A stretch of DNA of 64,000 nt from contig JAFDYX010000028.1 in NCBI GenBank assembly GCA_018267215.1, positions 54,607 through 118,606 on the forward strand, written 5' to 3'. The notes beneath the pieces are model-generated. The model was given only the letters and a program-made list of their open reading frames with translations. It did no database searches and was not told the DNA's origin. Source of the stretch: Bacteroidota bacterium. Its GTDB lineage: Bacteria > Bacteroidota > Bacteroidia > Cytophagales > Cyclobacteriaceae. Shown in pieces: positions 1 through 64,000 of the stretch. Position 1 is the stretch's first letter, and the number at the start of each line of letters is the position of its first letter. The translations under genes were made by a program, and so were the position numbers.

Positions 1-32
1 CGCAGACATTCTTTCTGACTGTCACTTCTCCC

Positions 33-1130
33 TCATAATTGTTTAACCAAAGCCTTCATCATGTTTTCGAATTGCGGATGTGCGTTATTGCAGAGAACAA
101 TAATTGTTTTGTGGCAATCCAAACAACGAAAAATTTCTGTTTTATAGCCGGGATTATCTCCGGTGTGGTAAACTACTTTGCCCAGCGTTGAATCCATTTT
201 CAACATCCAACCAAACCCATAGTTTGACAGTGTGCCATCATTCAGGCGAGCAGTAGAATATATTTCATTCAATGTTTTTTCTGATACAATCTGAGCATTG
301 TTCAGAGCGGTGCTCCATTTCAGTAAATCCGAAGAAGTGGAACTTACACGCCCGGGGCCTTTTCTGCCACCAAGCCAAATGGTATAATTAGAGGAAGGAA
401 AAGAATCGGCCAAAATATATCTCTTCTTATCTTCTGCGTAAGTATATCCTCTTGCGAAATTGCTGATCTGATCTTTTTGCGCTTTACTTCTGATGTCTGT
501 ATTTTTCATCTGCAATGGATCAAAGATTTTTTCGTGGGCAAACGTGATAAAATCTTTTCCTGACACTTTTTCCACGATACTCCCCAGCAGCACATAGCCG
601 GTGTTACTGTATTCATATTTTTCTCCGGGATTGAATAGCGAAGCCGGATGGAATTTTTTTAAATAGAAAATAATATCATCGTTGTTGGCCACTTTCGATT
701 TATCCCATTTTTCATCCATCAGTTTTTGGTAGTCGGGCAGGCCGGAAGTATGGTTGAGCAAATGGCGAATAGTAATATTAGGGTAAGGTAAGCCGGGCAA
801 ATATTTTTTGATGGCGTCATCGTAATGCAGTTTCCCTTCCTCGCTAAGCATAGCAATGAGCATGGCCGTAAACTGTTTTGAAACAGACGCTAATTCAAAA
901 ACTGCTGATGTATCCATGGGTTGCTTCGTTTCCCGATGGGTGTACCCAAAAGCTTTGTGGTAAATAGGTTTATCGCGGTCGGCCACCAAAACAACTCCAC
1001 TGAAATCGGGCACAGTTGTCATGATGGAATCTATTCGCTGGCTCAGTGTTTTTACCGATGATGTCTCCTTCCTGGGAGTACACTGCACCATAAATACTAT
1101 GACGAGTAAAAAAAGAATGGAGGCTTTCAT
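33..1130 (-). CDS. Serine hydrolase, beta-lactamase/PBP4* family, lipoprotein
   Basis: A 365-residue serine hydrolase of the class C beta-lactamase-like family (DD-peptidase, esterase or D-aminopeptidase type). The N-terminus is a lipoprotein signal ending at Cys17 (MVQC), so it is probably anchored to an envelope membrane. The catalytic SxxK motif is S82-V-S-K85. The Tyr-x-Asn motif is the YSN in EYSNTGY near residue 175, and the HxG motif is HTG in VVYHTGDNPG near residue 320. The length fits the beta-lactamase domain alone, with no C-terminal lipocalin-like domain. It is divergent from rsmG and appears monocistronic. The substrate cannot be told from sequence; this family is rarely a true antibiotic resistance enzyme outside AmpC. 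Confidence 0.88.
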   Translation of the reverse strand: MKASILFLLVIVFMVQCTPRKETSSVKTLSQRIDSIMTTVPDFSGVVLVADRDKPIYHKAFGYTHRETKQPMDTSAVFELASVSKQFTAMLIAMLSEEGKLHYDDAIKKYLPGLPYPNITIRHLLNHTSGLPDYQKLMDEKWDKSKVANNDDIIFYLKKFHPASLFNPGEKYEYSNTGYVLLGSIVEKVSGKDFITFAHEKIFDPLQMKNTDIRSKAQKDQISNFARGYTYAEDKKRYILADSFPSSNYTIWLGGRKGPGRVSSTSSDLLKWSTALNNAQIVSEKTLNEIYSTARLNDGTLSNYGFGWMLKMDSTLGKVVYHTGDNPGYKTEIFRCLDCHKTIIVLCNNAHPQFENMMKALVKQL

Positions 1131-1131
1131 C

Positions 1132-1139
1132 TATTTTTG
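1132..1139 (+). promoter_or_regulatory. Candidate -7 promoter box for rsmG
   Basis: TATTTTTG matches the Bacteroidota -7 consensus TAnnTTTG and ends 32 bp before the rsmG start. No clear -33 TTTG is present, so the call rests on the -7 match and position only. Confidence 0.35.
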
Positions 1140-1171
1140 TTTTTTATTGAAGTAACCAAAATCTATCCGAA

Positions 1172-1804
1172 TTGCAAAACGTCTCCACTGTTTTTCACTA
1201 TTTTCCTTCTCTCTCCGAACGGCAACAGCAACAATTTTCGGCACTTGCGTCCTTGTATGCCGAATGGAATGAAAAGATCAATGTTATTTCGCGCAAGGAT
1301 ATTGAAAACATTTATATCAATCATGTTTTGCATTCGCTGGGGATTGCCCGGGTGGTATCATTCAACAAAGGCGCAGAAATTATGGATGTAGGAACCGGTG
1401 GGGGTTTTCCCGGAATCCCACTATCTATTTTGTTTCCCGAAACTCAATTTTATCTAGTTGATTCCATCGGAAAAAAAATAACGGTGGTGAAAGAAGTAGC
1501 TGCGGCATTGGAACTGAAAAACGTCTTTGCCGAACAAATCAGAGCGGAGCAGGTGAAGCGTAAATTCGATTTTATTGTGAGTCGAGCCGTAACACGGATG
1601 AAGGAATTTTACGGCTGGACTCACAAAAACATCAAGCCAAAATCCATACATTCTCTTGATAACGGAATTTTATACCTGAAAGGCGGAGACTTAGACGAAG
1701 AGATGCGCGAACTGAAAATGCCGTACAGTGAATATCTGCTTTCGGATTATTTTAAAGAAGATTTTTTTGAAACGAAGAAAGTGATTTACGTGCCGGTTCA
1801 TTAA
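1172..1804 (+). CDS. rsmG: 16S rRNA (guanine527-N7)-methyltransferase RsmG
   Basis: RsmG (GidB) methylates N7 of G527 in 16S rRNA using S-adenosylmethionine; loss of the activity gives low-level streptomycin resistance in other bacteria. At 210 residues it has the usual length. The SAM-binding loop is visible as DVGTGGGFPGIPL near residues 72-84, and the family motif VSRAVTRM lies near residue 135. The chosen start is a TTG codon, because the translation is family-like from FHYFPSLSERQ onward and no ATG precedes it in frame. The gene converges on crcB and their stop codons overlap by 3 bp. Confidence 0.93.
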   Translation: MQNVSTVFHYFPSLSERQQQQFSALASLYAEWNEKINVISRKDIENIYINHVLHSLGIARVVSFNKGAEIMDVGTGGGFPGIPLSILFPETQFYLVDSIGKKITVVKEVAAALELKNVFAEQIRAEQVKRKFDFIVSRAVTRMKEFYGWTHKNIKPKSIHSLDNGILYLKGGDLDEEMRELKMPYSEYLLSDYFKEDFFETKKVIYVPVH

Positions 1805-2184
1805 CCGTTCTCTCCCCAATACATCCCTCCGAAAGTAGCTGCCAGGCAAAGCAGCAAACTGGAAAAAATATAAACCAGCGTGGAGAAATGAAATCCGTTT
1901 TGAATGAGCGCCAGTGTTTCAGCGCTGAATGTTGAAAAAGTACTGAAGCCTCCGCAAAAACCAACTGCCCAAAAAAGCCGGGCTGCCGGGGAAATTAGCT
2001 GCCGGTGGTCTGCCACCCCGATAACATAGCCCAGCACCAGGCAGGCCACCACATTAACGGTAAGCGTGCCAAAAGGAAAATGATGTGTGTGCAGGTCGTT
2101 CACCCACTTGCCCAGTACAAACCGCACGATACTTCCTGCGCCTCCGCCCACAAATACAATCACGATGTCGTAAAAATATTTCAT
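1801..2184 (-). CDS. crcB: Fluoride exporter CrcB/Fluc
   Basis: A 127-residue four-helix membrane protein of the CrcB/Fluc fluoride channel family, which works as a dual-topology dimer in the inner membrane and lets fluoride leave the cell. Family signatures are GGGAGSIVRFVLG near residues 13-25 and GFCGGFSTFSTFSAE near residues 76-90; the second holds the conserved polar and Phe residues of the fluoride path. It follows plsC with a 4-bp ATGA overlap, so the two are probably cotranscribed and translationally coupled. I saw no fluoride riboswitch upstream of the pair. A single crcB copy in this arrangement would act as a homodimer. Confidence 0.92.
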   Translation of the reverse strand: MKYFYDIVIVFVGGGAGSIVRFVLGKWVNDLHTHHFPFGTLTVNVVACLVLGYVIGVADHRQLISPAARLFWAVGFCGGFSTFSTFSAETLALIQNGFHFSTLVYIFSSLLLCLAATFGGMYWGENG

Positions 2185-2912
2185 TGGTTTTCTTCAATCA
2201 TTTTTTTCATTACATCAAATGCCTGTTGTTTCAACAAAGCAGCTTCGCTGGATGCAGCCACAGGAATTTCGCTGCCTACAAAAATCTTAACTAACCCAGG
2301 CCTCAGGTTAATGGTGCCGGGTGGCATTAATTTTCCCGCGCCTATCACTACTATCGGCAGCAAGGCCGTTTGGGTATCTACCGCCAGCCGAAATGCTCCG
2401 TCTTTAAAAGGCTGCAAAATTTCTTTCGATCGGTTTTGTGTGCCTTCGGCAAAAAGTAAAATCGAAATGCCATGTGCCAATGTTTCTTTTAACCGATCCA
2501 AACTTTTTTGTTTGCTCTCGCGGTCTGATCGGTCAACGATAACCGTTGCCCCGCGTGCAATCCAGCCGAACACAGGTATTTTCAATAATTCTTTTTTTGC
2601 CAAAGGTCTGAATTCCCCGGGTATCAACAGCCGTATGCCGGGCAGGTCTAAAAAAGAGGTGTGGTTACTGACATAGATGTACGATTTCCCTTGGCGAAAA
2701 TTTTCTCTACCGTAAAACTGATAACGGATAAACGTAAGCCAACTGAAGACCCCTGACCATATCCATAAAAATTTATAGCCGATCCAACTGAACCGGTTGC
2801 CAAACAAAAAAGGCAGTGTGAGCCCCGGCAAAAACAGGAGCATAAAAAAAGTAAATACTATAAACACCCAAAAAATATACAACGCACTAATTACTTTTCT
2901 AATGATGACCAA
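2181..2912 (-). CDS. plsC: 1-acyl-sn-glycerol-3-phosphate acyltransferase
   Basis: A 243-residue LPLAT-family acyltransferase that converts lysophosphatidic acid to phosphatidic acid at the cytoplasmic membrane. One hydrophobic segment spans about residues 8-38. The catalytic HX4D motif is H84-TSFL-D89 and the substrate-binding motif is EGTQ at 156-159 (EGTR in most homologues). Length and motif spacing are normal for PlsC. The stop overlaps the crcB start by 4 bp. Acylation of another lipid, such as an ornithine lipid, is possible for this family, but plain PlsC is the simplest call. Confidence 0.85.
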   Translation of the reverse strand: MVIIRKVISALYIFWVFIVFTFFMLLFLPGLTLPFLFGNRFSWIGYKFLWIWSGVFSWLTFIRYQFYGRENFRQGKSYIYVSNHTSFLDLPGIRLLIPGEFRPLAKKELLKIPVFGWIARGATVIVDRSDRESKQKSLDRLKETLAHGISILLFAEGTQNRSKEILQPFKDGAFRLAVDTQTALLPIVVIGAGKLMPPGTINLRPGLVKIFVGSEIPVAASSEAALLKQQAFDVMKKMIEENQ

Positions 2913-2962
2913 AGTGATGTGGTTTTAAATGAATGATTGGTGTTCGCCATTAATTTACTGTG

Positions 2963-3037
2963 TGGGATTTGTGGGATTCGAACCCACGACCCCTACCCTG
3001 TCAAGGTAGTGCTCTAAACCAGCTGAGCTAAAACCCC
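2963..3037 (-). tRNA. tRNA-Val (GAC anticodon)
   Basis: A 75-nt tRNA on the minus strand. The acceptor stem is GGGGTTT paired with AAATCCC (one G-T pair), with discriminator A. The D-arm holds AGCTCAGCTGG. The anticodon stem is CTACC/GGTAG around loop TTGACAG, giving anticodon GAC, which reads Val codon GTC. The T-arm is GTGGGTTCGAATCCCAC. CCA is not encoded. Two degenerate copies of its 5' half lie just upstream in transcription order. Confidence 0.96.
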
Positions 3038-3325
3038 ATTATTTTTTTGCTAAGATATGAAAAGGAAACACACACACTTGATAGAAACGATTTCGCAAAA
3101 ACTGAACTGATCTATAAAATCCTTACGCACCACCCGCTTGGGCGAGGATGCTCTGAACCAGCTGAGCTAAAACCTCATTATTTTTTTGCTAAGATATGAA
3201 AAGGAAATACACTAACATGATAGAAACGATTTCGCAAAAAACTGAACTGATCTATAAAATCCCTGCGCACGACTCTCCCGCTTAGGTGAGAATTCGTTAA
3301 CCCAACTGAACTAAAACCTCAATAG
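3038..3325 (-). repeat. Two decayed tandem copies of the tRNA-Val 5' half and its upstream region
   Basis: A unit of about 140 bp is repeated in tandem to the right of the tRNA. Each unit holds the D-arm part (CAGCTGAGCTAAAACC on the plus strand, at about 3020-3037, 3159-3176 and 3303-3320) plus the flank TTTTTTTGCTAAGATATGAA, an AGAAACGATTTCGCAAAA stretch and ACTGAACTGATCTATAAAATCC. Copies two and three keep the 5' acceptor and D-arm, lose a sound anticodon stem and have no T-arm, so they are not functional tRNAs. The rest of this 427-bp gap between plsC and lipA holds nothing else I recognise. Confidence 0.8.
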
Positions 3326-3339
3326 TATTTTTAGAAGAC

Positions 3340-4221
3340 TCACGCCATCGGCACGTTTACATGGCGTTCGGCATGGTAAGAAGACCGAACCAATGGACCC
3401 GATTCAACATACTTCAATCCGCGTTTCAATCCTTCTTCTTTGTAGAGGGCAAATGTTTCGGGATGGATAAATTCAGCTACTTCCACATGCATTTTGGTAG
3501 GCTGCAAGTATTGACCCAATGTCAAAATCATCAGTCCGTTGGCAGCCAAATCATCCATGGCTTTCAGTACTTCTTCTTTTGTTTCCCCTAAGCCCAGCAT
3601 GATTCCGCTTTTGGTTCTCTTGCCGGCTTCTCGTATGCGCTTGATCTGCTCGAGGCTGCGTTCGTATTTTGCCTGCGGTCGCACCATGCGGTAAAGCCTG
3701 CCTACCGTTTCCATGTTATGGCTCACTACTTCCTGGCCTGCTTCTATCATCCGGTAGAGGGCATCCCAATTTCCTTTGGTGTCGGGTATCAGGGTTTCAA
3801 TGGTAGTGGTGGGGCAAAGTTGTTTTGTTTGAAAAACAGTTTGATACCAAATCTCTGCACCCCGGTCTTTCAGTTCATCGCGGTTTACAGATGTGATGAC
3901 GGCATGCTTCACGCCCATTTTTTTGATGGCAACCGCTACACGCTGGGGCTCGTCCACATCATATTCGGTGGGGCGGCCTGTGGCCACCGCGCAGAAGGTG
4001 CAACTACGGGTGCACACATTCCCTAAAATCATAAAGGTAGCAGTGCCTGCTCCCCAGCATTCGCCCATGTTGGGGCAATTGCCGCTTTCGCAAATGGTGT
4101 GAAGTTTATTTTCATCTACCAGCCTGCGCACTTTGGCATACTCCGGTCCTACGGGCAACTTCACGCGCAGCCAGTCGGGTTTGCGTTTTTTGGGTTCTTC
4201 GATAACAGGAAGTTCGATCAT
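3340..4221 (-). CDS. lipA: Lipoyl synthase
   Basis: LipA is a radical SAM enzyme that inserts two sulfurs into octanoyl groups bound to carrier proteins, making lipoyl cofactors for GcvH and the 2-oxoacid dehydrogenases. The 293-residue protein has both iron-sulfur sites: the auxiliary cluster C44-x4-C49-x5-C55 ([12 protein letters not shown]) and the SAM cluster C70-xxx-C74-xx-C77 (CTRSCTFC). The C-terminal RSSYHAE motif supplies the serine ligand of the auxiliary cluster. It sits 61 bp downstream of gcvH, which encodes one of its substrates, so an operon is likely. Confidence 0.97.
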
Positions 4222-4282
4222 AGCTCAGAAAACTTTAGATGGCGGCAATACCTTTGCAGGTTAGCCTCCTCTATTAACCCTT

Positions 4283-4663
4283 CTATTTACCAATAAGTTC
4301 TTTGTACTGATCTGCACTTAAAAGTTGTGCTGTTTCTGCCGGGTTGCTGATAGTCATTTTGATCATCCAGCCGTCTCCGTAAGGATCGTTGTTTACTTTG
4401 TCGGGGGCAGTCTCCAATGATTTATTAAACTCCGTGATTTTTCCCGTCAGGGGAAGAAACAAGTCTGAAACAGTTTTCACTGCTTCCACGGTGCCGAACA
4501 CATCGTGCTGATTAAGTGTTTGGCCTGCGGTGGTAACATCTACATACACAATGTCGCCCAGTTCGCCTTGGGCAAAAGCAGTAATACCTACGGTGGCCTG
4601 GTTACCATCCAGTTTAATCCACTCGTGATCTTTGGTGTACTTTAATTCGGAAGGGATGCTCAT
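4283..4663 (-). CDS. gcvH: Glycine cleavage system H protein
   Basis: GcvH is the lipoyl-carrying shuttle of the glycine cleavage system in the cytoplasm; it can also take part in lipoyl relay. It is 126 residues, the standard length, and the lipoyl lysine is K63 in GTVEAVKTVSD. It lies upstream of lipA and downstream of sprA. A TAnnTTTG box 25 bp before the start suggests that gcvH-lipA has its own promoter even though sprA, ruvA and this pair all point the same way. Linkage of gcvH with sprA is, to my knowledge, also seen in other Bacteroidota. Confidence 0.96.
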   Translation of the reverse strand: MSIPSELKYTKDHEWIKLDGNQATVGITAFAQGELGDIVYVDVTTAGQTLNQHDVFGTVEAVKTVSDLFLPLTGKITEFNKSLETAPDKVNNDPYGDGWMIKMTISNPAETAQLLSADQYKELIGK

Positions 4664-4687
4664 ATTTTTGTTGATAAATTAAGAGCC

Positions 4688-4695
4688 CAAATTTA
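4688..4695 (-). promoter_or_regulatory. Candidate -7 promoter box for gcvH-lipA
   Basis: On the minus strand this reads TAAATTTG, a full match to TAnnTTTG, 25 bp upstream of gcvH and in the short gap after sprA. No convincing -33 element was found. Confidence 0.35.
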
Positions 4696-4713
4696 AACTA
4701 TATCCGTGAGAAA

Positions 4714-7700
4714 TTATTGGGTCAACTGGAATATCAATTTAAACCCACCCCGGGTGGTAGCCCGGTAATACGAGTTTGATACCAGCGGATTGTTGGTAGT
4801 GCGTTCGATATAAAACTGAAGTTGCAGTTTCTTGTTGATGGCATAACTAATGTTGGGTCTGAACTGGAAATTGATGTTGCCATTGGTAATGGTGCTGCCC
4901 TGATCTATCCTGCGTTGGATGGTGGCCGTACTCATCAAGCTCATGGTAAACCGGAAGGTGATATCGTTTTTCAGGGTGATGATGCGCCCTGCATCGCGAA
5001 AAGGAAGGCGCATGTTATTTTTGGTGTAGCCCACCTCTACCGACCAGTCTTTGCCGTTTACTTCTGTAATTTGTGCGTTAGGCACACTGAGCGAAATATC
5101 GCGCTTGGTTTTGTAGTTAAAAGTGAAACTCAATTTAGTTTTCGTTCTTACATTAATGCCTATTAACGGAGCAAATGTTTCGCTGATCAAGACCTGACTG
5201 ATTACAAAAACCGGAACTAACTGCCGCAATGAATCGGTGTTAAATTGAGATGCCAAATAAGAACGGTTATAATTTTCTACAGAGCTGGAAACATTTAATT
5301 GATTAAAGTCATTATACAGCAGCGAATTAGAATAGTTAGCAACCATGTACGATGACGAGTACGCATGGCTGATCAGCACAGAGCTAAAAATATTTTTAAA
5401 CGGCTCCAGTTTATTAAGTCCCGAATAATCCAGCCGCCAGTTGGGTAACGGAATGGACGGAAATGGCGAGAGACCCACCGTTTGGGCAGACCTGCCCGAA
5501 TAGGCAGCGATAAAGGCGGGTATCAGCACATCTTGCGATTGGGTGTTGTATCCATCGCTGCTATAGGCTTTAAACCTTCTTTGTAATACACCCAAATTGG
5601 TTTTAAACTGATTGAACACATCTGAATTCATGTCATTATTATTTTTGAAAGCCGTTGCCACAGAAATAAAAGAAATTTTGTACGAACCATTTCGCGATGG
5701 ATTTAAACCCGCATACGCGCCCTGACCGGTCGTATCTCTGAAAATTTCTTGAAAGGAGGCATTCGATGTTTTTTTGGCATCGAACTGAATTTTCACGTCA
5801 TTAAACGGCTCCATCGAGGCACGCAGGCTGAAGTCTTTCGTCTGCGTTTGCGAAAAAGGCGTAGTCAGTTTTTTATTGTGAACGAGCCATCCGTTGTTGG
5901 CCGCCTTTTGCGCGATGTACGGATCTTGCTCGCCCAACACAAAGCCAACACCGGGCGCCATCCACGACTGATCCAGCCCGAGGAGCTTCGGTGTTTTGTT
6001 AAAGCCGGCCAGCATGGTTCCTTCTGTAACCATGTAGGTTACGTTAATGCTGCGCAGCGACATAATCAGGCGCAGCATGGCTTTCAGCAATTTCAGTTCG
6101 GGCGGATGCGGCACCGTATCGGCACGGGCTAACCGCAATCGTTCTGCTTCATTTTTAGGCGGTGGCGGTTTAGGCTTGGGCGAGTTAATGTCTTTCAAAA
6201 AACCAATCTTATTATACAACTTAACCATGTCCATTTTGCCGGTGAGTGCCTGGTTCCGCGTATTCTGAATGGTATTGCCTATTTTTAAGCTATCCACCGT
6301 TTCTAACGGACCCGCCCGCCAGTTATAGCCTACCGTATATTTATAATCGGCACTTACCCAGTTGGTAGCAGGAAATTTATCGAACGGCAATGTGTAAGTA
6401 GTGTTGATGTTCTGTTCAAAATATTTCATGCGCCCCAACTTCTTTAAATTTCCTATCACCGAATCGCGTGCATGCTGGGTGTTGATGTCGCCATAGGGTT
6501 CGTCTATAATAGCGTTGGCGGTGGCGTTATAATCTACCTTTAGTGATTTGGTGATAGCCCAACTCATATTATAGTAACGGTTGAAGACAAAGAATTTTTG
6601 GTAATTGGGCAATTGTGTAATTGAAGTGGGGTCGTTGTTGCGGTAAGCAATTTTAGTGAACGATCGTTCTAGCTCGCCCCGCACCGACATAGAGGTAGGC
6701 ACCGGGTTAACATTAAAATCTTTGAGCAACTGCAAATATTTGGAGGAAGTAAACTTCACATCTTTCAGCGGCTGGATGCCTTTAAACTTAGATTGATACT
6801 GCCAGCCTACCGCGCCCTTCACATTCTTGCGTGTGTTCTGCATCAAATTGAAGTTGTGCTGATTGGCCTCCGTGTAGAGGTAGGTAAACGTAAAATTTTC
6901 TATGTCGTAGATATGGTTTACCGCATCTTTCTTCACTTTCATTTTTCGCACATTCGTGAAGTTGATACTCTTCCGGGTGGATATATCCATGATTTTATTT
7001 AGGTAGGCCGATCGTTGTGCATCTGTGGCAAAGGCGTTGAGTGCAGCGTTGATCCGCAAGTCGGGATTGGCCGGATCGAATTTCGGGTCGGCAATGATGC
7101 TTTCGTAACTGAAGAACATCGGGATTTTTAAACCCGTGTTGCGCGGCAAAAGTTTTTCCAGGTTCAGGTTCATCGAAATATCAAACTGGTTGATGTTGCT
7201 GCGCGAGCGCTGATAGATTTTTGTTTGCACATCGCCATATCCAAACCCAATGTGGCGGTACGAGCCGGTGATGGTGCCCAGGTCTGCCAGCTTCGTACTC
7301 ATCACTACATTGGCGGCCCATCCGGGCGTTTGGTCGAACCCCGTCAGGCGCAGTTCATCTGCCCACATACACACATCATAACTTCGGCCGTCATCGCGCG
7401 GGTTGCGGATACCTATCATAATCATTTTAAGCTGGCTCAGGTCGGGGCGCCCCATAATGCGGATGGAGTGTTTGCCATCGGGTAAAGGCTGCGGGCCATA
7501 TTGCGGGTAAGGAACCGTTAACGGATAAGCCGCTCTGTCGCGCTGGATTTTAAGCGCATACAAATCATCGAGTGCCAAGTCAATTTGGTTTTGCAACGGC
7601 CACACTTCACTCTGCGAATTGGTATTGGGCGGGGTAACTGCCAGCGGCAATTGCACCTCATAATAGTTCTGATCCCAGTCGGTACCAATACGTAAGAAGC

Positions 7701-10700
7701 CAATGGTTTGATTATTTTTTACCAGTGGCCCGTGCACGCTGATGAACATCTGAATCCGTTTGTAGTTAAACAAATCCATCGTTACGTTCTTGTACATGGC
7801 GCGTGCATCACCATCAGGCAGTCCTGTTACACACAACTGCACAGACTGTTCGTTTAGCCTTCGTTGCACAACAGAGGTTACATCATAGTCGCGAGCCAGC
7901 GGAGTTACATAGCCGGGTTTGTTTCCATCGGGCTGTCCATTCTCTTCGATGTTTACCGTGGAGATTGTAAAATTGTCATAGTTGGGTTCGGGTACTTCCG
8001 TCAGGGCAGATTCAAGCAAGCTGCCTGTATATTGCCTCCACCGCTGCCCCACCAAGCGGAAGTTAACCATGCGCAGCACTACCGGCTGGTTAAATCCCGT
8101 CATCACCATGCGCAGGTATTTAATTGTTTTAAAGCCGTTGATTTCTCCCACTTGTGAATCGAAATTTCTGATGGGGATACGGAACAGATACCAGGTTACA
8201 CCCGGAAAAGCCGAAGGCGAAATTTTGTCAACAATATATTTGTTGCCAACCTGCAGTTGATTGGGGCGCAGGTTGATGTTGTAAACATAGTAGTCTTCCA
8301 CGTCAGTCAGCGTATTGTCGCCATTAATGTCTTCGTTGTCGGGCAGCGTAGTGCCGGCAACCGAGTAAGCCGAGGCGCCCGAAACGATGGGCGAGTTGTT
8401 TTCTAAGCCGTTATAGTTTTTGTAGCGTTGCAAAACCTGTGCTTTGTTATTGTCGTAATCCTGCCCCAGATAATACTGAAAGTCATCGGCTGAGGGGTCT
8501 TTCAGTACGATGGGCTGAGCTGTTGCCGGAACAGCGTTTATAAAACTTTGAAATTTTGGGTCTGTTGCTTCCCGTGCACTGCTGAGTCCATCAAAGCCTA
8601 CATCTTGATTGGGCCGTGATGTACTCGAGTTATCAAATGCATTGTTTACATACTGTTTGTTGGTGATGTAGCCCCATGGGCTGTTTTGATAAACATTGTT
8701 GGAGCTGAGGTTGCCATCTACCGGTAGCCCGTTTTCAAATGCCTGCTCATTGTCGTGCCCCACATCTTCTGAAACATTGCCCAAATGGAAAATCAAATTT
8801 CCTCCAGTTGTATTGTTTGTATTGAAAATCCCATCTTGCACTACCCCGTTCGCCCCGGTGATAAACGGATCCATCATCCAAAACTCCAGATACTCAATGT
8901 TGGCAGCATCAAAGTCCACATTGGTGCGAATAGCCGTAGTGATCCCTGCCCAGTTATTGGCGGGCGCTTGCAAGGTAGCATCTGCATTGAGGTTAGGGTT
9001 GTAGTTGTACTGGCCGCGTTCGGAAGGAAAATACGCTACGTTCAATACCGGTTGATAAAAATTGCCGATATAGTTGTCGAAGTAGGGAAAAATTTCTCTG
9101 GGCGCTACGGGTCGTTGGTAGTGGTTATTTAAGTTAATATTGGGCGGTGCATAAGAATATCCGCCAGACACATAAAAAATATTATCAATCTGAAACCACG
9201 ACATCTTGGCTCGTAAGTAACCCGAGCGCAAGTCATTTAAGGCGCCATTGGTTTTATCATAAGCTGATTCGCGCGGTGTAGAAGCCAGCTTCCATGCCTG
9301 GGGCGAGAGCAGACTGTACGGTGTGGCGGCATTTTCAAAATCATCAATAAACGAAGTGGCTTGCCCCTGCACTTTGTTGGAAGAGCCCGGCAACAATTGG
9401 GCAAACTCAGCATTAAGCGAAAAAGTAGATTTCTCCTTAGTTTCCAGAAAGGGCAGCGCATCTACCATCTTGGTAAGCAGCCGCGAATTTTTCTTCATGT
9501 TGATATCCAACCCATATTGAAAGTTGCGAGCCGGCTCATTGCCGATCAGGTTACGTGTAATCAATGGCCTTTCGTTGTAATACAATAGTGTTGCCCCGAT
9601 GTTTACGTCATCATTGAGTTTGTAATCCAGGCGAGTGCCCAGCAGAGATCGAGTTTGAAAAGAAAATGGATCTTGTTGCTCGTAGGTGATGTCCATGTCT
9701 TTGCCCGAGTTGAGAATACCCTCATTCAGTATCGTCACTTTTCCGAAGGTATAGTCAACAGTATAATCAAACCCTTCGCGCAGCGGAGTGCCCCCCGAAT
9801 AAACTTTTACAGAGCCGGGAGTCAGACTGAAGGCACCTTGAATGATAATGTCGCGGCCGGTGCCGGACTTAAAACTTCCGACAAAAAAGAATTTGTTTTT
9901 ATTATTCACCAGCACGGCCTCGGCCTGTGTGGTGTGATAGAGGGTGTCGTACAAATATTTATTATACAAAAAATCCCTCGTGTCGGGGTTAGATTCGAAT
10001 TTAGAACTGAACAAATATTTAAGCCCGTCATTGAACGGCTCTACATAAGGTACAACGATGAGCCCTAAGGCTGAGTTGATGGTGATCCCCTCCAGATAGT
10101 CGAAGTTGCCATCGGGTTGCGGGTCTCCATACGGGTTGAGGCGGTCGAGGCTCATGACCGAAACAAGTTGCTGTGCCCGCACAGGCGGGTCGCCATCTTG
10201 CAACTGCGGATTATCTATACCGGTACGGTCATCGCGGTAGATAACACGCAGCTGAAATCCATCTTTGGTAAGGTTGGTTACGCCTAGGTTGTAAATGTTT
10301 TTCATCATCAGGTTCCAGGTGGGGTATATTCCCCCGACACTGTCTTTGATATTGATGGCACGTGGGCGCAACATTTTCATGTAGATCACATCGTTGGTAG
10401 GACTGTTGGAATAATCTTCCGTCATCTGTCCTACTTTATACGACCTGCCGTTGTAAGTATATTCATACGACACGGCCAGCGCCTCATCATTCTGCAATTT
10501 CCGCTGTAGCGTAATATACCCGAGTTGGGCATTGAGTGTGTATTCGGTGGGGCTCAGCTTGCGGGCACTTTGCAAACGCTCAAAATCATATCCTTGTTTC
10601 AGCCCTCTTGAAGTGAGCGCGTTTACCACAGACGAGCTGTTGGCACTGATGCCTCCGGTTGTCAGTATGTCGTAAAGGTTATTCGATTCGATTCCATGCT

Positions 10701-11913
10701 GGGGGGGTGGATAAGCGGGGGGCGCTCCGTTGCCAGCTTTTTGGGTAATCACATTTTTGCGATAGATTTTGTTTGTTTCGCCCATGTCCATAAACGCTAC
10801 TACATCGCGCAATGATTGTGTGTCGTTTTGGCGGTTTATCGAATACACTTCGATACGGGTGATGTTCAAGCCTGACGAGATCTGGCCGGGGATGTCGGTA
10901 GTCCAATGGAAAAAATTATCGCGGAAAAATTGAGCCAGAAAAAAATGGCGGTTGTCGTCATAGTTAGAAGCTACAATTTCAAACGGTCGTCCTTGCGACA
11001 TCCCGTTGCCGCTGCCCGTAATGTGGATGGTGTTTTGTTTTCCGCGTTGGGTGGTGGCCAGCACGGTGGTGGTAAGTTTACCAAACTGCAATTGGGCTTT
11101 TACCCCAAATAAATTTTGGGCGCCTTTTATCAAGCTGTTGTTTAGTGGAAGACTGACATTACCGATCTCTAATTTTTTTAACAGGTCTTCTTTCAGTCCT
11201 GAGTATTCCACCTTCATCCGATTCTGAAAATCGAAGGAGTTGTTGGTGTCGAAGTTGGTCGAAATTTTTAGTTTCTCACCCACCTTTCCCTGCACGCTCA
11301 GTTGTATCTGTTGGTTGAAATCCAACCCACCGTTGCGCTGCTGGCGGATGGGTATAGACGGGTTTTGAATTTTTTGAAATGAACCGCCCAGGTCGAGTGT
11401 TACGTTTCCTTTGGGTGTCAGCTCGATGTAGCTACCGCCAAAGATCCGGTCCAGTACGGGGCTTAAATATATTTTGGGCAACAGGTTGCGGCCGCTCACC
11501 GCGCTTTCTCCATCCAGCGCTAAGCTTTTGTTTTGATAATATTGCTTTTGAAATGACTTGTCCTGCTGTTTCGAAAAATCTTGAAACGGCATAGATGAGT
11601 TGGGGCGATACTGCACATTGCCCATGTTCTCATAAATATTGTACCGCATGCCCGAGTCGAGGGTGATTTCTGTTTTAAGACTTTTGGGATCTTTCAGGTA
11701 AAGCGGTGAAGACGTGGTATAATTAGAGAACGGATCGCCATAGCGGTCGCGCAGGCGGAAGTTGGGGAGATACGGGTTAAGGAATTTAAGTGAGGTAGAG
11801 TCCTTTTTTTTCAGGCGGAGAGAATCCTGTGCGTGAACAGCCACCGGCCAGCCGGCCGAAAGGCACAGCACCAGTCCTGCGATGGCCTGTATTTTCCGTT
11901 GCAATTCCCTCAA
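4714..11913 (-). CDS. sprA: Cell-surface protein SprA, type IX secretion translocon
   Basis: SprA (Sov in Porphyromonas) forms the very large outer-membrane beta-barrel through which type IX secretion cargo leaves the cell; in gliding species it is also needed for motility. The protein has 2,399 residues, matching the family's size of about 2,400. It begins with a signal peptide ending near VAVHAQ (residue 29) and ends with an aromatic-rich barrel strand. Long repeated barrel-like stretches such as FSLNAEFAQLLPGSSNKVQGQ fit SprA. The start is a TTG codon 7 bp after the ruvA stop; no in-frame ATG is nearby. At least two T9SS cargo proteins are encoded in this window (alpha-amylase and the S74 protein), so the system is used here. 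Confidence 0.95.
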   Translation of the reverse strand: MRELQRKIQAIAGLVLCLSAGWPVAVHAQDSLRLKKKDSTSLKFLNPYLPNFRLRDRYGDPFSNYTTSSPLYLKDPKSLKTEITLDSGMRYNIYENMGNVQYRPNSSMPFQDFSKQQDKSFQKQYYQNKSLALDGESAVSGRNLLPKIYLSPVLDRIFGGSYIELTPKGNVTLDLGGSFQKIQNPSIPIRQQRNGGLDFNQQIQLSVQGKVGEKLKISTNFDTNNSFDFQNRMKVEYSGLKEDLLKKLEIGNVSLPLNNSLIKGAQNLFGVKAQLQFGKLTTTVLATTQRGKQNTIHITGSGNGMSQGRPFEIVASNYDDNRHFFLAQFFRDNFFHWTTDIPGQISSGLNITRIEVYSINRQNDTQSLRDVVAFMDMGETNKIYRKNVITQKAGNGAPPAYPPPQHGIESNNLYDILTTGGISANSSSVVNALTSRGLKQGYDFERLQSARKLSPTEYTLNAQLGYITLQRKLQNDEALAVSYEYTYNGRSYKVGQMTEDYSNSPTNDVIYMKMLRPRAINIKDSVGGIYPTWNLMMKNIYNLGVTNLTKDGFQLRVIYRDDRTGIDNPQLQDGDPPVRAQQLVSVMSLDRLNPYGDPQPDGNFDYLEGITINSALGLIVVPYVEPFNDGLKYLFSSKFESNPDTRDFLYNKYLYDTLYHTTQAEAVLVNNKNKFFFVGSFKSGTGRDIIIQGAFSLTPGSVKVYSGGTPLREGFDYTVDYTFGKVTILNEGILNSGKDMDITYEQQDPFSFQTRSLLGTRLDYKLNDDVNIGATLLYYNERPLITRNLIGNEPARNFQYGLDINMKKNSRLLTKMVDALPFLETKEKSTFSLNAEFAQLLPGSSNKVQGQATSFIDDFENAATPYSLLSPQAWKLASTPRESAYDKTNGALNDLRSGYLRAKMSWFQIDNIFYVSGGYSYAPPNINLNNHYQRPVAPREIFPYFDNYIGNFYQPVLNVAYFPSERGQYNYNPNLNADATLQAPANNWAGITTAIRTNVDFDAANIEYLEFWMMDPFITGANGVVQDGIFNTNNTTGGNLIFHLGNVSEDVGHDNEQAFENGLPVDGNLSSNNVYQNSPWGYITNKQYVNNAFDNSSTSRPNQDVGFDGLSSAREATDPKFQSFINAVPATAQPIVLKDPSADDFQYYLGQDYDNNKAQVLQRYKNYNGLENNSPIVSGASAYSVAGTTLPDNEDINGDNTLTDVEDYYVYNINLRPNQLQVGNKYIVDKISPSAFPGVTWYLFRIPIRNFDSQVGEINGFKTIKYLRMVMTGFNQPVVLRMVNFRLVGQRWRQYTGSLLESALTEVPEPNYDNFTISTVNIEENGQPDGNKPGYVTPLARDYDVTSVVQRRLNEQSVQLCVTGLPDGDARAMYKNVTMDLFNYKRIQMFISVHGPLVKNNQTIGFLRIGTDWDQNYYEVQLPLAVTPPNTNSQSEVWPLQNQIDLALDDLYALKIQRDRAAYPLTVPYPQYGPQPLPDGKHSIRIMGRPDLSQLKMIMIGIRNPRDDGRSYDVCMWADELRLTGFDQTPGWAANVVMSTKLADLGTITGSYRHIGFGYGDVQTKIYQRSRSNINQFDISMNLNLEKLLPRNTGLKIPMFFSYESIIADPKFDPANPDLRINAALNAFATDAQRSAYLNKIMDISTRKSINFTNVRKMKVKKDAVNHIYDIENFTFTYLYTEANQHNFNLMQNTRKNVKGAVGWQYQSKFKGIQPLKDVKFTSSKYLQLLKDFNVNPVPTSMSVRGELERSFTKIAYRNNDPTSITQLPNYQKFFVFNRYYNMSWAITKSLKVDYNATANAIIDEPYGDINTQHARDSVIGNLKKLGRMKYFEQNINTTYTLPFDKFPATNWVSADYKYTVGYNWRAGPLETVDSLKIGNTIQNTRNQALTGKMDMVKLYNKIGFLKDINSPKPKPPPPKNEAERLRLARADTVPHPPELKLLKAMLRLIMSLRSINVTYMVTEGTMLAGFNKTPKLLGLDQSWMAPGVGFVLGEQDPYIAQKAANNGWLVHNKKLTTPFSQTQTKDFSLRASMEPFNDVKIQFDAKKTSNASFQEIFRDTTGQGAYAGLNPSRNGSYKISFISVATAFKNNNDMNSDVFNQFKTNLGVLQRRFKAYSSDGYNTQSQDVLIPAFIAAYSGRSAQTVGLSPFPSIPLPNWRLDYSGLNKLEPFKNIFSSVLISHAYSSSYMVANYSNSLLYNDFNQLNVSSSVENYNRSYLASQFNTDSLRQLVPVFVISQVLISETFAPLIGINVRTKTKLSFTFNYKTKRDISLSVPNAQITEVNGKDWSVEVGYTKNNMRLPFRDAGRIITLKNDITFRFTMSLMSTATIQRRIDQGSTITNGNINFQFRPNISYAINKKLQLQFYIERTTNNPLVSNSYYRATTRGGFKLIFQLTQ

Positions 11914-11919
11914 TCGTAT

Positions 11920-12510
11920 TTAGGCAGTTTTTAGTGCTTGTTTCACCAACTCTTCCAAACTGATGGCTCCACCGGTTTTTTTCAGCAGGGCATCTACGCT
12001 CCGTTCGGCCTGCACTCTGCCGATACCCAGCGTAACCAATGCTGTTAACGCCTCGCTTCGCAGCGTATTGCGCGAAATACCTGAAATAACCGAACTATCT
12101 TCTATAGAATCCTTCTTCAGTTTATCTCTCAGTTCTAAGATCAGGCGCTGGGCTGTTTTCCCTCCTATTCCCTTCACAGCCTGAAGGGCGGCCGTATTTT
12201 CGTGGATGATGGCCGATTTTAGTTCATCGGGCGGCAAATAGCTGAGCACCACCAAAGCTGTGCTGGGCCCTATCCCGTTTACTGAAATGAGCATCTGGAA
12301 CATCTGTTTTTCGGCTTCGGTGGCAAACCCAAAAAGTATGTGGGCATCTTCGCGCACATGCAGGTAGGTAGCCAACTGAATGTCTTCCCGGTCTTTAATT
12401 TCAGAAAATGTATGCAGTGAAATACCTACCTGGTAACCGATGCCGTTTACTTCAATGATGGCATGAGTCGGTTCTTTGTGAACTAATTTACCCTTGAGAT
12501 AGGCAATCAT
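11920..12510 (-). CDS. ruvA: Holliday junction branch migration protein RuvA
   Basis: RuvA binds Holliday junctions as a tetramer and recruits the RuvB motor for branch migration in recombinational repair. The 196-residue protein has the N-terminal OB fold (MIAYLKGKL...), two helix-hairpin-helix motifs (VNGIGPSTAL and VKGIGGKTAQRLILELRDKL) and the C-terminal RuvB-binding helix bundle. It is followed 6 bp later by sprA on the same strand, so the two are almost certainly cotranscribed. The pairing of a repair gene with sprA looks like conserved gene order rather than shared function. Confidence 0.96.
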   Translation of the reverse strand: MIAYLKGKLVHKEPTHAIIEVNGIGYQVGISLHTFSEIKDREDIQLATYLHVREDAHILFGFATEAEKQMFQMLISVNGIGPSTALVVLSYLPPDELKSAIIHENTAALQAVKGIGGKTAQRLILELRDKLKKDSIEDSSVISGISRNTLRSEALTALVTLGIGRVQAERSVDALLKKTGGAISLEELVKQALKTA

Positions 12511-12653
12511 GAATAAGTTTAAAAAATAGGTTTAAAGAAAGTTGAAAATTAATCAATTTGGATGGCAAGTCAAGTGTGGCAGAAACAAAATTCTGATTGG
12601 AAAACCCGTGAGTATATCTCTAAAAAATATTTATGAAAATTAGAGTATGCAGG

Positions 12654-12668
12654 GCGGCATATTGCCGC
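12654..12668. repeat. Short perfect hairpin GCGGCATATTGCCGC
   Basis: A 6-bp perfect stem with a 3-nt loop lies in the 220-bp gap between ruvA and the DUF6326-like gene. It has no T-run on either side, so it is a weak terminator candidate at best. The rest of the gap holds no recognisable gene. Confidence 0.3.
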
Positions 12669-12730
12669 AAGAACGGTATTGGAAAACAGCTTGACAGAAA
12701 ATATCTTAAACGCTTTATCAATCCCACTAA

Positions 12731-13141
12731 TTAATTCTTCGGCCATAGCCAAGCTTGTATTACTACAATTGATGTAATGATACTTTCTATAAAAGACAGC
12801 ATTACATAAAACATCCTCCACTCTGAAATGGATGAGATACCTACTAACAGAGTGAACAAGGTAAAAAATATTCCAATCCCTACATTTATCCATTTTGTCA
12901 ATTTGGGCGATAGCATTAGCGAAAGAAAAATCATTAAAGCCGGGATTGCCAAAGTAAAAGATGCTGCGAATAATTTTATTGGAGTGTTCAACATATTTTG
13001 TCCGTCCAATAGTCCGGCTACTTTTTGGGGAACGTATAGTTCAAAATAATCACCATAGATGTAACAAAACATTACTGCCGTCCATAAAGCAGATAGTTTA
13101 ACCCTTACATTTATCTTGTATTCTTCCAATTCCTTTATCAT
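12731..13141 (-). CDS. Small four-helix membrane protein, DUF6326-like
   Basis: A 136-residue integral membrane protein with about four hydrophobic segments, near residues 17-35, 50-75, 83-103 and 107-130. The pattern (SALWTAVMFCYIYGDYFELYVP near the N-terminus) resembles the DUF6326 family; the assignment is from memory and moderate. The function is unknown. Its start overlaps the stop of the DUF4386 gene by 4 bp (ATGA), so the two are translationally coupled and probably work together. The region is AT-rich compared with the flanking sprA and cysteine synthase genes, which may indicate an acquired pair. Confidence 0.7.
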   Translation of the reverse strand: MIKELEEYKINVRVKLSALWTAVMFCYIYGDYFELYVPQKVAGLLDGQNMLNTPIKLFAASFTLAIPALMIFLSLMLSPKLTKWINVGIGIFFTLFTLLVGISSISEWRMFYVMLSFIESIITSIVVIQAWLWPKN

Positions 13142-13833
13142 GTAGTGGTTAATTTATTGTTTACTCCTACAATTAATAGCCATAAGCAAGTGCCTATTTC
13201 ACCAATGCTTGCTGGCAAACTTATGTAAGATGAAATTCCTAAATCAGAATAACTTGGGATTATACTACGACCAAAGAAATTTATTAAATATCCAAAACAA
13301 CCAAGCATTAGCAGCACTCCTAAAGTTTTGGGAAGAAAATTTGATTTGAAAACCAAATAGCCAAACGGAAATAACCAAAGTCCAGAAAAAATGTGAATAA
13401 GGCGCATCCCATCATCATATTGGTTAATGTAAAATAAAACCTGCGATTGTACATACTCCATAGAAAAACCTTTGAGATAAGTTGGGTTTGTAACCAATGA
13501 AAGTGCTGTAAATTCATTTTGAGCATTTATAAAATACATTGGCACACTAATAATTGCTAAAAGAACCATCAGCTTTGCCATATTCTCATTGACTTGCCGC
13601 AATAGTTTATACAAAACAATGGGTAAAAAAAGAAAGAAAATATAACAAAGTAGCCCTCCGGCAATTCCCAATCTGAATGTTGTTTCTGACGCTGCAATAT
13701 TTTGAAAAGTTAAAGTGGCATCGGTATAATTAATGAGTTTTGAAGGAACATACATTAGGCTAAATATTCCTGTTAGTACAACGCCCAAATAAATTAGGCC
13801 TGCAATTCTTGAGGTCTGATTTTTTTTTGACAT
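13138..13833 (-). CDS. DUF4386 family membrane protein
   Basis: A 231-residue membrane protein with six likely transmembrane helices. The N-terminal signature RIAGLIYLGVVLTGIFSLMY and the following KLINYTDA segment are typical of DUF4386, a family of unknown function in Bacteroidota and Firmicutes often found next to small membrane proteins or regulators. It is the first gene of a two-gene unit with the DUF6326-like gene. The 185 bp upstream, up to the cysteine synthase gene, shows no clear promoter box. Confidence 0.82.
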   Translation of the reverse strand: MSKKNQTSRIAGLIYLGVVLTGIFSLMYVPSKLINYTDATLTFQNIAASETTFRLGIAGGLLCYIFFLFLPIVLYKLLRQVNENMAKLMVLLAIISVPMYFINAQNEFTALSLVTNPTYLKGFSMEYVQSQVLFYINQYDDGMRLIHIFSGLWLFPFGYLVFKSNFLPKTLGVLLMLGCFGYLINFFGRSIIPSYSDLGISSYISLPASIGEIGTCLWLLIVGVNNKLTTT

Positions 13834-14018
13834 AAATAGTTTCTGGCTTATTAGACGTTCAATTTCAGACTTTGTTACAAGTGTCTGTTTGCAATGACTC
13901 TAACAAGCCTCTACCATATTTACCGATAGCATACCCGCAAAAAAAGTTAATTGGGATGCGATGATAAAATCGCGCCTACTGGGCGTCCTGATAGCCTGAA
14001 AGACGATTCGAAACGCAA

Positions 14019-14972
14019 TTAATCAAACAAACCGCTGCTCAAATATTTCAAGCCTGTGTCGCAAGCTACTGTCATCACTGTGTGACCGGCACCTAATTGG
14101 GCAGCTATTTTCAGTGCTGCCGCTACATTCAGTCCGGTGGATGTGCCGGCAAAAATGCCTTCCTCGGCTGCCAGTTTTTTTGCTGTTGCCCGGGCTTCTG
14201 TTTCATCTACGGCACGGATGTCATCATAAAAATCTTTGTTGAGCAGCGGAGGTACAAAACCTACCCCAATGCCATCCACTTTATGAATGCCTTTTTCACC
14301 GCGGCTCAGCAGCGGTGCCGAAGCCGGCTCCAGCACGGTAACTTTTGTTGTCGGGTTTACTTTTTTCAAATACTTCGATGTACCCATCAACATACCGGCC
14401 GTGCCCACCGCGCCACAGAATGCGTCAATGCGTTGGGGCAATAGTTGACTGATCATTTCTTCGGCCATCTTCTGATAGCCCACAAAAGCATCTTCATTGT
14501 AAAACTGCCTGGTAAAAAAATAACCGGGCTGACCGGCAAGGTTTTCTGCCCGTTTAATCATCCTTGGAACAAGGTCGGGAGTAATCTTCCCCCCATCGCT
14601 GGGTTCCAGTTCCAATTCAGCACCAAGCAACTGCATGGCCTGCAGTTTTTCTTTCGCAAATGCATCCGAAGAAATTACCTTGAAGCGGTATCCTTTTGCG
14701 CGGCAAACCATAGCTAGCGAAGTGCCGGTGCTGCCGCCCGTACATTCTATTACCGTCATGCCGGACGAAAGGATGCCTTTCTGTTCGGCACCTTCAATGA
14801 TGGCCAGCGCCATCCTGTCTTTGTAGGATCCTGTCGGGTTAAAGTACTCTAACTTCACATACACATCGGCACTGTTGGGTGGCACAATGTGGCGGAGGCG
14901 CACCACCGGTGTTTTTCCGATGGCTCCTAAAATGGAATGTGTGTATATCTTGCTATTGGCTTCCGTTTTCAT
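14019..14972 (-). CDS. PLP-dependent cysteine synthase family protein
   Basis: A 317-residue fold-type II PLP enzyme of the O-acetylserine sulfhydrylase/cystathionine beta-synthase group. The PLP lysine is K51 in NPTGSYKDRMA. The phosphate-binding loop GGSTGTS is near residues 79-85, and the substrate loop GTAGMLMG is near 190. The expected reaction is O-acetylserine plus sulfide to cysteine. It differs somewhat from canonical CysK (for example ECTGGSTGTS in place of EPTSGNTG), so cysteine desulfhydrase or another beta-replacement activity is possible. It starts 3 bp after the M28 peptidase gene and is probably cotranscribed with it. Confidence 0.82.
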   Translation of the reverse strand: MKTEANSKIYTHSILGAIGKTPVVRLRHIVPPNSADVYVKLEYFNPTGSYKDRMALAIIEGAEQKGILSSGMTVIECTGGSTGTSLAMVCRAKGYRFKVISSDAFAKEKLQAMQLLGAELELEPSDGGKITPDLVPRMIKRAENLAGQPGYFFTRQFYNEDAFVGYQKMAEEMISQLLPQRIDAFCGAVGTAGMLMGTSKYLKKVNPTTKVTVLEPASAPLLSRGEKGIHKVDGIGVGFVPPLLNKDFYDDIRAVDETEARATAKKLAAEEGIFAGTSTGLNVAAALKIAAQLGAGHTVMTVACDTGLKYLSSGLFD

Positions 14973-14975
14973 CAG

Positions 14976-17213
14976 TCATCGCATCATTAAAATGGTATTC
15001 ACGGCCTCCACCTGTTTTGAAAATGACAAAAGTGTTTGCGTTACAATGGCCAGTTGTTCTTGTGCTTCTGTAAAATTTCTCTGCTCAATAGCCTCTCGCA
15101 CACCGGGCAATGTTTTTACGCCATAGCCTGTATAAAATCCCGGGGCATAAATAGTATGGCGATACCACGGTCTGCGCGGCAACCCCTTTTCGGAAATCAA
15201 AAGCCTCTCTGATTTATAAAGCAGTTGATTGAGGCGCACCAAGTTGGTATTGGGTTTGGGATTGGATGAGTACAGGTCGCTGAAGGTGTTCACATTTTTT
15301 TCTAATTGGCTCAACGCATTTTGGAGATCGGCAAAGTTGAGATAAGGCACACTTGCTTTAGGAGTGGGCACCACAAATTTTTTAGTGGGATCGGCAGCCT
15401 GCGTATAACGGTTTTCGCGTATCATCTGGTTTTCTACTTCGGTACTTTCGCGCAGGTTATCAATTAATGCCGTTACCTCCGAAGCATACACAGCCACGGT
15501 TTTCTGAAATGTTTTAAAATCAAACGGCAGCACATCGGCATCGGCCAGCCGCAGCGTAGTGCGGCCGGTGGTTTGGGCGAGGGTTACGCCATATTGAAAA
15601 TTGGGGTCTTTAAACCTGCGGTAATGGTCATAGCTGTCGTAGATAGAATGGTATTCTCCTCCATCACTCTCACCGCCATAGCCGAAGTCGAGCGAAGCAA
15701 TGCCGAGGTGTTGGATGAAAGGAGTATAGTCTGAGCCGGAGCCCATCGCCCCGATAGCTATTGATTTCCGGTTTAAAATTTCTTTTCGTGCTTTGGCCGA
15801 TCCGGCATGTGCTGCCTCGGCCGATTTTCTCCGTTCTAAAACACTGACCTTTGTCTGTGGGTCAATCACATCGCGGGCTACTTCATTCACCAATGTTTCC
15901 AGCGTATGCGATCCCTCGGCATACAAAAACCCACGCCCGCTGCCATCTGTGTTAATGTACACCACAGCCTTTTCCGACAGCTCGTCTGCATGGTGTTCGG
16001 CCCACTCGGTGGAGCCCATCAGCGATGGCTCCTCGGCATCCCATGCACAATAAACAATAGTACGTTTTGGTTTCCATCCGGCTTTTACCAACTCGGCTAC
16101 GCTGCGGGCTTCTTCCAACTCTGCCGCCAGCCCGCTGTCGGGGTCGCTCGCCCCGTTCACCCAGGCATCGTGGTGGTTGCCGCGAATAACCCACTCATCG
16201 GGGTACTCCGATCCTTTTAGTTTGGCGATGACATCATAGGCCGGTTTAAAATCCCAATTGAATTCGAGCTTCAGGTGAACCTTGTCAGTGCTGGGGCCTA
16301 CATGGTAAGTGAGCGGCAAAGCCCCGCGCCACCTTTCGGGCGCCACCGGCCCGCCCAAGGCAAGAAGAAGAGGCTTGGCATCTGCATACGAAATCGGGAT
16401 GACGGGAATCTTCAATAAGTTAGCTGCATCCTTCCGGTCTATGCGCTTGGCATCAACCGTAGATCCATAGCCGGGCGTGGTGGGGTCGCCCGGATAGATC
16501 GGCATATCGAGCACAGAGCCGCGCTGCACGCCATGTTCATTTTTGTAAGCTCCTTTCGGATATACATCGCCCTGAAAATAACCATCTCCTTCGGGATCAG
16601 AATAAATGATGCACCCGATAGCGCCATGCTCTTGCGCCACCTTGGGCTTGATGCCGCGCCACGAACCGCCATACTTGGCTATCACAATTTTTCCTTTTAC
16701 ATCTATGCCCAACTTATCGAGCTCTTCATAATCGGCAGGCACTCCGTAATTCACAAAAACCAATTCACCCGTTACATCGCCATCGGGCGACCAGCAATTG
16801 TACACCGGCAATTGCTCAGACTTCTGCCCCGATGTGGCATCTTCCTTCAAAGCCGGCTCCTCCAACTTGGCCACAAATTTCTGAGCACCTAATAATTCCA
16901 ACATTCTGACTTTGGGCGTAGGGAACAGAACCTGAAAAGTTTCGATCTGCGTATCATATCCCCAGCTTTTAAAAAGATCGCGGATATATTCGGCATTGAC
17001 TTTTCCATAGGGCGAGCCCACGTGGTGCGGCCTGGCCGACAGGCGTTTGATCAGGTCGTCAATATTTTTTGATTGCAGGTGGCTATCAAATTTGTTCTCC
17101 AACTTTAGCTGGGCATCGGCATTTTCTTTCACAAAGCCGGTAAGCGACTGGGCTTGAGCTTGTACCCCAAAAAGCAGACAAGTAAAAAAAGGGATAAACA
17201 AATAGCGATTCAT
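14976..17213 (-). CDS. M28 family metallopeptidase, glutamate carboxypeptidase II-like
   Basis: A 745-residue exported peptidase with the three-part layout of glutamate carboxypeptidase II. It has a signal peptide (residues 1-21, ending VQAQAQ), a split M28 catalytic domain with a protease-associated insert at about residues 120-290, and a C-terminal transferrin-receptor-like dimerisation domain. Likely zinc ligands are the His in GNHHDAW, the Asp in GASDPDSG, the Glu pair in WDAEEPSLMGS (the first Glu catalytic), the Asp in NTDGSG, and the His in EYHSIYDSYDHY. It probably trims acidic peptides in the periplasm. It precedes the cysteine synthase gene by 3 bp. Confidence 0.9.
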   Translation of the reverse strand: MNRYLFIPFFTCLLFGVQAQAQSLTGFVKENADAQLKLENKFDSHLQSKNIDDLIKRLSARPHHVGSPYGKVNAEYIRDLFKSWGYDTQIETFQVLFPTPKVRMLELLGAQKFVAKLEEPALKEDATSGQKSEQLPVYNCWSPDGDVTGELVFVNYGVPADYEELDKLGIDVKGKIVIAKYGGSWRGIKPKVAQEHGAIGCIIYSDPEGDGYFQGDVYPKGAYKNEHGVQRGSVLDMPIYPGDPTTPGYGSTVDAKRIDRKDAANLLKIPVIPISYADAKPLLLALGGPVAPERWRGALPLTYHVGPSTDKVHLKLEFNWDFKPAYDVIAKLKGSEYPDEWVIRGNHHDAWVNGASDPDSGLAAELEEARSVAELVKAGWKPKRTIVYCAWDAEEPSLMGSTEWAEHHADELSEKAVVYINTDGSGRGFLYAEGSHTLETLVNEVARDVIDPQTKVSVLERRKSAEAAHAGSAKARKEILNRKSIAIGAMGSGSDYTPFIQHLGIASLDFGYGGESDGGEYHSIYDSYDHYRRFKDPNFQYGVTLAQTTGRTTLRLADADVLPFDFKTFQKTVAVYASEVTALIDNLRESTEVENQMIRENRYTQAADPTKKFVVPTPKASVPYLNFADLQNALSQLEKNVNTFSDLYSSNPKPNTNLVRLNQLLYKSERLLISEKGLPRRPWYRHTIYAPGFYTGYGVKTLPGVREAIEQRNFTEAQEQLAIVTQTLLSFSKQVEAVNTILMMR

Positions 17214-17391
17214 GGGTAACTGATTAAAGGTTAGATTTTTTGAAGCCTACAAACAGAACTGTGTCAGTTGGTTTTTAAAATTAAAAATTTCAATAGTCAT
17301 TATCAAGACTAATATGGATGATGGCTGGCTTTCATCCGTGTGTGGTGGCTCATGCACCTTCCTTCAACAGTTCCGTTTAAAAACATAAAAA

Positions 17392-17429
17392 GCAGGTATC
17401 GTGCAGTTTTTGTTACTGCACATACCTGC
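17392..17429 (-). terminator. Intrinsic terminator after yfiR-like gene 1
   Basis: GCAGGTAT-c-GTGCAG pairs with CTGCAC-ATACCTGC (14 bp with one bulge, 9-nt loop). On the minus strand it is followed by TTTTTATGTTTTT, so it ends transcription of the first YfiR-like gene. Confidence 0.8.
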
Positions 17430-17464
17430 CTAGTAAAACTAATTATTCGTTCCTTGCTTATCGC

Positions 17465-17971
17465 TTAAATCAAAATAGCCATGGTGGTAAGTTGGCTGGC
17501 TACTTTGAGGTTATTGTTGTTTATAGAAGATTGGTTGATTTCAAATTTCAACCTTTCGTCCACCACTTTAAAGTTAATGCAGCTTCCTTTGGCTCCCAGA
17601 TTAGAGCTATCGGTAATGGTGAGGACAGACTTTCCATTGATGGAACTGCGCACGTTATCAAAATCCTTGCTTTTATTTCTCCCAATGTAAACTACGGAGC
17701 AGGTAGCTGCTTCCGATGGCGATGCCAATTTCTTAATGACATATTTTTTGGCGCCTCTCGGCTTGCCTTCGTAGTTTTTCAGGATGTTGAACACCTGGTC
17801 TTCGCCCAATACGCCCACTACAAATTCTGTTTCCTCATCAGGCGGCCACTGAATGTACTTCATAAAATTGTAGATCATGGCAGCCTGAACTTCTTGAATC
17901 GGCTTTTCAGTTTGGGCAGACACGCTGGCTATAATGCCAAAGAATAATGCCAAAAAAATATTTTTCTTCAT
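17465..17971 (-). CDS. YfiR-like periplasmic protein (DUF4154), copy 1
   Basis: A 168-residue protein with a signal peptide (MKKNIFLALFFGIIASVSAQ) and one DUF4154/YfiR domain. The family's N-terminal pattern is visible as AAMIYNFMKYIQWP, followed by FVVGVLG, a central CSVVYIG and SVLTITD, and the C-terminal GSCINFKVVDERLKFEIN. YfiR of Pseudomonas is a periplasmic repressor of the diguanylate cyclase YfiN; here no GGDEF gene is adjacent, so the partner is unknown. It is the last of three tandem paralogues, close in sequence to copy 2, and has its own terminator. Confidence 0.85.
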   Translation of the reverse strand: MKKNIFLALFFGIIASVSAQTEKPIQEVQAAMIYNFMKYIQWPPDEETEFVVGVLGEDQVFNILKNYEGKPRGAKKYVIKKLASPSEAATCSVVYIGRNKSKDFDNVRSSINGKSVLTITDSSNLGAKGSCINFKVVDERLKFEINQSSINNNNLKVASQLTTMAILI

Positions 17972-17987
17972 GCACCGGATTTTAACG

Positions 17988-17998
17988 GTGCTAATTAG
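17988..17998. promoter_or_regulatory. Shared upstream motif of yfiR-like copy 1
   Basis: GTGCTAATTAG lies 17 bp before the start of copy 1. The same 11-mer lies at 18660-18670, 18 bp before copy 2, and both are followed by an A-run. It could be an operator or a core promoter part shared by the two paralogues, or residue of the duplication. Confidence 0.4.
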
Positions 17999-18016
17999 GA
18001 AAACTTTCGGAAACAG

Positions 18017-18044
18017 AAAAACTCCTATGTTATTTAGGAGTTTT
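18017..18044 (-). terminator. Intrinsic terminator after yfiR-like gene 2
   Basis: AAAACTCCT and AGGAGTTTT form a 9-bp stem around a 10-nt loop between copies 2 and 1. The T-rich 3' arm continues into TTTTTCTG on the minus strand. Confidence 0.7.
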
Positions 18045-18132
18045 CATGTTTTCTTAAAATCGGAATGGCTTATGTATATCGCTATCCGGCTTTGTATTTT
18101 TTAGAGCCAAGCCTCACCCGGCTCGCCACCTC

Positions 18133-18642
18133 TTACAGTAAAATAGCCATACTGGAAAGTTGGCCTGCTACTTTGAGGTTGGCACTGGCCATAGACCCCT
18201 GATTGATTTCAAATTTCAATTTATCATCAACCACCTTAAAATTGATACAACTTCCTTTTTTGCCCAAGTTAAAGCTGTCGGTAATGGTCAGGATAGATTT
18301 AGCACCAATGGCATTGCGCACGTTATCAAAGTCTTTACTCTTGTTTTTGCCGATGTACACCACAGCGCAGGTAGTCGCTTCAGATGGATCGGCTAATTTT
18401 TTGATAGCATATTTTTTGGATCCTTTCGGTTTGCCGTCATAATAACTTTTCAGGGTATTGTAAACGTTGTCTTCGCCCAATACACCCACCACAAATTCTG
18501 TCCCACCATCATCCGGCCATTGGATGTATTTCATAAAATTATAGATCATGGCCGCATGGATTTCGTGCATCGGCTTTTCAGTTTGTGCTGACAAACTTGC
18601 CACACTGCACAGAAACAAAGCCAAAAGGAAAATTTTTCTCAT
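18133..18642 (-). CDS. YfiR-like periplasmic protein (DUF4154), copy 2
   Basis: A 169-residue exported YfiR/DUF4154 protein with signal peptide MRKIFLLALFLCSVASLSAQ. It is very similar to copy 1 over its whole length, with shared blocks such as EIHAAMIYNFMKYIQWP, FVVGVLGEDNVYN, CAVVYIGKNKSKDFDNVR and GSCINFKVVDDKLKFEINQ, so the two arose by recent tandem duplication. The function should follow the family: a small periplasmic protein that binds and inhibits a membrane sensor. It is flanked by terminators on both sides, so it is transcribed alone. Confidence 0.85.
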   Translation of the reverse strand: MRKIFLLALFLCSVASLSAQTEKPMHEIHAAMIYNFMKYIQWPDDGGTEFVVGVLGEDNVYNTLKSYYDGKPKGSKKYAIKKLADPSEATTCAVVYIGKNKSKDFDNVRNAIGAKSILTITDSFNLGKKGSCINFKVVDDKLKFEINQGSMASANLKVAGQLSSMAILL

Positions 18643-18659
18643 TTTGATTAAAATTTTAT

Positions 18660-18670
18660 GTGCTAATTAG
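18660..18670. promoter_or_regulatory. Shared upstream motif of yfiR-like copy 2
   Basis: Second instance of GTGCTAATTAG, 18 bp upstream of copy 2, in the same position as the instance before copy 1. Copy 3 does not have it. Confidence 0.4.
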
Positions 18671-18693
18671 AAAATCTTTTTTAAAGTCGAAAA

Positions 18694-18711
18694 CCCTGGT
18701 TTTACCCAGGG
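18694..18711 (-). terminator. Intrinsic terminator after yfiR-like gene 3
   Basis: CCCTGG and CCAGGG form a 6-bp GC-rich stem with a 6-nt loop. On the minus strand it is followed by TTTTCGACTTTAAAAAA, a modest U-tract. Confidence 0.65.
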
Positions 18712-18736
18712 CCTTCTTTCACACAAACAAACCCAA

Positions 18737-19252
18737 TTAGATCAATATGGCCATGCTGGTAAGTGCGCTTGAAACTTTGAGGTTTGATGCCTCAATAGCT
18801 TGTTGATTCAACTCAAAACGCAGTTTTTCATCTACCGTTTTGAAGTTAATGCAACTTCCTTTTGCGCCCAGCCCGTTGCGGTCAGTAACTACCAGCGTAC
18901 CTTTGCCTTTTACTTTATTGTTGACAGCTTCAAATTCACCGCTTTTGCTTTTGTCCAGAAAAATAACCTGACATTCAGTTAATTCAGATGCATGGGCAAA
19001 ATTCTTGATCACATACTTTTTATTTCCTTTGGGTTTGCCACCATACCAACTGTTCAGCGTATTATAGATGTCGCTGTTTCCAACTACACCGATCACAAAT
19101 TCTTGGCTGTTATCATTGGCAGGCCACTGTACATACTTGACGAAGTTGAACACCATCATAGAATACACTTCATGTGCAGGGCGATCTTGTGCCTGAGTGG
19201 CAAATGAACATGCTAACAGGGCACCGAAAACTAAAACTTTTGCTTTTTTCAT
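18737..19252 (-). CDS. YfiR-like periplasmic protein (DUF4154), copy 3
   Basis: A 171-residue exported YfiR/DUF4154 protein with a signal peptide ending SFATQAQ. It shares the family blocks MMVFNFVKYVQWP, FVIGVVGNSDIYNTL, GTLVVTDRNGLGAKGSC and INFKTVDEKLRFELN with copies 1 and 2 but is clearly more divergent, so it split earlier. It is the first of the three tandem genes, has a TAnnTTTG box upstream and a terminator downstream, and is therefore an independent unit. A fourth homologue at 53903-54406 is linked to a sensor protein, which suggests the kind of partner these copies may have elsewhere. Confidence 0.85.
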   Translation of the reverse strand: MKKAKVLVFGALLACSFATQAQDRPAHEVYSMMVFNFVKYVQWPANDNSQEFVIGVVGNSDIYNTLNSWYGGKPKGNKKYVIKNFAHASELTECQVIFLDKSKSGEFEAVNNKVKGKGTLVVTDRNGLGAKGSCINFKTVDEKLRFELNQQAIEASNLKVSSALTSMAILI

Positions 19253-19293
19253 AACTGTTTATTTTGTGTTTGTGTTTGACATAATTAACGATA

Positions 19294-19301
19294 CAAAAGT
19301 A
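19294..19301 (-). promoter_or_regulatory. Candidate -7 promoter box for yfiR-like copy 3
   Basis: TACTTTTG on the minus strand matches TAnnTTTG and lies 41 bp before the copy 3 start. It doubles as the U-tract of the terminator of the preceding M42 peptidase gene. Confidence 0.35.
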
Positions 19302-19330
19302 GGCTCCCCCGCCTGAGCAGAAGAGCCTAC
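19299..19330 (-). terminator. Intrinsic terminator after the M42 peptidase gene
   Basis: GTAGGCTC and GAGCCTAC form an 8-bp stem with a 16-nt loop. On the minus strand it is followed by TTTTG, a short U-tract that also belongs to the next gene's promoter box. Confidence 0.7.
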
Positions 19331-19368
19331 CTTCGATTGTTCCTTTCTGATGTAAGTTTTTCGGGATT

Positions 19369-20439
19369 CTACTTAATATAACGGAAATCGTGACCCGGTT
19401 TTACCTGCAGCAACACTTCGTAAATCAGTTCTATAACGTTTTCAACATCTTCTTTGTGCACGGTTTCCACCGTGGTGTGCATATATTTCAAGGGTAATGA
19501 AATCAGGGCTGATGCCACTCCTTCGGCCGAATACGCAAAAGAATCAGTATCTGTGCCCGTTGAACGCGAAACGGCCTGGCGCTGAAAGGGTATTTTTTTC
19601 TTTTTAGCTACATCAATAATCATTTTTAAGACATTGTTTTGTACCGCAGGGCCATAGCAAACAACGGGGCCCAGCCCACATTTCAGGTTGCCGCTCTCTT
19701 TCTTGTTGTACATGGGCGACCCGGTGTCGTGGGTTACATCCGTACAGATGGCCAAATCGGGCTTTATGCGCCTGGAGATCATTTCTGCCCCGCGCAAACC
19801 TATTTCTTCCTGAACGGAATTGACTACATATAGTCCAAATGGCAATTTTTTCTTGCTTTCGCTCAGCCTGCGGGCTACTTCGGCAATCATAAAGCCGCCC
19901 ATGCGGTTATCTAAGGCGCGGCCTGTCAGGTAGTTTTTGTTCAATTCCATCAATTCGTCTACAAATGTAGCCACACACCCCACATGCACGCCCATAGCCT
20001 CTACTTCCTTTTTAGACTCAGCACCTATATCTATAAAGATATTTTTCAATGAGGGGGTCTCTTCCTTGCCAGCATCGCGCACGTGGATGGCAGGCCAGCC
20101 GAATACGCCTTTTACTATTCCTTTTTCTGTGTGGATGTTTACCCGCATGGAGGGCGCTATCTGATGATCCGACCCCCCGTTGCGCCTGACATATATATAG
20201 CCTTCATCGGTGATATAATTAACAAACCAGCTGATTTCATCTGCATGTGCTTCTATCACCACTTTATAAGCCGCCTTGGGGTTGACAATACCAACGGCCG
20301 TGCCATATACATCTACCAAGTGGCTGTTGACGTATGGTTTTACATAGTCTAACCAAATCTGCTGACCGGATGATTCAAAACCGGTAGGCGATGCATTATT
20401 CAGATAACTGTAAAGAAATTGTTTGCTTTTTTTGTCCAT
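19369..20439 (-). CDS. M42 family glutamyl/leucyl aminopeptidase
   Basis: A 356-residue cytoplasmic dinuclear zinc aminopeptidase of family M42 (the TET/FrvX group), which removes N-terminal residues from peptides and usually forms large dodecamers. Metal-site motifs are visible as EAHADEIS (His ligand), GRALDNRMGG (bridging Asp), VQEEIGLRGAE (catalytic Glu pair), CTDVTHDTG (Asp) and the C-terminal MHTTVETVHKEDV (His). There is no signal peptide. Some M42 members have endoglucanase annotations, but the peptidase role is the established one. It is monocistronic by terminator and promoter evidence. Confidence 0.92.
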   Translation of the reverse strand: MDKKSKQFLYSYLNNASPTGFESSGQQIWLDYVKPYVNSHLVDVYGTAVGIVNPKAAYKVVIEAHADEISWFVNYITDEGYIYVRRNGGSDHQIAPSMRVNIHTEKGIVKGVFGWPAIHVRDAGKEETPSLKNIFIDIGAESKKEVEAMGVHVGCVATFVDELMELNKNYLTGRALDNRMGGFMIAEVARRLSESKKKLPFGLYVVNSVQEEIGLRGAEMISRRIKPDLAICTDVTHDTGSPMYNKKESGNLKCGLGPVVCYGPAVQNNVLKMIIDVAKKKKIPFQRQAVSRSTGTDTDSFAYSAEGVASALISLPLKYMHTTVETVHKEDVENVIELIYEVLLQVKPGHDFRYIK

Positions 20440-20459
20440 AGAACTTCAGATTATATTTC

Positions 20460-20467
20460 CAAAAATA
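20460..20467 (-). promoter_or_regulatory. Candidate -7 promoter box for the M42 peptidase gene
   Basis: TATTTTTG on the minus strand matches TAnnTTTG and lies 20 bp before the start codon. No -33 element is clear. Confidence 0.3.
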
Positions 20468-20584
20468 AAAAATTTAGGCCAAAGCACCTGTTTCTTGTCA
20501 CCTTCACGACAAAACTTTGATTAGCCTAACAAAACTAAATCCCTGCGGAGGGTGTTCTGCGTATATTCGATAAAAAAGAACATC

Positions 20585-21067
20585 ATGCAAAAGATTGTTT
20601 TCATTATCAGCATATTTATGGCCAGCGCCTGCAACGGGCAGCCTGCCAACAAAAAAGAAACTATGGAAACCCCGATTAAAAAAATAAACCATACAGAAGA
20701 AGAGTGGAGAAAACTTCTCACCCCGGAGCAATACCATGTCTTAAGAGAAAAAGGCACCGACCGGCCTTTTACAGGCAAATACTACCTTGCCCACGACAAA
20801 GGAGTGTACAAGTGTGCAGCCTGTGGCCTGGAACTCTTTACTTCTGATATGAAGTTCGATTCCTCGTGCGGGTGGCCCAGTTTCGATAAAGAGTTGGCAG
20901 GTGGCAATATCGTTCAGCAAAAGGATTATTCCTTTGGCATGGCGCGCATCGAAATTTTATGTGCCCGGTGCGGCTCGCACTTAGGTCATCTTTTTGACGA
21001 TGGCCCCACACCCACCGGCTTGCGGTATTGCGTAAACTCTACTTCGATAGACTTTACAAAAAAATAA
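20585..21067 (+). CDS. msrB: Peptide-methionine (R)-S-oxide reductase, lipoprotein
   Basis: MsrB reduces methionine-R-sulfoxide in proteins. I take the ATG at 20585, not an upstream GTG in frame, because it begins a lipoprotein signal (MQKIVFIISIFMASAC) with lipidated Cys16; the mature protein is thus envelope-anchored. Structural zinc ligands are the Cys pairs in CAACGLELF and CARCGSHLGH. The substrate motif is CGWPSF, and the resolving/catalytic region is LRYCVNSTSIDF with the catalytic Cys. The 160-residue protein is complete. An exported MsrA at 51117 has the complementary stereospecificity, so the pair can repair oxidised envelope proteins. Confidence 0.95.
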   Translation: MQKIVFIISIFMASACNGQPANKKETMETPIKKINHTEEEWRKLLTPEQYHVLREKGTDRPFTGKYYLAHDKGVYKCAACGLELFTSDMKFDSSCGWPSFDKELAGGNIVQQKDYSFGMARIEILCARCGSHLGHLFDDGPTPTGLRYCVNSTSIDFTKK

Positions 21068-21144
21068 AATGATGAGCCGTCAGGTATTGTAGTCACTAAC
21101 TATGGTTGATTAGGGACTTATGATGATTTTAGATCAGAATCGTA

Positions 21145-21540
21145 TCATTTGATGAATAAAGCAAAGATCAAAGAATAAGCCAAAGCAATAATTGCTGCTA
21201 ACCAAAATTTTGCCTTATAAGCGTATACAGCAAATAATAACAGAGCTGTTGCCCAAAAAAGTGAACCTGTAAAATGAAATACATTTTCGCGTTGAATGAT
21301 AACTGCAGACAGAATATATATTGCCGGACCGACCAAGTATAAATAATTTTTAGCGTCTACAGCCAATTGGCGTTTTAAATAACTGGCTATTAAAAAAGTA
21401 AAAATTAAACCATTGAATGCAGTAAACCATGTTGTGTCACCTGCGCTGAGGAATGATAACCCCCAAAAAGGGATAAGCAAAAGTGAAAAACCAATGATCA
21501 TTAGCTTTTCTACTGAAAGATATTGAATTGTTTTTTTCAT
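21145..21540 (-). CDS. Small membrane protein next to the fulvocin-like gene
   Basis: A 131-residue protein with four to five predicted membrane helices and little else: hydrophobic stretches start near residues 13, 37, 66, 88 and 108. I recognise no family. It lies 30 bp downstream of the fulvocin C-like gene on the same strand and is probably cotranscribed with it. Small multi-helix membrane proteins beside bacteriocin genes are often immunity proteins or exporters, so that is a possible role here, by context only. The gene is AT-rich relative to msrB. Confidence 0.6.
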   Translation of the reverse strand: MKKTIQYLSVEKLMIIGFSLLLIPFWGLSFLSAGDTTWFTAFNGLIFTFLIASYLKRQLAVDAKNYLYLVGPAIYILSAVIIQRENVFHFTGSLFWATALLLFAVYAYKAKFWLAAIIALAYSLIFALFIK

Positions 21541-21570
21541 AATTGTTTTTTTTTATCAAAAATACATCAT

Positions 21571-22200
21571 TTAGGAATATGCAGTACAAGATTGAAGCCA
21601 GAGAAACCCACATCCGGTTGAAGTTGAGTTACATTTTTTAGTATACAAAGGACCGTCTTCATCACAAGTCCAACGGCAATTGCAATCACCTGCCAATGCG
21701 TTAATCATTGATGGCTTAGTGCTTATCTGATTAGAGTAGTAACTTTTCATTGCAGCCAAAAACTGTGGCGAGGGGTTTCCTATACCTTCTTTTGGCATTT
21801 TAAAATCAGCTAGACCGCAAAACATCTGAATATACGTTTCTTTAGATGTTATGCTTGCCAATTCAACTGCTGAATACTTAATCAGATCATTATCCATTAA
21901 TTGAGTCGTAGATTGGGATTTCTGAAGTTCTTGGATAATTTTTTCTATCAGAGCCTTATGTGCTTCAGGTATTGAGGACTCACTCACTTGATTAAGTTTG
22001 TTTATCCAAACGGCAATTTTATTAGATTCAGTAAGCCCTTGATACGAAACATTTAATTCTCCTGAGCCATTATTGTTTGCTAATTGCAAGCGTAGTTTAG
22101 AAATAATTAAATCATTCTTAGATGTACTCACTTCAGGTTGACAACTAAAGGTTATCCAAGTTAGCAAGACTGCGAAAATTGCTTTATTTTTGTTTTTCAT
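21571..22200 (-). CDS. Fulvocin C-like bacteriocin-related lipoprotein
   Basis: A 209-residue protein with a lipoprotein-type signal (IFAVLLTWITFSC, Cys20) and a Cys-rich tail. The last 40 residues carry six cysteines in the pattern GDCNCRWTC, TKKC, STGCGFLWLQSC. This resembles the disulfide-rich myxobacterial bacteriocin fulvocin C (C-x-C near its start, then C-x5-GCG and an aromatic before the last Cys) and the Bacteroidota 'fulvocin C-related' family; the comparison is from memory. The middle (residues 30-150) is helical with no known domain. It is divergent from an XRE regulator and upstream of a small membrane protein. Antibacterial activity is not shown; a lipid-anchored envelope role is equally possible. 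Confidence 0.65.
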   Translation of the reverse strand: MKNKNKAIFAVLLTWITFSCQPEVSTSKNDLIISKLRLQLANNNGSGELNVSYQGLTESNKIAVWINKLNQVSESSIPEAHKALIEKIIQELQKSQSTTQLMDNDLIKYSAVELASITSKETYIQMFCGLADFKMPKEGIGNPSPQFLAAMKSYYSNQISTKPSMINALAGDCNCRWTCDEDGPLYTKKCNSTSTGCGFLWLQSCTAYS

Positions 22201-22326
22201 AATAATTTTTGTTTAATGTTGATAATTGGTGACTATGCAAAGAAGATGAAACCTCTTCCTGCATACAAACTAAGAATGTTGTAAACTATCCTTAATAAAT
22301 GGATTTTTACCTAAAATACTGAATCC

Positions 22327-22695
22327 ATGAATTCAATCGGACAGAAAATCAGGAAATTAAGGGAACTTAGAGGTTACTCTCAAGAGTATGTTGCATCTAA
22401 GCTTGATATGTCGCAAAATAACTATAGTCGCATAGAACTTGACCAAGTGAAAGTAAACTTGGATAGACTTAAGGATATTTCATTGGTTTTAGAAATTGAT
22501 CCAATAGATATTTTAAACTTTGATGAACGTTACATTTTCAACAGTGTTTCTAATAATCAAAATGGAGGCGAGGTTACAAATAATAGTGGGATTTTTAAAG
22601 AAAAAAATATATCTCAGCACCTTAAAGATGAGATTGATTATTTAAGAGAAGAAAATAGACGATTGCTAAAACTTCTTGAGCAGCAGAAAAAATAA
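22327..22695 (+). CDS. XRE-family transcriptional regulator
   Basis: A 122-residue regulator with an N-terminal Cro/CI-type helix-turn-helix at about residues 5-60 (IGQKIRKLRELRGYSQEYVA, then MSQNNYSRIELDQ as recognition part) and a C-terminal coiled coil (DEIDYLREENRRLLKLLEQQ), which should mediate dimerisation. It has no protease or ligand domain. It is transcribed away from the fulvocin-like gene with 126 bp between starts, so it is the natural candidate to control that promoter and its own. Codon use is AT-rich, as in the two genes it faces. Confidence 0.85.
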   Translation: MNSIGQKIRKLRELRGYSQEYVASKLDMSQNNYSRIELDQVKVNLDRLKDISLVLEIDPIDILNFDERYIFNSVSNNQNGGEVTNNSGIFKEKNISQHLKDEIDYLREENRRLLKLLEQQKK

Positions 22696-22705
22696 CTTAT
22701 TTCTC

Positions 22706-22735
22706 CGCAGTGTCACCCGTTTCGGGGACGCTGCG
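22706..22735. repeat. REP-like hairpin A
   Basis: CGCAGTGTC (9-bp outer arm), a single-base bulge A, CCCG-TTT-CGGG (4-bp inner stem, 3-nt loop), then GACGCTGCG closing the outer stem with one G-T pair. It begins 10 bp after the XRE gene and could also serve as its terminator, although no T-run follows. Its geometry is the mirror image of hairpin B at 23007. Confidence 0.65.
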
Positions 22736-23006
22736 CGGGTGAAAAGCAAGCTCCCCGTTGAACCCCACACTGGCGCAAGATCCGCTTGTGCCTTTTATTG
22801 CAAGCAGAGTTTTCTTGCTGTTCTACATTTTGCAATGTCGAACGAGAGATAAGGCGGATTTTATAATCCGCATGGCTCGGTAAGTGAACGCACCTGCATT
22901 TATTCATTTTGTACATCTCATCAATTTTTTTTCGGGAGAATATGCTGAGACAAAGTACATGGAGCTTGAAGATGTTGATTTAACGAAGTAGGTTGTGCTT
23001 CGAAGG
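22736..23006. other. Gene-free spacer between the two REP-like hairpins
   Basis: No gene is supported here. It holds a 7-bp inverted repeat, GCGGATT-TTAT-AATCCGC at 22854-22871, and a short reading frame ending in VDLTK and a stop at 22989-22991 that might be the 3' remnant of a lost gene. Bounded by the two mirror hairpins, the block looks like a small non-autonomous element or the debris of one. Confidence 0.45.
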
Positions 23007-23036
23007 CGCAGAGTTCCTGAGGCAGGTAACTCTGCG
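23007..23036. repeat. REP-like hairpin B
   Basis: CGCAGAGTT (9-bp outer arm), CCTG-AGG-CAGG (4-bp inner stem, 3-nt loop), a single-base bulge T, then AACTCTGCG. The stem lengths, loop length and CGCAG ends equal those of hairpin A, with the bulge on the opposite arm. Confidence 0.65.
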
Positions 23037-23131
23037 GGGAATAACACCAGGGCGAGATGCTTGCGCCAAAAAAACAATAGCAGCCTTTTACATTTTTAAA
23101 TCAGTGCTGTGTTCATCTACAAATTTTCAAA

Positions 23132-24685
23132 TCAAAGAGGGATGTTGCCGTGTTTCTTGCGGGGCAGTTTTACTGCCTTGTTTTCCAGCATATCAAAAGC
23201 CTTGATCAGTTTTATCCGGCTCTCTTCGGGGAAGATCACTTCATCAATAAACCCACGGGCAGCCGCGATGTAGGGATTGGCAAATTTGGTGGTATATTCT
23301 TCTACCTTCTCCGCTAATTTCGCTTCGGGGTCTTTTGCTTCCGCAATTTCTTTTTTGAAAATAATTTCTGCGGCTCCTTTGGCGCCCATCACGGCAATCT
23401 CTGCCGTAGGCCAGGCATAGTTCAGGTCTGCGCCAATGTGTTTGCTGTTCATTACATCATAAGCGCCACCGTAGGCTTTGCGTGTGATGACCGTTACGCG
23501 CGGAACTGTTGCTTCGCTGAAGGCATACAAAAGTTTCGCTCCGTTGGTGATGATGGCATTCCATTCCTGATCGGTGCCGGGCAAAAACCCGGGCACATCT
23601 TCCAACACCAGCAAAGGGATATTGAATGAATCGCAGAAGCGAACGAAGCGCGCACCCTTCACGCTCGAATGAATATCCAACACACCGGCCAGCGAGGCGG
23701 GTTGGTTGCCCACAATGCCGATACTCCGGCCCGCCAGGCGTGCAAAACCCACCACAATATTTTCGGCAAAGTTTTTATGTACTTCAAAAAAAGAATTCTC
23801 ATCTACTATGCCGCTGATCACTTCGCGCATATCGTACGGCTGGTTGGGGTTGGCCGGCACCATATCATTTAGCTGCGGCCTTTTCTCATCACCAAACGTG
23901 TAGGGCAGGCGGGGTGCATCCTCTTCACAATTTTGCGGAATGTAGCCCAGCAGTGTTTTGATCTGGCCAATGCACTCGGCTTCGTTGGCGCAGGCAAAAT
24001 GGGTAACTCCGCTTTTGGTGCTGTGTGTGGAGGCGCCCCCTAATTCTTCTGCTGTTACATTTTCGTGGGTAACGGTCTTCACTACGTTAGGGCCCGTTAC
24101 AAACATGAACGAAGTGTTCTCCACCATAAAAATAAAATCTGTCATGGCCGGAGAATATACAGCCCCGCCCGCACACGGCCCCATGATGGCCGATAGCTGC
24201 GGCACTACGCCCGATGCCATCACATTGCGATAAAATATATCGGCATAGCCGCCCAGCGAAACTACTCCTTCCTGAATGCGGGCGCCTCCACTGTCGTTCA
24301 GGCCGATAAGCGGTGCGCCATTCTTCATGGCCAGCTCCATTACCTTCACAATTTTTTCTGCGTGTGTTTCCGACAGCGAGCCGCCCAGCACAGTAAAATC
24401 CTGAGAGAAAACATAGACGAGCCGTCCGGCTATGGTGCCGTAGCCGGTTACCACGCCATCGCCCAAAAAATGTTCTTTGTCCAGGCCGAAGTCGCTGCTG
24501 CGGTGGGTTACTAACTTCCCCAGTTCTTCAAATGAGCCTTGATCCAGCAATAGATCGAGCCGCTCGCGGGCTGTCAGTTTTTTTCTGGCATGTTGCTGCT
24601 CCTGGCGTTTGGCGCCTCCTCCCAATAACGCCTCCTTGTTTTTTTGGGCGAGCTCATCAAATTTTTTCTGAATTTTTTTATCCAT
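23132..24685 (-). CDS. Acyl-CoA carboxylase carboxyltransferase (beta) subunit, propionyl-CoA type
   Basis: A 517-residue carboxyltransferase subunit that moves carboxyl from biotin to an acyl-CoA, most likely propionyl-CoA to give methylmalonyl-CoA. The N-half crotonase-fold domain includes [20 protein letters not shown] near residue 40 and the oxyanion-hole segment [12 protein letters not shown] near residue 125. The C-half includes [12 protein letters not shown] and [13 protein letters not shown], with the second oxyanion Gly pair. Size and features match PccB/MmdA rather than the zinc-finger AccD. No biotin carboxylase or carrier gene is adjacent, so its partners are encoded elsewhere. 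A methylmalonyl-CoA decarboxylase alpha subunit is the alternative. Confidence 0.88.
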
Positions 24686-24736
24686 AGGCGAAAGGTAAAA
24701 ATAGAAATCGGAAGTTTTTAAAATTCAAAAAAAACA

Positions 24737-24762
24737 AAAGGCGGGTATTTCAGCCCGCCTTT
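24737..24762 (-). terminator. Intrinsic terminator after glnN
   Basis: AAAGGCGGG and CCCGCCTTT form a 9-bp stem with an 8-nt loop. On the minus strand it is followed by TGTTTTTTTTG, so it separates glnN from the carboxylase gene. Confidence 0.9.
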
Positions 24763-24790
24763 GTAAAAAACCTCTATCGAAAAAATCCGA

Positions 24791-26953
24791 TTAGCGTAAA
24801 AACAATATTTCGCGGTACTTCACCAGCGGCCAGTCTTCGTTATCCACCAACAGTTCCAGATCATCTACTGCATCGCGGATTACCTCGAAATATTTTTCTT
24901 TTACATCATCGCAATAAGCAATAGCGCGTTTATGTGTATCGGGCATTTTGTTGATCCGCTTGCGCTCGTCAATCATGGCGCGCACATTTTTCTTGATGAT
25001 CTCAATGTATTCTGAAATTTCTTTGATCGTATGGATCACCGCCTGATTGTCCATGCCAAGCCCTTTGAGGCCGTTGGCATTCTCGATGAGTTTGCTTTGG
25101 TAGTTAATGGCAATCGGCACGATGTGGTTCATGGCCAGGTCGCCAATGACGCGGGCCTCGATCTGCACCCGCTTGATGTAACTTTCGAGGCGGATTTCAT
25201 TGCGGGCTTCCACTTCCTTGTGTGTCAGCACGGCATGCTTTTCAAATAAGTCCACCGATTTTTTTGACAGGTAGGCATCCAATGCCCGCGGCATATTTTT
25301 AATGTTGCTCAGCTTGCGCTTGGCTGCTTCTTTCACCCATTCTTCCGAGTAGCCATCGCCTTCAAAGCGTATGTCTTTCGATTCTTTGATATATCTCCTC
25401 AACACGTTTACTACCGCTATTCTTTTCTCTTCGCCCTTCTCGATAGATTGGCTTACTTCCTCATAGAAATGGATCAACTGATCGGCCACTATTAAGTTAA
25501 GCACCGTCATCGGTGTAGCACAGTTGTCGCTGCTGCCCACCGCGCGGAATTCAAATTTGTTTCCGGTAAATGCAAAAGGAGACGTGCGGTTGCGGTCGGT
25601 AGCATCGAGGATGATCTCGGGAATCTGGTCTATGCCCAGCTTCATGTACATATTGTCGCCCTTCTCGATCTTTACGTTTCCTTTTTTCTCCAGTTCATCC
25701 AGCACAGCCGACATCTGTGTGCCGATGAAGGCCGAAACAATGGCGGGCGGTGCTTCGTTAGCGCCTAACCGGAAGTCATTTCCGGGTGTGGCAATGCTGG
25801 CGCGCAATAAATCGGCATGTTCGTGCACTGCCTTGATGGTGGTAATGAAGAAGGTAAGGAACAATAAATTATCTCTGGCCGAACTGGACGGAGCATAGAG
25901 GTTTACACCCGTATCGGTAATCAGCGACCAGTTGTTGTGTTTGCCGCTTCCGTTTACTCCGGCAAAAGGTTTTTCATGAAAGAGTATTTTCAGTTTGTGT
26001 TTTTCGGCCACACGGCTCATAATATCCATCATCAGTTGGTTGTGGTCGTTGGCTACATTTACTTCCTCAAACAACGGGGCTACTTCAAACTGGCTGGGTG
26101 CTACTTCGTTGTGGCGGGTGCGCACAGGGATGCCCAATCTCCAACATTCTATTTCAAACTCGCGCATGAAATTATAGACACGCGAGGGGATGGTGCCAAA
26201 GTAATGATCTTCCAGTTGCTGGCCGCGGGCGGGGGCATGGCCAAAAACAGTGCGGCCAGCCATCACCAGATCGGGGCGTGCGATGTACAGCGCTTCGTCC
26301 ACCGCAAAATATTCTTGCTCGGAACCGAGCGAGGCCGTTACATGCTGTATGTCCTTATCAAAAAGCTGGCAAACTTGTGTGGCGGCTGTGTCCACTGCTT
26401 TCAGCGCTTTCAGCAAAGGCGACTTGGCATCGAGTGTTTCTCCGGTATAAGAAACAAAAACGGTGGGTATGCTCAGGGTGCGTCCATATAAAAACATGGG
26501 CGAGGTAGGATCCCACGCGGTATAGCCGCGTGCTTCAAACGTGCTTCTGATGCCACCGTTAGGAAACGAAGAAGCATCCGGCTCTTGTTGCACCAACTCA
26601 CTTCCTTTAAATTTTTCTATACCTGCTAAAGCATCAAAGAATGAATCGTGTTTTTCGGCCGTGCCACCCGTCAGCGGCTGAAACCAATGTGTAAAGTGTG
26701 TAGCTCCTTTGGCAATAGCCCAGCTTTTAACTGCCGAAGCCACCGCATCGGCCGTGGCTTCATCAATTTTTTCGTGGTTCTTAATGGCATTGCTTACTTT
26801 TTTAAACACGGCCGGGGCAAGGGTGGCGCGCATTTGTTCATTTCCAAAAACATTCTCGCCAAAAAAATGGGAGATGTTAGGCGTAGGCAGTTCTACATGT
26901 ACCTTCGCCCGTTCGTTCAGTCTTTTAAGTGCTTCAAAACGGAGTGTAGCCAT
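24791..26953 (-). CDS. glnN: Type III glutamine synthetase
   Basis: GlnN joins ammonia to glutamate with ATP to form glutamine. The type III enzyme is a large dodecamer typical of Bacteroidota and cyanobacteria. I choose the ATG at 26953 (720 residues, MATLRFEALKRLNER), not the TTG ten codons upstream. The catalytic domain holds family blocks such as ASLGSEQEYFAVDEALY (metal-binding Glu), RHNEVAPSQFEVAPLFEE, VNGSGKHNNWSL (the nucleotide/glutamate site) and NRTSPFAFTGNKFEFRAVGS. The C-terminal 150 residues are the helical extension specific to type III. A strong terminator follows and the gene is monocistronic. Confidence 0.97.
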   Translation of the reverse strand: MATLRFEALKRLNERAKVHVELPTPNISHFFGENVFGNEQMRATLAPAVFKKVSNAIKNHEKIDEATADAVASAVKSWAIAKGATHFTHWFQPLTGGTAEKHDSFFDALAGIEKFKGSELVQQEPDASSFPNGGIRSTFEARGYTAWDPTSPMFLYGRTLSIPTVFVSYTGETLDAKSPLLKALKAVDTAATQVCQLFDKDIQHVTASLGSEQEYFAVDEALYIARPDLVMAGRTVFGHAPARGQQLEDHYFGTIPSRVYNFMREFEIECWRLGIPVRTRHNEVAPSQFEVAPLFEEVNVANDHNQLMMDIMSRVAEKHKLKILFHEKPFAGVNGSGKHNNWSLITDTGVNLYAPSSSARDNLLFLTFFITTIKAVHEHADLLRASIATPGNDFRLGANEAPPAIVSAFIGTQMSAVLDELEKKGNVKIEKGDNMYMKLGIDQIPEIILDATDRNRTSPFAFTGNKFEFRAVGSSDNCATPMTVLNLIVADQLIHFYEEVSQSIEKGEEKRIAVVNVLRRYIKESKDIRFEGDGYSEEWVKEAAKRKLSNIKNMPRALDAYLSKKSVDLFEKHAVLTHKEVEARNEIRLESYIKRVQIEARVIGDLAMNHIVPIAINYQSKLIENANGLKGLGMDNQAVIHTIKEISEYIEIIKKNVRAMIDERKRINKMPDTHKRAIAYCDDVKEKYFEVIRDAVDDLELLVDNEDWPLVKYREILFLR

Positions 26954-27137
26954 AGGTGGTAGTGGTTTATTTTTCGGGCGCAAAGTAATTTTATTTTTTA
27001 TATATGGGTGTTTTTTAAACCAAAAATTTTAAATTTTTATATTTTTTTAATTTTTATGGGTAAAAAACAACCGTTAGCATTAAAAAATATAATATTTCAA
27101 TCGAATTCGGTATTTATCAGAACTTAACCTGCTATCC

Positions 27138-28067
27138 ATGACAAAAACAGCCATTATTGATATGGGCACCAACACTTTTCACCTATTGGTGGCCGCCTGG
27201 AACTCCTCACACTACACCATCCTCTGGCAAGAACAATTGCCCACCCGTCTTGGCGCTGGCAGCAGTAACGACAACAAAATATCAAGCGAAGCTGTGGATC
27301 GTGCTTTAGAGGCGCTCACTTATTTTAAAAATAAAGCCGAAGAATTAGGTGCCGGTAAAATTCTGGCCATCGGCACCAGTGCCTTGCGCCAAGCACACAA
27401 TGCAAAATCTGTCGTAGAGCAGATAGAGAAAACCACATCCATCCGGGCACAGGTTATTTCGGGAATGCAAGAAGCATCTCTTATTTATGAAGGCGTAAAT
27501 TTAGCATTGCAGTTGGGTACTGAGAAAGCTTTGATGGTTGACATCGGAGGAGGGAGTGTAGAATTTATCATCGGCAACGGGCAAGAAATTTTCTGGAAAG
27601 AAAGTTTTGAGATCGGGGGCTTGCGCTTGGTAGAGCAATTTCAGTTGCACGATCCTATTCTGGCCACAGAAATAGAATCGCTCTCTCATTATTTTGAAAA
27701 ACAACTACAGCCTTTGTTTGCACAAATAGAAATCCATCGCCCCGCGCTGCTGGCCGGCTCGGCCGGGAGTTTTGATACCCTGAGCGACATCTATTGTGCG
27801 CAGCAAGGTCTCGATTTGCCACGCACACCGGAAAAACCTTTTGACATCGCCTCGCTCCCTCCTATTTACACCGAACTGATTTCTAAAAACAGGCGCGAGC
27901 GTTTGAACATACCGGGCATGATCGAGTTGCGGGTAGATATGATGGTGCCTGCCTGTTGCCTGATTAAATTTATTGTAGAGAAATTTCAGTTGAAGAAAAT
28001 CAGGGTTTCTTCTTTTTCGTTAAAAGAAGGTGTACTGGCTTCGCTTATGAAAGGAAAAATATCTTAA
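27138..28067 (+). CDS. Exopolyphosphatase / guanosine pentaphosphatase family protein
   Basis: A 309-residue Ppx/GppA family phosphohydrolase with the actin-like ATPase fold. The phosphate-binding loops are DMGTNTFHLLVA at residues 6-17 and the DIGGGSVEFIIG motif near residues 136-147; the second supplies the catalytic metal-binding residues. The expected substrates are inorganic polyphosphate or pppGpp. It is shorter than Escherichia coli Ppx (513 aa) because it lacks the C-terminal HD-like domains, which is the normal form in this phylum. The 180 bp upstream is very AT-rich without a clear box. It is followed 19 bp later by a DUF423 gene, probably in one transcript. Confidence 0.88.
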   Translation: MTKTAIIDMGTNTFHLLVAAWNSSHYTILWQEQLPTRLGAGSSNDNKISSEAVDRALEALTYFKNKAEELGAGKILAIGTSALRQAHNAKSVVEQIEKTTSIRAQVISGMQEASLIYEGVNLALQLGTEKALMVDIGGGSVEFIIGNGQEIFWKESFEIGGLRLVEQFQLHDPILATEIESLSHYFEKQLQPLFAQIEIHRPALLAGSAGSFDTLSDIYCAQQGLDLPRTPEKPFDIASLPPIYTELISKNRRERLNIPGMIELRVDMMVPACCLIKFIVEKFQLKKIRVSSFSLKEGVLASLMKGKIS

Positions 28068-28086
28068 TTGCCCCATCCTTATTTCT

Positions 28087-28470
28087 ATGCTAATGAAAAA
28101 ACAATCTATACTAATCGCGGGTGCGCTACTGGGTGGCTTGGCCGTGGGCTTAGGTGCCTTTGGCGCGCATGCGCTCAAAAATTTATTGTTAGAAAACGGC
28201 CGCACCGACACCTACGAACTGGCCGTGCGCTATCATTTTTATCATGCGCTGGCTCTTTTGCTGATCGGCACGTTGGCGCAAGAAAACAACAAGCGGTTTT
28301 CTTATGCCTCACTTTTTATTTTAACGGGTGTAGTCTTGTTCTCGGGCAGCCTTTATCTTTTTGCCCTGACCAACATCACTACCTTTGCCATGGTAACGCC
28401 CATCGGTGGCCTGCTGCTGCTTGGCGGATGGATTACTTTTGCCATAGCTTTGGCTCGTAAAATTCAATGA
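28087..28470 (+). CDS. DUF423 (YgdD-type) membrane protein
   Basis: A 127-residue inner-membrane protein with four helices. The DUF423 signature GLAVGLGAFGAHALKN at residues 18-33 and a C-terminal TPIGGLLLLGGWITFAIA are clear. The biochemical function is unknown; YgdD in E. coli is a conserved inner-membrane protein. It lies between ppx/gppA and the GH53 gene, whose start overlaps its stop by 4 bp (ATGA). The start chosen is the ATG at 28087, with a second in-frame Met two codons later. Confidence 0.88.
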   Translation: MLMKKQSILIAGALLGGLAVGLGAFGAHALKNLLLENGRTDTYELAVRYHFYHALALLLIGTLAQENNKRFSYASLFILTGVVLFSGSLYLFALTNITTFAMVTPIGGLLLLGGWITFAIALARKIQ

Positions 28471-29528
28471 TCAAAAATGAATCTATGATCCGCTTACTAT
28501 TTTGTTACATCTTTTTTTATCTGATCATTAGTTTAGGCGCTTGCACCAAATCCAACACCCCCGTTGTTTCTCCCATACCCGTAATTTATTTTGCCAAAGG
28601 CGCTGATGTCAGCTGGGTAACCGAAATGGAAGATGCCGGTGTTAAGTTTTATAACAGCGCGGGCGTTCAGCAAGAGTGTATGTCTATCCTAAAGGACAAA
28701 GGCATCAATTCAGTTCGTTTGCGGGCATGGGTAAATCCATCTGCGGGTTGGAACAATACAAAAGACGTAGTAAAAAAAGCACTTCGCGCCCAGACACTCG
28801 GCCTGAAGATCATGATTGATTTTCATTACAGCGACACCTGGGCCGACCCATCTCATCAAACCAAGCCGGTGGCCTGGTCATCGCTGACAACCGGTCAACT
28901 GATAAGCACGCTCTCTGCCTACACCACCGGTGTGATGGACACGCTCAAGTTAAATGGCATCCTCCCCGACTGGGTGCAAATAGGCAACGAAACCAATGAT
29001 GGCATGCTGTGGGAAAACGGCCGTGCCTCTACCTCGATGGCCAACTTTGCATCTCTGATTAAAAGCGGCTATCAGGCTGTTAAATCTGTCAGCCCCACCA
29101 CGCTGGTCATCGTCCACCTGTCTAATGGCTACGACAATAATTTATTCCGCTGGATGTTTGATGGACTGAAGTCTAACGGAGCTACCTGGGATATTATTGG
29201 TATGTCGCTCTACCCCAGTTATGCACCACAGGGCGTGAGTGGCTGGGTCAGTGTTAACCAAGCCTGCCTCGACAACATGAGCGACATGGTTTCGCGCTAC
29301 AACACGCCCGTGATGGTTGTTGAAGTAGGCATGCCTTACAACCAACCTGATATGGCCAACCAATTTTTGGCAGATATTATTTCTAAAACAAAGTCAGTAG
29401 CCAACCATCAGGGGCTTGGAGTTTTTTACTGGGAGCCGGAGTGTTACAACAACTGGAACAGCTACACGTTGGGTGCGTTTGACAATACAGGCAAGCCCAC
29501 CACTGCTTTAGATGCCTTTATGAATTAA
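28467..29528 (+). CDS. GH53 arabinogalactan endo-beta-1,4-galactanase, lipoprotein
   Basis: A 353-residue family GH53 enzyme that cuts beta-1,4-galactan side chains of pectin. The N-terminus is a lipoprotein signal ending ISLGAC (Cys26), so it should be membrane-anchored. Family blocks are GADVSWVTEMEDAG, INSVRLRAWVNP, the acid/base Glu in WVQIGNETNDG and the nucleophile Glu in MVVEVGMPYNQ. The C-terminal YWEPECYNNW is also typical. It overlaps the DUF423 gene by 4 bp and converges tail to tail with the GH13 gene, so it belongs to a different transcript from the alpha-glucan genes even though it sits beside them. Confidence 0.92.
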   Translation: MIKNESMIRLLFCYIFFYLIISLGACTKSNTPVVSPIPVIYFAKGADVSWVTEMEDAGVKFYNSAGVQQECMSILKDKGINSVRLRAWVNPSAGWNNTKDVVKKALRAQTLGLKIMIDFHYSDTWADPSHQTKPVAWSSLTTGQLISTLSAYTTGVMDTLKLNGILPDWVQIGNETNDGMLWENGRASTSMANFASLIKSGYQAVKSVSPTTLVIVHLSNGYDNNLFRWMFDGLKSNGATWDIIGMSLYPSYAPQGVSGWVSVNQACLDNMSDMVSRYNTPVMVVEVGMPYNQPDMANQFLADIISKTKSVANHQGLGVFYWEPECYNNWNSYTLGAFDNTGKPTTALDAFMN

Positions 29529-29532
29529 CCGG

Positions 29533-31389
29533 CTACTTCAATTCTAAAATTATAGCCGCCATAGCGGGCAGCATAATTTCTTTCATGTTTTGTGTTGTCT
29601 CCCCGGTCAGCACGTTCTGTGCGCTGGTCTTCCCTTTCATACATTCGCTGAAGCGGGCAGTGTTGACTTTCATGTCATGGTCGTTGCCGTTCATCAGTAC
29701 CATCACGGTTTCACTTTCTTTTGTTCGGAAATAAACATACACGTTGTCTTCGGGTATGAAGTGAGTGAGTTTGCCCTGATGGATTACGGTTTTTGTTTTG
29801 CGCCACTGTAGCAGCTTGCTCATAAAATCATACGCTTCGTTTTGTTCCTTCGAGCGGCCTGTTCTTACAAACTGATTTACTTTGTCTTCCGCCCAGCCGC
29901 CCGGCACATCCATGCGCACGGTAGGGTGAATGGAGTAGTTGCCATCCATCAGCAGTTCGGTGCCATAGTAAAGTTGTGGTATGCCGCGTGTGGTAAGTAA
30001 AAAAACCAAGCCCATCTTAAATTTATTCATGTCGCGTCCCATGTTGTGAAAGTAACGGCTCATGTCGTGGTTATCAAGAAACGTAACATTGTTGTTGGCA
30101 TCAGGGTAAATAAAATCGTGACTGAGCGTAGTGTATAATCTGGCCAGGCCGCCATCCCACGATCCTTTTTCATTCAAGCCTGCATTGATTGCGTTGGTAA
30201 GCGGAAAGTCTATCACCGATGGCAAGTGCGACTGGTATCCATCGCGATTCGCTGCGCCTTGCTGCCAATAGCCCACCATGGGTTTTGAGTTGACCAGCAC
30301 CTCGCCTACGATATTGAACTGAGGATATTCCGCCAGCACCTCTTGCGCCCAGCGTGCCATAAAATCGCGGTCGGGGTAAGGGTACGTGTCCATCCGTATG
30401 CCGTCTATGCCGGCATATTCAATCCACCACAAGGTGTTTTGAATTAAGAAGTTTGCAAACAGCGGATTGTTTTGGTTGATGTCGGGCATGGTGTAATCAA
30501 ACCAGCCGTTAGTCATTTTGTTTAAATCTTCTTTCGATTGATAAGGATCGGAAACCACTTCGCTGCGGTAGTTGGAGCGGGTAAATTCCGGAAACTGATG
30601 TACCCAGTTTTTTTCGGGCAAGTCGAGCATCAGCCAGTTAAAGTTGCCCATGTGGTTGATCACCATATCCTGCACCATCTTGATGCCGCGCGCATGGCAT
30701 TTTTCTATCAGCGCCACATACTCTTCGTTAGAACCAAACCGGGCATCTACTTTATAAAAGTCGGTGATGGCATAGCCGTGATAGCTCTCGCGCTTCTGGT
30801 TGTTTTCTAAAATAGGATTGAGCCATAAAGTTGTTACGCCCAAGTCGGCAATAAAATCAAGATGGTCGGCAATGCCTTTCAGGTCGCCTCCATGTCGGCC
30901 AAAGGGCTGATCGCGGTGCACACCTTGGTAAAATCCAGGCAACGAATCATTTTTTACATCGCCATTGGCAAACCGGTCGGGCATGATCAGGTACAGCACA
31001 TCGCTGGCATTAAATCCCTGAATGCGGTTTTTGGCTGTTGCCTTATTTTTCAGTTCATACAAAACAGAAAAATTTTTTTTGCCCGACTTAAACTGAATGG
31101 GCACACTACCCGCTTTCGCCTGCTCTCCGATTTGCAGCGTCAGAAAAAGATAGTGCGGGTTTTCTACTTTTATTTTTTCTTTAATGGAAACGCCCGCGTA
31201 GGTCAGCGAGGCATCGTAGTCGCCAATGTTGGTATCCTTGTTGTAAAAAAGAATCTGCAACTCTTTGTTCTTCATGCCCACCCACCAAAAGGCAGGCTCG
31301 ATACGATCAAACACAGGTTTGCTTTTCTTTTGCGCTTCGCCCGCAAAGGGCAAAGCAAAAAGAAGAATCCATACTATTCTTTTAGCCAT
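29533..31389 (-). CDS. GH13 alpha-amylase family enzyme, cyclomaltodextrinase/neopullulanase type
   Basis: A 618-residue exported GH13 enzyme. It has a signal peptide (residues 1-20, ending FAGEAQ), an N-terminal beta-sandwich domain (about 21-120) as in cyclomaltodextrinases, the TIM barrel (about 130-530) and a C-terminal beta domain. The four catalytic regions are visible: VQDMVINH, DGIRMDTYPYPD with the Asp nucleophile, FNIVGEVLV with the acid/base Glu, and TFLDNHDMSR. It probably cuts maltodextrins or cyclic dextrins in the periplasm, as SusA does in Bacteroides. It follows the secreted amylase gene by 9 bp and is likely cotranscribed with it. Confidence 0.92.
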   Translation of the reverse strand: MAKRIVWILLFALPFAGEAQKKSKPVFDRIEPAFWWVGMKNKELQILFYNKDTNIGDYDASLTYAGVSIKEKIKVENPHYLFLTLQIGEQAKAGSVPIQFKSGKKNFSVLYELKNKATAKNRIQGFNASDVLYLIMPDRFANGDVKNDSLPGFYQGVHRDQPFGRHGGDLKGIADHLDFIADLGVTTLWLNPILENNQKRESYHGYAITDFYKVDARFGSNEEYVALIEKCHARGIKMVQDMVINHMGNFNWLMLDLPEKNWVHQFPEFTRSNYRSEVVSDPYQSKEDLNKMTNGWFDYTMPDINQNNPLFANFLIQNTLWWIEYAGIDGIRMDTYPYPDRDFMARWAQEVLAEYPQFNIVGEVLVNSKPMVGYWQQGAANRDGYQSHLPSVIDFPLTNAINAGLNEKGSWDGGLARLYTTLSHDFIYPDANNNVTFLDNHDMSRYFHNMGRDMNKFKMGLVFLLTTRGIPQLYYGTELLMDGNYSIHPTVRMDVPGGWAEDKVNQFVRTGRSKEQNEAYDFMSKLLQWRKTKTVIHQGKLTHFIPEDNVYVYFRTKESETVMVLMNGNDHDMKVNTARFSECMKGKTSAQNVLTGETTQNMKEIMLPAMAAIILELK

Positions 31390-31398
31390 TTTTAATTT

Positions 31399-34242
31399 TT
31401 AATACTTGATCATTTTTTTTCTCACCATGCCCGCATCGGTTTTAATCTCTACCAGATACAAACCGGATGTGAGGGTGCTGACATCCCAAGATGTTTCATC
31501 TATCTGGTGCAGATTTAGCGCTTGGCCTGTAAGGGTTCGCACTTGTAGCGACAGGACGGAGCCGGCCGTGCTGATATGTATCCGGTCGTGGGTTGGGTTG
31601 GGAAATAGTGTCAACTCAACATCTGCTTTGTTCTCGACAGCGGTAACGACAGCGATTGATTTAATCTTTATGTCGGTGTACAGTTTGTAACTGCCGGGGC
31701 GCATCTGTACGGTAACAGGCGAAGCAGTTACACTCACCGGTTTGCCCCCGTTATAATAATCGTACCACGTGCCGGTGTGCGGAAAATTGACAGCCGCATT
31801 TTGATAGCTGACATCCATATTGGCCACGACCACGGCATTCATCTGGCTTGAATCAACCGGAGCTGAGGTGTAAGGAGAATTTTTTATCACGATCTGCTGC
31901 ACCAGCCCCGAGGTATTGAATTGCGCTGCGCCCGTAGTAGTAAAGAGATTATAATTTTTACGCAGCCGCAGCAAATCCTGAGTGTGCCTCCAGAGCGATA
32001 GCCGGTTGGGGTTTTGCAGATAGCTCCACAATACAGGTTTGGGATCCAGCCGGCAATTTCCCGAATTATCCACCGTGCCGTTCACACATTCATTGATACT
32101 TTGGTCGTAGCCCATCTCGCCAAACTCCCACAACATTTTGGGGCCGGGGATTGTATAGAAAACCAACGAGGCCGCCTTCATGCGCACCAGCGCGGTGTCT
32201 AAAGTCTTGGCAGAATAATTTCCGTACGCATTTGCAAACTGTTCATTGTTATACATCAGCCGCTCTTCGTCATGGCTTTCCATATACCCCACCGCCCGTG
32301 GGGCTGTCCATCCTTTGTTGCCGTAATACATACCGCTGATGTCGCTTCCGCTGGCGAAGCCCATTGTGTTTTGGTTGTAGGCATAATTAAAATTTTCCCA
32401 CAACATCATGCCCTGGTTTTGGTTAACCTGATAGTTGGCCAGCACGGTTTCTTCTGAGTTGGCAGCAAAATGTTCGAGAATAATATAGGCGTCCGGATAT
32501 TTTGACCACAGTACCTGAGCCATCCGCTGCAAGTTGTTCACCCGCGACTGATCGTACTGCCCCCACAAGCCTACGTTACTTCCGCTGTTAAATTGGGTAA
32601 ACCCTTTCGACAGATCATACCGGTAACCATCCACTTTAAATTCGTGCATCCAGTAGTAGTTGATCGTATCTAAATATTTTCGGGTGTAGGGGCTGTCGTG
32701 GTTAAGGTCGTTAAACACACTGTACGGGTGAGGCGCCACTACATTAAACCATTTGTTGGACGACTTAGGTTTGCCATTGACAAAATCATAATCCAACATG
32801 GCGTACGAATTAGGAATGTCCTGATGGTTCATCACCAAATCCATAATGACGGCTATGCCGTTGGCGTGGCACTTGTCAACAAATTCTTTCAGCTTGTTTT
32901 TAGTGCCGTAATATTTTTGCACGGCAAACATGGAAGTAGGATTGTACCCCCAGCCGATAGCCCCGTTAAACTCCGCCACCGGCATTAGTTCCACGGCATT
33001 GATGCCCAACCTTTTGAAATAGGAAATGGTGTCTATCAGATTTTGAAAGTTTCGGTTGTTGCTGTCAAAAAAATCGCGGATCAGCAACTCATAGATCACT
33101 AATTTTTCTTTGGCCGGCTTTACATAGTTAGTAGTCTGCCAGGCATAAGGTGTCTGCCCTGTTTGCAAAACAGAGAAATGATTGAAATACCACTGCGAGC
33201 TCATGGCGCTGGCGGGCACGGTTTTCAGGTTAGGGTAGGTGGTGGCAGGAATTACATTATCGCCTTGTTCCAGAATTTTATCGGTGTAGGGATCTGCAAT
33301 GCGCAAGGTATCATTCACTAAGTATTGAAAGGCATACTCTGTTCCCGCAGTAAGCCCATCTATCTCCACCCAAAAATGTTCGCCATCGCGGTTCATTAAA
33401 TATTTTGGATCTACATTCCAACTGGTGAAATCGCCAAAGGCATACACCGAAGTTTTGTTGGGCGCCCAAAAGCACAACGTTACTTTGGTCTGGTCGCTTG
33501 CATGATAGTTGATGCCATCAATGATGCCGGCCGGCCGTGGGGCAGATGGGCTGGCTTGAGAAAATAAATAACTGAATGAAAGGGTGTCTATGTTGGTGCC
33601 CGAAGTGATGACTAAGTTGCAGAGATAATAGTTCAGCGTATCGCTGGCCGTCAGGTTCAACTGATAGTTAGTAACAGAAGGAGTGCTGTTAAACAATTTG
33701 TTATTGATGTATAAATTAAATTGCGCGGAAGCGGAAGCCGATGCTTGCACCGATACCGTGCTGCCGTTAGTTACAAACAACGGATTGGTAACAGGCGAAA
33801 TCAAAGTAGTTTGAAAATTGCTGCCGATCAGAAAATTAACCACATAGTCTGTTGTCTGCCCGTTAGGCCAGTCCACACCTTTCAGCAAAATACCCATTTG
33901 GGTTTGGGCACTGATATCGGACGTAAAAAAATTGGCCGGAGTGAAACTGATGGTAAACAATGTTTTGCCGCCCGGTGTTGACTTGGTGCATTGTGCCGGG
34001 GCAGCCGCAGCCGTAGCCGGAGTAATATTGTACTTGGCATTGATGGATGTGTTGGGTATCCACACCCACACATAAGCTGCTGATAAACTTGCCAGCGCTG
34101 TGCCGGTTACATCATAGGTAACCGTTATCGGGTCGTTGTAGTGAAACAAAGCCGGGGTGATGGTGGGATTGAGACTTACCTTCTGCGCCCAGCCAAAGGT
34201 AGTGGCTGCCGTAATAAGGAAAAGGAGTAAATATTTTTTCAT
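31399..34242 (-). CDS. Secreted GH13 alpha-amylase with type IX sorting domain
   Basis: A 947-residue extracellular amylase. Order: signal peptide (1-19, ending FGWAQ), beta-sandwich modules to about residue 235, a CBM48-like module (FWAPNKTSVYAFGDFTSWN near 255-335), the GH13 barrel (about 370-720), a C-terminal beta domain, and a type IX secretion C-terminal domain (last 80 residues, ELTLFPNPTHDRIHI ... SGLYLVEIKT ... RKKMIKY). Catalytic residues are the Asp in DGYRYDLSKGF, the Glu in YIILEHF and the Asp in MESHDEER. The T9SS domain means export through SprA and attachment or release at the surface. It probably plays the part that the lipoprotein SusG plays in Bacteroides. Confidence 0.93.
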   Translation of the reverse strand: MKKYLLLFLITAATTFGWAQKVSLNPTITPALFHYNDPITVTYDVTGTALASLSAAYVWVWIPNTSINAKYNITPATAAAAPAQCTKSTPGGKTLFTISFTPANFFTSDISAQTQMGILLKGVDWPNGQTTDYVVNFLIGSNFQTTLISPVTNPLFVTNGSTVSVQASASASAQFNLYINNKLFNSTPSVTNYQLNLTASDTLNYYLCNLVITSGTNIDTLSFSYLFSQASPSAPRPAGIIDGINYHASDQTKVTLCFWAPNKTSVYAFGDFTSWNVDPKYLMNRDGEHFWVEIDGLTAGTEYAFQYLVNDTLRIADPYTDKILEQGDNVIPATTYPNLKTVPASAMSSQWYFNHFSVLQTGQTPYAWQTTNYVKPAKEKLVIYELLIRDFFDSNNRNFQNLIDTISYFKRLGINAVELMPVAEFNGAIGWGYNPTSMFAVQKYYGTKNKLKEFVDKCHANGIAVIMDLVMNHQDIPNSYAMLDYDFVNGKPKSSNKWFNVVAPHPYSVFNDLNHDSPYTRKYLDTINYYWMHEFKVDGYRYDLSKGFTQFNSGSNVGLWGQYDQSRVNNLQRMAQVLWSKYPDAYIILEHFAANSEETVLANYQVNQNQGMMLWENFNYAYNQNTMGFASGSDISGMYYGNKGWTAPRAVGYMESHDEERLMYNNEQFANAYGNYSAKTLDTALVRMKAASLVFYTIPGPKMLWEFGEMGYDQSINECVNGTVDNSGNCRLDPKPVLWSYLQNPNRLSLWRHTQDLLRLRKNYNLFTTTGAAQFNTSGLVQQIVIKNSPYTSAPVDSSQMNAVVVANMDVSYQNAAVNFPHTGTWYDYYNGGKPVSVTASPVTVQMRPGSYKLYTDIKIKSIAVVTAVENKADVELTLFPNPTHDRIHISTAGSVLSLQVRTLTGQALNLHQIDETSWDVSTLTSGLYLVEIKTDAGMVRKKMIKY

Positions 34243-34295
34243 GCCGCACGGTTAAACATCATTCTAACTAAAAAAAGGGTTAGATGTGCAAAATC

Positions 34296-36116
34296 CTAAT
34301 TTGTAATAACCATCCTCTTTGTATCAATGAGTTGATTGTTTACAATTAAAGAATACAAGTAGATTCCTGATGATAGTTCGCCTCCAGAAATATTTACAGA
34401 AATATTTCCTTTACCATTTACATAAATTGTCTTCAATTGGGCTCCCTGCAGATTAGTAATCATTAACACTGCCTGCTGAGAAGTTTCAGGAATGAACATA
34501 TTAATTTGTGTATTAATAGAAAAGGGGTTTGGAAAATTCTGATTAAGATATGCTTGCCCTTCTATGGAAGATCCACCGATGATTTGTCCAGGGTTGATAT
34601 GATTTCTAAGTGCATCTAGAAGATTTGTTAACGAATCAATCTTTTTGTTTTGAGACACCATTTGATTGCTGAGTTCTTGTACTGCTTTTACTAATGGCAC
34701 TACAAAATCGCTGTATCGTAAGCTATAATGATCTTTTTCGTTTTGCGGAGCTACCAAGCCAGAGAATGTTTTGCCATAGTTCTTTAATATAGCTTCAACT
34801 TCCTGAGCAACAAAGCCCGAATATCTGACAGGTTTTGCATTGGTTAATTCAATGTTAGAAGACAAACCTTTGGTCTTTATATTCTGCATTTTGTCAAATG
34901 CTCCCGTAAATTTGTCAAAGATATCTGAGTTCAGTTGATAAGTTACTGGTCTCAATTTTTTTATAAAATCCAAACCTAAAACATCTTCTTTAATATTTAA
35001 TTTAAATCGACCATCGGAAAGTGTTGACCAGCTAACTTGCCCTCCAATGCTTGTTACACTACTATTGCCTATCACTATTGTATTACTTGCTGTTGGGGTG
35101 GCTTGATAACCAACTGCTGTTGTGTTTGATAAACTGGGGTTGGATGACCCAGGGCCACTATTAAAACCAATTGCAGTATTACTGTTCCCATTTGTGTTGT
35201 AAGACAAAGAGGTGGTTCCGATAGCCACATTGTTATATCCAGATGTATTATCTGCAAGAGAACCATAACCAATTGCAGTGTTTTGATAACCAGTTGAGTT
35301 AACGGGCAAGGATATCGTTCCTAAGGATGTATTAGCCGTCCCTGATGTATTTAAATAGAGAGATTGATACCCAATTGCAGTATTGTAAGACCCGTTATTT
35401 CCGTAAAGCGTCTGATATCCAATTGCAGTATTTTGACTTCCTGAATTATTAGAGTATAAAGAACCTGAACCCATAGCCGTATTTTGTGAACCTGATGAAA
35501 TAGATGGGCTACTATTATATCCAAAAAAAGTGTTATTCAAAATAGGATCAATTCTTCCAGATTTTACATTATTTACACGAATATTAAATGGAACATTATC
35601 AGTAGTTCCAATAAAATTAGTTCCATCAATTGTTCCTGCATTTCCAGTAAGTGACCATCCGCTGCCTCCTGTAAAGGGTGATCCGTTCAAGTAATAACTG
35701 GTTGCATTTATCGAACCATTAATATCCAATTGAAAATTAGGTGTAGAGGTATTTATACCAACCTTTCCAGTAGTTTTAATAACCATCCAGTTAGTGTTAT
35801 TAGCGGCTAAATAAAAATCATAATTTGAACTGGAGCCCATCCTAACAGCAGGTATTGGTGTTATGTCAGACCTAAAAAAACCTACTACTCCACTCGCATC
35901 TGCTTGTATTATACTGGAGTTAGGAGCGGAAGTGTTACGTATTCTTAAAATTGGATTTACACCAAAAATATCTAAGTTATATACAGGAGAATTTGTACCA
36001 ATGCCTACATAGCCTGAATTAGTATTGTAAATGTTTGACCCACTTGTTGCCCATTGACAGTTTCCCCCTAAAGCCAATAACAACAATGGAAAAAAAATCG
36101 TAAACAATTTTTCCAT
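34296..36116 (-). CDS. Secreted fibre-like protein with S74 autocleaving chaperone domain and type IX sorting domain
   Basis: A 606-residue exported protein with an odd build. After a signal peptide (ending ALGGNC), the region to residue 180 is beta-rich. Residues about 190-360 are repeats of the type NTAIGYQSLYxN, similar to the YadA-head/left-handed beta-roll of trimeric adhesins and fibres. A peptidase S74 intramolecular chaperone domain follows (WSTLSDGRFKLNIKED with the Ser and Lys of the self-cleaving dyad, then ... LRPVTYQL, about 370-500) and last a T9SS type A sorting domain (NFPNPFSINTQI ... GIYLYSLIVN). S74 domains trimerise phage tail spikes and then cut themselves off. The role in a starch locus is unclear; a surface adhesin is plausible. 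It is AT-rich compared with its neighbours. Confidence 0.82.
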   Translation of the reverse strand: MEKLFTIFFPLLLLALGGNCQWATSGSNIYNTNSGYVGIGTNSPVYNLDIFGVNPILRIRNTSAPNSSIIQADASGVVGFFRSDITPIPAVRMGSSSNYDFYLAANNTNWMVIKTTGKVGINTSTPNFQLDINGSINATSYYLNGSPFTGGSGWSLTGNAGTIDGTNFIGTTDNVPFNIRVNNVKSGRIDPILNNTFFGYNSSPSISSGSQNTAMGSGSLYSNNSGSQNTAIGYQTLYGNNGSYNTAIGYQSLYLNTSGTANTSLGTISLPVNSTGYQNTAIGYGSLADNTSGYNNVAIGTTSLSYNTNGNSNTAIGFNSGPGSSNPSLSNTTAVGYQATPTASNTIVIGNSSVTSIGGQVSWSTLSDGRFKLNIKEDVLGLDFIKKLRPVTYQLNSDIFDKFTGAFDKMQNIKTKGLSSNIELTNAKPVRYSGFVAQEVEAILKNYGKTFSGLVAPQNEKDHYSLRYSDFVVPLVKAVQELSNQMVSQNKKIDSLTNLLDALRNHINPGQIIGGSSIEGQAYLNQNFPNPFSINTQINMFIPETSQQAVLMITNLQGAQLKTIYVNGKGNISVNISGGELSSGIYLYSLIVNNQLIDTKRMVITN

Positions 36117-36137
36117 ATAAGTAAAATTATAATTATA

Positions 36138-36164
36138 AAGTCAGGGGTTATTACCCCCTGACTT
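36138..36164 (-). terminator. Terminator of the susCDE operon
   Basis: AAGTCAGGGG and CCCCTGACTT form a 10-bp stem with a 7-nt loop, 9 bp after the last SusE-type gene. On the minus strand it runs into TTATAATTATAATTTTA, an imperfect U-tract. Confidence 0.75.
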
Positions 36165-36172
36165 ATTATTTA

Positions 36173-37876
36173 CTAATTCCAAAACTTATATTCTCCTGTT
36201 AAAGAATTAAAAGTTATTTGATAAGTATAAGATGTTTGTACTGGTATGTTATCAGAGCTTCCTAACCCTGCTATGCCTGAAGGGAAACTATTTCCTCCCC
36301 AATTAGTAGTCCAATCGTTATTAACTCTAAACTTGGCTGATTTACCTCCAACAAGCGCTGCTTTAACAGACCATTTATAAGGATTGGTTGGATTTTGTAT
36401 CATAGCAATATCAGGTCCATTCCACCCATTCGGGGTTGCATCACCAACTACCCCAATTGGAGTGAATGGTGTGGCTGCTGCAGTATTGCCAAACATAAAC
36501 TCGCCAGAAACATCATTAAAGTATACAAAATAATTGCCTGCAGCGATGTTTATGTTGCCAGGTGCAGAAGTTGATGCATACCCTGAAGGGGAAGTAGCAC
36601 TAGCCCAGCTTGTAGTCCACGCGTGATTAGCCCGGAATTTAATTCCACCTGCTGAGGCGATGGAAACTGTGCCTGTCCAAATATGCCCGCTTGCATCAGG
36701 TGTCAAATCATCATCAGCACTCCAACTGTTAAAATCTCCTATCAAACTGATATTAGTAAAAGTTGGTGGCGACAATAGAGTAAATGAGTAAGCTCCAGTG
36801 CCTGCATTAAAATCAATTTTATAATAGCCCGCAGTCGTTAAAGGAATGTTTCCTCCTGCTTGCGTACCTATACCTGAAGGAAAACTGCTTCCGCCCCATT
36901 GAATAGTCCAAGCGTCATCAGCCCTGAATTTCACGCCATACGTTGCTGCATTTAAATAGGTAATTAGTGTCCACGCCCCCGGAGCATTGATTGGATCCAG
37001 TCTGTACATATCTGTATCTACGCTCCAGCCTCCAGCAGTAGCATCGCCAATAAGCCCAATAGAATTATTGGCAGCATAAGGTGTAATGGTAATCGTTACC
37101 ACATTAGAGTAGATAGAATTTCCTTGCTCGTTAGTTGCCATAATTCTGAAATCTACCGGTGTGGCTACACCAGTGGATGCACCTACCCCAATAGCGATAT
37201 TGTTCAGGTTCACCACCGTGTAAACCTGGCTAAAAGATGTAACCGAAGTAGAAGTAGGAGCAGCAAAGCTGGTCCCTCCTTTCGCGTATTGAATCTGGTA
37301 CGTTACTACACCACTATATCCTTTAAAGGCCGTGCTCCACGTGAGCGTATCGGCCGGGTTGCTGGCATTGGCCGCGGATAACACTTTTGTTATAGAAGAA
37401 ATAGCAAAAGATAAATCTCCGTAAGGCGAGAATGTAATCTGCACCGTGTTGGAAGTTATTGCGTTGTTGTTGTTTTCCTGCGAGGCAACCACTTTGGCAT
37501 CCAGCGTAATAGCTTGCCCTACTTTGCCGCCCAATTTGGCTGCCATACCGTTCAGTTCCTTGCCCAATAAACTTCCCGATAATACACCATTAAAAGTTTT
37601 AGATGTAAATGTGGCAAAGTCGGTGCCCGTTGGGCTGAGGTACAATGTAAACAGTGTGTTGGCTACCCCGACAGAAAGTTTGGGGTTATTCCATGAAACC
37701 GTCAGCACTGCGGTGGCCGAGTCGGCAACCGTAGGCGTGATAGTGGTGGCAGAAGGTGTAATGGTTAACGCAGTTTTGCTGTTGGCAAACTGGGGCGTAT
37801 TCTCCAGTGTATTGCACGACCAGACAATGGCAAACAGAGCCAGTGCCGTTAGCGTATAAATAAGTTTGTTCTTCAT
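36173..37876 (-). CDS. SusE/SusF-type starch-binding outer-membrane lipoprotein
   Basis: A 567-residue surface lipoprotein (Cys21 in FAIVWSC). It begins with a SusE domain (about residues 30-160), followed by a second beta-sandwich domain to about 265 and three tandem starch-binding modules of the SusE/SusF kind (about 268-370, 373-462 and 463-567). Each module has the pattern GLIGDATAGGW or VVGDATPNGW, then KFRADDAWTIQWGG and a YKIDFNAGTGAYSF end. The tryptophans and KFR residues fit the known starch-binding sites. It is the last gene of the SusC-SusD-SusE-SusE unit. The DNA for the repeat part (36.2-37.1 kb) is AT-richer than the part for the N-terminal domains. Confidence 0.86.
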   Translation of the reverse strand: MKNKLIYTLTALALFAIVWSCNTLENTPQFANSKTALTITPSATTITPTVADSATAVLTVSWNNPKLSVGVANTLFTLYLSPTGTDFATFTSKTFNGVLSGSLLGKELNGMAAKLGGKVGQAITLDAKVVASQENNNNAITSNTVQITFSPYGDLSFAISSITKVLSAANASNPADTLTWSTAFKGYSGVVTYQIQYAKGGTSFAAPTSTSVTSFSQVYTVVNLNNIAIGVGASTGVATPVDFRIMATNEQGNSIYSNVVTITITPYAANNSIGLIGDATAGGWSVDTDMYRLDPINAPGAWTLITYLNAATYGVKFRADDAWTIQWGGSSFPSGIGTQAGGNIPLTTAGYYKIDFNAGTGAYSFTLLSPPTFTNISLIGDFNSWSADDDLTPDASGHIWTGTVSIASAGGIKFRANHAWTTSWASATSPSGYASTSAPGNINIAAGNYFVYFNDVSGEFMFGNTAAATPFTPIGVVGDATPNGWNGPDIAMIQNPTNPYKWSVKAALVGGKSAKFRVNNDWTTNWGGNSFPSGIAGLGSSDNIPVQTSYTYQITFNSLTGEYKFWN

Positions 37877-37886
37877 ATACTACGTT

Positions 37887-38726
37887 TTAATTGCTGGTGA
37901 TGGTATATTTTCCTGTACTGAAATTAACCGTGATTTTATAGTTGCCGGTAGCGCCCGGGCCCTTGAAGTTGCCGGGGGCGTCCGGGTAAAAGAAGTCGCC
38001 CATGGGGTTGTTGCCATCGGCCGTGGTAAAGGCATACTTGTGAGTCCAGTTGCCATAGACGGGCACGAGCAAAAACTCCTGACCACCGATGAGTGTGATG
38101 TCATTCAGTACAAACAGAAACGCATTGACTTTTGTAAACTGCTGGCTTGTTGCAGGGGGGTCGCCACCGCCCATCCAACTCAGCGGAGTGGCCGAGCCGG
38201 TAATGAAAAGTTCTGCCGGAACGGGGAACACCACATCCAGATAAGGTGTGATGGTAATGTTTACCACATTAGAATAAAGCGGCAGGCTTTTGTTCGTTAA
38301 CGTAGATATGATGCGGAACGAATACTGGTGCGGCACACCATTATTCAACTGCAACTGGCCTACGGCTGCATTCAGCGCCTTCACGGTAAAATTGTTAGCC
38401 ACTACATTGGTAAACGCTATCACTGCCATATTGGGGTTGGTAAAGTTCGACCCTACCGTATCAATCTGAAGCGTGTAGTTTACATCTTGTGTGTTGACGC
38501 CATTGGAGAACATATAATTCGGGTTCGTCCACTGAAACTGCAGCGAGCTCAACACCGAATTGTCGGGGTTGGGGGTCAGTGTCAGGTCGGCCGTACTGGA
38601 AACCGTCAGCACGGGCGCGGTGCCCGAGCTATACGTTACTTTGGTTTCCGGGTTGTTGCAGGAGGCTACGACAAAGCCTGCTGCCAGCAACACGGTTAAA
38701 ATTTTATTGATCTTCATATTCTTCAA
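37887..38726 (-). CDS. SusE domain outer-membrane lipoprotein
   Basis: A 279-residue lipoprotein (signal to Cys23, GFVVASC) with an N-terminal SusE domain (about 30-160, including ADLTLTPNPDNSVLSSLQFQW and VNITITPYLDVVFP) and one C-terminal starch-binding-like module that ends GNYKITVNFSTGKYTITS. It is shorter than the neighbouring SusE/F protein, which carries three such modules. It lies 4 bp after susD and 10 bp before the next SusE-type gene, inside the operon. It should hold glucan at the cell surface near the SusCD importer. Confidence 0.85.
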   Translation of the reverse strand: MKNMKINKILTVLLAAGFVVASCNNPETKVTYSSGTAPVLTVSSTADLTLTPNPDNSVLSSLQFQWTNPNYMFSNGVNTQDVNYTLQIDTVGSNFTNPNMAVIAFTNVVANNFTVKALNAAVGQLQLNNGVPHQYSFRIISTLTNKSLPLYSNVVNITITPYLDVVFPVPAELFITGSATPLSWMGGGDPPATSQQFTKVNAFLFVLNDITLIGGQEFLLVPVYGNWTHKYAFTTADGNNPMGDFFYPDAPGNFKGPGATGNYKITVNFSTGKYTITSN

Positions 38727-38730
38727 ATTA

Positions 38731-40326
38731 TTAATAACCTGCGTTTTGTTTTAAAGTAGGGTTGGCGCTTAAATCAGTAGAAGGAATCGGGAAAAGATTT
38801 AAGTGCGCGTCTGTAGCCTGGCCATTGGGCACATTGCCTTTCCACGGCCACTGATAAGTGCCATTGGTAAATTGGCCAAAGCGGATTAAGTCCGTTCTGC
38901 GGTGGCCTTCCCAATACAACTCGCGGGCGCGCTCATCCAACAGCCAGGGTAATGTCAACTGAGCTGCCGTAATATTGCCTGTGGCATCGCCATAAGCTCT
39001 TGTCAGCACTTGGTTTACATAGCCCAGAGCGGTAGTATTATCGCCACCGGTTCCTCCGCGCAATACGGCTTCGGCATACATCAGATAAGCATCTGCCAGC
39101 CGGAACATGGGGTAGTCTGTATCTACAAAGTTGAGGTTGCCCGATGCCGATGGCCCGCCCGTTGAGGTGAGGTTAGTAAATTTTTGAATGGCATAGCCGT
39201 CATTAAAGTTGCCGATATCGTTGATCACCAACGATTGGCCAGCGGTGTAAAACTGAGCTCTTGCATCAGGCCCGCTCACCGGGATGGCAAATTTATTTAC
39301 CAGCCCAGAGGTGGTGCGCAGGCCGGCCCAGCCACCGCCCAACCCGAAGTTAGCGGGGTTCATGCTTCCGCCCACTTCTGCGTGGAGGATGTAGTCCATG
39401 CCGCCATACGACTGCGAGCGGTTTCCATCGTAATTGATAGTGAAAATTAACTCGGGACTTTGGTAATTATCGGCTGCAAAGTTTTGCAGATAATTAGTTG
39501 CCAGCGAGTATTGGGTAAATGCGATTAAATTATTGAGGGCCGTCAGACATTCGGTGTACTTGCCGTTGCCGGCTCCTAAATATACTTCGGCATTCAAATA
39601 CAACTTAGCCTGCAGCATATACACTGCCCCTTGCGTAGCGTGGCCATAGTCTGCCCCACCGGGTGTTAAAGGTGCCGGAAGAAGAGGTGCAATAGCTTTC
39701 AGTTCATTATCAATGTAAGTGAACAGCGCACTCGGGGTAGTCTGCTTGGGGTAAAAAGCACCCGGCAGGTCTGCCTCTGTAACGAACGGAGGGTTGCCGT
39801 ACAAATTCAGTGCATGCCAATAAGCTAAGGCGCGGCAAAAGCGAGCCTCGGCATTGTAAATTTTTACATTCGCATCGGTTGACTTGGCCGACTGCCGGAT
39901 AAACTCATTGGCAATAGTAACGGTGTACATAATACGCGAGTACAGTGCTGCATTAAACACATCGCTGGGAGTCCAGGTTTGCCAGTGAAAGTTTTTAATC
40001 GTCTGGTCGTTCCAGGCGATCACGGCTTCATCGGTAGTCAGTTCTTCCGCATTCCACAATACGCGCAGATACACACCAAATCCTTCATCCAAACCGGCAA
40101 TGTCAGAACTTCCTGCCGGGCCGTACTGACCGCTCAAGGCAAAGCTGGCATATACTTTTGCCAACCCCGACAAATAATCGGCCGGTGTATTATAGACGTT
40201 GGATGAATTTTTCACCTGGCTTCCCAGATTCTGAGGACTCAAATCATTCACACAAGAGGGCAACAATGACACCATCGCCACCGCCATCATCATTATTTTT
40301 ACTATTCTCATTTTCATAAGATTCAT
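38731..40326 (-). CDS. susD: SusD/RagB family glycan-binding outer-membrane lipoprotein
   Basis: A 531-residue SusD-family lipoprotein that acts as the lid of the SusC pore and binds oligosaccharide. The signal ends at Cys25 (LLPSC). Family features are the TPR-rich helical core (EARFCRALAYWHALNLYGNPPFV near 160-185), the conserved block RLADAYLMYAEAVLRGG near 400, and the C-terminal DERARELYWEGHRRTDLIRFGQF. The first in-frame Met is used, though Met6 is equally good. It directly follows susC (11 bp gap), as in nearly all polysaccharide utilisation loci. The substrate, alpha-glucan, is inferred from the linked GH13 and GH31 genes. Confidence 0.95.
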   Translation of the reverse strand: MNLMKMRIVKIMMMAVAMVSLLPSCVNDLSPQNLGSQVKNSSNVYNTPADYLSGLAKVYASFALSGQYGPAGSSDIAGLDEGFGVYLRVLWNAEELTTDEAVIAWNDQTIKNFHWQTWTPSDVFNAALYSRIMYTVTIANEFIRQSAKSTDANVKIYNAEARFCRALAYWHALNLYGNPPFVTEADLPGAFYPKQTTPSALFTYIDNELKAIAPLLPAPLTPGGADYGHATQGAVYMLQAKLYLNAEVYLGAGNGKYTECLTALNNLIAFTQYSLATNYLQNFAADNYQSPELIFTINYDGNRSQSYGGMDYILHAEVGGSMNPANFGLGGGWAGLRTTSGLVNKFAIPVSGPDARAQFYTAGQSLVINDIGNFNDGYAIQKFTNLTSTGGPSASGNLNFVDTDYPMFRLADAYLMYAEAVLRGGTGGDNTTALGYVNQVLTRAYGDATGNITAAQLTLPWLLDERARELYWEGHRRTDLIRFGQFTNGTYQWPWKGNVPNGQATDAHLNLFPIPSTDLSANPTLKQNAGY

Positions 40327-40337
40327 TCGTTAAGCGA

Positions 40338-43300
40338 TTAAAAAGTAATATTCAAACCCAACAAAACTGTGCGCGGGCGAGGATAGATGTTGTTGTCTAT
40401 ACCGCCATCCACTTCGGGGTCAATACCCTTATACTTGGTAACAAAAAATGCATTTTGCACCGTCAGGCTCAGCCTGGCTTTTAAGCGGCTCATAAACAAC
40501 TGATCCAGCGTATAGCCGGCACTGATGTTGTCCATCTTAAAGAAGGAAGCATTCTGCACCCAGTAGCTCGAAAAATACTGTGCTGTTACAAAGTTAGCAT
40601 CGGTAATAGCTGTGGGCAGGTTGTTGAAGAAGCCCGTAGAGTTATACATGGAATTGTAAAAAGCACGTGCCGACAAGTTGTTGTTATATACATAGTTGCC
40701 AAAGCTAAACCTACCCGAGAAATAGAAGTCAAATTTTTTGTAGGTAAAGCGCGAGTTAACACCGATCATCACATCAGGCTGAGGTTTGTAATAATGGAGA
40801 CGGTTGGCATCGTTGTTCGAAGCGTTTCCACCGTTTCCGGTACGATCTACATAAAGACCTTCGATAGGCTTGCCGTTGGTGTTATAAATCTGCTGGAAAA
40901 CATAGAAGGAGTTGATTGGGTAGCCCACTTGTATGTTTTGCACCTGGTTGCCCACCCCGCCCGAGATACCTCCGGTCAGGATACCGAGGTAATTCGGATC
41001 GTTGGTTTTGAGCAGCTTGGTAACCTTATTTTCGTTGTGGGTAATGTTGATACCGGGAATCCACTCAAAGTCTTTCTTTTGGATGGCCACCGCACGCAAG
41101 GTCAATTCTATACCTTGGTTTTGAAGGTCGCCCACATTGGTAGTAATATAGTTAGACAAGTTGCTACCTGCCGGCACCGGAATAAAGTTGATCAGGTTGC
41201 TGGTTTTCTTTTGGTACACATCTAACGTACCGGTAATGCGGTTGTTCAAGATGCCGAAGTCCACACCGATATCAGCCTGCGCAGTTGTTTCCCATTTAAA
41301 ATTCGGGTCGTACGGTTGTGGCCGCCAGGTTGGCACAAACGAACTTCCAAATTGATAATTCGCTTGTGCGTTGCTCAATTGGTATAAACCGAGGTAGGGG
41401 TATGTGCCCCCCACATCCTGATTACCGGTAATACCATAGCTGGCTCTGAGTTTTAAATCAGAAACCAACTTCGAGTTTTCGAGGAACGATTCATTCTTCA
41501 GTTTCCATCCCAACGCCACAGCCGGAAACAATTTAAACCGGTTTTGAGGCGAGAAGCGAGAAGATGCATCATCGCGCAAGGAAGCTGTTACCAAATATTT
41601 ATCTCCGTACGAGTAATTGACGCGGCCAAAAAAGGAAACAAGGTAATTGGGGTTAGGGGGCGACTGTAACGGTATGGCTGTTACTCCATCTGAAGCTAAA
41701 CTGTTAGATGTGTATATGGTAGCCGGAGGTGCCGAAAGCCCTGAATAAGATGCATACGTGCCGGCATTCCATTGTGCTAATGTAGGCGGAGCGTTGCGGC
41801 TGAAGTTGGAAGAGAAACGCTCAAACGCCTGGTATGAATAACCTGCTGTTACATCAATTTTGTGATTGTCAATTTGCTTAACATAGTTAGCGTATATATC
41901 AAGCAGACGAGAACGGTTTTGGCCTGTGTAGTCAGTCCGCTGCCCCATGTTGGGCCAAGTCCAGGCTGCATTGTAGGGAGCGTTGTTGTGCCCGGTAGAG
42001 TTTGAGTAATCAAAACCAGCGTTTACAGTAAACTTCAGAGCCGGCAAAGCACGTAACCGATAGTCGGCTTTTAAAGTACCGATACCGCGATAAACTTGTG
42101 AACGGTTATCGGTTTGATACAGCAGCGAAACCGGGTTGGCCGTTGCAATCGTAATCGGCAGCCCGTTGGGATCTACGGCTCCGCTAGGCAACGAAGTTTG
42201 CGACCAGCTGAAGTAGCCGCCCCAGTTAGTGTTGCCATTGTAAACAGGCTGGGTGGGGTCAAAAGAAACGGCAGCACCCACAGCTCCTGCATTTCCAAAA
42301 TTTTGTTGGGTGTACATGCCCTTGAAAGAGGCATTAACCACCAAGTCGCCATCTAAAAAGGTAGGACTTAAGTTGACGTTAATAGAATTACGAACAAAGT
42401 CGGTAGTTTTTAAAATACCGTTTTGATCGGTGAAGCCATACGAAACGCGGTAGGGCATATTTTTGTACGTGCCCGACACACCAACATTGTGGTCTTGTGA
42501 AATGGCAGTCTGAAAAATCTGACGTTGCCAGTCAGTGTTGGCTGTGCCCAGTCGCTGCAGGGCTGCGGGCGTTAAGCCCGACAAGCCGGCTGCCAGTTGC
42601 GCATTGACAGTTTGCTTAAACTGCGAGGCATTCATCACATCGAAATATTTCATGGGAGAGCCGGCCGTTACCGTCACATTATAGAAAAACTGGGGCTTCC
42701 CTTCTTTTCCTTTTTTCGTGGTGATGATAATCACGCCATTGGCAGCACGCAATCCGTAGATGGCAGTGGCCGAAGCATCTTTCAACACGGTAAATGTTTC
42801 AATGTCATTAGGGTTTAAGGTAGCTAACGGGTTAGCCAACCCGGCCGTTCCGTTATTGTCAACCGGGAAACCATCAATAACAATCAAAGGATCTTTACTG
42901 CCGGAAGCAGAGCCATCGCCACGGATGCGGATAGTAGAACCCGAACCCGGAGCACCGCTGTTGCTCGTAATCTGCACACCGGCAATTTTACCCACCATCA
43001 TATCTTGGGGCGAGGTGATAATGGCTTTATTAAAATCTTTGGTTCCGAGGTTAGCCAACGAACCCGTTACATCTTTTTTCTCCTGCTGGCCATAACCAAT
43101 CACCACGATTTCAGACAACGATTTGGCGTCTGTATCCATGATAAGATCTACCACAGAACGTCCTGCTACAGATATGTCTGTAGTCTTATACCCAAGGAAC
43201 GAAAAAGAAAGAACCGCGTTGGCATCTACCTTGATGGTGTAGGTTCCGTCTGCATCAGAAGCTACCCCGTTACTGGTTCCTTTTTCCAAAATGTTCACAC

Positions 43301-43433
43301 CCGGCAAAGGCAGTCCATCATCCGATGAAGTAACCTTTCCCTTCACGGTAATTTGTTGTGCGTAACCGGAGATGGCCGCACACATCAAAAAAACCGTCAA
43401 GCACCTGCTTACCGACAGATAAAATTTGATCAT
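40338..43433 (-). CDS. susC: SusC-type TonB-dependent outer-membrane transporter
   Basis: A 1,031-residue TonB-dependent transporter that imports oligosaccharides together with SusD. Order: signal peptide (about 1-25, ending SGYAQ), a carboxypeptidase-D-like N-terminal domain (27-110, ITVKGKVTSSDDGLPLPGVN), the TonB box region, the plug (about 120-230, with SEIVVIGYGQQEKKDVTGS and the SusC signature VIDGFPVDN), and the 22-strand barrel ending LLGLNITF with the terminal Phe for barrel assembly. It is the first gene of the susCDEE unit and is transcribed divergently from the LacI-type regulator. Confidence 0.96.
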   Translation of the reverse strand: MIKFYLSVSRCLTVFLMCAAISGYAQQITVKGKVTSSDDGLPLPGVNILEKGTSNGVASDADGTYTIKVDANAVLSFSFLGYKTTDISVAGRSVVDLIMDTDAKSLSEIVVIGYGQQEKKDVTGSLANLGTKDFNKAIITSPQDMMVGKIAGVQITSNSGAPGSGSTIRIRGDGSASGSKDPLIVIDGFPVDNNGTAGLANPLATLNPNDIETFTVLKDASATAIYGLRAANGVIIITTKKGKEGKPQFFYNVTVTAGSPMKYFDVMNASQFKQTVNAQLAAGLSGLTPAALQRLGTANTDWQRQIFQTAISQDHNVGVSGTYKNMPYRVSYGFTDQNGILKTTDFVRNSINVNLSPTFLDGDLVVNASFKGMYTQQNFGNAGAVGAAVSFDPTQPVYNGNTNWGGYFSWSQTSLPSGAVDPNGLPITIATANPVSLLYQTDNRSQVYRGIGTLKADYRLRALPALKFTVNAGFDYSNSTGHNNAPYNAAWTWPNMGQRTDYTGQNRSRLLDIYANYVKQIDNHKIDVTAGYSYQAFERFSSNFSRNAPPTLAQWNAGTYASYSGLSAPPATIYTSNSLASDGVTAIPLQSPPNPNYLVSFFGRVNYSYGDKYLVTASLRDDASSRFSPQNRFKLFPAVALGWKLKNESFLENSKLVSDLKLRASYGITGNQDVGGTYPYLGLYQLSNAQANYQFGSSFVPTWRPQPYDPNFKWETTAQADIGVDFGILNNRITGTLDVYQKKTSNLINFIPVPAGSNLSNYITTNVGDLQNQGIELTLRAVAIQKKDFEWIPGINITHNENKVTKLLKTNDPNYLGILTGGISGGVGNQVQNIQVGYPINSFYVFQQIYNTNGKPIEGLYVDRTGNGGNASNNDANRLHYYKPQPDVMIGVNSRFTYKKFDFYFSGRFSFGNYVYNNNLSARAFYNSMYNSTGFFNNLPTAITDANFVTAQYFSSYWVQNASFFKMDNISAGYTLDQLFMSRLKARLSLTVQNAFFVTKYKGIDPEVDGGIDNNIYPRPRTVLLGLNITF

Positions 43434-43537
43434 GTTAACTTTAAGATTTAGGTTAATTAATTATTTTTCCGAAACCGCACTTTCGTTCTACAATTATTTA
43501 GTAGTATAGAACAAAAATTGCCTTTTCGTCATGAAGC

Positions 43538-43545
43538 CAAATGTA
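43538..43545 (-). promoter_or_regulatory. Candidate -7 promoter box for the susC operon
   Basis: TACATTTG on the minus strand fits TAnnTTTG and lies 104 bp upstream of susC, leaving room for an untranslated leader of about 100 nt. No -33 TTTG at the right distance was found. Confidence 0.4.
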
Positions 43546-43602
43546 TATGATTGTAACGCTGAAAAATTAAAAAACCGCTTAAATTTTGCGGGAAACGAAA
43601 TC

Positions 43603-43614
43603 GCAAACGTTTGC
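43603..43614. promoter_or_regulatory. LacI-family operator between susC and lacI
   Basis: GCAAACGTTTGC is a perfect 12-bp palindrome with the central CG step typical of LacI/GalR operators. It lies 45 bp upstream of the lacI-type gene and about 60 bp upstream of the susC -7 box. A near copy (GCAACCGTTTGC) precedes the GH31 operon. Confidence 0.7.
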
Positions 43615-43659
43615 ATAAATGAGTATAACTGATCGTTTTTTGTTGACCCTCTTACTTCC

Positions 43660-44697
43660 ATGAATTTCAACCAAGTAACCATTAAAGACATTGCACGGGA
43701 ATTGGGCATTTCGCCCTCCACAGTTTCTCGCGCGCTGAAAGACCACCCCGACATCAGTGTGGAAACCAAAAAGGCCGTGAACGCGCTGGCAGAAAAGCTC
43801 AACTATCAACCCAATATTGTGGCGCTGAACCTGCGCCAAAGAAAGACCAACACCATAGGCGTGATCATTCCGGAGATTGTGCACTTCTTTTTTTCCACCG
43901 TCATCAGCGGCATAGAAGATGTAGCCTACCAGGCAGGTTACAATGTTATCATCGCGCAATCCAACGAATCGTACGAACGTGAAATGACAGACATGAAGGC
44001 GCTTTTCAACAGCCGCGTAGATGGCATGTTGCTTTCGCTCTCGCGCGAAACAACCAACTTCGATCACATCGAATCTTATATCTCTAAAGGCATGCCCATC
44101 GTATTTTACGATCGGATGTACGACAGTGCCAATGTCAGCAAAGTAATTGTGGACGATTATGCCGGAGCCAAAGAAGCAGTGCTCCATTTAATTGACCAAG
44201 GGTGGAAAAAAATTGCCCACCTGATGGCTGCCCCAATTTTAAAGATCAGCACCGACCGCCTGAAAGGTTATGAAGACGCACTGAAGGAAAATAACATAGC
44301 GCCCAATAAAGACTGGATCATCGAATGCCACTCGGGCACGTATGAAGAAGGAAAGCGGGCCACCAAAAAATTGCTGGCGCTGCCCAATCCGCCCAATGCC
44401 ATTTTTGCCAACAACGACCCCATGGCTATGGGTGCTATGATGGCGATCAAAGAAAAGGGCTTGAGAATACCTCAGGACGTTGCCGTGGTGGGCTTCAGCA
44501 ACTGGTTTTTTGGCGAGTTGATGGATCCCTCCTTAACTACGGTAGATCAGCCCGGCTTTGAAATGGGGCAAGAAGCTGCGCGCCTGCTCATCCGGCAGAT
44601 AGAGAGCAAAGACAAAAGCAATGTGCAGCCTGAAATTAAAATACTGAAAACAAAACTGGTAGTGCGCAACTCATCCTTAAAAAAGGGAACTAAGTAA
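43660..44697 (+). CDS. LacI-family transcriptional regulator of the glucan locus
   Basis: A 345-residue LacI/GalR regulator. The N-terminal helix-turn-helix is at residues 5-30 (VTIKDIARELGISPSTVSRA), followed by the hinge helix with the usual ALKDHPDIS and NALAEKLNYQPN blocks. A two-lobe periplasmic-binding-protein-like sensor domain spans about 62-340 (TIGVIIPEIVHFFFS, PIVFYDRMYD, AIFANNDPMAMGAM, TTVDQPGFEMG). The ligand is probably a maltose-type sugar, by context. It is divergent from susC and upstream of the GH31-transporter-esterase genes. It takes the role that SusR or a hybrid two-component system has in many other loci. Confidence 0.92.
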   Translation: MNFNQVTIKDIARELGISPSTVSRALKDHPDISVETKKAVNALAEKLNYQPNIVALNLRQRKTNTIGVIIPEIVHFFFSTVISGIEDVAYQAGYNVIIAQSNESYEREMTDMKALFNSRVDGMLLSLSRETTNFDHIESYISKGMPIVFYDRMYDSANVSKVIVDDYAGAKEAVLHLIDQGWKKIAHLMAAPILKISTDRLKGYEDALKENNIAPNKDWIIECHSGTYEEGKRATKKLLALPNPPNAIFANNDPMAMGAMMAIKEKGLRIPQDVAVVGFSNWFFGELMDPSLTTVDQPGFEMGQEAARLLIRQIESKDKSNVQPEIKILKTKLVVRNSSLKKGTK

Positions 44698-44769
44698 GTT
44701 CAGACACCAGGCTATAAAATACTCTATTCCATTTTATTTATTTGCTTCGCTGCCGCCAACAAAAAGGTT

Positions 44770-44781
44770 GCAACCGTTTGC
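44770..44781. promoter_or_regulatory. LacI-family operator upstream of the GH31 operon
   Basis: GCAACCGTTTGC differs from the palindrome upstream of lacI at one position. It lies 76 bp before the GH31 gene and 26 bp after TTTATTTG (44737-44744), an imperfect -7 box, so a protein bound here would sit just downstream of the transcription start. Confidence 0.6.
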
Positions 44782-44857
44782 TGAATTTTTTTTGCCTTCT
44801 CATTAGGTTTAACCCTCAGGATTAGGGTTACTTGTGTAGCTAAATCCGGCAAACCTT

Positions 44858-47257
44858 ATGATTAATCATTCATTAAAAAACAACCGGCTGGGGTCGGTAA
44901 CAAATATACAAACCACTTCTTCTTCGCTTACAGCCGAAACTACTCATGGCCGGTTCAAGATAGTTGCTTTCAGTGATCAGGTCATTCAGGTTACGGCTTC
45001 GCGCGAAAGCAGTTTTGAAGATTTCTCCTACACCGTGCAAGCCGCACCCCAAAATTTTTCAGTCGAAATAAATGACACTCCAGACCAGATTGAGTTGACA
45101 ACGCCCGCGCTGCGCGTGCACATTGAAAAAAATCCTGTGCGCATTACATTTAAAACTGCCGAAGGAAAAATAATTAATGAAGATGACCCGCTGGGCATTA
45201 ATTGGATTGGCGAACAAGTAACCAACTACAAAAAACTTCAACTCGGAGAGCGCTTCCTCGGACTGGGCGAAAAAACCGGCAGCCTCGACCGCAAAGGTCA
45301 GGCCTATACCAACTGGAATACCGATGCCTACGCCTACCACTCGGGAGCCGACCCGCTCTATTCATCTATTCCGTTTTACATCGGTGTGCACAACGGCTTG
45401 TGCTACGGCATCTTTTTCGACAACAGTTATAAGTCGTTCTTCAACTTTGGTGCTTCCAACAATCGCTTCGCCAGTTTCTCAGCCGATGCGGGCGAACTAA
45501 ACTATTATTTTATCTATGGCCAATCGGTGGGCGAGGTGATTCAGCACTACACGTGGCTTACCGGCCGCATGGAGTTGCCCCCGCTGTGGAGCATCGGCTA
45601 CCAGCAATGCCGCTACAGCTACTACCCCGACAAAGAAGTGCTGAGTGTGGCCCGCACCTTTCGCGAAAAAAATATTCCGGCCGATGCCATCGTGCTCGAC
45701 ATCCACTACATGGATAAGTATAAAATCTTTACGTGGGATCCGAAGAATTTTCCTGACCCTAAAAAAATGATTGATACGGTAAAGCACGCAGGCTTCCATA
45801 TCGTGATCATGTGCGACCCGGGAATAAAAATTGAATCGGGTTATGAGCCGTACGATGATGGCGTCAAGAAAAATGTTTTTTTAAAATATCCTGATGGCGA
45901 AAATTACAGCGGCCAGGTGTGGCCCGGCTGGTGCCACTTTCCTGATTTCACCAACCCCGCTACGCGCAATTGGTGGGCAGAAAAATTTAAAGACTATGTA
46001 GCCCTCGGTGTAGAAGGATTTTGGAATGACATGAACGAGATCGCCACCTGGGGGCATGGCCTGCCTGAAAATATTGAATTTGATTTTGAGGGAAACAAAG
46101 GCACGATGCGCAGAGGTAGAAACCTGTACGGGTTTCAGATGGCGCGCAGCACCTATGAAGGCACTAAAAAATTACTGAACGGCAAACGTCCCTTCAACCT
46201 GACGCGCTCGGGCTTTGCCGGTGTGCAACGATATGCAGCCGTGTGGACGGGCGACAACGTATCGTATGACGAGCACATGCTGCTGGGCGTGCGCATCGTC
46301 AACAGCCTGGGGCTATCGGGCGTAGCCTTTGCCGGCTATGATACCGGTGGCTTTGTGGGCGATGCCAACACCAAACTTTTTGCGCGCTGGATATCCACGG
46401 CCGCCTTCTCCCCTTTCTTTCGGGCGCACACCATGATCAACACCCGCGACAGCGAGCCGTGGAGCTATGGCGAAGAAGTAGAACAAATCAGCCGCAACTT
46501 CATCCGCCTGCGCTACCAACTGATGCCCTATCTCTACTCTCTGTTTTTCGATGCTGCCCAACGGGGTATGCCCGTGCAGCGTGCGCTGGCCATTGATTAT
46601 TCGGACGACCCAAAAATTTTTGACGGCCAATATCAAAATCAATATCTATTTGGCCCCGGTATTTTAGTCGCACCCGTTGAAAGCACTAAAGAATTAACCA
46701 AAGTGTATTTGCCGGCAGGCAATTGGTATTATTTATACACCGGGCAGATGTACGCAGGCAATCAGGAAATCATGATCGAATGTCCCATTCACCGGCTGCC
46801 GGTTTTTGTAAAAGCCGGAGCCCTCTTGCCCCTGCAGCCGGCCGTGATGCACACCGGAGAAAAAACACAGGAGTTGATCGTACACTTTTACTACGGAAAA
46901 CAATCATCTGAATTTTTATGGTATGCCGATGATGGAGAAACTTATGCTTACCAACAAGGTAATTACAGCCAACGGCTGATGGCATTTCATGCCAACGAAA
47001 AAAAACTAACCATCAGCAAACGGGAAGGAACCTATAACACCGGCAAACAGGAAATCAGATTTGTGCTGCATGGCTTTGCGCCCGATCATATCCTAGTAAA
47101 CGGACAGACAGCAAAGCTGAGCGCTGAGAGCATGTCGTTTTTTACGCCTCTTGAAAAGTACGATCCCATCAACGATCCCGACTCGATGGGTGAAGAGCCG
47201 GTGAAATCATTTTCAATTCCTTATACCGAAGAAGCCATAGAACTACACTGGCAATAA
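44858..47257 (+). CDS. GH31 alpha-glucosidase
   Basis: A 799-residue family GH31 alpha-glucosidase that releases glucose from the non-reducing ends of maltodextrins. Layout: N-terminal beta-sandwich (1-225), TIM barrel (225-590), two C-terminal beta domains. The nucleophile is the Asp in FWNDMNEIATW and the acid/base is the Asp in AAVWTGDNVSYDE; the loop FSPFFRAHTM with the substrate His is present. No signal peptide is visible, so the enzyme may be cytoplasmic, working on sugars brought in by the MFS carrier encoded next. SusB of Bacteroides (GH97) is the functional counterpart. Confidence 0.93.
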   Translation: MINHSLKNNRLGSVTNIQTTSSSLTAETTHGRFKIVAFSDQVIQVTASRESSFEDFSYTVQAAPQNFSVEINDTPDQIELTTPALRVHIEKNPVRITFKTAEGKIINEDDPLGINWIGEQVTNYKKLQLGERFLGLGEKTGSLDRKGQAYTNWNTDAYAYHSGADPLYSSIPFYIGVHNGLCYGIFFDNSYKSFFNFGASNNRFASFSADAGELNYYFIYGQSVGEVIQHYTWLTGRMELPPLWSIGYQQCRYSYYPDKEVLSVARTFREKNIPADAIVLDIHYMDKYKIFTWDPKNFPDPKKMIDTVKHAGFHIVIMCDPGIKIESGYEPYDDGVKKNVFLKYPDGENYSGQVWPGWCHFPDFTNPATRNWWAEKFKDYVALGVEGFWNDMNEIATWGHGLPENIEFDFEGNKGTMRRGRNLYGFQMARSTYEGTKKLLNGKRPFNLTRSGFAGVQRYAAVWTGDNVSYDEHMLLGVRIVNSLGLSGVAFAGYDTGGFVGDANTKLFARWISTAAFSPFFRAHTMINTRDSEPWSYGEEVEQISRNFIRLRYQLMPYLYSLFFDAAQRGMPVQRALAIDYSDDPKIFDGQYQNQYLFGPGILVAPVESTKELTKVYLPAGNWYYLYTGQMYAGNQEIMIECPIHRLPVFVKAGALLPLQPAVMHTGEKTQELIVHFYYGKQSSEFLWYADDGETYAYQQGNYSQRLMAFHANEKKLTISKREGTYNTGKQEIRFVLHGFAPDHILVNGQTAKLSAESMSFFTPLEKYDPINDPDSMGEEPVKSFSIPYTEEAIELHWQ

Positions 47258-47298
47258 TATGGCAGCCAACAAATTTTTATATTCGCAAACCACATTCG

Positions 47299-48645
47299 AT
47301 GAACTCCTCCTCTAAACCACGCCTCTCACTCGGCCAGATTTTCAACATGAGCTTTGGCTTTTTCGGCATCCAGTTCGGCTTTGCCCTGCAAAACGGAAAT
47401 GCCTCGCGCATCCTCACCACCTTCGGTGCCAATGTAGAGCACTTAAGCTGGTTTTGGCTGGCAGCTCCCTTAACGGGAATGATCGTGCAGCCGCTGATCG
47501 GCTACTACAGCGACCGCACGTGGACATCGCTTGGGCGAAGAAGACCTTACTTTTTGGCGGGCTCTATCCTTGCCTCCACCGCACTTGTGCTCATGCCCAA
47601 CGCCCAAGTGATGGCGGCTCTGCTGCCACCACTCTACGTTGGTGCCGGCATTTTGATGGTGATGGACGCCTCCTTTAACATAGCCATGGAGCCTTTCCGC
47701 GCGCTGGTGGCCGACCTGCTTCCCTCCGACCAGCGGACGCTCGGGTTCTCCGTTCAGACTTGCTTGATCGGACTGGGAGCCGTTATCGGGTCGTGGCTTC
47801 CTTTTTTGCTAGCCGAATATGCGGGTGTCTCTAAGGTAGGAGTGGCCGACTCCCCCGTTCCTTCCAACGTCATCTATTCTTTTTATGGAGGTGCTTTGGT
47901 ATTTCTGGTCGCCATTTTATGGACAGTTGTAACCACCAAAGAATTTCCACCCGATGCAGAATACCTGAAAGGAGAATCAGCCAAAGGCAAAAAAGGATGG
48001 CGGCAAATTTTATCAGACTTTGCTGCCATGCCCAAAACCATGAAGCAATTAGGCGTAGTGCAGTTCTTTAGTTGGTTTGCGCTGTTCTCCATGTGGGTAT
48101 TTACTACACCCGCCATCGCTACACATGTTTACGGGCTTCCGGCAGACGACCACTCATCAGTAACTTATAACGAAGCCGCAAACTGGGTAGGCATTATCTT
48201 TGGTGTGTACAATGGCGTGTCGGCCGTTTATGCTCTGCTCCTGCCCTTCATTGCCGCCAAGATCGGAAGGAAACGGACGCATAGTTTGTCGCTCATCTGT
48301 GGGGGCATCGGGCTGCTCTCCATTTATTTTATTCATGATTATCATTTGTTAATTTTATCCATGATCGGTGTGGGCATTGCCTGGGCCAGTATTCTGGCGA
48401 TGCCGTATGCCATCTTGGGGGGCGCTATCCCACCTCATAAAATGGGTATCTACATGGGCGTGTTTAATTTTTTCATTACGCTGCCGCAAATTTTCAACGG
48501 CATTATCGGGGGGCCGATTGTGAAATACCTCTACGGATCGCAAGCCATTTATAGCATCGTCATGGCAGGCGTATTTTTACTCTTGGCCGCTTACAGCGTT
48601 CGGTTTGTAGATGATGTGGATGACCCTAAAGCACATAGCGTTTGA
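47299..48645 (+). CDS. MFS sugar transporter, SLC45/MalY type (maltose or sucrose symporter)
   Basis: A 448-residue inner-membrane carrier with about twelve helices. The motif YSDRTWTSLGRRRPYFLAGS (loop 2-3, near residues 70-90) is the RxGRRRPY signature of the SUT/SLC45/MalY proton-sugar symporters, and AASDGLxP-like residues are absent. It lies 41 bp after the GH31 gene and its stop overlaps the region before the esterase start, so the three genes form one unit. The most likely cargo is maltose or maltodextrin. Confidence 0.87.
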   Translation: MNSSSKPRLSLGQIFNMSFGFFGIQFGFALQNGNASRILTTFGANVEHLSWFWLAAPLTGMIVQPLIGYYSDRTWTSLGRRRPYFLAGSILASTALVLMPNAQVMAALLPPLYVGAGILMVMDASFNIAMEPFRALVADLLPSDQRTLGFSVQTCLIGLGAVIGSWLPFLLAEYAGVSKVGVADSPVPSNVIYSFYGGALVFLVAILWTVVTTKEFPPDAEYLKGESAKGKKGWRQILSDFAAMPKTMKQLGVVQFFSWFALFSMWVFTTPAIATHVYGLPADDHSSVTYNEAANWVGIIFGVYNGVSAVYALLLPFIAAKIGRKRTHSLSLICGGIGLLSIYFIHDYHLLILSMIGVGIAWASILAMPYAILGGAIPPHKMGIYMGVFNFFITLPQIFNGIIGGPIVKYLYGSQAIYSIVMAGVFLLLAAYSVRFVDDVDDPKAHSV

Positions 48646-48656
48646 TTAAATCCCTT

Positions 48657-49871
48657 ATGATGAGACTCTCATTTTTTGTCATCTCATTTTTTTCGCTGGC
48701 AAATGTCTTCGGCCAGGATTATTCGTCATTCAAAAATAAATTTTCTCAACTCAACCGGTTTTCTTCTATTACTGACTCCATAGAAAAAAATAAATCTATA
48801 TCCGCCTGGATGACAGATTTGCGCAAGGCCAACCAAATTCCTTTTACTGATCAAGACTCGGTGCTATTTCTCTATCGGGGCGAGGCTGATGCCGTTTCCT
48901 GGATTGGCGACTTCAATGGCTGGGGCTACGACAAAAAATTTCACAATCAAGGAAAGAAAATAAACCAAACTGACCTGTGGTTTTTAAAAGCATCGTTTCC
49001 TAAAGATGCACGGTTGGATTATAAGATATTGGTTAACGGCAGCAACTATCTGTTAGACCCAAGCAATACTGCCCAGCAATGGAGCGGCTTAGGCGGAGGC
49101 AGCCCCAATTCAGAATTGCGCATGCCTTTGTGGAAAGAAGATGTAGATGTAGAAACGCACATCGGCACACCGGCAGGCACGCTCACCCCCGACATTTTAT
49201 TTACCAGTAAAATCTTGGGCTACCAGATTACCTACCGTGTTTACTTGCCGCCCGGCACCACTTCAGAAAAACTGGATTGCATTTATGTAACCGATGGATA
49301 TGAATACCTGCACCCAAAGTTGGGCAACATGGAAGTTATCCTTAACAACCTGATTGCCGAAAAAAAAATAAAGCCGGTGATGGCCGTATTTGTAGATCAC
49401 CGCGAGCCCACCAACCGGGGCAATAACAAGCGTATGCAAGAGTTGGCCATGAATGAATCATATCTCAATTTTTTTCTCAAGGAATTAATTCCGGCTATTG
49501 AAGCGGCTTATCCGGCTAAGCCCGAAGCTTCGGGCCGCGCTATTCTGGGTACTTCTATGGGCGGGCTCACCGCCACCTATTTTATTTTTAAACACCCCGA
49601 TGTATTTGGTATGGCCGGCATCCAATCGCCTGCCTTTCACACAAAACCTCAGATCTATCAGCTGTGTGCTGATCCTCCTCGTACTAAAATAAAAATCTCG
49701 ATGACTACCGGGGTCATCAACGACACCGAAAAAGAAGCCCGCAAAATGAAAGACATTTTAGCAGCCATTGGTTGCGAGTATCATTACCGCGAAGTGAACG
49801 AAGGCCACAGCTGGGGCAACTGGCGCAACCTGATCAGCCGCATTCTTACTGATTTTTTTGCCGGGAAATAA
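48657..49871 (+). CDS. Exported alpha/beta-hydrolase with E-set/CBM48-like module, enterochelin esterase type
   Basis: A serine esterase of the Fes/IroE-like family with signal peptide (MRLSFFVISFFSLANVFG). I use the ATG at 48657 (405 residues), not the in-frame TTG overlapping the previous stop. Residues about 45-140 form an immunoglobulin-like/CBM48-like module (DSVLFLYRGEADAVSWIGDF and KILVNGSNYLLDP). The catalytic domain (about 170-400) has the nucleophile Ser in ILGTSMGGLTATYF and the catalytic His in EVNEGHSWGNW. In glycan loci this architecture is found in acetyl or feruloyl esterases; the substrate here is unknown. It belongs to the GH31-MFS unit. Confidence 0.82.
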   Translation: MMRLSFFVISFFSLANVFGQDYSSFKNKFSQLNRFSSITDSIEKNKSISAWMTDLRKANQIPFTDQDSVLFLYRGEADAVSWIGDFNGWGYDKKFHNQGKKINQTDLWFLKASFPKDARLDYKILVNGSNYLLDPSNTAQQWSGLGGGSPNSELRMPLWKEDVDVETHIGTPAGTLTPDILFTSKILGYQITYRVYLPPGTTSEKLDCIYVTDGYEYLHPKLGNMEVILNNLIAEKKIKPVMAVFVDHREPTNRGNNKRMQELAMNESYLNFFLKELIPAIEAAYPAKPEASGRAILGTSMGGLTATYFIFKHPDVFGMAGIQSPAFHTKPQIYQLCADPPRTKIKISMTTGVINDTEKEARKMKDILAAIGCEYHYREVNEGHSWGNWRNLISRILTDFFAGK

Positions 49872-49923
49872 CTTCTTATTTTTCAGGTTCGAAAATCAGT
49901 AGCACCCCCAACCCAACCTCCCG

Positions 49924-51030
49924 ATGAAAAAAATACCGGCCATCGTTTATGCTTTTTTCATTTTTTCCCTCCTCGATGCCTGTAGTTCGGGCAAGGCAGC
50001 GATGAAAAAAGGCAACTACTATGATGCTACCATGGAAGCCATCCAGCGTTTGCGCGAAAACCCTAACCATAAAAGAGCTATAGATGTATTGACGCAGGCC
50101 TACCCACTCACAATTGATTACATTGACAACTCGATTCAGAACGGAATTAAATCCGATGATCCTAAAAAATGGCGCAATGCGGTAGCCGGTTATACTAAAA
50201 TCAATTTTATCAACGACCAGATCAACACTTCGCCCGGAGCAAAAAAAATTATTGCCCATCCGCAACTGCGCCTGAAAGAACTGGCCGATGCGCGGGTAAA
50301 TGCTGCCGAAGAAGCCTATAGCGAGGGCATCAATGAAATGATGAAAAACCAACGCGAAGACTATAAGCAAGCGTACTATGATTTTAAAGATGCCAACAGC
50401 TATCAGCAGGGATACAAGGAATCTATTGAAATGCAAAATCAGGCTGAGTTTAAGGCTACGGTGCGTGTAGCGTATGAAGAGATCAATAACTCGCGCTATA
50501 ACTATGGCTCATTTCAGCCCGTCATCCATTCCTTGCAACGTTTGTTTCTCTCCTTCAAGCCCATCGCACAAAAAGACACCGTGCCACCTCAACAATATTT
50601 GCGCATCATTTTTAACGGCTACCAGGAAAACCGCCCCTATATTTCTACCCGCACCGAAACCCAAACACGCCAGATTGTAGTGGGGCAAGTAAAAGGAGCA
50701 GACGGAAAAATGGTAGATCAAACGCAGAGTGTGAGTGCCAACGTTACCTATTTTCACAAAACCATTGCGGGTAGCAGCCAGGCCAATGTTACCATCACGA
50801 ATGTGGCAGACAATGCCCAACTGCAAAATTTTTCTGTTGACGGAGCGTACAACTGGGTATATGACTGGGCTACCTACTCGGGCGATGCGCGGGCTTTGAG
50901 TGGCAATGCCTCCAGTTGGGTTCAGCGCAGAGAGAGTTATCCTAATCCGCAGGATGTGTACAACCAAACTATGCGCGTGCTGCAGTCTAACCTCAGTCAG
51001 CAACTGAAGTCGTACTACAATCAATATTAA
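49924..51030 (+). CDS. Conserved lipoprotein of unknown function
   Basis: A 368-residue lipoprotein with signal MKKIPAIVYAFFIFSLLDAC (Cys20). The first 200 residues are helical and look like TPR-type repeats (KGNYYDATMEAIQRLRENPN, EAYSEGINEMMKNQREDYKQ, AYYDFKDANSYQQGYKESIE). The rest is beta-rich, with no recognised domain (YISTRTETQTRQIVVGQ, SVSANVTYFHKT). I do not recognise the family; similar proteins are common in Bacteroidota genomes. It starts 52 bp after the esterase and may be read through from that operon, but it also lies before msrA on the same strand. Confidence 0.75.
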   Translation: MKKIPAIVYAFFIFSLLDACSSGKAAMKKGNYYDATMEAIQRLRENPNHKRAIDVLTQAYPLTIDYIDNSIQNGIKSDDPKKWRNAVAGYTKINFINDQINTSPGAKKIIAHPQLRLKELADARVNAAEEAYSEGINEMMKNQREDYKQAYYDFKDANSYQQGYKESIEMQNQAEFKATVRVAYEEINNSRYNYGSFQPVIHSLQRLFLSFKPIAQKDTVPPQQYLRIIFNGYQENRPYISTRTETQTRQIVVGQVKGADGKMVDQTQSVSANVTYFHKTIAGSSQANVTITNVADNAQLQNFSVDGAYNWVYDWATYSGDARALSGNASSWVQRRESYPNPQDVYNQTMRVLQSNLSQQLKSYYNQY

Positions 51031-51116
51031 GCGGGTTTGTATTTCAGCCGACAATTTGGGCGCATCCTAAGAACCTTTTATCCGTAAATTGGTTTTGTAT
51101 TTAAACCAAATAAAAG

Positions 51117-51734
51117 ATGAAAACGAAATGGTTTATTGTCGTTGTTATATTTTCAGTCCTATCGGCACAGGCACAAACCCACCCTTCTATGGAATCAAAA
51201 GAATTGAAAAAAATTACATTGGGAGCCGGCTGCTTCTGGTGTACGGAAGCAGTCTATCTTCAAGTGAATGGAGTTGTCAAAGTAGTGTCGGGCTACGCAG
51301 GCGGCAAAGTGAAGAACCCCACCTACCGCGAAGTGTGCTCCGGACTGACAGGCCACGCAGAGGTAACGCAAATAACGTACGACCCTAAAATTATTTCGTA
51401 CACCGACTTGCTGGAGATATTTTGGAATATGCACGACCCCACTACCCTGAACCGGCAGGGAGCCGATGAGGGCACGCAGTACCGCTCAGTAATTTTTTAT
51501 AATGATGAAGGAGAAAAGAAAATTGCCGAGCAGTATAAAAAGCAACTCGATGAAGCCCACCTCTACAAAAGCCCGATTGTAACGGAAATCAGTATTTTAA
51601 CTAATTTTTATCCTGCTGAAGATTATCACCAAAATTATTATGCTTTAAATCCCAATCAGGGTTATTGTCAGTATGTAATCAGACCCAAAGTGGAAAAATT
51701 TAAGGCTCATTTCGCTTCAAAACTGAAAAAATGA
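51117..51734 (+). CDS. msrA: Peptide-methionine (S)-S-oxide reductase, exported
   Basis: MsrA reduces methionine-S-sulfoxide. The 205-residue protein starts with a signal peptide (MKTKWFIVVVIFSVLSAQAQ), so it works in the periplasm. The catalytic Cys39 is in GAGCFWCTEAVYLQ, and the family blocks VVSGYAGGKVKNPTY, GHAEVTQITYDP, DEGTQYRSVIFY and the C-terminal FYPAEDYHQNYY with the substrate Glu/Tyr are all present. Together with the lipoprotein MsrB at 20585 it covers both sulfoxide stereoisomers outside the cytoplasm. It is followed by a strong terminator. Confidence 0.95.
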   Translation: MKTKWFIVVVIFSVLSAQAQTHPSMESKELKKITLGAGCFWCTEAVYLQVNGVVKVVSGYAGGKVKNPTYREVCSGLTGHAEVTQITYDPKIISYTDLLEIFWNMHDPTTLNRQGADEGTQYRSVIFYNDEGEKKIAEQYKKQLDEAHLYKSPIVTEISILTNFYPAEDYHQNYYALNPNQGYCQYVIRPKVEKFKAHFASKLKK

Positions 51735-51856
51735 GCTGCTGTCTGTCATTCATAAAAAAAAGCGAAATACAATAAAACTTTCTGCAACCCTTAAACCATC
51801 TATACGTTAGAGCCTCATAGTAGAGTATTTCTCTCATAGGTTTAGGTTTAGGTAAC

Positions 51857-51885
51857 AAAAAACCCCTCAGGCGGAGGGGTTTTTT
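51857..51885. terminator. Bidirectional intrinsic terminator
   Basis: AAAAAACCCCTC and GAGGGGTTTTTT form a 12-bp stem with a 5-nt loop, with A-run and T-run on its two flanks. It lies between the convergent msrA and sensor genes and can end transcripts from both. Confidence 0.92.
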
Positions 51886-51906
51886 GCTTTATAGCGATGT
51901 GTGAGA

Positions 51907-53892
51907 TTAGCCTTTGATGGCCGTTATATCCAAAACAACCTGCGTTACTTTGGTTACTTCGCCATCGCGGTTGAGCACCGGGTTAAACTGCCCCAACAGC
52001 CACACTTCTTTGCCAAATTTGGTAATGCCTTTGTACTCGCCCCGCTGCGATTTTCCTGACGACAGATCTTTCCAAAACTTGCGGTACGCTTCGCCACCCC
52101 GGTCATCGCGTGGCACTAATATCTTATGGTTCTCTCCTTTCACTTCATCCAACGAGTAGCCGAACAACTTTAGATAATTGGTGTTGGCAGTAATGATATT
52201 TCCTTCCGCATCAAAGTCGGCCATAGCGGTAGAACTGTTGATGGCCTCCATGGCAGAGGAAGCCTCGGATTGGTTGCGCTGCATTTCTTCCTGGGTAGCC
52301 TGCAACTCTTCCATGTTTTGGCGCATTTCCTCTTCTTGGGCGCGCATCTCTTCGGTCATCTGCTGCGACTCGCTCAGCAACCGCTGCGTGCGGGCATTGA
52401 TTTTCACTGACGAAATAGTAGAAGCAATACTTTCGGCAATACGTTTTACAAAATCAATTTCATATTCTTTAAAAGATCCAAATGAGGCCACCTCTACGAC
52501 ACCAAAAATCTGTTCGTTTACTTTCAATGGTACGACCAATAACGCGTTGGGGTTAGCATCGCCCAGCCCGGAGGTAATGCGGATGTAGTTCTGCGGCACA
52601 TCGGTCAGGTAGATCACATCTCCTTCTTGCCAGCATTGGCCGGTCAGGCCTTCGCCTATCAGAATTTTTTGATTGATATATTTCTTTTTATTCCATGCAT
52701 AACACGCTACCATAGACATGGATGATTCTTGCCCCTCGCTTGTGTCGTCCACAATGTACAGCGCACCTTGGTTAGCTTTCAGGTATTTCACCAGGTTGCC
52801 GATAATTTCATCCGATAGTTTTTGCACATCGCTGCTGTTGCCTCGGAGTATCTCGCCAAACTTAGCCAAGCCTTCGGTAGTCCAGTTTCGTTTTTTATCT
52901 TCTTCCGCCACGCGGGCCAGATTGGAGCGCATGTTCAGCAGGGCATTGCCCAACACATCGTGGTTGCTCAGCGGGCTGAATTCCGAATCATACTTTCCGT
53001 TTCCAATGTTTTCAGCAAACAGGGTGGTAGCTTTCAAGCCATTCACCAAACTGTCGGTGGCGATGGCCATCTCGCCAATTTCGTCATTGCTGAATTTAGT
53101 CTTCTTATCATCCACCAGTTCGCCACGGCCTAACTTCACTACTACATCTTTAATATAATTGATGGGGCGCGTAATGGTGCGCACCAACACGGTGGCGCTC
53201 AAAAACCCGATGACGACAATAGCCAGTCCCAGGCCGATGGTAATGAGCCGCAGGCTGCCTGTAGATTGAATCAACGTATTAGATGTACTCTCTGCCAGCG
53301 ACTCTTGCTTGGATTTGATGGCCGAAAGGATGCCGATGATTTTATTCGATTCGGGAATAACTGTTTGATCTACATAATCGCCCGCCAGCAGTTTTTTGGT
53401 TGGGTCGTCATAATCTTCAAATTTACTTAGTGTGTTGATGATGTTTATTTGTGCGCCACTCAATAAAGAATCGTATTTTCCAAACGCACGGGTCATCAAC
53501 GTACGCTGAGAGCTGTCTTTTTTAAATTTCGAAGAGGTGCTGTCGGCATCCCAGCTTTTCATCAACTTCTCAATCTTCTCTTTCGTTACTTTATACTCGT
53601 GCGAGATAATGAATTGCAAGGCCTTCTTGTCGTCATCGTTGGTTTGCAAAAATACCCAGTTGGTGATGAGCATGCGCGAGCGGTGTACCAGCGTAACCAA
53701 TTCGTTGATGGCATCCTTCGAAGGGTTTACCACTTGCGAGGACATCTCTACATTTTTATTGATCGTATTGATGGTCATAAAAATGATCAGTGCGTTGATG
53801 GCGAAAAGCACGATCAGGATAGTAAACCCGCTGAATATTTTGTTGCCAATGCTCAGCCGGATTTTTAGTTTGGATAAGAGATTGTTTTCCAT
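51907..53892 (-). CDS. Membrane sensor with HAMP, GAF and PAS domains but no output domain
   Basis: A 661-residue two-pass membrane protein. TM1 is at about 18-40, followed by a periplasmic helical domain (about 41-213) and TM2 at about 214-237. A HAMP domain (about 238-290, RTITRPINYIKDVVVKLGRG) and a linker follow, then a GAF domain (about 345-500, GALYIVDDTSEGQESSMSMV ... LTGQCWQEGDVIYLTDVP), a long coiled coil rich in Glu, Gln and Met (SQQMTEEMRAQEEEMRQNME), and a terminal PAS domain (about 555-660). There is no histidine kinase, GGDEF, EAL, phosphatase or methyl-accepting domain; the frame simply ends after PAS. It follows a YfiR-like gene by 10 bp. It may signal by protein contact through the coiled coil and PAS. 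Confidence 0.85.
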   Translation of the reverse strand: MENNLLSKLKIRLSIGNKIFSGFTILIVLFAINALIIFMTINTINKNVEMSSQVVNPSKDAINELVTLVHRSRMLITNWVFLQTNDDDKKALQFIISHEYKVTKEKIEKLMKSWDADSTSSKFKKDSSQRTLMTRAFGKYDSLLSGAQINIINTLSKFEDYDDPTKKLLAGDYVDQTVIPESNKIIGILSAIKSKQESLAESTSNTLIQSTGSLRLITIGLGLAIVVIGFLSATVLVRTITRPINYIKDVVVKLGRGELVDDKKTKFSNDEIGEMAIATDSLVNGLKATTLFAENIGNGKYDSEFSPLSNHDVLGNALLNMRSNLARVAEEDKKRNWTTEGLAKFGEILRGNSSDVQKLSDEIIGNLVKYLKANQGALYIVDDTSEGQESSMSMVACYAWNKKKYINQKILIGEGLTGQCWQEGDVIYLTDVPQNYIRITSGLGDANPNALLVVPLKVNEQIFGVVEVASFGSFKEYEIDFVKRIAESIASTISSVKINARTQRLLSESQQMTEEMRAQEEEMRQNMEELQATQEEMQRNQSEASSAMEAINSSTAMADFDAEGNIITANTNYLKLFGYSLDEVKGENHKILVPRDDRGGEAYRKFWKDLSSGKSQRGEYKGITKFGKEVWLLGQFNPVLNRDGEVTKVTQVVLDITAIKG

Positions 53893-53902
53893 AGTTGTTT
53901 TT

Positions 53903-54406
53903 TCAGTTCGTTACTGCAAAGCGCACCAGCTCGGCAGAAGCCTTGAGCCGGTGCTTGGTTAAGTTGGGTGAATTTATTTCAAAAGCTAATTTTCCGTCTT
54001 TGTGGATGAAGTTAATGTCTCCTTTATTAGTACCCGTAGCGTGTTCGGTAATAATCAGGGTGGGCAAATCACCTACCTTGCCGGCCACCTCGCTGTATTT
54101 TGAAAGCCACTCGGTTGATACATACAAAATATGTCCTTTCTTAAATTCTGAAGGCCCTGCAATTTTTGATAGCTGAATGGCGCGGCTTCCTACTTTTTTC
54201 TTTTCAGACATCGTTTTCAGTTCAGCAAAAACCGGTGAGTTGCCCAACACCACAATTTCAAAATCTCCTGTATTGACTTCTTCAGGCCACTGTACAAACT
54301 TAGTGAACGAATAGACAAATAAAGTTACAGTTTGATAATTGGTAGCCTGCCCCCAGGCCATGCCAACACTTATCCCTATCAAACCAACTGCAAAAAGCTT
54401 TTTCAT
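53903..54406 (-). CDS. YfiR-like periplasmic protein (DUF4154), sensor-linked copy
   Basis: A 167-residue exported protein of the YfiR/DUF4154 family with signal peptide MKKLFAVGLIGISVGMAWGQ. Family blocks are TLFVYSFTKFVQWPEE, FEIVVLGNSPVF, HILYVSTEWL, LPTLIITEHATG and INFIHKDGKLAFEIN. It is divergent from the three tandem copies at 17.5-19.3 kb. It is the first gene of a pair with the HAMP-GAF-PAS sensor. By analogy with YfiR, which inhibits the periplasmic domain of YfiN, it probably modulates that sensor's periplasmic domain; this is inference. Confidence 0.85.
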   Translation of the reverse strand: MKKLFAVGLIGISVGMAWGQATNYQTVTLFVYSFTKFVQWPEEVNTGDFEIVVLGNSPVFAELKTMSEKKKVGSRAIQLSKIAGPSEFKKGHILYVSTEWLSKYSEVAGKVGDLPTLIITEHATGTNKGDINFIHKDGKLAFEINSPNLTKHRLKASAELVRFAVTN

Positions 54407-54420
54407 CTATATTAAAGTTT

Positions 54421-54428
54421 CAAATGTA
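54421..54428 (-). promoter_or_regulatory. Candidate -7 promoter box for the yfiR-sensor pair
   Basis: TACATTTG on the minus strand matches TAnnTTTG, 14 bp before the start codon; the transcript leader would be very short. Confidence 0.4.
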
Positions 54429-54587
54429 CTTGCCGAAGGACGTTAAAAATATTAAAAAATGAGCATTTTAGCACATCAATAGTTTTTAAGCGTTTTTCGG
54501 CAATCTTTAGTTCCGGGGCGAAAATCTTGGTTTTATAGTACGAAAGCAAACATTAAATTTTTAGTAACTTTTCAAAAAACATACACT

Positions 54588-55442
54588 ATGTGCAGGCTCA
54601 TGGCTTATAAGGGTACCCCGATCGTCATCGACAAATTATTATACCAGCCTAAAAATTCGCTGGTCAACCAGAGCATCCATGCCCGCGAAATTGAAGAACC
54701 CCTCAATGGCGATGGGTTTGGCGTAGGCTGGTATGTGCCCGAACTAAACTATGAGCCCATCACATTTGTGTCAGTCAACCCGGCCTGGAGCAACCGCAAC
54801 TTGCGCAACCTGGCACCCAAAATAAAAACCGATTGTATGATTGCCCACGTGCGGGCTGCCAGCGTAGGCGATGTAAGCGAAAACAACTGCCACCCTTTTC
54901 AATACAAGAATATGCTGATGGCACACAACGGGGGCATCGAAAATTTTTCGAAAATAAAACGGGCCGTGCGCGAGCCGCTTTCAGACGAACTCTACAACTG
55001 GATAAAAGGGCAGACCGACTCCGAGCACATCTTTGCTTATATGCTCAACGAACTCTTCAAAAACCATCAGGCCGTCAGCCCCGAAACCGTATTTGATTCC
55101 TTTGAAATTACTTTCCGTCAAATGAAAAAGCTGATGGCCGCACACGGCATACAAGAGCCCGCCTACCTCAACATGGTAGTAACCAACGGCCTGTTTTTGG
55201 TAGCTACACGCTATTGCAGCGACCCTAAAGAAGAGCCGCTCACGCTGTATCATTCGGAAGGAAGCCGCTATGTGGTAGAAGACGGCAACACGCGGCTGGA
55301 AGCCCCCGAAGACAACGACCATGCCGTGCTGGTAGTTTCAGAAAGACTGACAGATGATGCCAACTGGACGATGATACCTCCCAACCATTTTGTGATTGTA
55401 GAACAAACCCTGAATGTGCGCATCCGCCCCATCCACGATTGA
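54588..55442 (+). CDS. Class II glutamine amidotransferase
   Basis: A 284-residue protein with a class II glutamine amidotransferase (Ntn hydrolase) fold. The catalytic nucleophile is Cys2 (MCRLMAYKG), exposed after removal of Met1, as in YafJ/EgtC-like enzymes. Other family blocks are NGDGFGVGWYVPE, IAHVRAASVGDVSENNCHPF (Arg and Asn of the glutamine pocket) and MAHNGGIENF. There is no synthase domain, so it either hydrolyses a gamma-glutamyl amide itself, as EgtC does, or works with an unknown partner. No ergothioneine genes are nearby. It stands alone. Confidence 0.88.
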   Translation: MCRLMAYKGTPIVIDKLLYQPKNSLVNQSIHAREIEEPLNGDGFGVGWYVPELNYEPITFVSVNPAWSNRNLRNLAPKIKTDCMIAHVRAASVGDVSENNCHPFQYKNMLMAHNGGIENFSKIKRAVREPLSDELYNWIKGQTDSEHIFAYMLNELFKNHQAVSPETVFDSFEITFRQMKKLMAAHGIQEPAYLNMVVTNGLFLVATRYCSDPKEEPLTLYHSEGSRYVVEDGNTRLEAPEDNDHAVLVVSERLTDDANWTMIPPNHFVIVEQTLNVRIRPIHD

Positions 55443-55473
55443 TTTTTTAATTTGCAGCCGCTAACTTTGCTCT

Positions 55474-55710
55474 ATGACGTTAACCATTAAAAACAAGAAA
55501 GTGAAAGCCAAGCCCATGAAGGACGCCAAAGGAAATGATGGCTACTTCATTCCAGCCAAAGAACTTTCGTTTCTTGAAAAGCCAACAAAAAGCAAACCTA
55601 AAAGACCATCCATTTACCCTGAGGTGAAAGAAGCCCTTGAAGAAATGAAACTGATGGTGCAAGGGAAACTAAAAACTACCGAAGCAAAAGAGTGGTTAAA
55701 ATCTCTGTAA
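55474..55710 (+). CDS. Putative antitoxin of a RelE/ParE-type pair
   Basis: A 78-residue basic and Lys-rich protein, 12 bp before a RelE-like toxin gene. No DNA-binding fold is certain. The C-terminal part (PEVKEALEEMKLMVQGKLKT, then EAKEWLKSL) is an amphipathic helix of the kind that wraps RelE/ParE toxins. The call rests on size and gene order. Since the toxin frame is broken, the pair may be decaying. Confidence 0.5.
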   Translation: MTLTIKNKKVKAKPMKDAKGNDGYFIPAKELSFLEKPTKSKPKRPSIYPEVKEALEEMKLMVQGKLKTTEAKEWLKSL

Positions 55711-55722
55711 ATTATACGCACT

Positions 55723-56063
55723 GTGTTTCGGGTCATCCCTACCTTTCGCTTTCAAAAAGAGTCAAAAAAAATTGCCAGAAAATTTCCAGCTTTTAAATTC
55801 AGTTTAGATCAACTTATTACTTCACTTTCCCATCAACCCATTCAGGGCAGTCATTTGGGTGAAGGAATTTACAAAGTGAGAATGGCCATTGCAGGGAAAG
55901 CTTCGGGCAAGAGTTATGCGCCCGCTCCATCCATGCGGTGATCACTTTCAGAAAAGAAGTTTATCTACTATCTGTTTACGACAAGAGCGATAAAAAAGAC
56001 ATGACAGCAAAGGAACTCAAACAAATGGTTGAAATAGTAAAACAAATCAAGTCAGCGTTATGA
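55723..56063 (+). pseudogene. RelE/ParE-type toxin gene with a frameshift
   Basis: The first 72 codons from a GTG start encode a RelE-like N-half (RFQKESKKIARKFPAFKFSL ... LGEGIYKVRMAIAGKASGKS), then a premature stop at 55939. In another frame the downstream DNA encodes the matching C-half (ARSIHAVITFRKEVYLLSVY, DKSDKKDMTAKELKQMVEI, VKQIKSAL), ending at 56061-56063 where it overlaps the lhgO start. One extra G at about 55918 (TATGGCGCCCGC in place of TATGCGCCCGC) would join them as SYGARSIHAVITF. This looks like a single-base deletion, natural or a sequencing error. Confidence 0.75.
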
Positions 56064-57256
56064 AATGTGATGTAGTAGTAATCGGTGGCGGCATTGTGGG
56101 ACTGGCCACAGCCTTGCAAATCCAAAAAACAAATCCTGCGCTGAAAATTTTGCTGCTCGAAAAAGAAGTTGCTTTAGCCCAACACCAAACAGGCCACAAC
56201 AGCGGGGTGATCCACTCCGGTCTATATTACAAGCCCGGAAGTTTAAAAGCCACCAACTGCATTCGCGGCTACCACCTGCTGCTGGATTTCTGCCAAACCC
56301 ACAACGTGCCCTATGAAATATGCGGAAAAATTGTGGTGGCCACCGAACCGCACGAACTACCCCTGCTCGAAAACCTCTACAACCGCGGCCGGCAAAACGG
56401 GCTGACAGGCTTTAAAAAACTTTCGGCAGAGCAACTGAAAGAATACGAGCCGCACGTAAGCGGCCTAGCCGGATTTTTTGTGCCCCAAACCGGCATCGTT
56501 GACTATACCAAAGTGGCTCTTAAATATGGAGAACTCCTCCAAAAAAACGGAGCAGAAATAAAACTGGGCGAGCGTGTCATTAATATACAACCGGCTAACC
56601 ATGAGCAAGAGGTTATTACAACCGCAGCAAGCTACGCAACCAAACTGGTGATCAATTGTGCCGGCTTGTATTCTGATAAAGTAGCCAAGCTAACGGCAAA
56701 AGATTTAAACATGAAAATCATTCCGTTCCGGGGCGAGTACTACCAGCTTAAAAAAGAAAAAGAATACTTAGTTAAAAACCTGATCTACCCCGTGCCCGAC
56801 CCCAACTTTCCTTTTTTGGGAGTTCACTTTACGCGCATGGCCAAAGGCGGGGTAGAAGCCGGCCCCAATGCCGTGCTGGCATTCAGGCGCGAGGGCTACA
56901 AAAAAACAGACTTCAGCTTGCCGGAGTTAGCCGAAACGCTGGCCTGGCCCGGCTTTCAAAAAGTGGTCGCCAAATACTGGCGCACCGGCATGGGCGAAAT
57001 GTACCGTTCGTTTTCTAAGGCAGCCTTCGCCCGCGCCTTGCAAAAGCTGATACCCGAAATCTGCGAAAGCGACCTGACAACGGGCGGTGCGGGCGTGCGC
57101 GCACAAGCCTGCAGCCGCGATGGCGGGCTGGTAGATGATTTTTTAATCCTAGAAGAAAAGAATGTCATCAACGTGTGCAATGCCCCCTCTCCGGCAGCCA
57201 CTTCCTCTTTGGCTATTGGCGAAACAGTGGCCTCCCTGGCGCTGAAAAGATTTTAA
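56060..57256 (+). CDS. lhgO: L-2-hydroxyglutarate oxidase/dehydrogenase LhgO
   Basis: A 398-residue FAD-dependent oxidoreductase of the DAO family that turns L-2-hydroxyglutarate back into 2-oxoglutarate, feeding electrons to the respiratory chain at the membrane. The FAD-binding motif is VVIGGGIVGLATALQIQ at residues 6-22. Family blocks include HQTGHNSGVIHSGLYYKPGS near residues 42-61, ITTAASYATKLVINCAGLYS, and the C-terminal DLTTGGAGVRAQACSRDGG. It starts inside the stop of the frameshifted toxin gene (ATGA). It ends just before the CRISPR locus and appears to be the last chromosomal gene before it. Confidence 0.93.
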   Translation: MKCDVVVIGGGIVGLATALQIQKTNPALKILLLEKEVALAQHQTGHNSGVIHSGLYYKPGSLKATNCIRGYHLLLDFCQTHNVPYEICGKIVVATEPHELPLLENLYNRGRQNGLTGFKKLSAEQLKEYEPHVSGLAGFFVPQTGIVDYTKVALKYGELLQKNGAEIKLGERVINIQPANHEQEVITTAASYATKLVINCAGLYSDKVAKLTAKDLNMKIIPFRGEYYQLKKEKEYLVKNLIYPVPDPNFPFLGVHFTRMAKGGVEAGPNAVLAFRREGYKKTDFSLPELAETLAWPGFQKVVAKYWRTGMGEMYRSFSKAAFARALQKLIPEICESDLTTGGAGVRAQACSRDGGLVDDFLILEEKNVINVCNAPSPAATSSLAIGETVASLALKRF

Positions 57257-57282
57257 TCTCTGCCCCGCTACCGCTAATAAAA

Positions 57283-57300
57283 AACGGGAAATTTCCCGTT
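57283..57300 (-). terminator. Palindromic terminator downstream of the tracrRNA
   Basis: AACGGGAAATTTCCCGTT is a perfect 18-bp palindrome. On the minus strand it is followed by TTTTATTAGC, so it serves transcripts coming from the tracrRNA side as a second stop; on the plus strand no T-run follows. Confidence 0.6.
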
Positions 57301-57332
57301 GACTGGCATAGCACTTGCTTATAACTTGTAAC

Positions 57333-57418
57333 AAAAAAGACGACCCTGATGTTACTCGGGGCCGCCTTAAATGTTTTCACAACGGAATAATCCTTATTGT
57401 GATTTGCTTCAGATTGAT
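57333..57418 (-). ncRNA. tracrRNA of the type II-C CRISPR system
   Basis: Read on the minus strand, it starts with an anti-repeat CAATCTGAAGCAAATCACAA (57397-57416) that pairs with 20 nt of the CRISPR repeat at the window end, leaving one bulged U. Next come AAGGATTATTCC and GTTGTG, a hairpin that repeats part of the anti-repeat pairing, then AAAACATTTAA and a terminator hairpin GGCGGCCC/GGGTCGTC (57339-57366) with TTTTTT. This is the standard Bacteroidota tracrRNA layout. It is divergent from cas9 and transcribed opposite to the cas genes, like the array. Confidence 0.88.
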
Positions 57419-57419
57419 A

Positions 57420-57427
57420 CAAATATA
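57420..57427 (-). promoter_or_regulatory. -7 promoter box of the tracrRNA
   Basis: TATATTTG on the minus strand is a full match to TAnnTTTG and abuts the anti-repeat, placing the transcript start within or just before it. The cas9 start codon is only 14 bp away on the other strand. Confidence 0.55.
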
Positions 57428-57441
57428 AAAATAAACTGATT

Positions 57442-60400
57442 ATGAAAAAGGTTTTAGGATTGGATTTGGGGACAACTTCTATCGGTTGGGCTTTGGTAAA
57501 CGAAGCCGAGAACAACAATGAAACATCATCAATCATCAAACTTGGTGTACGAGTAAACCCCTTAACAGTTGACGAACAACAAAATTTTGAAAAAGGGAAA
57601 AGCATAACTACCAATGCCGACAGAACATTGAAACGCAGTATGCGTAGAAACCTGCAACGCTATAAACTTCGCAGAGAAAACCTGATTGAGATTTTGAAAG
57701 AACATCAGTTTATTTCTAGTGAAACCATTTTATCCGAAAACGGAAATCGCACCACGTTTGAAACCTATCGCCTAAGAGCAAAATCAGCTACCGAAAAAAT
57801 TTCGTTGGAAGAATTTGCCCGTGTGTTGCTGATGATTAACAAAAAGCGCGGTTACAAAAGCAGCCGCAAGGCCAAAGGAACAGAAGAAGGTTCGTTGATT
57901 GATGGAATGGAAATTGCTAAAAAATTGTATAACGAAAATCTTACCCCCGGGCAGTTTTGTTTGCAGTTGATAGTTGCAGGTAAAAAATATTTACCTGATT
58001 TCTATCGCTCAGATTTGCAAGCTGAGTTCGATAAAATTTTTGATAAACAATTGAGTTTTCATTCTGAAATACTTTCGCTTGAATTGAAAGAAGAATTGAG
58101 AGGAAAAAAGCGTGATGCCGTTTGGGCTATTTGTGCTAAAGCCTTTAAGGAAAAAGGATTTGAATTAGTTGGTAAAAAACGGCAAGGCAAAGCTGACGAA
58201 CAGAAAAAAGAGAATTATGCTTGGCGTGCAAATGGATTAACTGAAAAATTGGATTTGGAAAAATTGGTTATTGTCTTACAACAAATCAATGTACAACTCA
58301 ATAGTTCAAGCGGCTATCTCGGGGCCATCAGTGACAGAAGCAAGGAATTATTTTTCAATATAATAAAGAAAGAAGACGGAACAGACCGTGCTCAAACAGT
58401 TGGTGAATATCAAATGAGTGTGTTGGGTAAAAACCCGAATGCAAGTTTACGCAATATGGTTTTTTATCGTCAGGATTATTTGGATGAATTCAATGCCATT
58501 TGGGATGAACAAGCTAAACATCACAAAGAACTGACTGAAAAATTGAAAACAGAAATCCGTGATGTCATCATCTTTTATCAGCGAAGATTGAAATCACAGA
58601 AAGGACTAATCAGTTTTTGTGAATTTGAAAGCCGACAAATTGAAGTTTTGATTGACGGAAAGAAGAAAACAAAAACCGTTGGTAACCGTGTCATTCCGCG
58701 TTCTTCTCCATTGTTTCAGGAGTTTAAAATATGGCAGGTGGTGAATAATGTTGAAGTATATGGCAGAGGAAAAAAGAGCAGAAGAAACACAAAGGAAAGC
58801 CAAATTGCCAATCAAATTTCAGAAAACGAAAGAAGGTTGCTTCATCAAGAAGAAAAAGAAATTTTAGCTGCTGAACTTTCTATAAAACCCAAAATAACAA
58901 AAATTGAAGCGTTGAATTTGTTGTTTGAGAATCCGAAAGAGCTGGATTTTAACTTCAAAGAAATTCAGGGAAACATCACACAAGCAAAACTGTTTGAAGC
59001 CTATCAGAAAATCATAGAAGTATCAGGACATGAATTGGATTTGAATAAACCAGCAGAAGAAATTTTAAACGATGTTTCAAACATCTTTAAAACACTTGGC
59101 TTTAACACCGACATTTTACAGTTCGATTCTGCTAAACCATTAGATGAACAAGAGATGTACAAGCTTTGGCATGTACTCTATTCGTTTGAAGGCGACAACT
59201 CAAATACAGGAAATGAAAAACTCATCAACAAACTGATGACTGATTTTGGTTTTGATAAAGTTTCTGCAAGCATTCTATCCAATGTAAATTTTTTAGACGA
59301 TTATGGAAGTTTGAGCGCAAAAGCTATTCGAAAAATTTTACCACATTTAAAAGAGGGGAATCAATATAATGTGGCTTGTGAATATGCTGGCTATCGTCAT
59401 TCAAAATCTTCGTTAGAGAAAGAAGAAATTGAAAACAAGGTTTACAAGGATCGTTTGGAAATTTTGGCAAAAAATTCTTTGCGAAACCCCGTGGTGGAGA
59501 AAATACTCAATCAGATGATTAACGTGATTAACACCATCATTGAAACGTATGGAAAACCCGAAGAAATCCGAATTGAATTAGCGCGTGAGTTAAAAAAGAA
59601 TGCAGAGGAACGCAAAAAATTAACAGAGGCAATTAGCAAATCAACAGATGAACATGAGATCTATAGAAAAATATTGACAGACGAAAAAGGCTTGTTTCGT
59701 TTAAAATATATTAGCCGCAACGACATCATTCGTTACAAATTATATGATGAATTAAAAGACAATGGCTATAAAACACTCTACTCAAATACATACATAGAAC
59801 CAGGAAAATTATTCAGTAAAGAATTTGACATTGAACACATCATTCCGCAAGCACGTTTGTTTGACGATTCGTTTTCAAATAAAACATTGGAAGTGCGAAA
59901 TATTAACATTGAAAAAGGAAACAAAACTGCTTATGATTTTGTGAAAGAAAAATATGGAGAAACAGGAAGCGAAAATAGTTTAGATAAATTTTTGGTTCGC
60001 ATGGAAGATTTGTATAAAAAAGGAGTTCTTAAACGCACCAAATACAACAAACTAAAAATGTCGGAGAAAGACATACCTGAAGGATTTATCAATCGTGACT
60101 TAGGCAACACGCAATACATCGCCAAATACGCAAAAACAATGCTGGGCGATTTGGTAAAATTTGTTGTGAGTACAACAGGTACAATCACAGATCGCTTGCG
60201 CGAAGACTGGCAATTGGTGGATGTGATGAAAGAATTGAACTGGGAAAAATACAACACACTTGGGTTAACAGAAGTTCTTGAAAAAGAAGATTACGAAGGA
60301 AACAAAATCAAAATCCGAAGGATAAAAGATTGGACTAAACGCAACGACCATCGCCATCATGCGATGGACGCTTTGACCGTTGCCTTTACCAAGCGACAGC

Positions 60401-61842
60401 ACGTTCAATACCTAAACAACTTAAATGCACGAAGCAATAAAGGTTCAGAGATTTATGGCATTGAACAAAATGAATTATACCGAAACGATAAAGGAAAGCT
60501 ATTGTTCAAACCACCGTTTGCATTAAACGAGTTTAGAATTGAAGCAAAAAAACATTTAGAGAACACATTGATTTCGATCAAAGCAAAAAATAAAGTTGCT
60601 ACGAAAAACATCAACACAACAAAGAAAAAAGGAGGTGCGAACAAAAAAGTGCAACTCACACCACGCGGACAACTTCATTTGGAAACAGTTTACGGTAGCC
60701 TGAAGCAATATGCTTCCAAAGAAGAAAAAGTAGGAACAACTTTTGACGAAGCTAAAATTTTAACCGTGAGCAGACCAGCTTATCGTGAGGCTTTACTTAA
60801 ACGCTTGCGCGAAAATGCTAATGACCCCAAAAAAGCCTTTAGTGGAAAAAATGCTCCGACAAAAAATCCGATTTACATTGATGAGGCCAGATTACATCCC
60901 GTTCCTGAAAAGGTAAAAACGGTAACGCTTGAAACGGCTTACACTATTCGCAAGGAGATTACGCCTGACTTATTTAAAGATGCGAAGAAGAAAGACATCT
61001 TTGAAAAAGCTTTAACAGAAACAACAAACTTATCGGAAATAGAAGTATATGATAAGGCGATTGATTTCATTTTTGACAAGGGAATTAGAAATGCTTTAAT
61101 CGAACGATACAAAAAGGCAAAGCAAGAAATTGAAGAATACAACAAGCACTCAGAAAAGAAAAACCAAAAGAAAGTTCTTGATACGGCCTTTTCTAACATT
61201 GGCGAAAACCCTATTTATTTAAAAGAAGTTCGGGACAAGAACGGTCAAATTGACAAGACAAAAAGTATTGAGATTAAACGTGTAACCATTTCGGGCATCA
61301 GCAATGCTGAAGCCTTACATAGTAAAAAGGACAAGAACGGTAATTTGATTTTAGATGAGAACGGAAACGAACAAGCTGTTGACTTTGTAAACACAGGCGG
61401 CAATCATCACGTAGCTGTGTATCGTGATGCGGAAGGCAACTTACAAGAAAACGTAATTTCCTTTTACGAAGCCATAGCCCGAAAAAATGCTGGGTTACCA
61501 ATCATTGACAAAACATACAAACAAAGTGATGGTTGGCAATTTTTGTTCAGCATGAAGCAAAACGAGTATTTTGTCTTTCCTAATGAAAAAACAGGTTTCA
61601 ATCCTAAAGATTTTGATTTGTTAAATCCTGATAATTATTCTTTGATAAGTCCGAATTTGTTTAGAGTACAGAAATTAGCAACAAAAGATTATTTTTTTAG
61701 GCATCATTTGGAAACAAGTGTAGAAAGCAATAATACTTTAAAAGGTATTACTTGGATTAGGGCAGGATTGAGCGGAATTGAGAAAATCAACAAAATCCGA
61801 GTAAACCACATTGGTCAAATAGTTTCGGTTGGAGAGTATTGA
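57442..61842 (+). CDS. cas9: CRISPR-associated endonuclease Cas9, type II-C
   Basis: RNA-guided double-strand DNA nuclease, 1,466 residues. Catalytic residues by position: D8 in VLGLDLGTTSIGWAL (RuvC-I), E712 in IRIELARELKK (RuvC-II), H799 in FDIEHIIPQ (HNH), and H973 and D976 in HHAMDALTVAF (RuvC-III), spaced as in other Cas9 proteins. The Arg-rich bridge helix (RTLKRSMRRNLQRYKLRREN) is at about 60-80, the recognition lobe at about 80-690, and the PAM-interacting C-terminal part after about 1080. All catalytic sites are intact, so it should be active. It is large for type II-C but normal in this phylum. Base composition is clearly AT-richer than cas1 and the RAYT gene downstream. Confidence 0.97.
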   Translation: MKKVLGLDLGTTSIGWALVNEAENNNETSSIIKLGVRVNPLTVDEQQNFEKGKSITTNADRTLKRSMRRNLQRYKLRRENLIEILKEHQFISSETILSENGNRTTFETYRLRAKSATEKISLEEFARVLLMINKKRGYKSSRKAKGTEEGSLIDGMEIAKKLYNENLTPGQFCLQLIVAGKKYLPDFYRSDLQAEFDKIFDKQLSFHSEILSLELKEELRGKKRDAVWAICAKAFKEKGFELVGKKRQGKADEQKKENYAWRANGLTEKLDLEKLVIVLQQINVQLNSSSGYLGAISDRSKELFFNIIKKEDGTDRAQTVGEYQMSVLGKNPNASLRNMVFYRQDYLDEFNAIWDEQAKHHKELTEKLKTEIRDVIIFYQRRLKSQKGLISFCEFESRQIEVLIDGKKKTKTVGNRVIPRSSPLFQEFKIWQVVNNVEVYGRGKKSRRNTKESQIANQISENERRLLHQEEKEILAAELSIKPKITKIEALNLLFENPKELDFNFKEIQGNITQAKLFEAYQKIIEVSGHELDLNKPAEEILNDVSNIFKTLGFNTDILQFDSAKPLDEQEMYKLWHVLYSFEGDNSNTGNEKLINKLMTDFGFDKVSASILSNVNFLDDYGSLSAKAIRKILPHLKEGNQYNVACEYAGYRHSKSSLEKEEIENKVYKDRLEILAKNSLRNPVVEKILNQMINVINTIIETYGKPEEIRIELARELKKNAEERKKLTEAISKSTDEHEIYRKILTDEKGLFRLKYISRNDIIRYKLYDELKDNGYKTLYSNTYIEPGKLFSKEFDIEHIIPQARLFDDSFSNKTLEVRNINIEKGNKTAYDFVKEKYGETGSENSLDKFLVRMEDLYKKGVLKRTKYNKLKMSEKDIPEGFINRDLGNTQYIAKYAKTMLGDLVKFVVSTTGTITDRLREDWQLVDVMKELNWEKYNTLGLTEVLEKEDYEGNKIKIRRIKDWTKRNDHRHHAMDALTVAFTKRQHVQYLNNLNARSNKGSEIYGIEQNELYRNDKGKLLFKPPFALNEFRIEAKKHLENTLISIKAKNKVATKNINTTKKKGGANKKVQLTPRGQLHLETVYGSLKQYASKEEKVGTTFDEAKILTVSRPAYREALLKRLRENANDPKKAFSGKNAPTKNPIYIDEARLHPVPEKVKTVTLETAYTIRKEITPDLFKDAKKKDIFEKALTETTNLSEIEVYDKAIDFIFDKGIRNALIERYKKAKQEIEEYNKHSEKKNQKKVLDTAFSNIGENPIYLKEVRDKNGQIDKTKSIEIKRVTISGISNAEALHSKKDKNGNLILDENGNEQAVDFVNTGGNHHVAVYRDAEGNLQENVISFYEAIARKNAGLPIIDKTYKQSDGWQFLFSMKQNEYFVFPNEKTGFNPKDFDLLNPDNYSLISPNLFRVQKLATKDYFFRHHLETSVESNNTLKGITWIRAGLSGIEKINKIRVNHIGQIVSVGEY

Positions 61843-61859
61843 TTTTGTTATTTTAAACA

Positions 61860-62489
61860 ATGGAGCCCAACCAATCATACCACCTCTACACCCACGCCAA
61901 CGGCTCAGAAAATCTTTTCCGTAACGAAGAGAACTTCCGGTATTTTTTGAAGCGGTATGAGGAATATATTCCGGCCGTAGCCGATACGCTGGCCTACTGC
62001 CTGATGCCCAACCACCTGCACCTGCTGGTGCGGATTAAAAGCGAAGCTGAGTTGACGGAGTTTTTTAATAAAAAAGAAAAAGACCTGACAGGTCTTTTAA
62101 GCGCGGATAAACAAGACCTGTCAGGTCTGGACGTACTTCAACGCCTTACCATCCTCCAATTCAGCCATCTTTTCAACGCCTACACCAAAGCGTATAATAA
62201 AGTTTATAAACGAAGAGGGTCGCTTTTTATCCGCGCCTTTAAACGAAAAGAAATTACCAGCGACAGCTACTTTACCGGCATTATCCACTACATACATCAC
62301 AACCCGGTACATCACGGTTTTGTAAAACAGCTTACCGATTGGCCGTGGAGTTCGTACCACCACTTTCTTTTACCAGAACTTACTCCGGCTCAGCAGGAAG
62401 TAATTGATTGGTTTGGCAATCGGCAGCAGTTTATTCTATTTCATCAGCAAGCCCCGGTGCCCACAACTGAAATTTTAGAACATGATTAA
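61860..62489 (+). CDS. REP-associated tyrosine transposase (RAYT, Y1_Tnp family) inside the cas operon
   Basis: A 209-residue single-domain HUH endonuclease of the IS200-like/RAYT family, which nicks single-stranded DNA at REP hairpins. The metal-binding HxH is H52-L-H54 in CLMPNHLHLLV and the catalytic Tyr is Y144 in IIHYIHHNPV. RRGSLFIRAFKRK and WPWSSYHHF are also typical. Its start is 17 bp after the cas9 stop and its last 8 bp overlap the cas1 start, so it is read as part of the cas operon. Residues 74-92 are encoded by two REP-like palindromes and form an insertion absent from the usual family. It looks intact and may be active or recruited. Confidence 0.9.
   Translation: MEPNQSYHLYTHANGSENLFRNEENFRYFLKRYEEYIPAVADTLAYCLMPNHLHLLVRIKSEAELTEFFNKKEKDLTGLLSADKQDLSGLDVLQRLTILQFSHLFNAYTKAYNKVYKRRGSLFIRAFKRKEITSDSYFTGIIHYIHHNPVHHGFVKQLTDWPWSSYHHFLLPELTPAQQEVIDWFGNRQQFILFHQQAPVPTTEILEHD
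62081..62095. repeat. REP-like palindrome 1 in the RAYT gene
   Basis: AGACCTGACAGGTCT: a 7-bp perfect stem around a single base, flanked by A and T runs. It lies within the coding sequence (encodes part of EKDLTGLL). It is the reverse complement of palindrome 2. Confidence 0.75.
62114..62128. repeat. REP-like palindrome 2 in the RAYT gene
   Basis: AGACCTGTCAGGTCT, 18 bp after palindrome 1 and its exact reverse complement (encodes part of KQDLSGLD). Together they make a BIME-like doublet in inverted orientation. Confidence 0.75.
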
Positions 62490-63429
62490 ACGCACCCTCT
62501 ACTTCGGCAACCCCGCCTACCTGAGCACCCGGCTCGACCAGTTGATCGTGCGGCTGCCGGCCGTAGAAAAAAATGCGGATGTGCCCGAAGAATTTAAAAA
62601 AGAGGCGCAGGCTACCATCCCCATTGAAGACATCGGCATTGTCATCCTCGATCACCAGCAGATTGTCATCAGCCAGGCGTTGGTAGCCAAGTTACTCGAA
62701 AACAATGTGGCTTTTATCACCTGCAACAACACCCACCACCCCACCGGCTTGCTTTTAAATTTGGATGGGCACACGCTGCAAAGCCAGCGTTTTCAGGCAC
62801 AGGTGGAAGCCAGCGAGCCGCTGAAAAAGCAACTGTGGCAACAGACCATCAAAGCAAAAATTAAAAATCAGGCTATCGCCCTGTCGGTGGCCGGAAAAGA
62901 AATACAAAATATGCTGCACTGGGCAGACGAAGTAAAATCGGGCGACATCGAAAACCACGAAGGGCGTGCGGCCGCCTGGTATTGGAAAAATATTTTTAGA
63001 GATGTGCTGGCCGGCCAGGCCGAGTTCGTTCGCGACCCTGTGGGCGATGCCCCCAACAACTTGTTGAATTATGCCTACGCCATCATCCGGGCTACGGCTG
63101 CGCGCGCGTTGGTAGGCTCGGGCTTGCTGCCTACGCTGGGCATCTTCCACCGCAATCAATACAATGCGTATTGTTTGGCCGATGATGTGATGGAGCCCTA
63201 CCGCCCCTATGCCGATCTGCTGGTAAGGAGTATTATAAAAGAAAGTGATGGAATGCTGCCGGAGCTGACGCCTGCCATGAAGAAAAAGTTGTTGCAACTA
63301 CCGGCCATAGATGTGGTGCTCGAGGGCGAAACCAGTCCGCTGATGATTGCCCTGCAACGCACCACCGCCTCGCTGGCAAAATGTTTTTTGGGCGAGGCGA
63401 GAAAGATTTCTTATCCGCTGATGGAATAA
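62482..63429 (+). CDS. cas1: CRISPR-associated endonuclease Cas1
   Basis: Cas1 is the integrase of the Cas1-Cas2 adaptation complex, inserting new spacers at the leader end of the array. It is 315 residues. The metal-binding residues are the Glu in NHEGRAAAWYWKNIF, the His in LGIFHRNQYNAYC and the Asp/Glu in LADDVMEPYRPYADLL. The N-terminal beta domain includes ERTL-like TLYFGNPAYLSTRLDQLIVR. It fits the type II-C group. Its ATG lies inside the end of the RAYT gene, so translation of the two is probably coupled. Confidence 0.97.
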   Translation: MIKRTLYFGNPAYLSTRLDQLIVRLPAVEKNADVPEEFKKEAQATIPIEDIGIVILDHQQIVISQALVAKLLENNVAFITCNNTHHPTGLLLNLDGHTLQSQRFQAQVEASEPLKKQLWQQTIKAKIKNQAIALSVAGKEIQNMLHWADEVKSGDIENHEGRAAAWYWKNIFRDVLAGQAEFVRDPVGDAPNNLLNYAYAIIRATAARALVGSGLLPTLGIFHRNQYNAYCLADDVMEPYRPYADLLVRSIIKESDGMLPELTPAMKKKLLQLPAIDVVLEGETSPLMIALQRTTASLAKCFLGEARKISYPLME

Positions 63430-63525
63430 AAAGATTTTAGAATTATGATTTGTGATTGATGATTACAGATTGCTGACCACATCAAAAATCTAAAATCACA
63501 GATCTAAAATCAAAAATGACTCAGG
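63430..63525. repeat. AT-rich repeated sequence between cas1 and cas2
   Basis: This 96-bp gap contains GATTTTAGA (63433-63441) and two copies of its reverse complement TCTAAAATC (63489-63497 and 63503-63511), interspersed with near copies of GATTTGTGATTGATGATTAC. It can fold back on itself. Similar low-complexity ATTTTAGA arrays are common between genes in this group of bacteria. No gene fits here. Confidence 0.55.
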
Positions 63526-63864
63526 ATGAAAACCGATCGCCTAAACGCCTATCGTATTATGTGGATCATGGTATTGTTCGATTTGCCCACCGAAACTAAA
63601 AAAGACCGGAAGCACTACACCGATTTTCGCAAGAAGATGATGAAAGACGGGTTTACCATGTTTCAGTTCAGCGCCTACCTGCGGCACTGCGCCAGCCGTG
63701 AAAATGCGGATGTGCACGTAAAACGGGTAAAAGCTAACCTGCCGCCCAAGGGGCACGTGGGGATATTAACGGTAACCGACAAGCAATTTGGCATGATGCA
63801 GCTATTTTATGGAGGGATGGAAAAAGAAAAAGCCCCGATTCCGCAACAGCTCGAACTGTTTTAG
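63526..63864 (+). CDS. cas2: CRISPR-associated protein Cas2
   Basis: Cas2 forms the dimeric core of the Cas1-Cas2 spacer integration complex. The 112-residue protein has the ferredoxin-like fold pattern IMVLFDLPTETKKDRKHY with the conserved Asp near residue 19, followed by FRKKMMKDGFTMFQFSAYLR and the C-terminal ILTVTDKQFGMM. The C-terminal LELF tail is a beta-type extension common in type II Cas2. It is the last cas gene and is followed 89 bp later by the CRISPR repeat. Confidence 0.95.
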   Translation: MKTDRLNAYRIMWIMVLFDLPTETKKDRKHYTDFRKKMMKDGFTMFQFSAYLRHCASRENADVHVKRVKANLPPKGHVGILTVTDKQFGMMQLFYGGMEKEKAPIPQQLELF

Positions 63865-63953
63865 GCGAGGCTTTTACTTGATGGATTGCACCATTTTTTT
63901 AATCCTGTTGAGCGATGTAATGTTCTGAGGCAGATGCTTTTAGCAATGGGTAC

Positions 63954-63999
63954 GCTGTATGCAATCTCATCAAAGAACAATCTGAAAGCAAATCACAAC
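63954..63999 (-). CRISPR. Leader-distal repeat of a type II-C CRISPR array running past the window
   Basis: A 46-nt unit on the minus strand that begins GTTGTGATTTGCTTTCAG and ends GCATACAGC, matching the ends and length of the 46-47 nt repeat typical of Bacteroidota type II-C systems. Only this one repeat is inside the window; base 64000 starts the first spacer. Pairing with the tracrRNA anti-repeat sets the crRNA direction to the minus strand, so transcription runs towards cas2 and this is the last, leader-distal repeat. Its middle differs from the usual repeat, as terminal repeats often do. The 89 bp between cas2 and the repeat hold no gene. Confidence 0.85.
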
Positions 64000-64000
64000 A

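Follow-up and report, generated by a model that had tools for sequence, protein, structure and literature searches.

A RAYT-like Y1 HUH gene repeatedly stands before cas1 in Bacteroidota CRISPR-Cas loci

CRISPR-Cas loci of Bacteroidota recurrently carry a gene for a RAYT (REP-associated tyrosine transposase), and the association is real. The window, by which we mean the whole stretch of 64,000 nucleotides analysed here, comes from a Bacteroidota bacterium of the Cyclobacteriaceae and holds an intact RAYT gene between the cas9 and cas1 of a type II locus. RAYTs that stand before cas1 are found mostly in one Bacteroidota family and a few of its relatives. As the best explanation we propose, with about an even chance of being right (a probability of roughly 0.5), that a REP/RAYT unit, the gene of a Y1 HUH nuclease together with its own REPs, has settled in Bacteroidota CRISPR-Cas loci, where it travels mostly with cas1-cas2. 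We hold this reading because the gene keeps a recurrent, same-strand position, intact motifs, purifying selection and a divergence linked to that of Cas1 and Cas2, and because REPs lie inside and around it and, in one group, after cas2, while related RAYTs appear in type I loci and at array ends.

The initial annotation described the locus as cas9, 17 bp, an intact RAYT, an 8-bp overlap, cas1 and cas2, and gene calls together with family matches confirm this layout. All four genes lie on the forward strand: cas9 at 57442..61842 (1466 aa; TIGR01865, E 1.9e-141), the intact RAYT, a TnpAREP-like Y1/HUH gene identified by family match, profile against 4ER8 and fold, at 61860..62489 (209 aa), the type II cas1 at 62482..63429 (315 aa; TIGR03639, E 2.1e-84) and cas2 at 63526..63864 (112 aa; TIGR01573, E 1.6e-17). 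The gap between cas9 and the RAYT is 17 bp by the window's gene calls, and the RAYT stop overlaps the cas1 start by 8 bp on the same strand (ATGATTAA, 62482..62489; gene calls and sequence). No further cas gene stands among these three cas genes and the one CRISPR repeat that follows (63952..63999, a single copy, directly before the contig end), the array side being unassembled in this genome because the contig stops at 118606, the last base of the window. Repeats similar to this single copy occur in L137 and L140-L142. Just upstream of cas9, a 13-nt match to the repeat (57397..57409, forward strand) is a possible, weak tracrRNA anti-repeat. Farther upstream of the cas locus, at 55474-55941, two small ORFs have the look of a putative toxin-antitoxin pair, the second apparently short.

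Motifs and modelling make the window's RAYT a single-Tyr HUH (Y1) protein with a predicted TnpAREP-like fold. N51, H52 and H54 of its HUH motif NHLH (residues 51-54, codons at 62010..62021, forward strand) and the presumed catalytic Tyr144 in YIHHNP (62289..62291, forward strand) are invariant across 31 aligned RAYT sequences. The family of REP-associated tyrosine transposases, NF047646, matches it with E 3.3e-19 and 69.2 bits, below the curated cut-off of 80, and Pfam Y1_Tnp with E 5e-4, under its own cut-off; since the NF047646 cut-off is not reached, we name the protein RAYT-like because of its motif, its fold and its REPs. A profile of the 31 proteins matches E. coli TnpAREP (4ER8) with E 3.8e-8, the Tyr motif falling in a strong stretch and the HUH motif in a second, weak one (1.7 bits), within which NHLH is aligned to PEHMH. 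Tyr144 pairs with the first Tyr of YIYINP in 4ER8, chain position 115 by count, and Y115F is the catalytic mutant used for E. coli TnpAREP in the accessible text of PMC8266576. An AlphaFold2 model made with the 31 sequences has a pLDDT of 91, and its top Foldseek match in the PDB is again 4ER8 (E 1.5e-9; TM 0.54 by query, 0.68 by target). Confidence in the model is lowest in a loop around residues 74-90 (pLDDT 65 for 71-80, 58 for 81-90), which is encoded by a pair of palindromic REPs within the reading frame (AGACCTGACAGGTCT ... AGACCTGTCAGGTCT, 62081..62128).

The window's RAYT shares with E. coli TnpAREP the HUH and Tyr motifs, the best fold match and REP hairpins at the gene, but differs in its size (209 aa against a 165-residue chain), its in-frame REP loop and its location in a cas operon; a further difference is that the REPs of cas-linked RAYTs show, by eye, no obvious GTAG (GT[AG]G) foot. 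In its accessible part, the classification of PMC6006769 gives subclass 2.4, common in Bacteroidetes, in-frame REPs that generally lie between the HUH and Tyr motifs, and subclass 2.6, mostly from Bacteroidetes, the motifs NH[LIV]H and YIH[QN]NP with atypical hairpins lacking GT[AG]G. Cas-linked RAYTs share with subclass 2.4 the in-frame hairpin between the motifs (22/25 by strict scan). Because the window's RAYT has features of both subclasses, we leave it outside either.

How often does a RAYT stand before cas1? We searched with the window's Cas1 among 58 relatives and in two larger genome samples, 390 from the order and 395 from the phylum, fetched the surroundings of close matches and compared 118 cas1 regions, window included, leaving out the G168 region and the weak matches of G045, G049, G057 and, for G038, its second match. 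Just before cas1 and on the same strand, 22 of the 118 regions carry a RAYT, one of them broken (L138, excluded wherever an intact RAYT was needed); in the intact cases its match begins 599-694 bp upstream of cas1. The order sample has it in 15 of 52 loci and lacks it in 37, and within that sample the window's family has it in 14 of 19. For the genus, in the sample of relatives, the figure is 8 of 12 cas1 loci, one of them broken, while outside the order it is 1 of 56, the other 55 having no RAYT. A RAYT-first scan adds three loci, which brings the linked loci to 25, 24 of them intact (L034, L035 and L036 were excluded as duplicates of L141, L156 and L145). Among the best 80 of 532 relatives in that scan, nine lie in CRISPR-Cas loci, six before a type II cas1 and three in type I-like surroundings; these nine include the top six by similarity. 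Every one of the 24 intact cas-linked proteins keeps its HUH and Tyr motifs.

The recurrence with intact HxH and Tyr that the initial annotation wished to see checked is therefore there, and neither a single-strain oddity nor a gene with near-identical copies scattered across the genome is what we found: the window genome has one other RAYT relative only, 46% identical. A third doubt, that close relatives might join cas9 directly to cas1, is partly borne out. Four of the 12 genus loci are without a RAYT, two of them with tight cas9-cas1 spacing (23 bp in L144, 6 bp in L151), and eight have one. Searching the RAYT-free junctions with tblastn (threshold 1e-2, all 24 intact RAYTs as queries) gave no RAYT remnants. 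Where the RAYT is intact, it overlaps cas1 by 4 or 8 bp in 9 loci and is separated from it by 12-81 bp in 15.

RAYTs also live elsewhere. Relatives at E 1e-20 occur in 105 of the 390 order genomes, 15 at a type II cas1, most of the other surroundings lying outside the comparison. By our own count there are 31 RAYT loci in the 22 cas-linked genomes, 22 of them at cas1; the cas-linked gene is the sole RAYT found in 14 of the 22, and none of the nine second copies is near CRISPR genes. Twenty further RAYT loci of the order (L301, L303 and L304 repeat L040, L042 and L041) include one, L302, by CRISPR genes, several contigs being too short to judge. Recurrent neighbours are also seen among unlinked RAYTs (144 neighbours, largest group 6), a control that is weak because the unlinked set is partly CRISPR-linked itself.

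The presence of a RAYT needs 10 changes on the Cas1 tree, at least 7 of them on starred branches, against a shuffled mean of 23.1; this is a quick tree with long-branch warnings. Similarly, the cas-linked label changes 6 times on the RAYT tree against a shuffled mean of 21.6, but a single clade of cas-linked RAYTs, and with it a single origin, is compatible with the AU test (p 0.351); in both, 'linked' means before a type II cas1, and L037, L038, L039, L189 and L275 were scored unlinked though they lie in or beside CRISPR loci. Codon comparisons indicate that cas-linked RAYTs are under purifying selection: dN/dS (NG86) is 0.045-0.175 in 19 of 27 pairs, dS being saturated in the other 8, and the Cas1 values are 0.018-0.087 in the 8 of the same 27 pairs for which they are computable.

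These results bear on the idea that the border between cas9 and cas1 tolerates many small genes, the RAYT being merely the commonest of them. In fact, the cas9-cas1 gap is at least 340 bp in 12 of the 81 measurable RAYT-free loci (of 96), and other genes do sit there, such as junction ORFs alike by eye in L152 and L224 and, by its Pfam match, a Y1 protein in L237. RAYT-free L154, L164 and L191 have ORFs of about 390 aa at this place, alike by eye and presumably ATPase-like, and we take the junction ORF of L147 to be another ATPase-like one and that of L162 to be Fic-like, also by eye. Yet the RAYT, in 22 of 118 regions, outnumbers each other junction gene, is clustered on the Cas1 tree, is under purifying selection and has its own REPs around cas1-cas2, so that passive insertion seems to us very unlikely. 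Likewise, the view of the initial annotation that this is not a chance landing stands: several families have the gene before cas1, on the same strand, 24 of 25 copies are intact, purifying selection acts on it, and it mostly follows cas1-cas2.

On the whole, RAYT divergence goes with Cas1 and Cas2 and not with Cas9, and the coupling is imperfect both ways. In Mantel tests, which like the Cas1 tree leave out L139, L152 and L196 for their short or broken Cas1, the Spearman correlation of RAYT distances is 0.60 with Cas1 and 0.57 with Cas2 (p 0.001, n=24 intact loci), and -0.04 with Cas9 (p 0.68, n=23). Pairs of close genomes tell the same story: G008 and G017 are 97% identical in rpoB, 74% in RAYT, 83% in Cas1 and 27% in Cas9, and G024 and G010 are 97%, 69%, 84% and 24% identical, respectively (rpoB comparisons cover nine of ten genomes, the window genome, in which rpoB was not found, being left out). 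In L137, a new cas9 precedes a 119-aa remnant of another cas9, 63% identical to the window's, and then comes the RAYT. We considered whether the RAYT drives this exchange of cas9 and rejected it: Cas1 and Cas9 distances are uncorrelated with a RAYT present (-0.02, n=23) and equally without one (-0.10, n=31, order; 0.04, n=75, all).

The imperfect side of the coupling is plain in three pairs. Cas1 is 88% identical and RAYT 56% between the window and L137, where identity steps near the RAYT/cas1 border; RAYT is 79% and Cas1 65% between the window and L156; and Cas1 is 81% and RAYT 63% between L145 and L156. L156 is the locus of Chryseotalea sanaruensis, an isolated strain. Identity steps near that border indicate that the RAYT has therefore also been exchanged by itself. 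On the RAYT tree, L137 joins L173 and L183 (support 90, branch not starred). Truncated RAYT copies stand in tandem in L142, L143, L173, L178 and L068, those of L142 with a 225-bp period and REPs between copies.

What of the hairpins? A strict scan of the 25 linked loci places them inside the RAYT in 22 (one being the broken L138), before it in 12, in the RAYT-cas1 interval in 11 and after cas2 in 10. Of the latter, eight are REPs directly 3' of cas2 (L068, L171, L174, L175, L176, L178, L180, L181), all in one group of related Cas1; L055 has REPs about 310 and 480 bp further beyond cas2, and the hairpin of L064 is terminator-like. In the window the strict scan found no REP on either side of the RAYT, only the pair in frame; in relatives REPs also flank the gene. 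Two REP types, each 33 bp, swap places among close relatives (e.g. inside the gene, L171 versus L174), and in L180 the RAYT carries one type while another, common among its Cas1 relatives, lies after cas2, as if one RAYT had been replaced by another.

Genome-wide, an exact-pair search found the window's REP pair once, inside the RAYT, and not in many dispersed copies; its 11-base core occurs 8 times in the window genome, 6 of them elsewhere without the pair (exact matches). The exact pair is present in 9 of the 22 linked genomes. In the six near the window (G000, G008, G010, G024, G268, G313), 8 of 8 copies lie in the RAYT locus; in G316 it stands after cas2 and in G413 and G259 on other contigs. 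For another REP type, 25 exact copies are spread over 7 of the 22 linked genomes, with up to 7 copies per genome in relatives; by our own count 19 of the 25 lie elsewhere than at the cas locus. Among RAYT-free loci, strict scan and pattern gave no REP-type hairpin after cas2, a count that is too strict: of L177, L179 and L185, read by eye, L179 and L185 have decayed REPs there. REP-like hairpins lie elsewhere in the RAYT-free loci L190 and L196. The two loci read by eye suggest that a RAYT may keep hairpins in shape. A separate curiosity is L047, where a long tandem array of REP hairpins (5695-8531) stretches on both sides of the RAYT with a CRISPR-like period and palindromic units; we rejected these apparent repeat arrays as CRISPRs, for they are REP tandems.

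Hairpins in such places raise the thought that RAYT and REPs tune the output of cas1-cas2, through mRNA stability, attenuation or translational coupling. A RAYT-cas1 hairpin is present in 11 of the 25 linked loci, with overlap instead in most of the window's group, and a REP occupies the site after cas2 where some RAYT-free loci carry other hairpins. But hairpin sequences vary freely, the two REP types swap, and by strict scan a RAYT-cas1 hairpin is missing from 5 of the 15 intact loci with a gap; such local regulation, as read from the sequences, would be quite unlikely. We also regard as unlikely, if a shade less so, a semi-mobile cassette for adaptation made up of RAYT, REPs, cas1 and cas2, in which a Y1 HUH enzyme acting at bracketing REPs (before the RAYT, between RAYT and cas1, and after cas2) would let the module or whole loci swap effectors and genomes. 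In IS200/IS605 elements, TnpA, a Y1 HUH enzyme, stands beside an RNA-guided nuclease, TnpB or IscB, and if the cassette were true, a Y1 enzyme and an RNA-guided nuclease system would be paired anew in bacteria living today. RAYTs are, however, a separate class, and no element ends enclosing cas9 were noticed in an unsystematic look.

Related RAYTs sit in other CRISPR contexts as well. In L037 (Algoriphagus sp. AGSA1) the order is cas8-cas7-cas3-cas4-RAYT-ORF-cas1-cas2-array, with type I-PGING Cas8 and Cas7 and an I-B type Cas1 by NCBIfam. L039 (Gracilimonas mengyeensis), its genes named from likeness to L037 or from reading, has cas3, an ORF, the RAYT, cas4, an ORF, cas1, cas2 and the array, and L038 (Fulvivirga marina) has cas6, cas4, cas1, cas2 and the array, then the RAYT. 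In L302 (genome G060), the RAYT lies 90 bp downstream of a putative cas5, whose name comes from its position (neither Pfam nor NCBIfam matches it), and the operon also includes a DevR-family cas7. In L275 and L189 a type II array has the RAYT at its far end, on the opposite strand. L275 and L044, from closely related genomes (L044 is of the Balneolaceae), have flanks 93% identical over 3,608 nt on one side and 90% over 716 nt on the other, with RAYTs 84% identical. After the RAYT stop come 53 bp in L044 and 6,682 bp in L275, comprising array, cas2, cas1 and cas9. A CRISPR-Cas9 locus of 6.7 kb is thus present or absent beside the RAYT (L044, 6619-6671; L275, reverse strand, 1515-8196), which may reflect either its gain or its loss.

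Y1 proteins of other kinds were also seen. In L262, L264, L267 and L270, a different Y1-type gene lies between cas2 and the array, convergent to cas2; it is present in 4 of the 8 loci of one Cas1 clade (f26, class-level relatives) and matches Pfam Y1_Tnp with E 1.9e-7 in L264. In L237, the cas9-cas1 junction where RAYTs sit in other loci is occupied by a 143-aa IS200-like Y1 protein (Pfam E 3.4e-28), whose motif YIKNQEEHH resembles RAYT subclass 1.2 as given in the accessible part of PMC6006769.

Could the RAYT have been recruited to aid Cas1-Cas2, e.g. by nicking or trimming a single-stranded or hairpin prespacer, in a place like that of Cas4 or Csn2? It sits with cas1-cas2 and co-diverges with them, overlaps cas1 in 9 of 24 loci and keeps its motifs in 24 of 24; related RAYTs adjoin cas4 in the type I loci L037 and L039, and other Y1 proteins lie by adaptation genes, in L237 and in the four class-level-relative loci after cas2. 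Arrays, on the other side, give no sign of altered acquisition in their size or spacer length. Their median size is 25.5 repeats with RAYT (n=20) and 27 without (n=23; p 0.87), many being cut by the fetched stretch (6 of 20 RAYT loci, 13 of 23 RAYT-free), and 30 nt is the commonest spacer length in all 18 loci with a RAYT and in 65 of the 68 other loci. Moreover, most loci do without a RAYT, 37 of 52 in the order sample and 55 of 56 beyond the order, and some RAYTs stand at an array end or after the putative cas5, away from cas1. The Cas4- or Csn2-like role put forward in the initial annotation thus finds no support so far: arrays and 30-nt spacers are alike without a RAYT, type I operons also hold RAYTs away from cas1, and the overlap is one variant of the junction. 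Among RAYT-free genus loci, cas1 is broken in L139 and L152, whose Cas1 is most like the window's, and whole in L144 and L151, and it is whole in all eight genus loci with a RAYT; this could hint at dependence, post hoc and in a tiny sample. The RAYT may act in acquisition or in the expression of cas1-cas2, and we hold recruitment as an adaptation cofactor as a tentative second choice; the data can be explained without any direct help to spacer acquisition.

We return to the REP/RAYT unit settled at cas1-cas2. Studied TnpAREP enzymes cleave and rejoin single-stranded REPs in vitro (PMC8266576, accessible text), and by analogy the RAYT would nick single-stranded REP hairpins. In the genomes near the window, the enzyme would act mainly on REPs in the cas locus. 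Their cutting and rejoining would maintain hairpin shape and may lead to local copying or replacement, leaving tandem truncated RAYTs, swapped REP types and replaced RAYT lineages. The unit would profit from moving with an often transferred defence module, and its same-strand, sometimes overlapping placement would help to retain it in the operon. Several observations speak against this. The cas-linked RAYT is the sole copy in 14 of 22 genomes and the exact REP pair is nowhere else in six, which is poor spreading for a selfish unit and would fit a local function better. A cellular benefit would account equally well for purifying selection over saturated dS, and the broken cas1 of RAYT-free L139 and L152 (post hoc, tiny sample) may also count against the unit, as does the imperfect coupling to Cas1 (window and L137, 88% for Cas1 and 56% for RAYT; window and L156, 65% and 79%). 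Finally, the REPs lack, by eye, an obvious GTAG foot, and their nicking by a cas-linked RAYT is proposed by analogy.

Among the open-access papers searched we found no description of RAYTs in cas operons, most subscription papers being outside that scope. The main text of PMC6006769 has no occurrence of 'crispr' or 'cas1', and the word-found parts of PMC3733652, PMC8049555, PMC3686654 and PMC3390384 hold nothing on the subject. In situ Cas9 shuffling in subtype II-C is described in the accessible part of PMC12669027, whose main text has neither 'RAYT' nor 'HUH'; closely related cas1 with distant cas9 is common to both cases, and the difference is that here a RAYT mostly remains with cas1-cas2 as cas9 changes. 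Genes linked to adaptation, among them RNaseH, DNA polymerases, membrane proteins and others, are reported in the accessible part of PMC10910872 (main text: 'HUH' 0 times, 'IS200' once) and are, like the RAYT, unexpected neighbours of Cas adaptation modules. The suggestion in PMC3116915 (accessible part) that REPIN-like elements may have given rise to CRISPRs also links REP/RAYT with CRISPR but concerns the origin of repeats, with no RAYT in a cas operon.

Thus, a RAYT that recurs in CRISPR-Cas operons is either a new accessory of adaptation or a transposase relative riding a defence module. Both readings are testable in culturable environmental isolates, and the finding matters for understanding the exchange of adaptation and effector modules.
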